This document shows positions 1 to 29,328 of a stretch of DNA of 29,328 bases, piece by piece; the first letter of the stretch is position 1, and every line of letters begins with the position of its first letter. Origin of the DNA: a virus; IMG/VR virus record IMGVR_UViG_3300044675_000304, positions 1 to 29,328 of that record, one strand, 5' to 3'. Made by a program: the position numbers and the translations under genes. Below the pieces are notes generated by a model that searched no databases, was not told where the DNA came from, and saw only the letters and a list, made by a program, of their open reading frames with translations.

Positions 1-6
1 TACCTG

Positions 7-636
7 ATGGCACTCACGACTTATGCGGAGCTGAAGACCTCGGTTGGCGACTGGCTCAACCGCACTGATTTGGCGACTGCCATTTCAGACTTTGTCAGCT
101 TGGCAGAGGCTCAGATTGAACGCCAGTTGCGTACACGCCAAATGATTGTGCGTGCCAATGCAACATTTGCGGCGGCTGCTGAGTACGGCACAGTGCCTGA
201 TGACTTCTTGGAAGTCAAAGCCATCAAGATCAACACCAATCCAGTCACCAATCTCACATTCCAAACCATTGATGCAATGGATGCGCTGTCGAATACGACT
301 TACTTGTCCAGCGGCAAGCCTTTGTATTTCAGCATTGTTGGCGGTCAAATCCGACTACTACCAATTCCTGATGGCGCATACACCGCAGAGTTGGTCTATT
401 ACGCAAAGTTGGCTAAGTTATCAAATACGAACACCACCAACTGGCTGCTGACTCAAGCGCCTGATGTGTATTTATATGGATCGCTTTTACAGGCTGCGCC
501 ATACTTGCAAGACGATGCGAGAATAACTGTATGGTCATCGCTGTATCAGGCAGGACTGGATCAATTGCAGATTGCAGATGATCGGGGTTCTACATCAGGC
601 GGCGCGATCTTGGCAAGAGCAAGGACATTTGGATGA
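7..636 (+). CDS. Phage head-tail adaptor protein (podovirus adaptor type)
   Basis: A 209-residue protein, probably the ring that joins portal to tail. The N-terminus is helical (TTYAELKTSVGDWLNRTD, then SDFVSLAEAQIERQLRTRQM), followed by a beta-rich middle (VPDDFLEVKAIKIN) and a C-terminal helical stretch, the layout of SU10/T7 gp11-like adaptors. A TGA at 5-7 overlaps its ATG, so an upstream gene ends right at the window edge; in such phages that is a head gene, often the capsid protein. The assignment rests on the N-terminal pattern and gene order, not on a catalytic motif. Confidence 0.75.
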   Translation: MALTTYAELKTSVGDWLNRTDLATAISDFVSLAEAQIERQLRTRQMIVRANATFAAAAEYGTVPDDFLEVKAIKINTNPVTNLTFQTIDAMDALSNTTYLSSGKPLYFSIVGGQIRLLPIPDGAYTAELVYYAKLAKLSNTNTTNWLLTQAPDVYLYGSLLQAAPYLQDDARITVWSSLYQAGLDQLQIADDRGSTSGGAILARARTFG

Positions 637-821
637 TAGTCAACACCACCAAAGGCGAGATGGATGACTCATTGCTTGAGAAGCGTGAGGGGTCTGTTGA
701 GAACGATACCGAGACAACGAGCTGGGTAGAGTATTGGCTTGCTGGTGAGATGGTGCATCGATCTGTCCATATGGCGCTCAAGCGCGGTGTTTTTGCTGAT
801 GGCATCAGTCAACAAATTTAA
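633..821 (+). CDS. Small hypothetical protein
   Basis: A 62-residue acidic protein whose ATG overlaps the adaptor stop codon (ATGA), so the two are probably translationally coupled. It is polar and Glu/Ser-rich at the N-terminus (GEMDDSLLEKREGSVEN), then has a Trp-containing amphipathic helix (SWVEYWLAGEMVHRSVHMALKRGVF). No signal peptide or membrane segment is visible. I do not recognise the family. Its place between adaptor and structural genes suggests a virion or assembly role, but only by position. Confidence 0.6.
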   Translation: MIVNTTKGEMDDSLLEKREGSVENDTETTSWVEYWLAGEMVHRSVHMALKRGVFADGISQQI

Positions 822-831
822 GGGATAAATC

Positions 832-1287
832 ATGGCCAATACTCAAGCAATGTGTACCAGTTTCAAGGGCGAGCTGCTTGTCGGCCACCATAACTTTGGC
901 ACTGGCGTTGTACGCGCTGCCACTACAGCAGACACTTTCAAGGCTGCCTTGTACTTGGCAAGCGCCACTGTCAATGCGTCCACCACAGCCTACAGTTCCA
1001 CAGGTGAGGTGACAGGCACAGGCTATACCGCAGGCGGCGTCACAGTGACCTTTGGCACTGCACCAAGCACCAGTGGCACTACAGCGTTTGTGACTCCCAG
1101 CGCCAGCATCAGCTACTCTGCTGTCACTCTATCTACAGCCTTTGACGCGGTCCTGATCTACAACTCGACTCAATCAAACAAGGCAGTCAGCGTCCACACA
1201 TTTGGTAGTCAGACAGTGACTGCTGGGACATTCACGCTGACCATGCCGACCAATGATGCAAGCACTGGCCTGATCAGGCTGGCTTAA
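832..1287 (+). CDS. Putative virion structural protein, Ser/Thr/Gly/Ala-rich
   Basis: A 151-residue protein that is almost entirely short beta-prone Thr/Ser/Ala/Gly stretches, with very few charged residues, as in head decoration or tail structural proteins. The start has a good ribosome binding site (aaggga, about 8 bases before ATG). It is in the late operon, 10 bases after the previous gene. The body alternates hydrophobic and small residues (SSTGEVTGTGYTAGGVTVTFG), compatible with a beta-sandwich. No enzyme motif is seen. The exact structural role is unknown. Confidence 0.6.
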   Translation: MANTQAMCTSFKGELLVGHHNFGTGVVRAATTADTFKAALYLASATVNASTTAYSSTGEVTGTGYTAGGVTVTFGTAPSTSGTTAFVTPSASISYSAVTLSTAFDAVLIYNSTQSNKAVSVHTFGSQTVTAGTFTLTMPTNDASTGLIRLA

Positions 1288-1300
1288 CTGGGGCAGCGGT

Positions 1301-1945
1301 ATGGCTGCTTATGGAACAGGCTACTATGGTCTAGGCGTCTACGGCATGGGCAATGTCGTTATCAGCGGCAATGCCTCTTCAACGGCTGTTGGCACGCTGC
1401 TGGCCGACAGATCAATTCAAGAAGATGGGACTATCGCCACAGGTAATGTCGGCACAGTCGGATTAACTGTATCCATTGCCATCACAGGCAATGCAGCGAC
1501 TTGTGCTGTTGGATCGGTCTTAGCGGCATCAACTCAAGCCATTACAGGCAATGCGTCAACCTTGGCAGTTGGCAGTGTTGCTCAGTCTGTTGCCGTTGCT
1601 TTGACCGGCAATGCGTCTACAGCTGCTGTTGGCGCTGTTGGACTGACAAGTGCCAAAGCGGTTACAGGAAATGCAGCCACTGGTGCTGTTGGAACAGTTT
1701 CAGCAGAAGTTATATCTTTCCAAGCGATTACTGGCGTGGAGGGAACTGGCGCTGTAGGCACTGCATCAAATGTCATATCCATAGGGATAATTGGAGTTCA
1801 GTCTGTCTGTTCAATCCAGAAGATGACTAGGCTTGGATGGGGTGCATATCCAAACAATGACGAGACATGGTCAAAGCAAACAGACACATCAGCATCTTGG
1901 ACTGATTTGTCGGACAATTCAGTAACTTGGCAAGAGGCCGCATAG
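1301..1945 (+). CDS. Repeat-containing putative tail or structural protein
   Basis: A 214-residue low-complexity protein. After a Gly/Tyr-rich N-terminus ([17 protein letters not shown]) it has at least five tandem units of about 20 residues built on the pattern (I/V/L)TGNAxTxAVGxV, roughly residues 57-150, with weaker copies on both sides. The C-terminus changes to a Trp/Asp/Thr-rich tail with repeated TW/SW ([23 protein letters not shown]). The repeats suggest a beta-solenoid or fibrous stack. It lies between a structural gene and the tail fibre, so a fibre or tail-attachment role is plausible but unproven. Confidence 0.6.
1478..1740 (+). repeat. Tandem ~60-base in-frame coding repeats
   Basis: Within the gene at 1301-1945 the string encoding GNA(A/S)TxAVG recurs every 60 bases near 1490, 1550, 1610 and 1670, with a diverged copy about 66 bases later. 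The unit is exactly 20 codons, so gain or loss of a unit keeps the reading frame. Copies share the amino-acid pattern but differ at many third positions, so they are not recent duplicates. Confidence 0.75.
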
Positions 1946-1956
1946 GAGATTTCAGC

Positions 1957-3150
1957 ATGGCAGATTCCACAACCACCAACCTATTATTGACAAAGCCCGA
2001 AGTAGGTGCAAGCACTGACACTTGGGGAAGCAAAATAAACACCGACTTAGATAGCGTGGACGCTGTCTTTGCGGCTGCTGGTACTGGTACATCAGTTGGC
2101 TTGAACATTGGATCGGGTAAGAAACTTGTAGTCGCTGGCACGCAAACACTTGCAGGCGAAAACATGACTCCTTACACGGCATTCAAAAACCGCATCATCA
2201 ATGGTGCAATGGTGATTGACCAAAGAAATGCGGGGGCAAGTGTTACGATTACAAATACATCAGTTGTAACTTATACCATTGATAGGTGGTTTGCTTTTGG
2301 AACAGTAGCATCTAAATTTAGCGTCCAGCAAAATGCTGGCTCTGTAACACCCCCATTAGGTTTTAGCAATTATTTGGGCGTTACTTCTTTATCTGCTTAC
2401 TCAATTGGTTCTGGTGATAGTTTTTCGATAGGACAATATATTGAAGGATTCAATACTGCGGATTTAGGATGGGGAACAGCAAATGCTCAAACTGTAACCT
2501 TTTCTTTTTGGGTTCGTAGTTCTTTGACGGGAACATTTGGCGGCTCATTAAGAAATGATGCGGCAAATCGTAGCTACCCATTTACTTACACCATTTCATC
2601 TGCAAATACTTGGGAACAAAAATCTGTGACTATTGCTGGTGATACGAGTGGAACTTGGTTAACAACCAATGCTGCTGGTATTCGTGTTGGATTTGGTTTA
2701 GGTGTTGGAGCTACATTAAGTGGTACTGCTGGCGCATGGGCTGGTTCAAACTATGTTTCAGCCACAGGCGCAACATCAGTAGTCGGCACAAACGGCGCTA
2801 CTTTCTACATCACAGGCGTACAGCTAGAAAAAGGCTCAACAGCAACGAGCTTTGATTATAGACCTTATGGGACTGAGTTGGCTTTGTGTCAGAGGTACTA
2901 TGAACTATATGATGGTGGTCTTTTATATTTAACAAAATTAAGAGAATCAGATAGAAATCGTAGAGGGAACTTCTTTTTTAAAGTTACTAAAAGAGCGGCG
3001 GCTACTGTAACTTTAATTACATCAAGTGCAGATGGCGGAGGAGCTATTGGTGTAACTGCTGGTATTGATGGAGGCTTTTTTGAAAGTTTATCTACAACAG
3101 ATGGTCAAGCGCCAAACGTCACAAAATTCAGTTCAGCAATAGAGTTGTAA
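1957..3150 (+). CDS. Tail fibre / receptor-binding protein with carbohydrate-binding-like domain
   Basis: A 397-residue protein. I chose ATG 1957, not the in-frame ATG at 1927, because taggaga lies just upstream and the shorter start avoids overlapping the previous gene. Residues 1-60 look like a virion-attachment head ([30 protein letters not shown], common in fibres). From about residue 75 comes a carbohydrate-binding-module-like domain ([23 protein letters not shown], a beta sandwich, then [20 protein letters not shown] and LCQRYYE). The NRIINGAM...QLEKG...LCQRYYE framework recurs in phage fibres. Base composition turns clearly AT-rich after about 2210, suggesting the tip was acquired separately. 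Confidence 0.8.
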
Positions 3151-3152
3151 TC

Positions 3153-3317
3153 ATGTATAAAAAAATAATCAACACGTTAACAAATCAAGAAGCTCAAGTG
3201 ATAAAGCGTTTGGAAGATAACGCATTCATTCCATTTGACACCGCAAATACTGACTACCAAGCCTACCTAGCATGGCTTGCAGAGGGCAACACACCATTGC
3301 CAGCGGATGAGTCATGA
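3153..3317 (+). CDS. Small protein downstream of tail fibre
   Basis: A 54-residue product (starts [10 protein letters not shown], ends LPADES) with the recognisable stretch [22 protein letters not shown]. That motif is common at the C-terminus of small proteins encoded beside phage tail fibres, so it may be a fibre-associated or chaperone-like protein. The start is 2 bases after the fibre stop and its own TGA overlaps the next ATG (ATGA). It shares the AT-rich composition of the fibre tip, so the two may have moved as one unit. Confidence 0.7.
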
Positions 3318-3508
3318 GCGATTTAGAAAAAGACTTTGCTGTGCATGAAGCAATCTGCGCCAAGCGTTATGAGGCCATTGAAGATAAGCTGGAGAGTGGC
3401 AAGGGCAGGATGCAGAAGATTGAGATCCAGCTCTATATCGTCATTGCCGCCATCTTGTTTGGGCCTGGCGTTGCTGCCGACCTTGTGAAGAAGCTGTTGG
3501 GACTGTAA
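3314..3508 (+). CDS. Small membrane protein, XhlA/holin-like layout
   Basis: A 64-residue protein with a charged, probably coiled-coil N-terminal half ([37 protein letters not shown]) and one hydrophobic segment ([19 protein letters not shown], about residues 40-58), ending in a short cationic tail (KKLLGL). This resembles XhlA-type membrane proteins that assist holins. It overlaps the upstream gene by ATGA and opens a run of membrane-protein genes leading to the spanins. A holin accessory role is inference. Confidence 0.65.
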
Positions 3509-3512
3509 CGAT

Positions 3513-4211
3513 GTGGACCCCATCTCCATCCTCTTTGCAGCCAACGCCTGCGTTGCCGCAATCAAAGAGGGATGCGAGCTGTACAAGCAGGCCAAGTCCT
3601 CATTCATGGAGGTCAAGTCCACTGTTGAAGAAGCTATTGGTGTTGCCAACGAGGTCAAAGGATTCTGGGCAAAGCTATTCGGATCAAAGCCAAAGACCCA
3701 ACAGCCTGTCCAACAGACGCGCAAAAAGGAAAAGTATGTAGCAGTCAATGAGACTCAGGTGATGATTGATGTGGTTGCACAGCTCACCGAGTTTTTCAAG
3801 TTGCAAGAGAAGCTGGCTGCTCACATCAGGGAAGAGGAAGAGAAAAGCAAGAACGTCTATGACCCAGACGCAAACCTCATGGAGGCAGCACTCAAACGAG
3901 TGATGGCGCTGGATCAGATGGCAGAGTTGGAGAAGACCATCAGGGAAACCATGGTCTATCAGTCCCCACCCGAGATGGGTGCGATCTATTCAAAAACCTT
4001 TGAGATGCGAGACATCATCAAGGAAGAACAGGAGAATGCCAGGTTAAAGGAAGAGGCTAAAGAGAGGTACAAGGCATGGCAACGGCAGGAGGCAAAAAGA
4101 GACTTCCAAGCAAAGTCAGCATACCTCGCAGCAACTTTGATCCTTCTCCTATACCTTTGGATGTGGTTTCTGTTCGTAGGCCAATTGGGGAAGAAATCGT
4201 GGGATGGATAG
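3513..4211 (+). CDS. Coiled-coil protein with C-terminal membrane anchor
   Basis: A 232-residue protein starting at GTG. Residues 1-65 include AANACVAAIKEGCELYKQAKS, then a Lys/Gln-rich linker. The middle (about 75-200) is highly charged and helical (EKLAAHIREEEEKSKN, KEEQENARLKEEAKERYKAWQRQEAKRD). Near the C-terminus is one strong membrane segment (YLAATLILLLYLWMWFLFVG). It is therefore a tail-anchored protein with a long helical domain. I recognise no function; its position in the membrane/lysis block suggests a role at the host envelope. The start codon follows the previous stop by 4 bases. Confidence 0.65.
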   Translation: MDPISILFAANACVAAIKEGCELYKQAKSSFMEVKSTVEEAIGVANEVKGFWAKLFGSKPKTQQPVQQTRKKEKYVAVNETQVMIDVVAQLTEFFKLQEKLAAHIREEEEKSKNVYDPDANLMEAALKRVMALDQMAELEKTIRETMVYQSPPEMGAIYSKTFEMRDIIKEEQENARLKEEAKERYKAWQRQEAKRDFQAKSAYLAATLILLLYLWMWFLFVGQLGKKSWDG

Positions 4212-4366
4212 CAGCGGTTGTTCTTGTTGCATTGTTGCTGCCCATGCTTGGTATGCTCTATATCGACATCTTGGAGGCCAAGCACGACACCAAGGTGCAA
4301 TTAGAAAAAGTGGAAAAGTTAAGGCGGCAGATTGAAGCGCAACAGCGAAAGGATAAGGACAAATGA
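4199..4366 (+). CDS. Small single-pass membrane protein (start uncertain)
   Basis: A 55-residue product if read from GTG 4199, which has a strong ribosome site (ggggaag, about 7 bases upstream) and overlaps the previous gene by only 13 bases. In-frame alternatives are GTG 4163 and ATG 4076 (96 residues), but the last would overlap by 136 bases. The protein has one membrane segment (GWIAAVVLVALLLPMLGMLYIDI) and a charged coiled tail (KVQLEKVEKLRRQIEAQQRKDKDK). Its layout mirrors the first half of the membrane protein at 5045-5365. It could be a holin partner; the sequence alone does not settle this. Confidence 0.55.
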   Translation: MGWIAAVVLVALLLPMLGMLYIDILEAKHDTKVQLEKVEKLRRQIEAQQRKDKDK

Positions 4367-4869
4367 AAAAACATGAGCTTATTACTTCAGAAAGACTTAA
4401 TGAGCTTTTGTCTGTTGACCCTCAAAAAGGTATTTTTATTTGGCGATCTAATACTGGTGGAAAAGGTAAAAAAGATAAAAAAGCAGGAAATTTAATGGCT
4501 AATGGATATTTAAAAATTGGAATAGATAACAAAGAATATCTTGCACATCGATTGATGTGGCTATTTGTTCATGGAGAATTTCCAAAAACAAATATAGATC
4601 ATATTGACAGATGTAGGTCAAATAATTGCATATCAAATTTAAGACTTGCTACACCGAAACAAAACGCTGAAAATATGTTTAGGACAAGTACAAATACATC
4701 TGGCTATCGTGGAGTTCATTTTAATAAACGCTTGCAAGGAAAACCTTGGTCAGCAAATATTACACACAATAAAAAGACTATTCATATAGGATATTTCAAA
4801 ACTGCTGAAGAAGCATCTATTGCAAGAAAATCAACAGAAAACATTTACTTTACACACCATATATCATGA
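4363..4869 (+). CDS. HNH homing endonuclease with AP2-like DNA-binding domain
   Basis: A 168-residue nuclease of the free-standing HNH_3 type. The catalytic block is about residues 60-97: LAHRLMWLFVHGEFP with H62, then IDHIDRCRSNNCISNLR with D79, H80, D82 and N88/N92. A C-terminal AP2-like module follows (SGYRGVHF, about 113-160, ending in FKTAEEASIARK). Such enzymes cut related phage genomes lacking the gene and spread it by repair. The gene is much more AT-rich than its neighbours, pointing to transfer, yet it is joined to both flanking genes by ATGA overlaps. Confidence 0.92.
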   Translation: MKKHELITSERLNELLSVDPQKGIFIWRSNTGGKGKKDKKAGNLMANGYLKIGIDNKEYLAHRLMWLFVHGEFPKTNIDHIDRCRSNNCISNLRLATPKQNAENMFRTSTNTSGYRGVHFNKRLQGKPWSANITHNKKTIHIGYFKTAEEASIARKSTENIYFTHHIS

Positions 4870-5045
4870 TTAAAAACATTTTTCAAATCATAATATTGAC
4901 CACTCTATTGATTGCTTGTTCAGATAGGTACAGATACCCCTGCCAAGATCCACTCAATTGGCAAAATGCCGAATGCAAGCCACCAATCTGCACCGCTGCT
5001 GGTACTTGTCCCGAAATGCTTGCTAAACCAGAGGAGAAGAAGTGA
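4866..5045 (+). CDS. Small lipoprotein, cysteine-rich
   Basis: A 59-residue product starting at ATG 4866 inside the stop of the HNH gene. Residues 1-17 form a lipoprotein signal with lipobox LLIAC, so Cys18 should be lipidated. The mature part is short and Cys/Pro-rich (CSDRYRYPCQDPLNWQNAE, then CKPPICTAAGTCPEML), with five cysteines after the lipidated one. I recall very similar lipoproteins in T7-like environmental phages, without known function. It is probably exported to the host envelope and might act in lysis or exclusion; that is inference. Confidence 0.75.
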   Translation: MIKNIFQIIILTTLLIACSDRYRYPCQDPLNWQNAECKPPICTAAGTCPEMLAKPEEKK

Positions 5046-5365
5046 TGCCCACCATTGGATACAAACCTAATAGCCGTCTGACTGCTGACGAGATTGAAGT
5101 CAGAGTATGGGCATTCGTTATCGTGGTCTTGGTGACCATCCTACTGGCATCCATGGGGATGTTTCTGTACTCAGTTTCATTTGTACAGCAGCCAATGAAT
5201 GGCAGCATGGCGGCCATTGATAAAGTGTACACCCAGCAGATCAGCACCATCATGGTCTTCATCACTGGTGTGCTTGGCGGTGTAGCTGGACGCTCTGGTG
5301 TCAAGGCGATTGCCAATGCAAGCGCCAAGGCAGAGGCCAACGACAATGAGCCACCAGCACCATGA
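5045..5365 (+). CDS. Two-helix membrane protein, holin candidate
   Basis: A 106-residue protein starting at ATG 5045 (the GTG at 5042 is also in frame); gaggagaag gives a good ribosome site, and the start overlaps the previous TGA. It has a polar N-terminus, a first membrane segment (VWAFVIVVLVTILLASMGMFLYS, about 27-50), an outside loop, and a second hydrophobic segment (ISTIMVFITGVLGGVAG, about 70-87), then a polar tail. Size, topology and position directly before Rz/Rz1 and the endolysin make it the best holin candidate. There is no sequence-specific holin signature. Confidence 0.65.
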   Translation: MPTIGYKPNSRLTADEIEVRVWAFVIVVLVTILLASMGMFLYSVSFVQQPMNGSMAAIDKVYTQQISTIMVFITGVLGGVAGRSGVKAIANASAKAEANDNEPPAP

Positions 5366-5835
5366 GTTTGTTTAATCCTTGGGTGATCCTTGGCATCGTC
5401 ATGGCGGTGCTGTCATCATTTGGCGGTGGATACTTCAAGGGTGAGCATGACGAGTACACGCGTCAGCAAGTTGAGATTGCTGCGCTAAACGCCAAGGCGA
5501 GGGAAACTGAGCAGGCGATGGCGCAAGTGGCGCAGAGTTATGGTCAGACATTACGAAAGGCGAACAATGTTGCAAAGGCTAAAGAAGACAAGTTGCGTGC
5601 TGATATTGCTACTGGCGAGCGCAGGCTGTTCATTCCTGTCAAAGCCCCCGAGTGCGCCGTATCAGCCACCAGTGATACCGCCATTGCCAGCGGAGATCAC
5701 AGCGGAACAGCATCAGCCGAACTTGACCGAAAGACTGCTGACGATCTTGTCGCCATCGCAGCCGAGGGAGACACCGCCATCCGCAAGCTCAATGCCTGCA
5801 TCCAAACCTACGAAACCATGAGGACCACAAAATGA
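5362..5835 (+). CDS. Rz: Rz-like inner-membrane spanin
   Basis: A 157-residue protein with an N-terminal membrane anchor (PWVILGIVMAVLSSFGGGYF, about 5-25) and a long charged periplasmic helix (HDEYTRQQVEIAALNAKARETEQAMAQ in part, to about residue 90), ending in a variable Cys-containing region (PECAVSATSD, LNACIQTYE). This is the i-spanin layout that links inner to outer membrane and completes lysis. A proline-rich lipoprotein gene lies entirely inside it in another frame, the usual Rz/Rz1 nesting. ATGA overlaps link it to the genes on both sides. Confidence 0.85.
   Translation: MSLFNPWVILGIVMAVLSSFGGGYFKGEHDEYTRQQVEIAALNAKARETEQAMAQVAQSYGQTLRKANNVAKAKEDKLRADIATGERRLFIPVKAPECAVSATSDTAIASGDHSGTASAELDRKTADDLVAIAAEGDTAIRKLNACIQTYETMRTTK
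5567..5821 (+). CDS. Rz1: Rz1-like outer-membrane spanin lipoprotein (nested)
   Basis: An 84-residue lipoprotein encoded in another frame wholly within the Rz-like gene. ATG 5567 is preferred over ATG 5540 because gaaagg sits 6 bases upstream. A basic start (MLQRLKKTS), hydrophobic core and lipobox ASAGC put the lipidated residue at Cys21. The mature part is proline-rich (KPPSAPYQPPVIPPLP) with a second Pro/Ser-rich tail, typical of Rz1. It would sit in the outer membrane and bind the Rz ectodomain in the periplasm to fuse the membranes at lysis. Confidence 0.85.
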   Translation: MLQRLKKTSCVLILLLASAGCSFLSKPPSAPYQPPVIPPLPAEITAEQHQPNLTERLLTILSPSQPRETPPSASSMPASKPTKP

Positions 5836-6299
5836 CTCAGTTAACCGCCAATTTCAGCCTGCATGAGATGTGCAAATCAGAAACTGCTATACGCATGGGT
5901 TTTGACAATACGCCTGATGAAGAGGCCACAGAGAATCTACGCACACTGTGCGAAAAGGTGCTTCAGCCTGTGCGTGAGCATTACGGCAAGGGCGTCAAGG
6001 TGAACTCTGCTTATCGCAGCCCTGAGTCAAATGCGGCGGTTGGAGGCTCTAAGACCAGCGACCATTGCAAGGGTATGGCAGCCGATATTGAGATACCTGG
6101 CGTCCCCAACGCGGAGCTGGCGCAGTGGATCATGGATAACCTAGAGTACACCCAATTGATTTTGGAGTTCTACACATCAGGCATCCCCGATAGCGGATGG
6201 GTTCATGTTAGCTATGACCCGAACAACCTCAAGAAGCAAGAATTAACGGCCACCAAAGTCGCAGGCAAGACTACCTACTTGAATGGCTTGGTAGCTTAA
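5832..6299 (+). CDS. Endolysin, M15-family peptidase (D,D- or L,D-carboxypeptidase fold)
   Basis: A 155-residue zinc peptidase that should cleave peptide bonds in the cell-wall stem peptide. It carries the M15 pattern: SAYRSPESNAAVGG (about 59-72), then the SxHxxGxAxD motif as SDHCKGMAAD (S76, H78, D85), and WVH with H125 as the third zinc ligand; E112 in LILEFY is a candidate catalytic acid. There is no signal peptide, so it needs the holin. It is the last gene of the lysis block and its ATG overlaps the Rz stop codon. Confidence 0.9.
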   Translation: MTQLTANFSLHEMCKSETAIRMGFDNTPDEEATENLRTLCEKVLQPVREHYGKGVKVNSAYRSPESNAAVGGSKTSDHCKGMAADIEIPGVPNAELAQWIMDNLEYTQLILEFYTSGIPDSGWVHVSYDPNNLKKQELTATKVAGKTTYLNGLVA

Positions 6300-6302
6300 A
6301 CC

Positions 6303-6968
6303 ATGGCACTAAACCTTGGTCAGCAGATAACGACACCGGCGCAGCCAAACCTTGGCACGCCTACGCCTGCCTATGACCAAGGCTTTTTGGCTACATCATT
6401 TGGCGGCTTGAATGTCTACTTTGCCAAGCTGACGGCACTCTTTGCAGCGATCCTCGGGCCGCGTGGTAGCAAATACATCAATGCCCCATATGGCGCATTT
6501 CAAGATGGCACAGATCAGACGGCGGCCAACACCACCACAGCCTACGCCATCACCTTTGACACCACCGACTTCAGCAATGGCGTGACATTGTCGAATTCGT
6601 CAAGGCTGAATGTGGCGCAGGCTGGCATCTACAACTTGCAATTCAGCATCCAATTCAAGAACACCACCAATGACACGCAAGATGTTGATGTGTGGTTTCG
6701 CAAGAACGGCACAAACATTGACAAATCAAACAGCAGATTTGGACTTGCTACAAGAAAGTCTGCTGGTGACCCATCGCACATGATCGGTGCTTTGAACTTT
6801 TTTGTAAATTTGGCGGCCAATGACTACATTGAGATTATGTGGAGGCCATCAGATGTTGGTGTCAGCATTGAGCATTTTGCGGCCAGCAGCTCACCGACTA
6901 GGCCAGTAGTTCCATCAGTCATTGCCACACTTTCTTTTGTGTCCAATTTGTCAGTAGAAACCGCATAA
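6303..6968 (+). CDS. Putative fibre or structural protein with C1q-like jelly-roll domain
   Basis: A 221-residue protein. After a short linker (residues 1-60) comes a domain of about 150 residues with the pattern YGAFQDGTDQTAAN, TTAYAITFDTTDFSNGV, LNVAQAGIYNLQFSIQF, VDVWFRKNGTNI, then LAANDYIEIMWRPSDVGVSIEHF. This matches the repeating beta-strand layout of C1q/TNF-like jelly rolls found in phage structural proteins. It is probably exposed on the tail or capsid. It follows the endolysin by only 3 bases and precedes the nozzle-like gene. Confidence 0.7.
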   Translation: MALNLGQQITTPAQPNLGTPTPAYDQGFLATSFGGLNVYFAKLTALFAAILGPRGSKYINAPYGAFQDGTDQTAANTTTAYAITFDTTDFSNGVTLSNSSRLNVAQAGIYNLQFSIQFKNTTNDTQDVDVWFRKNGTNIDKSNSRFGLATRKSAGDPSHMIGALNFFVNLAANDYIEIMWRPSDVGVSIEHFAASSSPTRPVVPSVIATLSFVSNLSVETA

Positions 6969-6975
6969 TTCAGCT

Positions 6976-8457
6976 ATGGCACTCATACCTCTCAAGATCC
7001 CACCTGGCGTGTACCGCAACGGCACTGAATACCAATCTGCTGGCCGGTGGTTTGACGCCAACTTGGTACGCTGGTTTGAGAACACTCTCAGACCCATTGG
7101 CGGCTGGCGCAAGCGTTCTGCCAGTCAGATGACAGGCTCATGCCGAGCTTTATTGACTTGGCGTGACAATGATGGAGATCGATGGATCGCTGCTGGTACG
7201 CACTCCAAGCTCTACGCCATGAACGAGGCTGGCACGCTCAAGGACATCACGCCAACAGGCTTCACTGCTGGCATAGCTGATGCCGCGACCAAGACTGGCT
7301 ATGGGTACTCCATTTATGGAAGTTTTGCCTATGGAGTTGCGCGTCCCGATACAGGCGCTGTAACTCCAGCAACGACTTGGAGTCTAGACACCTTTGGCGA
7401 GTACCTGATCGGCTGCTCCAGCTCGGATGGCAAGATATATGAATGGCAGTTGGGATTCTCAACGCCAACGCTGGCAGCGGCCATCACCAACGCGCCAACA
7501 GGATGTCAGGCTGTAATGTCCACAGCAGAGCGTTTTATCTTTGCCTTGGGCGCATCCAGCAACCCTAGATTGGTGAAGTGGTGCGATCAGGAAAACAATA
7601 CAAACTGGACGGCGTCAGCCACCAGTCAGGCGGGTGACTTTGAGCTGCAAACAGTTGGCTCATTGAAAGCAGGCAAAAAGGTGCGCGGCATCAATTTGCT
7701 GTTTACTGATGTGGATGTACACACCGCCACATATGTCGGCCTGCCTTATGTGTACTCATTTGAAAAGGCTGCAAGCGGTTGCGGGTTGATTTCATCGCAA
7801 GCAGTGGCGGCCATTGATACTGCCGCGATGTGGATGTCGACATCAGGCTTTTGGGTATTTGACGGATTTGTCAAGCCTTTGTCTTGCGATGTGTCTGACT
7901 ATGTGTTTCAGAATTTGAACTACAACCAAGCCAGCAAGGTGTACGCTGTACATAACTCCAAGTTTGGTGAGATATGGTGGTTCTACCCATCAAGCGCCAG
8001 CAACGAGGTGGACTCATATGTCACCTACAACTACCGCGAGAATCATTGGAACATTGGCTCTATGTCGCGTACAGCAGGCACTGACCGAGGTGTCTATTTG
8101 AATCCTCTAATGGTGTCGTCTGATGGCTACATATATGAGCATGAAGTTGGATATGCCTACGACTCAGGCATTTTGTTTGCCGAGTCTGGACCATTGGAGA
8201 TTGGACAGGGTGACAACATCATGTCTGTACGCCAAGTGATACCTGACGAGCAGACCTTGGGTGAGGTGGTGGTGAGCTTTAAGTCAAGGCTGTATCCAAC
8301 CTCGACAGAGTCAAGTCATGGACCTTACCCAGCGGCGCAGCCAACTGATGTGCGTTTCTCTGGGCGACTTGTCAAAGTGAAGTACACCGGCAATGTGCTT
8401 GAAGACTGGCGTGTCGGCGTGTCCAAGCTGGATATCGTTGCGATGGGTAAGCGCTAA
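6976..8457 (+). CDS. Tail nozzle / beta-propeller-like structural protein (T7 gp12-type position)
   Basis: A 493-residue beta-rich protein. It opens with IPPGVYRNGTEYQSAGRW, continues VRWFENTLRPIGGWRK, and then has repeated strand pairs around aromatic motifs (DRWIAAGTHSKLYAM, GEYLIGCSSSDGKIYEW, FWVFDGFVKPL, FGEIWWFYPSS, SYVTYNYRENHWNIG). Such repeats suit a multi-blade propeller as in podovirus nozzle or stabilisation proteins. It sits immediately before the internal virion proteins, as gp12 does in T7. The position-based comparison is inference; the opening pattern is familiar from environmental phages. Confidence 0.7.
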   Translation: MALIPLKIPPGVYRNGTEYQSAGRWFDANLVRWFENTLRPIGGWRKRSASQMTGSCRALLTWRDNDGDRWIAAGTHSKLYAMNEAGTLKDITPTGFTAGIADAATKTGYGYSIYGSFAYGVARPDTGAVTPATTWSLDTFGEYLIGCSSSDGKIYEWQLGFSTPTLAAAITNAPTGCQAVMSTAERFIFALGASSNPRLVKWCDQENNTNWTASATSQAGDFELQTVGSLKAGKKVRGINLLFTDVDVHTATYVGLPYVYSFEKAASGCGLISSQAVAAIDTAAMWMSTSGFWVFDGFVKPLSCDVSDYVFQNLNYNQASKVYAVHNSKFGEIWWFYPSSASNEVDSYVTYNYRENHWNIGSMSRTAGTDRGVYLNPLMVSSDGYIYEHEVGYAYDSGILFAESGPLEIGQGDNIMSVRQVIPDEQTLGEVVVSFKSRLYPTSTESSHGPYPAAQPTDVRFSGRLVKVKYTGNVLEDWRVGVSKLDIVAMGKR

Positions 8458-8495
8458 TCGTGGCGGCGAAATAGAATCAAGATAAGAGGTAAAAC

Positions 8496-8858
8496 ATGAA
8501 AGCATCAGAAATCATAATGGCAGACGCCCAAAAAAGAGGGGTGGACGCAAACAATGCTTTAGGATTAGTCAGCAACGCTGTTAAGCAGAAAAAGGCCGTC
8601 TTGATGCAAGAGGGAAACTCTGTGTTGATTCTTACAAAAATAGGCGATGTGGCGGCAGAGACTCATTTATTTACACAAGAAAGCCCCATAGCGCTGGCTA
8701 GATCATTGGCTGCCTTTATGAAAAGAATAACTGATCTTGGCATTAGAACTATTTATGGAAAAGCTGACAACCAACAAATTATTGAGCTACTTAAAAGAGT
8801 GGGCTTTAATGTTGTTGCCTCTGACTTGCCCGAATACAACTGGAAGGCTGACCTATGA
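8496..8858 (+). CDS. GNAT-like acyltransferase-fold protein (T7 gp13-like position)
   Basis: A 120-residue protein with a strong ribosome site (aagaggt). Two strands (KKAVLMQEGNSVLILTKIG, VAAETHLFT) are followed by helix SPIALARSLAAFMKRITDLG, strand IRTIYGKADN, helix QQIIELLKRVG and final strand FNVVASD. This is the order of a GNAT core, and the last helix-strand is the usual GNAT ending. The acetyl-CoA P-loop (Q/RxxGxG/A) is not evident, so it may be non-catalytic. T7 gp13, at the same map position before the internal core genes, has a GNAT-like fold; a role in core assembly is inferred. Confidence 0.6.
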   Translation: MKASEIIMADAQKRGVDANNALGLVSNAVKQKKAVLMQEGNSVLILTKIGDVAAETHLFTQESPIALARSLAAFMKRITDLGIRTIYGKADNQQIIELLKRVGFNVVASDLPEYNWKADL

Positions 8859-10240
8859 GATTCAATGATCGTAACTATGCCATTCTTGGCATTCCAGACT
8901 TGCCCATCAATGCGTTTAAGCACATTGGTGACAGAAAGATTAAGCCTCAAGGTGGCATCTCATCTTTTGTTAGCTCAATTGGCGATGCTGTTAGCGGTGC
9001 TGTCAGCGGTGTATCTGATGTATTAGCTGATGTTGATGACACTGTTAATGAAGTAATCCCAGGCGGTTGGGCTACTGTTGCTGCTGTAACTGCGGCTACT
9101 GTTGGTTTGCCAGGTCTGCCTGTAGGCGCAGAAACAGCCGCAGGCACTGCTGGCGCTGGTACGGCGGCTGGCGCAACAGGAGCTAGCACTGCTGGCACAG
9201 GATTAAGTCTTGGAGGCAGTGGCCTTGGACTTAGTGCTGGTGGCGGTAGTCTTGGCTTAACTGCTGGATCTGCTGGCGCTGGCTCTATTGGTGCAGGAAT
9301 AGGTTCGACACTAGGTGGAATAACTACAGGCATTGGCACTGGTGCTGCTTTAGGAAGTCTTGGATCTGGTAGCACCATTGGCTCAATGCCTGCGGCTAAC
9401 TACAGCCTCACAGGTGCTGCGCCAAGTTTTTTAAGCAATCTTGGTAGTGCTGGCTCAGCAATATTTGATTTTGCCAAAGCAAATCCAAGCATTGCAGGAT
9501 CATTGCTTGGTGCAGTAGCTGGTGCAGTTGGAGCCAATGACGCGCCAACATCACAAACCGCCACCACAAGCATTGACCCTCAGATCAAGCAAGAGTATTT
9601 GGCAAACCTTGAGCGAGCAAAGCAGACAGCGGCTGGCTTAGAGGCGCGTCAGATTGCACAGCCTAGTGCGATGTACACCGGCGCAGAGCAACAGCTCTAC
9701 AACCTTGGCATGACGCCATTTGGCGCTGCTGATATTGCAAGATTCTTTAACCCATATGAAGAGCAAGTGGTGCAGGGTGCGTTGGGCGACATCGAGCGTA
9801 CACGCCAAATGCAAGAGCAAGCAAACATGGAGCAGGCGACTAGGGCTAGAGCGTTTGGCGGTTCACGCCAAGGCGTAGTCTCAGGCATGACCAACGAAGC
9901 TGCATTGCGTCAAGCGGCCACCACTGGCGCACAGTTGCGATCTGCTGGATTCAATACTGCTGCCAACCTTGGACTGGCTGCGCGTCCCTTGAATATGGCA
10001 GGCTTGCAGACTTCATTGGGTCTTGGCACTACACGCACCGCGCTTGAGCAGGCAAGGCTTGATGCGTTGCGTAATCTTGGCACTGAGCGTTTGGCTATTA
10101 CTGGCGGCGCGTTGGGACTTCAGCCTGCAAATGTGGGCCAGACATCATCACAGCCTTTGTACACAAGTCAAGCAGGCAGTTTGTTGTCTGGTGGATTGAC
10201 TGGAGCCTACATTGGCTCACTCCTTGGAGGTAAGGGATAA
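8855..10240 (+). CDS. Internal virion / DNA ejection protein, Gly/Ala-rich (first of three)
   Basis: A 461-residue protein whose ATG overlaps the previous TGA. After a short N-terminal segment, residues 30-215 are extremely Gly/Ala/Thr/Ser-rich with hydrophobic stretches (SIAGSLLGAVAGAVGA). About residues 245-400 form a polar helical domain (EEQVVQGALGDIERTRQMQ, then ATRARAFGGSRQGVVSGM). The end is glycine-rich (LLSGGLTGAYIGSLLGGKG). This is the character of podovirus proteins that leave the virion and line the channel across the host envelope. Three such genes in a row parallel T7 gp14-16. Confidence 0.7.
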   Translation: MRFNDRNYAILGIPDLPINAFKHIGDRKIKPQGGISSFVSSIGDAVSGAVSGVSDVLADVDDTVNEVIPGGWATVAAVTAATVGLPGLPVGAETAAGTAGAGTAAGATGASTAGTGLSLGGSGLGLSAGGGSLGLTAGSAGAGSIGAGIGSTLGGITTGIGTGAALGSLGSGSTIGSMPAANYSLTGAAPSFLSNLGSAGSAIFDFAKANPSIAGSLLGAVAGAVGANDAPTSQTATTSIDPQIKQEYLANLERAKQTAAGLEARQIAQPSAMYTGAEQQLYNLGMTPFGAADIARFFNPYEEQVVQGALGDIERTRQMQEQANMEQATRARAFGGSRQGVVSGMTNEAALRQAATTGAQLRSAGFNTAANLGLAARPLNMAGLQTSLGLGTTRTALEQARLDALRNLGTERLAITGGALGLQPANVGQTSSQPLYTSQAGSLLSGGLTGAYIGSLLGGKG

Positions 10241-10243
10241 ATC

Positions 10244-11869
10244 ATGGCTACATCAGCTCAAAACTTCTCAGGCTTACTTGGCGACATCTTTGGCGGTGGC
10301 GGTGGAGCTACTGGCCTTGAAGACTATCTGACGCCAGCTCAGACTGAGCAGATGAATCGTCAGGCTCTGCTGCAAGCAGCCATTGCCGCATCACAGGCAA
10401 GCGCACCAAGCACAGTGCCGCGCAGTTTCATGCAGATACTTGGCGCTGGACTCGCTGGTGGTCAGCAGGGTTATGCACAGGCGCAAGAGGGTGCGATGAA
10501 GCAATTGCTCACCAAGCAGAAATTGGATGAGTACAAGCGCCAAAAAGCACTTGAGGCGGCAGCGCAAAAAATCATCATGGGCGATGGTGGTGCTGCGCCT
10601 GATTCTGTAGTTACGCCACAGCAAGCTATTTCAGCGCCAGTAACGCCTGAGTTGCCTGCTGGTCCTACTATGGCGCGTGCCGAAATGATTGGTCAAGCCA
10701 TGCCAAGCGCACCAGTAAGTCAGACTGATGCCGTCTACGATAGATACATGAAGCTATCTCAATTGTTTGCTGCATCTGATCCAGCGAAAGCAAAAAGCTA
10801 TCAAGAACTTGCAAAGACGATTAAGCCTACGCCTGAAGTGGTCGGCGAACCATATCGCACTGCTGATGGAAAGGTTTACCAGCGCACTAAGACTGGCGGC
10901 AGGATTGAAGTGCCTGCTGCTGAAGCGCCAGCAGTTGAACCAATTGGCGAGATGAAAGAAGTCACAGATGCAACCGGTAAACCTGTTTTAGTTCAGCGTT
11001 ATAAAGATGGAAGCATTAAGACTGTTGAGGGATTTGGCGTACCGCGTGAGCTGGTGCAAGTTAATCTTGGTGGCAAGATTCAATTTGTTGATAAAAATAG
11101 TATCCCTGCCAACGCTACATATCTGACAGGTATGTCGCCAGGCGAAGAGGCAAGACTCAAAATTGACCAAGCAAATCTTCAAATTGCATTGAAGCGTTTA
11201 AATCTTAGCCAAGCAGAATTTAATCGTGGTCAGTATGACCGAGTTGAAACTGCTGATGGTTTTGCGTATGTGCCTAAAGTGCCTGGGCTGCCCACCATCC
11301 CCATCACTGGACCAAGTGGTGAGCAGTTGGTTGGCAAGAGTAGTTTCACAGAAGATCAGGGCAAGTCGGCAGGATTTGCTTTGCGTATGGATGAGGCAAA
11401 GAAATTATTTAATGCGCCTGTGCTTGATCCAATGACTCAGCAGCCATTGGTTGTTGGTGGGAAACAAGTTACTTTGGAAAGCGCGTTTGGTGCGCCTGGT
11501 AGGTATCAGTCAATCATGCGATCTATACCATCAGCAGGATTAACTACTGGAATTGCCAATATAACTGAATCTTCTGGCCGTCAACAGTATCGTCAAGCAC
11601 AAGAAAATTGGGTTACTGCTAATTTGCGTGCTGAGTCTGGTGCTGTTATTGGTACAGATGAGATGGAAAAAGAAATTAAGAAATACTTTCCACAAGTTGA
11701 TGACAAGCCACAAGTTATTGAACAAAAGTCAAAAGCTCGCAGGTCTGCTGAGTTGGCAATGGAGGTGCGTGGCGGTCCTGCGCTTAAATCCATCAAGAAA
11801 GCACAGCAACAAGGACAAACTACTGGTGGTGGATTAACATGGAATCCAACAACTAAAAAATTTGAGTGA
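10244..11869 (+). CDS. Internal virion / DNA ejection protein (second of three)
   Basis: A 541-residue protein with good ribosome sites upstream (ggaggt and aaggga). It opens with a Gly-rich amphipathic segment (FSGLLGDIFGGGGGATGLEDY), then Gln/Ala-rich helices (QMNRQALLQAAIAASQAS, MKQLLTKQKLDEYKRQKALE), a Pro/Ala linker (about 120-165), and a mixed domain including a long helix (EARLKIDQANLQIALKRLNL). The C-terminal 100 residues are basic and helical (SKARRSAELAMEVRGG). There are no enzyme motifs. The gene is 3 bases after the previous one and has the size of a T7 gp15-like core protein. Confidence 0.65.
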   Translation: MATSAQNFSGLLGDIFGGGGGATGLEDYLTPAQTEQMNRQALLQAAIAASQASAPSTVPRSFMQILGAGLAGGQQGYAQAQEGAMKQLLTKQKLDEYKRQKALEAAAQKIIMGDGGAAPDSVVTPQQAISAPVTPELPAGPTMARAEMIGQAMPSAPVSQTDAVYDRYMKLSQLFAASDPAKAKSYQELAKTIKPTPEVVGEPYRTADGKVYQRTKTGGRIEVPAAEAPAVEPIGEMKEVTDATGKPVLVQRYKDGSIKTVEGFGVPRELVQVNLGGKIQFVDKNSIPANATYLTGMSPGEEARLKIDQANLQIALKRLNLSQAEFNRGQYDRVETADGFAYVPKVPGLPTIPITGPSGEQLVGKSSFTEDQGKSAGFALRMDEAKKLFNAPVLDPMTQQPLVVGGKQVTLESAFGAPGRYQSIMRSIPSAGLTTGIANITESSGRQQYRQAQENWVTANLRAESGAVIGTDEMEKEIKKYFPQVDDKPQVIEQKSKARRSAELAMEVRGGPALKSIKKAQQQGQTTGGGLTWNPTTKKFE

Positions 11870-11877
11870 GGTAAAAA

Positions 11878-13674
11878 ATGCCGCAAGTCGTCAATGTATT
11901 AGGTTATGGACCAGTCACATTCCCCGATGGAATGTCAAAGGAAGATATTGCGGAGGCGCTCAAGCAATTACCTCCAGTTGCTGCACAACAGCCACCAGCG
12001 CCAGTAGCACAGCCCACTACTGTTATGGGCAAATTGGCGGCATCTCCAGTTGGTGGCTTTGTGCGTGGAATGATGGATATTCCAGAAGCTGGCGCTCAGT
12101 TATTAACTAGAGGCTTGGAAGCTATTTCTCCCGCTGGTTCAAGCATGGAGAAATTCATGGCGTCAGAACGCCAGCGCGTTGAGGATATCAACCGACAAAA
12201 TGAGGCTTTGTATCGTCAATCTCGCGCTGGTCAGTTTATGCCTGACGAAATGGATGTTGGCCGTGTTGTTGGTAATGTGGCTGGATCATTGTTGCCAAGC
12301 ACTGCCGCTGTTAAAGCCTTGAATTTAGCGGCTGCACCAGTTAAGGCTGGCGCTGTTGGTGGTGCTGTCAGTGGTGCATTGCAACCTGTCACGCCTGGCG
12401 CTACAGACTTCTTTAGCCAAAAGGCGCAACAAGTTGGTGCTGGCGGTGTACTTGGTGCTGGTGGCGGCTACTTGTCTGACAAGATGTTGAATCTCTTGCT
12501 TGGCAGAGGTCCAACTGTTACGCCATCAGCAGGCGCAACAACAGCACAAGCGCAGACGAGCGCCACAGTGACGCCAACAGCTTCAGTGACTGGTGGGCAG
12601 ATCACGCCTGGCGTTGTCGGCGCAGACGCATCAGCGGCATTGACTGAAGCGCAAAAGGCCATCTTAGATCGTGGTAAGGCGATGGGGTTTCGCACAACGC
12701 CAGGACAAGAAACTGGCAGCCGTTCACTCCAACAGATGGAAGCTCGGATGGAGTCAAACCCATTTACATCAGGCGCATTCAACGAAATCAAAGCCACCAA
12801 TCAAAATGTGTTGAACAGAGCCGCAGCTCAAGCCATTGGTGTTGATGCAACCGAGTTAAGCAATCCTGTATTGGCGCAGGCACAGCGTCAGATCAGCGCC
12901 GTCTACAACAAGGTGGCAAGCCCCAATGTGCAGAAGTTGGATCAGATGTATGTGATGAATGGCATTGATCTGATTGATTCAGCAGCAGAGGGTTTAACTA
13001 CTCAGCCGTTGAGAACAAATATTTTTGTGAAGCAATTACAAGAGTTGGCCGCCAAAGGTGAAGCTACTGGCAATCAGTTGACAACACTGTCATCAAAGAT
13101 CGGTAAGCGTGCTAAAAATGAAATGACCACAGCTAATGGAGATCGTGAGCTTGGTCAGGCTTTGTTTCAGATCAAAGAGATTGTGGACGATCAATTGGCG
13201 GCTGGATTGTCAGCAGCGGATCAGGCCGCATTTCAAGCAGCGCGTGCCAATTACCGCAACCTGATGACGCTGAGATCGAATCCTGGCGTTATCAATCCAT
13301 CATCGGGCAATGTCTCAGGCTTGAACTTGGCGTCAGCTCTGACACGCAAAGACCCTCGCGGATTCATGGAGGGTACAAATACCACTCCAATGTATGAGGC
13401 GGCACGCTTTGCACAAGCATTTAGACCTATTGTTGGTGACTCAGGTACAGCGACTCGCATGATGGAAATTACGCCATTGAATATGCTGTTGTCTATGCCT
13501 ACAAATATTGCAGCAAGTGCCTACACATCAACGCCAGCTATTGCGGCTGCTCGCCGTCTGCAGTCAGGCATAGTGCCTGCTGGTGTAGTTAATCCAGCAA
13601 GCGAAGAGATGTTGAGGCGTGCTTTGCCATTGACGGCAGGCGCAGGGTTTACCGCAGGACTATTGGGACAATAA
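11878..13674 (+). CDS. Internal virion / DNA ejection protein (third of three)
   Basis: A 598-residue protein; gaggt gives the ribosome site. The N-terminus has the pattern GPVTFPDGMSKEDIAEALKQ, a short fold recurring at the start of large phage internal or ejection proteins. A Pro/Gln linker follows, then helices with hydrophobic Ala/Gly segments (VKAGAVGGAVSGAL), a Thr/Ala-rich linker (about 210-250), and a long helical domain (about 255-500: RSLQQMEARMESNPF, RAAAQAIGVDATELSNPV). The C-terminal 80 residues are hydrophobic and helical. No transglycosylase active-site pattern is visible, unlike T7 gp16. Confidence 0.65.
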   Translation: MPQVVNVLGYGPVTFPDGMSKEDIAEALKQLPPVAAQQPPAPVAQPTTVMGKLAASPVGGFVRGMMDIPEAGAQLLTRGLEAISPAGSSMEKFMASERQRVEDINRQNEALYRQSRAGQFMPDEMDVGRVVGNVAGSLLPSTAAVKALNLAAAPVKAGAVGGAVSGALQPVTPGATDFFSQKAQQVGAGGVLGAGGGYLSDKMLNLLLGRGPTVTPSAGATTAQAQTSATVTPTASVTGGQITPGVVGADASAALTEAQKAILDRGKAMGFRTTPGQETGSRSLQQMEARMESNPFTSGAFNEIKATNQNVLNRAAAQAIGVDATELSNPVLAQAQRQISAVYNKVASPNVQKLDQMYVMNGIDLIDSAAEGLTTQPLRTNIFVKQLQELAAKGEATGNQLTTLSSKIGKRAKNEMTTANGDRELGQALFQIKEIVDDQLAAGLSAADQAAFQAARANYRNLMTLRSNPGVINPSSGNVSGLNLASALTRKDPRGFMEGTNTTPMYEAARFAQAFRPIVGDSGTATRMMEITPLNMLLSMPTNIAASAYTSTPAIAAARRLQSGIVPAGVVNPASEEMLRRALPLTAGAGFTAGLLGQ

Positions 13675-13677
13675 ACC

Positions 13678-15060
13678 ATGGCAACCTATCTTGACTACTT
13701 AATGGGCCTTGGAGAGACTGGCGCAACGCTTGGTAGCGGTGCAATGGCTGGCTTATTGGGTATGCCTTATGGCGTGTACAAGGGAGCCACCAGCGGCAAG
13801 TTGGGTACGCGAGAAGCTAATCGAATCGCCGAGGAAGAGGCGCGTAGGTTAATGGAGCAGTACACCTACCAACCCCGCGGCAAAGTGGCGCCAGAGATGT
13901 TGCAAACCCTTGGCGGCCTGCTTGAATCAAGCAAGTTGCCACCAGTTATCCCCGAGGCGGCGATGCTGGCATCAATACCGCGTCAGGCTGTTGCATCGCA
14001 AGCTGAACGTGCTGGCATGGCTGCTGAACGAGCTGTTGCGCCAGTGGTTGAGCGCACCATGAAAAAGGGTGGACTCGATGCTGGACTGCTGAGTGATATG
14101 GCGCAGGGTACTAGAAGTCAAATGCTGCAAGGCAACAATGTTTTTGATCCAAGGTTTGATCCAAGGGTTTTAGAGCAAGAGCGTCTAAAGAATTTGAGGA
14201 CAACAATAGTCCCAATTCAAAATTACAGCGTTCCAGAGGTGTCTCTCGCAAACTATGAGGGATATCCTTTTATCACCAGCATGGCCGATAGGACTCGGAC
14301 TGGTCTGCTGACCGACATTGACGGCGTATTGCTGAATCGTCCTGTTGAGCTGCAAGGCGGCCAGCCGTATATGTTTGAAAACCCTGGCCAAGTGTGGGCA
14401 TCAGGTAGAAAGCCAGCAACTGATATTTATGAGTTGGCTGCTGAATTAAAGAGTGGGACTAAAAAGGACCCGCTATTTTTGCCATGGGTGATGTCTCCAT
14501 CAGGCAGTGACTTTGCCAACATGACTGGCGAGACAATGCTTGCATATGCCCAATCAGCCATGGGCAAAGGAACAAAAAGCGCATTGGATAGTCAGATTAA
14601 AAAGAAATTTATACCCGACTGGAAAGGTATTGATGACCCTGCAAGCATTGACCAATTCAAGAAGTTATCTGACAAAAAGCGCAAGTCAATGAAGCAGCAA
14701 TTGCTTGACAAAGAATTCAGGAATGAGGGCGGTTTAAGTATTGGTGAAGCAAGGCTTGCAATTGCTGACCCCACTCAATTGATGTCTAAAGATGCAAGCA
14801 TATTGAATGTGGGACAAGTATTCCCTGATCGTCCAATGATTGCTCAATCAGGACATTCATCTTATCCGCTTGGCGTGCCAGGCCAAGGTCTTGGCGTAAG
14901 CAAAGACAAGTTCAATATCTTCCAACTGCTCCAAGACTACAGCAAGAGCCGAGGAATTGAAGACCCGACAAACCCATCAAGACCTGACATCAGAACGCTT
15001 GAGATGAAACCATATGGCGGCATACTCACAGCAGATGTACTCAAGTCTCTTGGATACTAA
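13678..15060 (+). CDS. Large virion-associated protein with conserved C-terminal domain
   Basis: A 460-residue protein, last gene of the plus-strand late operon. Residues 1-45 are small and hydrophobic (GETGATLGSGAMAGLLGMPYGV); 50-150 are polar helices. From about residue 170 a distinct domain begins (IVPIQNYSVPEVSLANYEG, LLTDIDGVLLNRPVELQGG, FENPGQVWASGRKPATDIY, LPWVMSPSGSDFANMTGET, GLSIGEARLAIADPTQL) and ends in RTLEMKPYGGILTADVLKSLGY. I recall close relatives of this segment inside very large phage/plasmid polyvalent proteins; function unknown. It may be delivered into the cell with DNA. Its stop overlaps the opposing minus-strand gene by 20 bases. Confidence 0.65.
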   Translation: MATYLDYLMGLGETGATLGSGAMAGLLGMPYGVYKGATSGKLGTREANRIAEEEARRLMEQYTYQPRGKVAPEMLQTLGGLLESSKLPPVIPEAAMLASIPRQAVASQAERAGMAAERAVAPVVERTMKKGGLDAGLLSDMAQGTRSQMLQGNNVFDPRFDPRVLEQERLKNLRTTIVPIQNYSVPEVSLANYEGYPFITSMADRTRTGLLTDIDGVLLNRPVELQGGQPYMFENPGQVWASGRKPATDIYELAAELKSGTKKDPLFLPWVMSPSGSDFANMTGETMLAYAQSAMGKGTKSALDSQIKKKFIPDWKGIDDPASIDQFKKLSDKKRKSMKQQLLDKEFRNEGGLSIGEARLAIADPTQLMSKDASILNVGQVFPDRPMIAQSGHSSYPLGVPGQGLGVSKDKFNIFQLLQDYSKSRGIEDPTNPSRPDIRTLEMKPYGGILTADVLKSLGY

Positions 15061-15247
15061 GTAGATACTCAGGCTTGAATTTATCAGCCATAGACTGGCT
15101 GTATCTGTTTAGCAGAAACTGTTTTACAGATTCCTCAGTTACTGAGTTAATCTGCTTTCCTACGCAGTTAAATTCATGCAGTACCAATGCCCTAAGAATA
15201 TCTTTAGGCATCTTGACCTCAACATTTACAAATGGGGATAGTTTCAA
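15041..15247 (-). CDS. Small hypothetical protein, last gene of minus-strand operon
   Basis: A 68-residue product starting at TTG 15247, with GGAG 7 bases upstream; TTG overlaps the previous TGA (TTGA), so the rare start is credible. It contains VNVEVKMPKDILRALVLHEFN and ITEESVKQFLLNRY-like polar helices (here VTEESVKQFLLNRY). The MPKDILRAL segment is reminiscent of small ribbon-helix-helix proteins, but this is weak. Its 3' end overlaps the converging late operon by 20 bases, with no convincing terminator between them. Confidence 0.65.
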   Translation of the reverse strand: MKLSPFVNVEVKMPKDILRALVLHEFNCVGKQINSVTEESVKQFLLNRYSQSMADKFKPEYLLSIQET

Positions 15248-15615
15248 TTTGCATCTCCAAACAGCGCGGCCACCAGCGGATCGCGCTTAATCTTCCACTT
15301 CTTTGCTCTTTCCTTTGCCATGCGAAAAGCATGATCGTCTAAGGATTCCTTGGCTCGCCAGCGTTTGAGCCTCTCTTGCGCCGTCAATGGCTTTGGCTTG
15401 ACGGCATCAGTGCCAATCCCATGTCGGTAGACAGCCACCAGCACATTGCCTGATCTGCGCCACTCTTGGATGTGGACAACGCCTTGCACTCGCAGCTTGT
15501 TGATGAGTATCTGAGCTGACCTCTCGGTGCAATATACCTTGGCGGCCACCTCGGGCGCAGTGCAGCCGACACGCTGAAGCAGATCGATGATGCGTGGCAG
15601 CCGAACAGACTTCAT
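15244..15615 (-). CDS. Winged-helix DNA-binding protein
   Basis: A 123-residue basic protein. Residues 6-60 form a winged helix: RIIDLLQRVG, then CTAPEVAAKVYCTERSAQ as helix-turn-helix, recognition helix ILINKLRVQG and a wing (VVHIQEWRRSGNVLVAVYR). The C-terminal half is charged and helical (TAQERLKRWRAKESLDD, MAKERAKKWKIKRD). It is probably a phage transcription regulator or nucleoid-type binder acting in the infected cell. It overlaps the genes on both sides by 4 bases. Confidence 0.75.
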   Translation of the reverse strand: MKSVRLPRIIDLLQRVGCTAPEVAAKVYCTERSAQILINKLRVQGVVHIQEWRRSGNVLVAVYRHGIGTDAVKPKPLTAQERLKRWRAKESLDDHAFRMAKERAKKWKIKRDPLVAALFGDAN

Positions 15616-15791
15616 TTGCTGGACTTTGCGTGCGAGTAGACAGTGACTTGTTTCTTCTCATGCAAGCCGATCTTGGCCTGCGCTGCCTGACCCCATGCTC
15701 TGCCTTGAGCCAGCATCTTGAGTTCTTTGTCGCGAGTCCAGATTGATGGTGTGCCGTCACGCCAGTCAAATGCGTTCTTCTTCTCAGTCAT
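15612..15791 (-). CDS. Small hypothetical protein
   Basis: A 59-residue product (starts MTEKKNAFDWRDGTPSIWT, ends YSHAKSSK) with both ends in ATGA overlaps with neighbours. It is polar and basic, with one helix (RDKELKMLAQGRAWGQAAQAK) and an aromatic N-terminal motif (FDWRDGTPSIWTRDKEL). No Cys pairs, signal or membrane segment. I do not recognise the family. The coding call rests on an uninterrupted frame and exact fit between two overlapping neighbours. Confidence 0.65.
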   Translation of the reverse strand: MTEKKNAFDWRDGTPSIWTRDKELKMLAQGRAWGQAAQAKIGLHEKKQVTVYSHAKSSK

Positions 15792-16003
15792 TGGTCTTCA
15801 TCCTCATGATGGTTTAATCTTTCCTCTAATCGTTTGATGCGCTTTTCGTTGTACTGGACCACACTCACGGCGTACTCCACCGCTGACTCGGCATCCAGTT
15901 TACGCAACTGCGCTTCTTGTAGCTCTTTGAGAATCACCTCGCGGATTGTTCTTGTCTTGACCAAGTCCTTGAGGTACTTGACTGTTAACTCTTTCCAATT
16001 CAT
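15788..16003 (-). CDS. Small coiled-coil protein
   Basis: A 71-residue product from ATG 16003 (gaggt upstream, and ATGA overlap with the preceding gene); a longer in-frame start at 16045 would run into that gene. Nearly the whole chain is predicted helical with heptad-like spacing (IREVILKELQEAQLRKLDAE, VVQYNEKRIKRLEERLN), ending in an acidic HHEDEDQ tail. It is likely a dimer or binding partner; function unknown. Confidence 0.65.
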   Translation of the reverse strand: MNWKELTVKYLKDLVKTRTIREVILKELQEAQLRKLDAESAVEYAVSVVQYNEKRIKRLEERLNHHEDEDQ

Positions 16004-16149
16004 TGCACACCTCGCATTTCCCAACCAAGCAAAAAGTAATTCCAACGAGTTTGCAGGGCAAGTACGTTGTATCTACCTTTTGTTTCGCTGAAGTCTGTAT
16101 AGCCTTTGGCTCGCATCATTGCTTCAAATACTTGCTGTGCTTTTGTCAT
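16000..16149 (-). CDS. Very small hypothetical protein
   Basis: A 49-residue product starting at ATG 16149, chosen over an upstream in-frame ATG at 16182 because AGGGGA lies 7 bases before it and ATGA overlaps the preceding gene. The sequence starts MTKAQQVFEAMMRAKGYTD and has an aromatic C-terminal half (YNVLALQTRWNYFLLGWEM). It might be a small helix-hairpin. The family is not recognised. Confidence 0.6.
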   Translation of the reverse strand: MTKAQQVFEAMMRAKGYTDFSETKGRYNVLALQTRWNYFLLGWEMRGVQ

Positions 16150-16418
16150 GCTTGTCCCCTTGATCTGATTGCTTCTGCACATTCAAGATATGGTCGTGTG
16201 TAATAGCAGTCATACCCATTGTTTTCTTTTGGGTCGTTGTAAATGTCTTCACACACCTTTGCACAGGCTTCACGTTCAATTTTCATTGCCAAAACAATTG
16301 AACTTTCTGCCGCTTTCAATGCCGCATCAGCACAGGCTTCACGTTCGTAAGCACGGATTTTATTTAACAATTCATCAAGCTCTTCTGCTGTAAAAACAAG
16401 TTTGTTTTGTTCTGTCAT
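16146..16418 (-). CDS. Small helical protein ending in RGQA
   Basis: A 90-residue acidic protein: LVFTAEELDELLNKIRAYE, then two REACA motifs (REACADAALKAAESS, REACAKVCEDIYND) and a C-terminal EAIRSRGQA. The REACAxxC pattern with IRxRGQA ending is common in small early phage proteins of unknown role. The RGQA codons (AGG GGA CAA GCA) double as the ribosome site and start overlap for the next gene; the same occurs at 17298. Confidence 0.7.
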   Translation of the reverse strand: MTEQNKLVFTAEELDELLNKIRAYEREACADAALKAAESSIVLAMKIEREACAKVCEDIYNDPKENNGYDCYYTRPYLECAEAIRSRGQA

Positions 16419-16630
16419 GTGTTCTTCTCCTTAAGTTTGGCTTGCAATGCTCTGCCAAACTGCACTTGACCCCACGGCATCGGAGCGCCTCGGTGTTCCT
16501 TTACCACTTCAAAGTAGACCTGTTCAATTTGACTATCAGTCAGCCCTACCCATTCCTTTTCACCACACCAATTGCATTTATCTTGGTAGGTGATGATTGA
16601 TTTTTCTGCTGGACAAAAGTGTTCTTTCAT
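16415..16630 (-). CDS. Small hypothetical protein with CxxC pair
   Basis: A 71-residue protein. N-terminal half: EHFCPAEKSIITYQDKCNWCGEKEW, giving Cys6, Cys19 and Cys22 plus His4, which could bind one zinc ion. C-terminal half: helix LTDSQIEQVYFEVVKEH and a segment MPWGQVQFGRALQAKL often seen in small phage proteins. No known function. It has ATGA overlaps on both sides. Confidence 0.7.
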   Translation of the reverse strand: MKEHFCPAEKSIITYQDKCNWCGEKEWVGLTDSQIEQVYFEVVKEHRGAPMPWGQVQFGRALQAKLKEKNT

Positions 16631-16785
16631 TTCTTTGCCTCCTTAATCTCTTTCTGAATGCCTGCACTTGTCTGCAAGAAGAGCCTCAAAAACTTGACAC
16701 CGCCAAGCCTTTGGTACTCGGCGTATTCGGATTGGGTGAGGCGCAGCGTGATGGCGCGTCCCAGTTCTGTCTTCTCTTTAACCAT
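16627..16785 (-). CDS. Small ribbon-helix-helix-like protein
   Basis: A 52-residue product (MVKEKTELGRAITLRLTQSE at the start, KEIKEAKK at the end). AITLRLTQSEYAEYQRLGGV followed by KFLRLFLQTS matches the beta-strand, helix, helix outline of Arc/MetJ-type repressors, including the alternating ITLRL strand. A DNA-binding role is likely but not proven. Its ATG shares one base with the TAA of the gene before it (TAATG), and its TGA overlaps the next ATG. Confidence 0.6.
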   Translation of the reverse strand: MVKEKTELGRAITLRLTQSEYAEYQRLGGVKFLRLFLQTSAGIQKEIKEAKK

Positions 16786-16892
16786 TATTCAACCTCGCAT
16801 TGCAACAAAAACCAAACAAAGCAGCACAGTGTGCCGATCACCACAGCAACGCCAAACAAGGCGATCAGAAAGAAGATCAGGGCTGTTTGCAT
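16785..16892 (-). CDS. Tiny single-pass membrane protein
   Basis: A 35-residue product, almost all membrane helix (ALIFFLIALFGVAVVIG, then TLCCFVWFLLQ), with a short acidic end (CEVE). ATG 16892 has GAGG 7 bases upstream. It overlaps the previous gene by 16 bases and meets the next by a TAATG junction. The clean hydrophobic pattern and tight fit in the operon support it as real. Function unknown. Confidence 0.55.
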   Translation of the reverse strand: MQTALIFFLIALFGVAVVIGTLCCFVWFLLQCEVE

Positions 16893-17035
16893 GGCTTGGC
16901 CTCACTTGGTGGTGTCCAACCAAAGCGCCGCCAAGTGGCCTGCACATCGGTTGGCTTGGGATATTTAAACTCTTTGGCGTAGGCACTTGGGAGCGTCACT
17001 TTTGTGCCTTGTGGGGGACGCCAGTCGTGCCTCAT
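16877..17035 (-). CDS. Small basic hypothetical protein
   Basis: A 52-residue product from ATG 17035, inside the stop of the previous gene (ATGA). An in-frame ATG at 17089 would overlap that gene by 58 bases and is rejected. It is Pro/Lys/Trp-rich (WRPPQGTKVTLPSAYAKEF, then PTDVQATWRRFGWTPPSEA). The TWRRFGWTPPSE ending recurs in small phage proteins, as I recall, without function. Confidence 0.65.
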   Translation of the reverse strand: MRHDWRPPQGTKVTLPSAYAKEFKYPKPTDVQATWRRFGWTPPSEAKPCKQP

Positions 17036-17301
17036 TTGCCTGCCGCCAGTAGTTCCATCTCGGCATCCTTGAGGCGCTCTTGGATGCACTTCATTTCGTA
17101 GTCGAGCTGGTCCAGTTTGCCTTGCATACGCTCGCGTGTGAATCTCTCAGCGTGCGCCCATCCGATTACGGCGCCACAGTGGACTGCTTTGTTGATGAGC
17201 TGCACAATCTCGGCGCGAGTCATCACGCCAATGGCAGTCTCTTTGGGGGGTGAGAGGCGCAGTACCTCTGCATCGATTTCGTCTTGCATCTTTTTGCTCA
17301 T
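17032..17301 (-). CDS. Small coiled-coil protein
   Basis: An 89-residue protein. Residues 1-45 include PPKETAIGVMTRAEIVQLIN; a middle AVHCGAVIGWAHAERF could be a buried helix. The C-terminal half is a coiled coil (QGKLDQLDYEMKCIQERLKD, EMELLAAGK). The ribosome site AGGGGA is formed by the last codons of the preceding gene. The family is not recognised. Confidence 0.65.
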   Translation of the reverse strand: MSKKMQDEIDAEVLRLSPPKETAIGVMTRAEIVQLINKAVHCGAVIGWAHAERFTRERMQGKLDQLDYEMKCIQERLKDAEMELLAAGK

Positions 17302-17549
17302 GCTTGTCCCCTTGCTCTGATGGCTTCAATCACATCAAATTGAAACCAATTACTGAATGGCATGGCTTTAATGATTTGTATGATGGATTCACGTTCTTTG
17401 GCTTCAGCTTTGGCGGCTACCAGCTTGTAAAAGATGTTAAGTTCTTGGGAAAAGTCAGCGGCAGTTTCAATGCCATCATTTATTGCACATTTCTCGTCAA
17501 CATAAAAGCCAGCCTGTCTAGCCATCTCAATGATTTCATCTTGTGTCAT
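17298..17549 (-). CDS. Small helical protein ending in RGQA
   Basis: An 83-residue product; ATG 17549 is chosen over 17561 because it overlaps the upstream stop by ATGA. It starts MTQDEIIEMARQAGFYVDE, continues with helices (ADFSQELNIFYKLVAAKAEA, ERESIIQIIKAMP) and ends VIEAIRARGQA. This is a widespread small phage protein type of unknown role. The ending matches that of the 90-residue protein at 16146, and both reuse the same coupling signal. Confidence 0.7.
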   Translation of the reverse strand: MTQDEIIEMARQAGFYVDEKCAINDGIETAADFSQELNIFYKLVAAKAEAKERESIIQIIKAMPFSNWFQFDVIEAIRARGQA

Positions 17550-17686
17550 GATGACCACCATGCGGCGAGTAACAGGGCAAAGCCAACGCCAATAGCGATG
17601 GCGGTGAGAAAGTCAAGGGAAGAGTCAGCGCGGCGGTTTAAGCGCCGTCTTTGCTCTTCCATGTAAGGGTGCTGGGTGTGGTTCAT
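17546..17686 (-). CDS. Small membrane protein
   Basis: A 46-residue product with a strong ribosome site (AAGGAG, 6 bases upstream). The N-terminus is basic (MNHTQHPYMEEQRRRLNRRA), followed by one membrane helix (LDFLTAIAIGVGFALLLAAWW). The EQRRRL-basic-helix layout is common among tiny membrane proteins in phage early regions. Its TGA overlaps the next ATG. Function unknown. Confidence 0.65.
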   Translation of the reverse strand: MNHTQHPYMEEQRRRLNRRADSSLDFLTAIAIGVGFALLLAAWWSS

Positions 17687-17703
17687 GTTGTCTCCTTAAA
17701 GGT

Positions 17704-17719
17704 GGAGGCCGAAGCCCCC
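17704..17719 (-). other. UUCG-capped RNA hairpin in operon leader gap
   Basis: On the minus strand, GGGGGC and GCCTCC pair (one G-U) around a TTCG loop closed by C-G, an unusually stable RNA tetraloop. It fills the only real gap (43 bases) in the minus operon, between the first and second genes. No T run follows, so it is less likely a terminator than a processing, stability or partial-attenuation element. Confidence 0.55.
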
Positions 17720-17729
17720 TGGTTGTTGA

Positions 17730-18110
17730 TTACCCTACTGCTTTCTCTGCAAAAACACGCTTTAACTCTGTACCTTGATCCACATAAGCGTCAGAGCCGT
17801 AAGCTGGATCGACTTCTTCCCAAAGATCGGCATCCAATTTAGCACCAGCGGCTAATGCGGCGTTAACGCGAGCTGCCAAACGATCTGCTTTGGCTGATGC
17901 CTCTTCACGCAAATCAGGAAAACAAGCATCGCCAGTCTCTTCACAAACGACTTGCTTAGTGCCATTAAAAATAGCGTTATGACGAAAGCGGCGACCAGCT
18001 GCATCTTCCATCAAAACATAAAAGCACTCGGCGATGAATGGATGACCATCACAGGCATAACCAGCGTTAAAGAGATCGGATGCGGCGTAAGCGGTAAAAG
18101 TTGCGTTCAT
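17730..18110 (-). CDS. Hypothetical early protein, first gene of minus operon
   Basis: A 126-residue acidic protein. AGGAAA precedes the ATG. It has a mixed N-terminal domain (TFTAYAASDLFNAGYACDGH, FIAECFYVLMEDAAGRRFRH) with four cysteines overall, then a helical part (EEASAKADRLAARVNAALAA) and an acidic C-terminus. Such proteins occur in early regions of beta-proteobacterial phages, as far as I recall, and have no known role. As first gene after the promoter it should be the most highly expressed of the operon. Confidence 0.7.
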   Translation of the reverse strand: MNATFTAYAASDLFNAGYACDGHPFIAECFYVLMEDAAGRRFRHNAIFNGTKQVVCEETGDACFPDLREEASAKADRLAARVNAALAAGAKLDADLWEEVDPAYGSDAYVDQGTELKRVFAEKAVG

Positions 18111-18145
18111 TTGTTTTTCCTAGAAGTGAAGTAATTGAGGACTTG

Positions 18146-18173
18146 ATAATATCACGCTTGACGAAGTCATCAA
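18146..18173 (-). promoter_or_regulatory. Promoter for the minus-strand operon
   Basis: On the minus strand -35 TTGATG (18173-18168), a 16-base spacer and -10 TATTAT (18151-18146), which match sigma-70 at 4/6 and 5/6. Transcription would start near 18139, about 29 bases before the first gene, leaving room for its AGGAAA ribosome site. Confidence 0.65.
18158..18173. promoter_or_regulatory. Palindromic operator candidate
   Basis: TTGACGA, two central bases, then TCATCAA: a 16-bp inverted repeat with one mismatch per half. It covers the -35 box of the minus promoter and the TTGACG that could serve as -35 of a rightward promoter. It is the obvious place for a dimeric regulator, such as the Cro/CI-like protein encoded 170 bases away. 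Confidence 0.5.
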
Positions 18174-18185
18174 CAACTATTTATT
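18158..18185 (+). promoter_or_regulatory. Possible rightward promoter, back to back with the minus promoter
   Basis: TTGACG (18158-18163), a 16-base spacer and TTTATT (18180-18185); the -35 is good, the -10 weak (lacks the second-position A). If used, it would make an RNA of about 100 bases ending at the terminator at 18267-18296. Confidence 0.3.
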
Positions 18186-18230
18186 AGACCTTACAAACTA
18201 GTCAACTATTACTGTTGTAAACTTAGCATC

Positions 18231-18254
18231 GGCGGTGTTTTCAAGGTCACCGCC
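18231..18254 (+). other. Stable RNA hairpin
   Basis: GGCGGTG (18231-18237) pairs perfectly with CACCGCC (18248-18254) around a 10-base loop. It stands 12 bases before the terminator hairpin, so both would be in the same rightward transcript. Confidence 0.6.
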
Positions 18255-18266
18255 AGTTGCCTTTGG

Positions 18267-18296
18267 GGGGTCAGCGTGAGTTGATCCCCTTTTTTT
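18267..18296 (+). terminator. Rho-independent terminator upstream of the regulator gene
   Basis: GGGGTCA (18267-18273) pairs with TGA-T-CCCC (18282-18289, one bulged T), then seven T (18290-18296). It points rightward, although no plus-strand gene lies upstream for more than 3 kb. It should end a short leader or small RNA, or stop transcripts coming out of the control region. Confidence 0.65.
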
Positions 18297-18305
18297 ATCT
18301 TAAAC

Positions 18306-18335
18306 TTGACCATCTTCACAAAACATGGTTAACAT
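18306..18335 (+). promoter_or_regulatory. Promoter for the regulator/replication operon
   Basis: TTGACC (18306-18311), an 18-base spacer and TAACAT (18330-18335). The predicted start is at about 18342, directly at the regulator ATG 18343, so the mRNA would be leaderless. There is no Shine-Dalgarno motif before this ATG, which fits. Confidence 0.5.
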
Positions 18336-18342
18336 ACTCCAC

Positions 18343-18582
18343 ATGAAAACGATTTCACAAGAAGCACTCCACGCCATAAGGCACAAAGTTGAATGCGCTG
18401 GCTACAAGATGTCTGATGTCTGCCGAGTCGCAGAGATCGACCAGGCGCAAGTATCCCGCTGGATGAGTGGGACCACAGAGCCACTATACGGCAGCGTGAT
18501 GCGCTTGGATCAGGCTGCTGACGCTTTGGTATCAGCTCGCCTCACAGTCCTCAACAAAGCCATGGAGGACGCCGTCAAATGA
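18343..18582 (+). CDS. Cro/CI-like helix-turn-helix regulator
   Basis: A 79-residue protein read from ATG 18343; an in-frame ATG at 18325 lies inside the predicted promoter. Helix-turn-helix at about 22-46: KMSDVCRVAEIDQAQVSRWM, then SGTTEP. The recognition helix QAQVSRWMSG is typical of the lambda repressor-like fold. There is no peptidase or dimerisation domain, so it is Cro-sized. It opens the replication operon and faces the minus operon across the control region, so it probably governs the switch between them. Its stop overlaps the next gene (ATGA). Confidence 0.75.
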   Translation: MKTISQEALHAIRHKVECAGYKMSDVCRVAEIDQAQVSRWMSGTTEPLYGSVMRLDQAADALVSARLTVLNKAMEDAVK

Positions 18583-19070
18583 TGACCACCAACTTCAAAC
18601 CGCGCAGGATCATTGGCATTGACGTAGGGCTGAATGGCGCGATCGCCATGATGCAAGGCGAAACCCTGACAGGCATTTTCGATATGCCCACAGTCACTTT
18701 GAATCGTAATGGCGCAGCCAAGCGACAGATCAGCATCCCCGAGCTGATTGAGATCCTCGACAACTTCAAGCCTGATGAGGCGTACATCGAAAAGGTCTTT
18801 GCAATGAGTGGCCAGGGCGTTACCAGCGTCTTTTCCTTTGGGCGCAGCCTTGGCGCGATTGAGGGTGTGATCGCCGCAAGATCCATCAAGTCCACCCTGA
18901 TCACACCACAGACATGGCAAAAGGCGATGGGCGTGACCGGTGGCAAGGACGGCGCAAGGGCGCGTGCCATGGAGCTGTTTCCATGGAATGTGGATTACTT
19001 CAAACGAAAGAAAGATGATGGCCGAGCAGATGCGGCGCTCATTGCTTGTTGGGGACTTAGACATGGATGA
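18579..19070 (+). CDS. RuvC-like Holliday junction resolvase / RNase H-fold nuclease
   Basis: A 163-residue nuclease of the RuvC fold. Acidic active-site residues are visible: D15 in IIGIDVGLNGAIA, E71 in AYIEKVFA, and D147/D151 in KKDDGRADAALIA. Between them is the helix and QTWQKAMG region typical of phage RuvC-like enzymes. It should resolve branched DNA during replication or before packaging. The start (ATGATG) overlaps the regulator stop; the second ATG (18582) is equally possible. Confidence 0.85.
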   Translation: MMTTNFKPRRIIGIDVGLNGAIAMMQGETLTGIFDMPTVTLNRNGAAKRQISIPELIEILDNFKPDEAYIEKVFAMSGQGVTSVFSFGRSLGAIEGVIAARSIKSTLITPQTWQKAMGVTGGKDGARARAMELFPWNVDYFKRKKDDGRADAALIACWGLRHG

Positions 19071-19263
19071 CAAAGAACGAAACACATTGAGAGATCACAT
19101 TGTTTGGCTTGGCTCGCAGCTTGAGTACCAGCGCCAAATCAACAAAGCAAACACCGAATTCCTTAAACGCTTGGTGCATCCCGAGGACTTGGGATTCTCT
19201 GTCAGCAATGAGGTGCGCCAAATTGCTTACTCACTACTTATCAACAATCAAATAGAAAAATGA
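19063..19263 (+). CDS. Small hypothetical protein in replication operon
   Basis: A 66-residue product from ATG 19063, with gggga upstream; longer in-frame starts such as 18940 lie deep in the nuclease gene and are rejected. It starts MDDKERNTLRDHIVWLGSQL, is helical and charged throughout (EYQRQINKANTEFLKRLVH) and has no membrane segment. It overlaps the nuclease gene by 8 bases and its TGA overlaps the next ATG. Not recognised; possibly a partner of one of the two flanking nucleases. Confidence 0.65.
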   Translation: MDDKERNTLRDHIVWLGSQLEYQRQINKANTEFLKRLVHPEDLGFSVSNEVRQIAYSLLINNQIEK

Positions 19264-20366
19264 AAAACCAACCTTTAAAACTCAGGCCGTCATCCGCATC
19301 ACGCTGGATTGCCTGCCCAGCCAGCGCCAAACTGTCAACGCTTGTGCCGTACCAAGAGAGTGGCGAGGCAGCAAAGATTGGCACAGCCATTCACGCGCTG
19401 GCCGAGACTTGCTTTCAGCTCGACACCGACCCGATGAAGTTTGTCGGCCAAGTCGTGGAGGGCATCACGATGACTGAAGAGAATTGCGAGTTTGCCTTGG
19501 AACATTTGCAGGCGATATGGGCAATTCAAGATGAGCTTGGTCACGTTAAGGTGGAGCAGCTCTTCAAGCTCTACCAAACGCCACAGTTCTCGCTACAAGG
19601 CACTGCCGATGTGGTGGGAATATCTCAGGACAAGCTGATCATTGCCGACCTTAAAACAGGCCGCGGCTACGTCGACGCTGACTCCGAGCAAATGAAGATA
19701 TATGCGCTGGGCGCGTTGCTGCACAGCACCCACAAGCCCAAAGAAGTCGAATTCCAAATAATTCAACCACATCATGGCGAGAAGCGCATACACACTATGA
19801 GTGCTGTTGCACTTAGAGAGTGGGAGCAAAACATATTGCGGCCTGCTGTTGACGAGGCACTTAGCGATGCACCTCGCTACAACCCATCAGAGTCAGCGTG
19901 CCAATGGTGTCCCGCCAAGCACATTTGCTCTGCACAGAAAGAGCAGTTCGACATTGTGGCGGCGCAACCCGACATCACCATCATGTCCAAAGAGGACATC
20001 AAAGAGGTGATGCTGGCGCTGACGCCAGTACAAATCAGCGCCATATTGGATCGCGCACCGATGGTGGAGAAGTTTATTGAGGCGGTAAAGGATCACGCCA
20101 CAAAGCAGATGGAAGCTGGCGCAGTATTACCAGGCTGGCAGCTCCAACCCAAACGTGCATCCCGCAAATGGATTGACTCAACAACAGCGCGTCAGGCATT
20201 AACTGACGCAGGACTTACAGACTCTCAAATCTTTGAGACAGAACTAATTTCTCCTACGGCGGCTGAAAAGCTACTGCCAAAGGAACAAAGAGTTATCTTG
20301 GACGCATTGACGGCCAAGGTATCGAGTGGACTCACCCTTGCGAGAGATCGCAGTCTGAGTCAATAA
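19260..20366 (+). CDS. PD-(D/E)XK exonuclease with Cys cluster (DUF2800/Cas4-like)
   Basis: A 368-residue nuclease of the RecB/Cas4 superfamily. Motifs in order: LRPSSASRWIACP with C19, GTAIHALAE with H45, LQGTADVVG with D117, LIIADLKTG with D130 and K132, and a C-terminal CQWCPAKHIC with C214, C217 and C223. C19 plus the latter three can hold a 4Fe-4S cluster, as in Cas4/AddB-type enzymes and DUF2800 phage proteins. It probably makes 3' ssDNA tails for recombination or processes replication ends. The next gene, an ssDNA-binding-like protein, is the expected partner. Confidence 0.85.
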   Translation: MKNQPLKLRPSSASRWIACPASAKLSTLVPYQESGEAAKIGTAIHALAETCFQLDTDPMKFVGQVVEGITMTEENCEFALEHLQAIWAIQDELGHVKVEQLFKLYQTPQFSLQGTADVVGISQDKLIIADLKTGRGYVDADSEQMKIYALGALLHSTHKPKEVEFQIIQPHHGEKRIHTMSAVALREWEQNILRPAVDEALSDAPRYNPSESACQWCPAKHICSAQKEQFDIVAAQPDITIMSKEDIKEVMLALTPVQISAILDRAPMVEKFIEAVKDHATKQMEAGAVLPGWQLQPKRASRKWIDSTTARQALTDAGLTDSQIFETELISPTAAEKLLPKEQRVILDALTAKVSSGLTLARDRSLSQ

Positions 20367-20401
20367 TGCAATCCCTGTAACTTTTGAAAGCGAAACGCAA
20401 A

Positions 20402-21007
20402 ATGCTAAATCTCTCTTCTGGCGGCGGTAATGGAAACTACATCCGCTTCTCACCCCAAGCAAACGCTTGGACCAACAACCTTGGCGCTGAGATCCAGCTC
20501 AAGAAAATCGTGTTTGATATCGATGCGGTGCAAACAGGCTGGCTCCAACTTGGTGTCGGCATCCGCGACTGGCAACCCGACTCAGAGCTAGGACGCAAGG
20601 GCGCACAGCCTACACCTGACCACAAACGCGGCTTTATCGTGACCTTTTACAACAAAGAGATCGGCACTTGTGAGTGGTCATCCAGTGGCGTAGGTCCAAA
20701 CATGGGACTGGAAAAGATGTACACCGAATGCGCCGCACAGCGTGCCGCCAATGCAGGCAAGTTGCCTGTGCTTGAGTACACCGGCAGCAAGCTGGAAAAG
20801 ATCGGCAAAGGCACAACACGCATTCCTAACTTCACCATTGTGTCGTGGATTGACAAGCCTGCCGGTATGGGGCAAAGCGATGAGGAGTACATTGCACAGG
20901 CAGTGGCTCCAATGCCTGCACCAGCTCCTGTACCGATGCCTGCGCCAAAGCCAGTGCCGGCTAAGACGCCGATGGCTGCCGCTATTGAAGATGACGAAAT
21001 GTTTTAA
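20402..21007 (+). CDS. Putative phage single-stranded DNA-binding protein
   Basis: A 201-residue protein from ATG 20402 (an in-frame TTG at 20384 lacks a better ribosome site). The core (1-150) is beta-rich: NGNYIRFSPQANAWTNNLG, IQLKKIVFDIDAVQTGWLQL, HKRGFIVTFYNKEIGTCEWS, EYTGSKLEKIGKGTTRIPNF. A Pro/Ala-rich linker (about 165-190) leads to an acidic end, IEDDEMF, the hallmark of SSB tails that recruit partners. It lies between exonuclease and primase-helicase genes, and a strong terminator follows. The SSB assignment rests on tail, layout and context, not a classical OB motif. Confidence 0.65.
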   Translation: MLNLSSGGGNGNYIRFSPQANAWTNNLGAEIQLKKIVFDIDAVQTGWLQLGVGIRDWQPDSELGRKGAQPTPDHKRGFIVTFYNKEIGTCEWSSSGVGPNMGLEKMYTECAAQRAANAGKLPVLEYTGSKLEKIGKGTTRIPNFTIVSWIDKPAGMGQSDEEYIAQAVAPMPAPAPVPMPAPKPVPAKTPMAAAIEDDEMF

Positions 21008-21023
21008 CTGGTAGTGTGTACGC

Positions 21024-21053
21024 GCCGAGGTGTAACAGCCTCGGCTTTTTTTT
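21024..21053 (+). terminator. Strong rho-independent terminator
   Basis: GCCGAGG (21024-21030), an 8-base loop, CCTCGGC (21039-21045), then eight T (21046-21053). It is a perfect 7-bp GC-rich stem with U run. It separates the ssDNA-binding-like gene from the primase-helicase gene, limiting expression of the latter unless antitermination or another promoter acts. Confidence 0.9.
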
Positions 21054-21077
21054 CCTCTAAAAAATGGCAGCATATAA

Positions 21078-23126
21078 ATGCAAGCAGAACAAATAGCCAA
21101 GACGCTCGGCAACGCGAAGAGAGCCAACGGCCAATGGGTAGCGTCATGCCCAGTACCATCACATGGCAAAGGCAACGGCGACAAGAATCCAAGTCTCAGC
21201 GTACACATCGATGACGAGGGCAAGCCACTTTTCCATTGCCATGGTGGCTGCACTCAGGAGTCAGTCTTCCAAACCATCAGGGATATGCAGCTACTGCCCG
21301 AGCTGGAAGAGCGACCCGATCCACTCGCCAACATCAAGCCATTGCCTAAAGTGGAGTTCCAGCAGGAATGGCAGTATCAGGACGAGGACCGCGTCACAGT
21401 CTTTGTCAAGCACCGACTGCGCGTAGGGGAGTCTGGAAAGACTTATAGGCTCTACAAAGTTGATAGTGACGGCAAGCGCTACCCTACGCTGGGTGACGCA
21501 AGGATCGTCCCTTACAAGCTGCCCGAGCTGCTGGACGCGAAGACCGCAGGCAGGATCATCTATCTCGCGGAGGGCGAAAAGGCTGTGGACGCGCTGATGT
21601 CACTCGGCGTGGTGGCGACCACCGCGCACAGTGGCGCAGGGCATTGGCCAGAAGCGATTACCGAATACTTTGCTGGCGCTAATGTGGTGATCCTCCCAGA
21701 CAACGATCTGAGTGGCTGGTCATACGCTCGCAAGGCAGCAGATGCCATCCTGCCCATCGCCAAGGCGCTCAAGGTAGTTGACCTCAGACTGCAAGAGCAG
21801 GGCGATGACGCATATGAGTTCATTGAGGCAGGCGGCGGCAGGGCAGAGCTGGCGGCGTTGGTCAAGGCGGCGCCAAAGATAACCAGCGTGGATGATGTAA
21901 CGATACCCGAAAGACTGCAGGCGATACAACAAATACCGCCAACTGTAGACATGGTGGCGACAGTTGCACCAGCAGAGGACATCGCCAAAGAGTTCGCGCC
22001 TGACCCGCCAAAAGAGGCAGACAAGCCAAAGCCAGTCAAGACCATCAAGATTGAATCTTGGGACACCATTCAGGATGAGCCAGTCGAGTGGCTGATTGAG
22101 GGTGTCATCCCCAAAGGATCATTCACGGCGTTGTATGGACCGCCAGGCTCATTCAAGTCGTTCATCGCCCTAGACATTGCCGAGGCCATAGCCACAGGCC
22201 GCACATGGATGGGCAAAGAAGTAAAGCAAACAGGCGCGGTGCTGTACTTGGCCGGTGAGGGCTTTGGCGGTATCGGCGCAAGGATCAAAGCCTGCAAGAT
22301 GCACCACCAAACCGAAGATGGAGCGCCAATCTACATAGTGCGCCACCAGCTCAACCTCAGATCCAGCGCAGAGGACTTCAATGCCTTGATGATGGCCGTA
22401 GTCACGCTGGTGGAGCAGACAGGCATGGAATTCAGCCTCGCCATTGTGGACACACTCGCCAGAGCCTTTGGCGGCGGCAACGAGAACAGCTCAGAAGACA
22501 TGGGTGCGTTCATTACGGCTATGGGCAAGGTTCAGGAATTCCTCAACTGCGCCTTGATGGTGCTGCACCACAGCGGTAAGGACGCCGCCAAAGGACTGCG
22601 CGGCCATAGCAGCCTGCTTGGCGCTGTGGATACAGAGCTGGAGCTGCTGCGCTTTGATGAGCAGATGAAAGGCGTCCTCACCATCAGCAAGCAAAAGGAT
22701 GGCGCAGACAACGAGCGATTTGGCTTTGAGATGGTGGAGGTAGAGATCCGGCCAGCAGGCTTGGGACTGACAGAGCCAGTGGTCAGCTTGGCGGTGCAAG
22801 CCAGCGACTCAGCCGTCAACGACATACCCAAAAAGGCAGGCAAGAGCAACGCGGGAAGTGGCAAGAATCAGCGACTGGCGATGCAATGCTTGGAGCGAAT
22901 GGTCAAAGAGCATGGAGTGCCAAAGTACATCGATGGTTTACAACGCCATGCGATCAAGTTGGAGCTGTGGAGGCAGGAATTATGGTCAAAGATGGGGTGT
23001 ACTGATGATGATAAAGCCTCATTCAAGATGACATGGAAACGCGCAAAGGACGACTTGCAGAAGTCAGGCGAGGGAGATATCAGAGATGACTATGTGTGGC
23101 TTCAGTTCAAAAAAGATGACTTTTAA
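21078..23126 (+). CDS. Primase-helicase (zinc finger, Toprim, RecA-like ATPase)
   Basis: A 682-residue replication protein in three parts. Residues 20-60: CHC2-like zinc finger (C24, H29, C54, C58; FHCHGGC). Residues 155-215: Toprim primase core (IYLAEGEKAVDAL with E165, VVILPDND with D208 and D210). Residues 340-560: RecA-like ATPase (Walker A GPPGSFKS 354-361, E394 in LAGEG, Walker B LAIVDT 454-459, HHSGKD 497-502). About 600-682 looks like a winged helix. It would unwind DNA and prime the fork; a polymerase must come from the host or outside the window. No strong ribosome site is seen. Confidence 0.9.
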   Translation: MQAEQIAKTLGNAKRANGQWVASCPVPSHGKGNGDKNPSLSVHIDDEGKPLFHCHGGCTQESVFQTIRDMQLLPELEERPDPLANIKPLPKVEFQQEWQYQDEDRVTVFVKHRLRVGESGKTYRLYKVDSDGKRYPTLGDARIVPYKLPELLDAKTAGRIIYLAEGEKAVDALMSLGVVATTAHSGAGHWPEAITEYFAGANVVILPDNDLSGWSYARKAADAILPIAKALKVVDLRLQEQGDDAYEFIEAGGGRAELAALVKAAPKITSVDDVTIPERLQAIQQIPPTVDMVATVAPAEDIAKEFAPDPPKEADKPKPVKTIKIESWDTIQDEPVEWLIEGVIPKGSFTALYGPPGSFKSFIALDIAEAIATGRTWMGKEVKQTGAVLYLAGEGFGGIGARIKACKMHHQTEDGAPIYIVRHQLNLRSSAEDFNALMMAVVTLVEQTGMEFSLAIVDTLARAFGGGNENSSEDMGAFITAMGKVQEFLNCALMVLHHSGKDAAKGLRGHSSLLGAVDTELELLRFDEQMKGVLTISKQKDGADNERFGFEMVEVEIRPAGLGLTEPVVSLAVQASDSAVNDIPKKAGKSNAGSGKNQRLAMQCLERMVKEHGVPKYIDGLQRHAIKLELWRQELWSKMGCTDDDKASFKMTWKRAKDDLQKSGEGDIRDDYVWLQFKKDDF

Positions 23127-23140
23127 TGGCTTGTTTGTTA

Positions 23141-23169
23141 CTTTGTTACCCCAAAACAAGGTAACAAAG
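23141..23169. repeat. Inverted repeat of the iteron unit (left)
   Basis: CTTTGTTACC (23141-23150) and GGTAACAAAG (23160-23169) are perfect 10-base complements around a 9-base A/C-rich loop. No T run follows, so it is not a typical terminator. Confidence 0.85.
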
Positions 23170-23302
23170 TTATGTGTTCCCATTACTTTTATAGATTGCG
23201 ATAATTGAATGGTAGCAATAAATGCAAATGCAAAGATCTATCAGGTAACAAACAGGTAACAAACAGGTAACAAATGGTAACAAACAAGGGAAAAGGTAAC
23301 AA

Positions 23303-23340
23303 GTAACAAACCGAGAGTCTAGGACTCGGAGGTTTGTTAC
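23303..23340. repeat. Inverted repeat of the iteron unit (right), with nested palindrome
   Basis: GTAACAAACC (23303-23312) pairs with GGTTTGTTAC (23331-23340). Inside it CCGAG (23311-23315) pairs with CTCGG (23325-23329), so two alternative hairpins share the CC/GG bases. The next gene's ribosome site follows 20 bases later. Confidence 0.8.
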
Positions 23341-23372
23341 CGACCCTCAGCCTGTTTTTAAGGAGAAAAGAA

Positions 23373-24053
23373 GTGGCAACGAAGAGAACAGCAAACAAGC
23401 ATCCAATGGTGGAGAAGCCAAGTCCAAAGGCAGATCCTTGGACGATTCATGTGCAATCGAAACTGGTGGAGTTGGAGTCGGTTAAAGCCGCCAGCGACAG
23501 GAAATGGGGAGAAAACCGACTGACTACTTTAGTAAGCAGTGAGTTGAGGGAGAAGTTTTGGATTCAGAACAGCAGACTGCATCAGGCGATGGAGTTCAAA
23601 GATCGGGCGAAGTTCGATTCCAGCTTGGCGGGAATGATCAGGGCGTACAACGTACTGGATCAGTGGGCAACCGAAGAGGGATTGGAGCCAGCGTCATCCA
23701 TTCCTCGGATTGAGTGGGAGATGCAGAATGGTCAGACCATGGTGATCGTGCGAACAGTCAATGAGGCAGTGGCGATTCAGACTCAGCGTCAGGACTTATC
23801 GAATCACCACATCTGGTCAATGCAGGAATTAGAAGCATTGCTGGCTGATGAACGTATGCAGGCAGTGATCAAGATCAAGGCGCTTGTGCCAACAGCACAG
23901 CTCACCAGCTTCAAGCCAACATCAGAGTTCAAGCTCGGCGGTGCAACAGGCTTTGATGACTTTGAAAACGATCTGACATTCAGCGACAATGACACCATGG
24001 AATACAAATTTAATTCCGCACAGGCAGAAAGGTTCAAGAATGGCTCAATTTAA
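23373..24053 (+). CDS. Hypothetical protein between the two origin-like regions
   Basis: A 226-residue protein from GTG 23373, which has aggag 7 bases upstream; an in-frame TTG at 23334 lies inside the right inverted repeat. The N-terminus is basic (ATKRTANKHPMVEKPSPKAD). A helical domain follows (LVELESVKAASDRKWGENRL, LVSSELREKFWIQNSRLHQA, MIRAYNVLDQWATEEG), then a mixed domain and a Phe/Asp/Asn-rich acidic C-terminus (GFDDFENDLTFSDNDTMEY). I know relatives next to small terminase genes but no function. It could bind the adjacent repeats; this is untested inference. Confidence 0.7.
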   Translation: MATKRTANKHPMVEKPSPKADPWTIHVQSKLVELESVKAASDRKWGENRLTTLVSSELREKFWIQNSRLHQAMEFKDRAKFDSSLAGMIRAYNVLDQWATEEGLEPASSIPRIEWEMQNGQTMVIVRTVNEAVAIQTQRQDLSNHHIWSMQELEALLADERMQAVIKIKALVPTAQLTSFKPTSEFKLGGATGFDDFENDLTFSDNDTMEYKFNSAQAERFKNGSI

Positions 24054-24129
24054 GCTCATAGCGGCACTTATCCGCGAAAAGGTACTGGACATCGTCCAGC
24101 GCGTTAAAAACGCTTTAAAGAGGGGTTGA
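24040..24129 (+). CDS. Possible 29-residue peptide
   Basis: ATG 24040 to TGA 24127-24129 gives a 29-residue basic amphipathic peptide (AQFKLIAALIREKVLDIVQR, then VKNALKRG). gaaagg lies 7 bases upstream. It overlaps the preceding gene by 14 bases and ends 3 bases before the small terminase ATG. It may be a real peptide or simply a translational bridge carrying ribosomes to the terminase start. Confidence 0.4.
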   Translation: MAQFKLIAALIREKVLDIVQRVKNALKRG

Positions 24130-24132
24130 GCG

Positions 24133-24564
24133 ATGCCTGGCAACCCAAAGCGCAGGAAAGACATTGCATTCCTCAATGAGATGCCTGAAGAGATGATCTT
24201 CAGCATGGTTGAAGCTGGCAAAAGCATTGCCGACATATGCGTGAGCCTAGGCATCAGCAAGCGTGCGCTAGACGATTGGATTGAGGAAAACGATCATGGT
24301 GCTATGATTACACGCGCGCGTGTGCGTGCCGCCGATCTTATGGCGTGTGACACGATCAAGATAGCGGATGACATGGATGTCGATCATCCGCAGCGCGATG
24401 TCCAGCGCATCCGCACTCGCCAGTGGCTGGCCGAGCGATGGGATCAGAAGACTTATGGCTTACAAAAGGCGCAGCAGATCAACATCAACGTGCAAGACCT
24501 ACGCATGGCCGCACTGCGCCACGTTGAGGTGATCGATGACTTATCCACAGAAAAAAGCGCATGA
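24133..24564 (+). CDS. terS: Terminase small subunit
   Basis: A 143-residue protein that recognises phage DNA for packaging. Helix-turn-helix at about 30-52 (GKSIADICVSLGISKRALDD). The middle helix (ARVRAADLMACDTIKIADD) and RDVQRIRTRQWLAERWDQK..YG match BPP-1-type small terminases, where this part makes the oligomer core. The C-terminus is a short tail that would contact the large subunit. gaggggt provides the ribosome site. A perfect DnaA box (24541-24549) overlaps the last codons. The large terminase gene follows after 279 non-coding bases. Confidence 0.85.
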   Translation: MPGNPKRRKDIAFLNEMPEEMIFSMVEAGKSIADICVSLGISKRALDDWIEENDHGAMITRARVRAADLMACDTIKIADDMDVDHPQRDVQRIRTRQWLAERWDQKTYGLQKAQQININVQDLRMAALRHVEVIDDLSTEKSA

Positions 24565-24734
24565 TGCACACATTGCCCTGTGGACAACTGCAAACTGCCT
24601 GTTTATTGGGCAAAACAGACGGAGTTATCCACAGTTTGGTTAACATAATAGTGATTGTATTAAACCGATTATGTAAGGTTCATGTAAGAAAGCATATAGA
24701 TCAATGACTTACAGATGCATCGACCTGTGGATAA
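24541..24734. other. Cluster of four DnaA boxes with AT-rich segment (oriC-like)
   Basis: Three perfect boxes TTATCCACA lie at 24541-24549 (+), 24625-24633 (+) and 24726-24734 (-), and a one-mismatch box TTGTCCACA at 24579-24587 (-). Each is followed by G, giving the extended form TTATCCACAG. Bases 24634-24715, between boxes 3 and 4, are strongly AT-rich and hold TGTAAG twice (24672, 24683) and once inverted (24708). This is the makeup of a DnaA-dependent origin: initiator boxes beside an unwinding element. No gene fills 24565-24843. Confidence 0.8.
24636..24663 (+). promoter_or_regulatory. Weak promoter candidate upstream of large terminase
   Basis: TTGGTT (24636-24641), a 16-base spacer and TATTAA (24658-24663). 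It is the best rightward sigma-70-like pair in the gap, right beside DnaA box 3. It could drive the terminase-portal operon. The match is modest (3/6 and 4/6). Confidence 0.3.
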
Positions 24735-24749
24735 CTTTGCAGCCGTTTA

Positions 24750-24771
24750 CTGGCAGCCAGGCGCTGGCAGC
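24750..24771. repeat. Short direct repeat and palindrome in GC-rich patch
   Basis: CTGGCAGC occurs at 24750-24757 and 24764-24771, and GCCAG-GCG-CTGGC (24756-24768) is an inverted repeat between them. It is followed by a very GC-rich stretch with C and G runs to about 24820. Its position just before the large terminase gene makes a packaging (pac/cos) or replication site conceivable. Confidence 0.4.
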
Positions 24772-24843
24772 GGCCTGCGCGATGACCCCCCCTTTGCTCG
24801 CGGCGGCGGGGGCGGCTGTAGCTGCACCTAAACACATATCGCC

Positions 24844-26319
24844 ATGAGCAACCCCACCCCCCTGCCCCCCACCGCGCAAAAGCGCTCCCCGAAAAAAAAT
24901 TCGAATGATTTGGTGGTGAATAACCCTTTTGTCGAATTCGTCAAGCTCTACAAGAATAACCCTGTCCTGTTTGTCAAGGAGGTGCTGAACACCGAGCCTG
25001 ATGCGTGGCAAGTGGAGTTCCTTAACCACATCGCCGCAGGCAACCGCCGCATCTCTGTCAGATCCGGCCACGGCGTTGGTAAGTCCACCGCCAGCGCCTG
25101 GGCGATGATTTGGTATCTATTCCTGCGCTTTCCTGTCAAGGTGGTGGTCACAGCGCCGACATCCAGCCAGTTGTATGACGCCTTATTTGCCGAGGTCAAG
25201 CGTTGGGTCAAGGTGCTGCCCCCCATGCTGGCTGACCAGTTGGAGGTGAAGCAGGACCGCATTGAGGTGAAAGACGCCAACGAAGAGGCGTTCATCTCTG
25301 CGCGTACATCGAGAGCAGAGCAGCCCGAGGCGCTCCAAGGCGTACACAGCGACAACGTGATGTTGGTGGCTGACGAGGCATCCGGCGTGCCTGAGAAAGT
25401 GTTTGAGGCCGCGTCAGGATCAATGTCGGGGCATAACGCCGTCACGCTGTTGCTTGGCAACCCTGTACGCTCCAGCGGTTTCTTCTACGACACCCATAAT
25501 CGATTGGCGGGTGACTGGGTGACCATGCGAGTGTCCTGTGCTGACTCGCCCCGAGTATCTGAGGCTTACATTGAGGAGATGAAGTCGCGGTATGGCGAGG
25601 AGTCCAATGCCTACCGCATCCGCGTCTTGGGTGAATTCCCGAGAAGTGATGAAGATACTGTGATCCCCATGGAGCTGCTGGACTTGGCGATGAATCGTGA
25701 TGTGGAGGCGTCACCTTATGCGCCGCTGGTGTGGGGATTGGACGTTGCGCGGTTTGGCTCGGATCGGTCTGCGCTGTGCAAGAGGCGCGGCAACGCGGTG
25801 ATTGAGCCGATTAAGACTTGGAAAAACTTGGACCTGATGCAGTTGACTGGTGCGGTGGTGGCCGAGTTTGAGGCGTTGGCGCCAAGCGACAGGCCAGAGG
25901 AGATACTGGTGGACAGCATCGGTCTTGGCGCTGGCGTGGTGGATCGGTTGAAAGAGTTGAATCTGCCAGCTCGCGGCATCAATGTGTCGGAGTCACCGGC
26001 CATGGGCGGTACTTACAGGAATTTAAAGGCCGAGCTTTGGTACAAGGCCAAGGCGTGGCTGGAGCAGCGGGATTGTCGGTTGCCCAAAGATGAGCTGCTC
26101 GTTGCTGAGTTGGCGACTGTCAGGTATATGTTTACAAGCAATGGCAAGATTCAGATTGAGAGCAAGGATGACATCAAGAAGCGCGGATTGGCGAGTCCTG
26201 ACAAGGCTGATGCGTTTTGCTTGACATTTGCGTCCGATGCGGTGATTGGCATGATGGGGTCCAAGTCCAGCACGAAGTGGAGTCAGCCGTTGAAAAGAAA
26301 CCTCTCAAGGGTTGCATAA
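24844..26319 (+). CDS. terL: Terminase large subunit
   Basis: A 491-residue packaging motor. ATPase: Walker A GHGVGKS at 75-81, Walker B VMLVADEAS with D177/E178, coupling motif LLLGNP near 203-207. Nuclease (RNase H fold): D300 in VWGLDVARFGSD, D357 in ILVDSIGLGAG, and a third acid in SPDKADAF near the C-terminus. The N-terminus (1-25) is a Pro/Lys-rich tail. It docks on the portal, pumps DNA and cuts it. The start codon has no Shine-Dalgarno sequence. It heads the operon leading to the portal gene. Confidence 0.95.
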   Translation: MSNPTPLPPTAQKRSPKKNSNDLVVNNPFVEFVKLYKNNPVLFVKEVLNTEPDAWQVEFLNHIAAGNRRISVRSGHGVGKSTASAWAMIWYLFLRFPVKVVVTAPTSSQLYDALFAEVKRWVKVLPPMLADQLEVKQDRIEVKDANEEAFISARTSRAEQPEALQGVHSDNVMLVADEASGVPEKVFEAASGSMSGHNAVTLLLGNPVRSSGFFYDTHNRLAGDWVTMRVSCADSPRVSEAYIEEMKSRYGEESNAYRIRVLGEFPRSDEDTVIPMELLDLAMNRDVEASPYAPLVWGLDVARFGSDRSALCKRRGNAVIEPIKTWKNLDLMQLTGAVVAEFEALAPSDRPEEILVDSIGLGAGVVDRLKELNLPARGINVSESPAMGGTYRNLKAELWYKAKAWLEQRDCRLPKDELLVAELATVRYMFTSNGKIQIESKDDIKKRGLASPDKADAFCLTFASDAVIGMMGSKSSTKWSQPLKRNLSRVA

Positions 26320-26417
26320 TTGCGATATGCGCCAAGACGCATGAAGATTGACTATGGTTAAAAGCCAATTTGCTTGTACTCTAAAACAAGCATCTCTTAC
26401 ATTCAGTCTCCAGCCGT

Positions 26418-26488
26418 GTTGGTGTAGCTCAGAAGGAGAGCGCCCTGCTTTGTCGGGGATGTCGGAGGTGCGAGTCCTCTCGCCAACA
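26418..26488 (+). tRNA. tRNA-like element with irregular anticodon loop
   Basis: A cloverleaf can be drawn. Acceptor GTTGGTG/CGCCAAC (7 bp, one G-U); TA at 8-9; D arm GCTC-AGAAGGA-GAGC with GG in the loop; anticodon stem CCCTG/CGGGG (one U-G); 5-base variable loop; T arm GGAGG-TGCGAGT-CCTCT; discriminator A. Two departures: the anticodon loop has 6 bases (CTTTGT) rather than 7, and the T loop starts TG rather than TT. The anticodon is therefore ambiguous (TTG for Gln or TGT for Thr). CCA is not encoded. It sits alone between the terminase and a small gene; it may be an active odd tRNA, a decaying one, or a mimic. Confidence 0.65.
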
Positions 26489-26512
26489 ACCTATTTTTCA
26501 AGGGGTATTCAG

Positions 26513-26707
26513 ATGAAGATGACCAAGGCAGCCAAGAAAGTTGGCAAGGTGATGGGCGAGTACAAGGCAGGCACATTGCACAGCGGCAAAGGCGGCAAGG
26601 TAGTCAAGAATCCTCGCCAAGCGGTGGCAATTGCAATGAGCGAAGCAAAGATGCCCATGCGCGGCAGCCGTACAGCCAAGAACATGAAGTCCAAGGGGAA
26701 GATGTAA
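26513..26707 (+). CDS. Small basic protein, DUF6496-like
   Basis: A 64-residue Lys-rich product from ATG 26513, with agggg 7 bases upstream; an in-frame ATG at 26348 would read through the tRNA-like element and is rejected. Core pattern: VGKVMGEYKAGTLHSGKGG, then KVVKNPRQAVAIAMSEAKM, typical of the DUF6496 family of small phage proteins. The basic charge suggests nucleic-acid or virion association; function unknown. Its TAA shares a base with the next ATG. Confidence 0.8.
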   Translation: MKMTKAAKKVGKVMGEYKAGTLHSGKGGKVVKNPRQAVAIAMSEAKMPMRGSRTAKNMKSKGKM

Positions 26708-27192
26708 TGGCAACCTTAAAACGCACCATGGATCAAGCCATGGACAAGGATGCTGGCTACAAGGATGAAGAGAGCTGCCCGATGGCGACTCAAGACATTA
26801 CCTTGAATCTGAAGAATCGCGCCAAGGCGATTAACTCTGCCAACTATGGTCCAGAGAATCCCAAGTTGCCCAATAAGCAGTTTTGGATGGAGATGGCGCG
26901 TGAGTGGGAAGTTGATCCCGAAGAGGCGAAGATGAGCGTTTGCGGTAACTGCGCCGCGTTCAATCAAGATGACTCCATGCTTGAGTGCATCGCCAAAGGT
27001 ATTGGCGAAGAGGGCGACCCTTGGGCGATGATTGAAGCTGGTGACTTGGGTTATTGTGAGATTTTTGATTTCAAGTGCGCGTCCAGCCGTACTTGCGAGG
27101 CTTGGGTGGTGGAAGAAAATGATGGCGAGGGCGAAGACGAGATGCCTGAGTCATTGCTGACAATCAAGATTGGAGTCAAAGGTGAAGACTAA
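26707..27192 (+). CDS. Cysteine-rich phage protein, possible Fe-S or zinc binder
   Basis: A 161-residue acidic protein. The first half is polar; the second carries a cluster of six cysteines: C79 and C82 (VCGNCAAF), C94 (MLECI), C117 (GYCEIFDFKC), C124 and C130 (ASSRTCEAW). The pattern recalls high-potential iron-sulfur-like small proteins found beside terminase/portal genes in many environmental phages, but a zinc site is equally possible. The C-terminus is acidic. It overlaps the next GTG start by 11 bases. Confidence 0.75.
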   Translation: MATLKRTMDQAMDKDAGYKDEESCPMATQDITLNLKNRAKAINSANYGPENPKLPNKQFWMEMAREWEVDPEEAKMSVCGNCAAFNQDDSMLECIAKGIGEEGDPWAMIEAGDLGYCEIFDFKCASSRTCEAWVVEENDGEGEDEMPESLLTIKIGVKGED

Positions 27193-27346
27193 GCCAGGTT
27201 TGTACTCCAACATCCAAGCCAAGAGAGCCAGAATCGCCGCAGGCTCTGGCGAGAAGATGAACAAGGTCGGCTCCAAGGCTGCGCCGTCTGCTGCTGACTT
27301 CAAGTTGGCCGCAAAGACGGCCAAGAAGCCAAAGCCAAAGAAGTGA
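27182..27346 (+). CDS. Small basic phage protein (KPGLYxNIxAKRxRIAAGSGEKM type)
   Basis: A 54-residue product starting at GTG 27182 with ggag 6 bases upstream. It starts MKTKPGLYSNIQAKRARIAA, continues GSGEKMNKVGSKAAPSAADF and ends in a Lys/Pro-rich tail (KKPKPKK). This PGLYxNIxAKRxRI pattern is very familiar from podovirus-like environmental phages, always small and basic beside portal or head genes. Function unknown; its charge suggests DNA contact. Its TGA overlaps the next GTG. Confidence 0.8.
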   Translation: MKTKPGLYSNIQAKRARIAAGSGEKMNKVGSKAAPSAADFKLAAKTAKKPKPKK

Positions 27347-28041
27347 TATCACCGATTTGCATCAGCACAGTACACGGCAAAGGTTTGCGGGTGATGCTCA
27401 CAAGCATTGCCGAGTATTGTCCCGAAGTGCCTGTCTATTTGCGCGGTCCAGAGTCCATTATTGGCGGCTTTGACGCTGACCTCAAGGTCTTTGGCAAGCC
27501 AAGCAATTTCGGCGAAGACTACAACGACATCATGGATCGCGCCTTTGCCGATGGCTTTGGCTCAGTGATCTGCGCCAATGATGACATTGTGCTGACCCCC
27601 ACCAGTTACAAGCATTTGATGGAGGATGTATCTCAATTGAGAGAAGAGACTGGCGAGCCAGTGGGGTGGGTGTCAGCAAGATGTGACGCGGCGCGTCCTG
27701 TGCAGAATGTGCGAAGCAATCCCTTTGATCAGCAGTTGCACTACTTCAGATACCCATTTGAGGACGCCATTGTGCCGATGGAAGTCTTAAGCCCGATCTT
27801 TGCTTGGATTGGCCGCGATGCTTGGGACTGCTTTAAGTTCCCGCCACTGAATTGGTACTCGGATGATGTGCATTGCGAAGACTTGCGTGCAGCGGGTTTT
27901 CACCATTATTTGTCGCGGTCTTATGTCCATCACATTGGCAGCCAAACTATTGGCTTGGACAGCAACCGACTGACCCAGCAGGCAGTGCCTTGGATCAGAA
28001 AGAATCGACCTCAATATGCAGCCGTCTGGTTTAACTCTTAA
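27343..28041 (+). CDS. Glycosyltransferase-like protein (GT-A fold)
   Basis: A 232-residue protein starting at GTG 27343 inside the previous stop codon. The N-terminus (PICISTVHGKGLRVMLTSIA) and a strand-helix repeat lead to VICANDDIVLTP, where D80-D81 fit the DxD-type metal site of GT-A glycosyltransferases. The C-terminal half includes SPIFAWIGRDAWDCF, NWYSDDVHCEDLRAAGFHHY and VHHIGSQT, like the acceptor side of family 2 enzymes. It may modify virion proteins, DNA or host surface sugars. It is paired with a methyltransferase gene. Confidence 0.7.
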   Translation: MISPICISTVHGKGLRVMLTSIAEYCPEVPVYLRGPESIIGGFDADLKVFGKPSNFGEDYNDIMDRAFADGFGSVICANDDIVLTPTSYKHLMEDVSQLREETGEPVGWVSARCDAARPVQNVRSNPFDQQLHYFRYPFEDAIVPMEVLSPIFAWIGRDAWDCFKFPPLNWYSDDVHCEDLRAAGFHHYLSRSYVHHIGSQTIGLDSNRLTQQAVPWIRKNRPQYAAVWFNS

Positions 28042-28573
28042 TCTCGGTTCGGGCAAAGATCGCCGCGAAGATTGCGTGAATGCTGACATTCGCGCAGATG
28101 TCAATGCCGACTGGGTGGTAGATATTTGCAAATTGTCTTATGGCGAAATCGCCAAATGGCAGGGCAAAGATATAACCATCAAACCATTTTGCTTTTCCAA
28201 GATCATTGCGTTTGATGTGTTGGAGCATCTGCCCGACTTGGTGGCAGGAATGACCAACTGCCGCGACCTTTTGGTGGATGGTGGCGAGATGCACATCCAT
28301 GTGCCTTATGACTTGAGCCATGGTGCGTGGCAAGATCCGACCCATGTGAGAGCGTTTAACGAAAAGTCTTGGGTGTATTACTGCGGTTGGGCATATTACT
28401 TGGGCTGGAAAGGCAGCAAGTTTGACATGACTCATTTGGAGTATCGTCTTAGCGACTATGGTGCGAGTCTAAAATTGCCACAAGATGAATTGTTGCGGAT
28501 GCCTCGCGCAGTTGACTCCATGTATTTAATTTTGAAGAAAGTGCCATATGAAGACACCAGCGTGGCAGCGTAA
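28016..28573 (+). CDS. SAM-dependent methyltransferase (class I)
   Basis: A 185-residue protein. Motif I LNLGSGKDRR (8-17) binds S-adenosylmethionine; VNADIRADVNADWVVDI supplies the acidic residues of motif II; FDVLEHLPD (66-73) is the classic Methyltransf_11 motif; LLVDGGEMHIHVPY completes the core. The rest (DPTHVRAFNEKSW, YYCGWAYYLGW) resembles methyltransferases found with glycosyltransferases. It overlaps the glycosyltransferase gene by 26 bases, so both probably act on one substrate, perhaps a glycan. DNA methylation is less likely, as no DPPY/NPPY motif is present. Confidence 0.8.
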   Translation: MQPSGLTLNLGSGKDRREDCVNADIRADVNADWVVDICKLSYGEIAKWQGKDITIKPFCFSKIIAFDVLEHLPDLVAGMTNCRDLLVDGGEMHIHVPYDLSHGAWQDPTHVRAFNEKSWVYYCGWAYYLGWKGSKFDMTHLEYRLSDYGASLKLPQDELLRMPRAVDSMYLILKKVPYEDTSVAA

Positions 28574-28844
28574 AGAGGGCAAGAGTCCAAGTGGCGGCCT
28601 AAATGCCAAGGGACGCGCCAGCGCCAAGGCCGAGGGCATGAATCTGAAAGCGCCAGTTAAGAGTGGCGACAATCCGCGCAGGGCATCATTCCTTGCGAGA
28701 ATGGGCAATATGCCAGGCCCAGAGATGAAAGACGGCGAGCCAACGCGCTTGCTGCTGAGTTTGAAAGCGTGGGGCGCATCCAGCAAAGAGGATGCAAGAT
28801 CCAAGGCCAAAGCAATATCTGCAAGGAATAAGGCAAAAAAATGA
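28548..28844 (+). CDS. Small basic phage protein (DUF6321-like)
   Basis: A 98-residue Lys/Arg/Ser-rich protein: PAWQRKEGKSPSGGLNAKGR, then LKAPVKSGDNPRRASFLARM, GNMPGPEMKDGEPTRLLLSL and KAWGASSKEDARSKAKA. This series of blocks is strongly conserved in small proteins next to portal genes of podovirus-like phages. It is probably a DNA- or head-associated protein; function unknown. It overlaps the methyltransferase gene by 26 bases and its TGA overlaps the portal ATG. Confidence 0.85.
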   Translation: MKTPAWQRKEGKSPSGGLNAKGRASAKAEGMNLKAPVKSGDNPRRASFLARMGNMPGPEMKDGEPTRLLLSLKAWGASSKEDARSKAKAISARNKAKK

Positions 28845-29328
28845 GCGAATTACCTATCACTACCGACATGGGCGCAATTGAGCCAATGGATGACACCGAG
28901 TTGCAGGGCATTGTCTCTGCCGAGCTGGAGGACGCCGTCAGTTATATCGACTCTGATGTGTCCCCCATCCGCGCCAAGGGTACTGAGTATTACCGAGGCG
29001 ATCCTTTTGGGAATGAGGAAGATGGGCGCTCTCAGGTGGTGGCGATGGAGGTGCGTGACACTGTCAGCGCCATGCTGCCAAGCCTGATGAAAGTCTTCTT
29101 CAGCTCTGAGAATGTGGTGGAGTATGTGCCGCGTGGACCCGAAGATGTGGCTGGCGCACAGCAGGCTACAGATTACGCCAACTATGTATTCAGCGCCGAC
29201 AACAATGGTTTCATGACCACCTATGCGTTGTTCAAGGACTCGCTGGTGCGTAAGTGCGGCATCGCCAAGTATTGGTGGGAAGAAAACGAAGAGGTCAAGA
29301 TAGAAGAATATTCGGGGCTTGATGACCA
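28841..29328 (+). CDS. Portal protein, N-terminal part (cut by window end)
   Basis: An open frame from ATG 28841 through the last base, 162 complete codons so far. Visible blocks: SYIDSDVSPIRAKGTEYYRG, EEDGRSQVVAMEVRDTVSAM, LPSLMKVFFSSENVVEYVPR, GAQQATDYANYVFSADNNGF, and LVRKCGIAKYWWEE. These match the N-terminal wing of P22/environmental-podovirus portal proteins. The portal is the dodecameric ring through which the terminase pumps DNA. Gene order (terminase, small genes, portal) agrees. The remaining several hundred residues lie outside the window. Confidence 0.9.
   Translation, partial: MSELPITTDMGAIEPMDDTELQGIVSAELEDAVSYIDSDVSPIRAKGTEYYRGDPFGNEEDGRSQVVAMEVRDTVSAMLPSLMKVFFSSENVVEYVPRGPEDVAGAQQATDYANYVFSADNNGFMTTYALFKDSLVRKCGIAKYWWEENEEVKIEEYSGLDD

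Follow-up and report, generated by a model that had tools for sequence, protein, structure and literature searches.

A class-variable iteron array behind a TOPRIM-RepA primase-helicase gene, very probably the replication start site of a bacterial virus

In the SaPI Rep/ori system and in SCCmec with its Cch2 protein, short iterons lie directly 3' of the helicase gene and are bound by the C-terminal domain of the helicase (PMC7581432), and in the PLE satellites of Vibrio cholerae a DNA-binding domain varies in step with the origin iterons and is exchanged together with them as one module (PMC8263062). The alpha protein of P4, whose origin contains repeats, unites a TOPRIM-type primase, a helicase and a winged-helix origin-binding domain in one polypeptide, RSF1010 possesses a RepA-family helicase, iterons and the stem-loop priming sites ssiA and ssiB, and ORF904 of pRN1 is a primase-helicase with a C-terminal winged helix and an essential stem-loop directly behind its gene (all PMC4234260). 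The initiators of related lambdoid phages also read different iterons (PMC8022706), but the phage described here differs from them, as in the lambdoid O/ori system the iterons are located inside the O gene, O is neither a helicase nor a primase, and the reader is N-terminal (PMC4488673).

The window, by which the whole analysed stretch of 29,328 nucleotides from IMG/VR virus record IMGVR_UViG_3300044675_000304 is meant, contains a primase-helicase gene followed by an array of short repeats and a hairpin. The features are listed below, with the iteron copies taken from a motif scan and their mismatches counted against the unit GGTAACAAAC.

21078-23126, + strand: TOPRIM primase / RepA-type (AAA_25) helicase, 682 aa, proposed initiator (Pfam, PHROG, profile)
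22857-23105, + strand: C-terminal winged-helix domain, aa 594-676, proposed iteron reader (class covariation, AlphaFold)
23004-23066, + strand: recognition helix alpha-3, aa 643-663, with residues 651 and 654 (AlphaFold, class information)
23133-23142, - strand: iteron copy, one mismatch
23141-23150, - strand: iteron copy, one mismatch
23160-23169, + strand: iteron copy, one mismatch, forming the left inverted pair with 23134-23147
23170-23243, no strand: AT-rich stretch, 70% A+T, belonging to the long form of the gap and absent in most relatives
23244-23253, + strand: iteron copy, exact
23255-23264, + strand: iteron copy, exact
23266-23275, + strand: iteron copy, one mismatch
23276-23285, + strand: iteron copy, exact
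23295-23304, + strand: iteron copy, two mismatches
23302-23311, + strand: iteron copy, one mismatch, 5' arm of the hairpin
23312-23328, + strand: conserved hairpin core CGAGAGTCTAGGACTCG, with six core pairs invariant in 29 aligned sequences
23332-23341, - strand: iteron copy, exact, 3' arm of the hairpin

The primase-helicase matches Pfam AAA_25 (4e-40) and PHROG primase/helicase families including DNA primase, as well as RSF1010 RepA (1g8y) in a profile comparison (E 2e-6), and its zinc-finger residues C24/H29/C54/C58, the TOPRIM motifs EGEK (165-168) and DND (208-210) and the Walker A motif GPPGSFKS (354-361) are invariant. It resembles P4 alpha in the TOPRIM-type primase domain, to which these invariant motifs and the PHROG DNA primase matches point, but the helicase of P4 belongs to another superfamily, the helicase here being of the AAA_25/RepA family. 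With RSF1010 the locus shares the RepA-type helicase core, the iterons and the stem-loop; RSF1010, however, has separate RepA, RepB' and RepC proteins, whereas iteron reading, helicase and primase are predicted to be fused here in one ORF. In the SaPI and SCC systems the primase is likewise separate, while here the RepA-type helicase is fused to the TOPRIM primase, and pRN1 differs in having an archaeal-type primase, an SF3 helicase, a larger stem-loop and no iterons.

The C-terminal domain was modelled with AlphaFold, using 45 relatives, as a winged helix with a mean pLDDT of 80 (mostly above 90 in the core), consisting of helices at residues 594-612, 628-639 and 643-663 with beta strands between and after them. 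A profile search of this domain against solved structures gave no match, and the winged-helix fold rests on the model, since a Foldseek search of the PDB returned nothing significant, the best hits being CRP-type winged helices (E 0.056); the C-terminal winged-helix origin-binding domain of P4 alpha may have a counterpart in this predicted domain, which has no significant PDB match.

Ten units matching GGTAACAAAC with at most two mismatches were found in the window, all inside 209 bp at 23133-23341, and beyond the array there is a single site with one mismatch, at position 2116. Nine occurrences of the inner 8-mer GTAACAAA were counted in the 29,328 bases, always within 23134-23340, compared to 0.76 expected, and none of 100 shuffles reached nine. 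The ten-unit array that the original prediction placed behind the primase-helicase gene is therefore far above chance, although several of its units are imperfect and one of the ten has two mismatches. The four direct copies described at a spacing of 10-11 bases were found as well, at distances of 11, 11 and 10 bp, with further copies in both orientations, so that the array shows the direct repeats, at least three in number and separated by about a helical turn, that are looked for in an iteron origin. As for the flanking inverted pairs, said to have perfect 10-base arms, the right one (23303-23312/23331-23340) is indeed perfect over 10 nt and encloses CGAGAGTCTAGGACTCG, but the left one (23134-23147/23155-23168) is imperfect, being 93% complementary over 14 nt. 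The AT-rich stretch expected between the clusters is present between the left and the central one, adjoining the iterons; due to its absence in most relatives, it can hardly be the general unwinding element.

Two protein scans of IMG/VR resulted in 133 loci, some of them overlapping on one contig, and the gap with both of its ends was found in 122 sequences, the window included, which represent 65 distinct gap sequences. A repeat array is situated in the same gap behind the primase-helicase gene in all 65 of them, i.e. the repeats are present in the relatives with the same replication genes, and the suggestion of an iteron array at a probable origin is supported by this comparison. In most relatives the gap is about 130-160 nt long and lacks both the AT-rich stretch and the left cluster, the window representing a long form. 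The repeat unit differs among the relatives, and nine classes were distinguished: A GGTAACA (the window), B GGTTACA, C GCGACA, D ATCAGAA, E ATCGGAA, F GGAGACA, G CGTTAC, H GGGAACA and I CTTACAA, of which E and G have few sequences behind them; array sequences named beside GGTAACAAAC are GGTTACAAAC, GGGAACAAAC and GCGACAAA. Inside a locus, the direct repeats and the hairpin arms mostly agree, with mixed exceptions such as L246 and L062.

No prophage or host copy was detected in GTDB genomes by a primase search, nor any by one hairpin pattern, which covers part of the iteron classes only. Among INPHARED phages no close relative was found, only remote helicase relatives, one of which, MW202711, possesses the helicase with no such hairpin or iterons behind it.

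In 50 of 109 contexts a LexA-like box, CTGT-N8-ACAG, marks the beginning of the array, compared to about 0.2 expected and 65 occurrences in 766 kb overall; it overlaps or closely trails the primase stop codon, for example in L136, L179 and L184. It is not present in the window, and in the relatives its position suggests a putative SOS control near the origin.

In order to find which protein follows the iteron class, sliding identity was calculated for 75 distinct primase-helicases, and the within-minus-between-class difference was 0.01-0.06 up to about residue 580 and 0.20-0.33 after it. The larger covariation set comprised 90 primase-helicases (effective number about 33). The partial Mantel r between residues 590-676 and the class was 0.54, with 0 of 500 permutations as high, compared to -0.11 to 0.12 for all the other segments; the class of the nearest neighbour matched in a fraction of 0.92 of cases by residues 590-676 and 0.35-0.49 by other segments (21% expected), and parsimony gave 10 class changes on the tree of the C-terminal domain but 38 and 39 on the trees of two other domains. 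Shared ancestry was removed incompletely, as segment 1-100 has a small yet permutation-significant value (0.12). The C-terminal 90 or so residues are the sole part of the primase-helicase co-varying with the iteron class, and it is through this domain that an adjacent, specifically matched initiator gene, another mark of an iteron origin, is present in the statistical sense.

Three candidate readers had been named in the original prediction, and it is the primase-helicase whose C-terminal domain tracks the repeats by covariation. The product of 23373-24053, which had been put forward as the main candidate initiator, has no link to the class, with within-minus-between identity of -0.02 to +0.02 at every position, and the Cro-like protein (18325-18582) has to be rejected too, since its identity is 94-100% in many relatives whose class differs. 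The terminase small subunit TerS, considered in addition, fails as a reader, since it is 64-65% identical to the window TerS in L007 and L029, which are of the same class, and 98-99% identical in L011 (class B), L036 (class C) and L043 (class D).

Within the domain, class information peaks at columns 654 and 651, both in the third (recognition) helix. Residue 651 fits the base preceding ACA in 79 of 79 sequences from classes A, B, C, F, H and I, Met or Val being paired with A, Thr with T and Lys with G. With four changes on the tree, below what significance needs in the phylogenetic test, and with class G breaking the rule (L047 has Lys with T), this pairing is a lead only.

When phages of different classes are compared pairwise, DNA identity is 84-97% in the first 1700 nt of the primase gene, 27-61% in its last 300 nt or so together with the gap, and again 80-99% in the next gene. 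Judging by these alignments, the putative reader domain and the array are exchanged jointly as one cassette of about 450 bp between phages that are otherwise about 90% identical. The swap of a module with the remainder of the protein conserved is reminiscent of PLE RepA_N/ori; the PLE initiator, however, is of the RepA_N type, its reader is N-terminal and its modules fall into two groups, whereas here the presumed reader is at the C-terminus of a primase-helicase and there are nine classes. The likeness to SaPI and SCCmec consists in iterons right behind the helicase gene and in C-terminal specificity, indicated here by covariation, with initiator and helicase predicted to be one protein.

The right inverted pair folds as a hairpin around CGAGAGTCTAGGACTCG, with a CGAGAGTCT/GACTCG core, on both strands. 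The six core pairs do not vary in 29 of 29 aligned hairpins from eight iteron classes, an invariance which is partly due to selection as the alignment was built from matches to the core pattern, whereas C-G, T-A and A-T all occur as the closing pair, and the outer arms vary with the iteron class yet remain paired. Pairing was found in 93.3% of cells compared to 81.1% in shuffles, and the covariation score was 0.291, compared to no more than 0.094 when slid. In class-G loci and in L009, the 3' arm of the core deviates by one base. When IMG/VR was scanned with the hairpin core alone, the same primase-helicase was located upstream in 109 of 122 contexts, the remaining ones being mostly cut-off contigs or chance matches. 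P4 is not known to possess a conserved iteron-flanked hairpin, and compared to SaPI and SCCmec the window phage adds this hairpin as well as a separate DnaA/IHF-like module, which is located further downstream.

23373-24053, + strand: 226-aa protein of no known family, strongly conserved, without iteron-class signal
24133-24564, + strand: terminase small subunit (terS), Sf6-like (Pfam 2.5e-13)
24541-24549, + strand: DnaA box TTATCCACA, exact, conserved in relatives
24579-24587, - strand: DnaA box-like TTGTCCACA, near-match, present or exact in most relatives
24625-24633, + strand: DnaA box TTATCCACA, exact, invariant in the alignment of relatives
24699-24711, + strand: IHF-like site GATCAATGACTTA amid the DnaA boxes, conserved in the alignment
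24726-24734, - strand: DnaA box TTATCCACA, exact

The gap is followed by the 226-aa gene and the genes for the small and the large terminase subunits, in this order. The 226-aa protein has no Pfam or PHROG match, and its AlphaFold model (pLDDT 60) is too poor for a fold search. The terS gene is itself exchanged among the relatives independently of the class, with the two levels of identity given above (e.g. L007 and L029 versus L011 and L036). In L004, L014 and L059 no recognisable TerS is found downstream of the 226-aa gene and TerL is remote (30% identity) and shifted in position, which indicates that the packaging genes were replaced behind the same origin region.

The DnaA cluster reported 1.2 kb from the array is real, with three exact boxes and one near-match, and is conserved: nearly all relatives have three or four boxes between terS and terL, and each locus having both terS and terL contains at least two exact boxes there and no exact box elsewhere. 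DnaA boxes near an iteron origin are thus found, but 1.2 kb off and outside the array. The terS-terL gap of the window (24535-24843) has the DnaA boxes, the IHF-like site and an AT-rich stretch in common with the relatives; the IHF-like site fits WATCAANNNNTTR in several of them, and the window version is off at the first base. The module is invariant with respect to the iteron class and resembles datA/DARS2/oriC-type modules; it might act as a helper, in timing or as a second origin. In view of this invariance, the two-part origin that the original prediction placed around the gene at 23373-24053 remains a hypothesis.

IMG/VR was also searched with a 20-base piece of the window array, and besides the relatives three unrelated phage groups were found to possess several GGTAACA copies beside TATATA-rich DNA. 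Such GGTAACAAA arrays are located in L345 (about 430-690, - strand), L346 (about 5810-6040), L348 and L350. Those in L345 and L346 lie directly 3' of differently built primase genes, Toprim_3 and PHROG 26824, respectively, whose products do not match the C-terminal domain of the window protein. The same short site therefore recurs behind non-homologous phage primases, probably by convergence.

Taken at the level of the locus, the array is very probably the replication start site of this bacterial virus, and it is likely, given the comparisons of sequence, that it constitutes the phage's own origin, with the winged-helix domain at the C-terminus of the upstream-encoded primase-helicase as its reader. 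Conservation of place, class covariation, cassette exchange and hairpin covariation are established, and from there we infer binding, loading, opening, priming and cooperation with DnaA. Several copies of the primase-helicase would attach to the direct iterons, which follow each other at about one helical turn, and to the inverted pair, the RepA-type ring would load and then open the DNA, and the exposed strand would fold the hairpin, a possible start point for primer synthesis by the TOPRIM domain, as judged by the ssi sites of RSF1010 (PMC4234260). Host factors would probably assist or time initiation through the separate DnaA/IHF-like module in the terS-terL gap, this being the least certain part. 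Cumulative GC skew, with a weak local minimum near 20.7 kb, was dropped as an origin mark as it follows gene orientation.

The best surviving alternative, which we nevertheless regard as unlikely, is that the array is an autoregulatory operator bound by the primase-helicase and controlling the next gene and the terminase genes, with replication starting at the DnaA/IHF cluster between terS and terL. It is in keeping with the array forming the leader of the gene at 23373-24053, with the LexA-like box at the array start in many relatives and with the high conservation of the DnaA/IHF cluster; a promoter-like site at 23177-23205 would also fit, but the number of such sites is inside the shuffle range. 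A helicase-primase would, however, be an odd repressor, in unrelated phages the same iterons follow other primase genes, and in known origins direct iterons or a stem-loop follow a helicase gene whose product binds DNA through its C-terminus (SaPI and SCCmec, PMC7581432; pRN1, PMC4234260).

It is highly improbable that the gap acts as an RNA element, i.e. as a transcript leader in which the hairpin is a terminator, a processing site or a regulatory structure and the repeats are by-products. The gap transcript does fold far better than shuffles (z -4.25) and the conserved hairpin shows covariation, but there is no T-run immediately 3' of the hairpin, no Rfam match was obtained for the gap RNA, and RNA structure alone does not explain direct repeats changing with the C-terminal domain of a protein. 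As little credit can be given to the idea that the phage is plasmid-like and uses the array for incompatibility, partition or copy control: plasmid iteron arrays often also serve as copy-control elements, but the co-varying protein is a helicase-primase, and no ParA/ParB-like gene was found among the proteins scanned with Pfam and PHROG in a non-exhaustive search. Least probable of all is that TerS, encoded nearby, recognises the array as a packaging (pac) site; the array position about 0.8 kb upstream of terS could speak for this, but it is contradicted by TerS identity that ignores the class.

Returning to the array as an origin, the best reading by analogy is that it would work like SaPI Rep/ori, PLE RepA/ori or P4 alpha. 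As far as these tools show, and measured against open-access papers, three things are new: such a layout in combination with a protein of the TOPRIM-RepA kind, how many specificities one shared backbone carries, and the conserved hairpin, at which the fused TOPRIM-RepA enzyme might start its primers. More tentatively, and with doubt prevailing, a portable cassette of about 450 bp comprising winged helix, iterons and hairpin might be swapped among closely related aquatic phages to change origin specificity, with a residue-to-base code at 651 and the class-independent hairpin as a single-strand priming site.

An origin-directed nuclease was proposed as a driver of diversification in PLE satellites (PMC8263062), and ectopic origin copies can cause arrest in lambda (PMC4488673). 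The phages described here offer a natural series of at least nine matched domain/site pairs on otherwise near-identical genomes, some of the pairs being one base apart (GGTAACA, GGTTACA, GGGAACA), which makes both the stepwise change of winged-helix specificity and the drivers of origin diversification directly testable.
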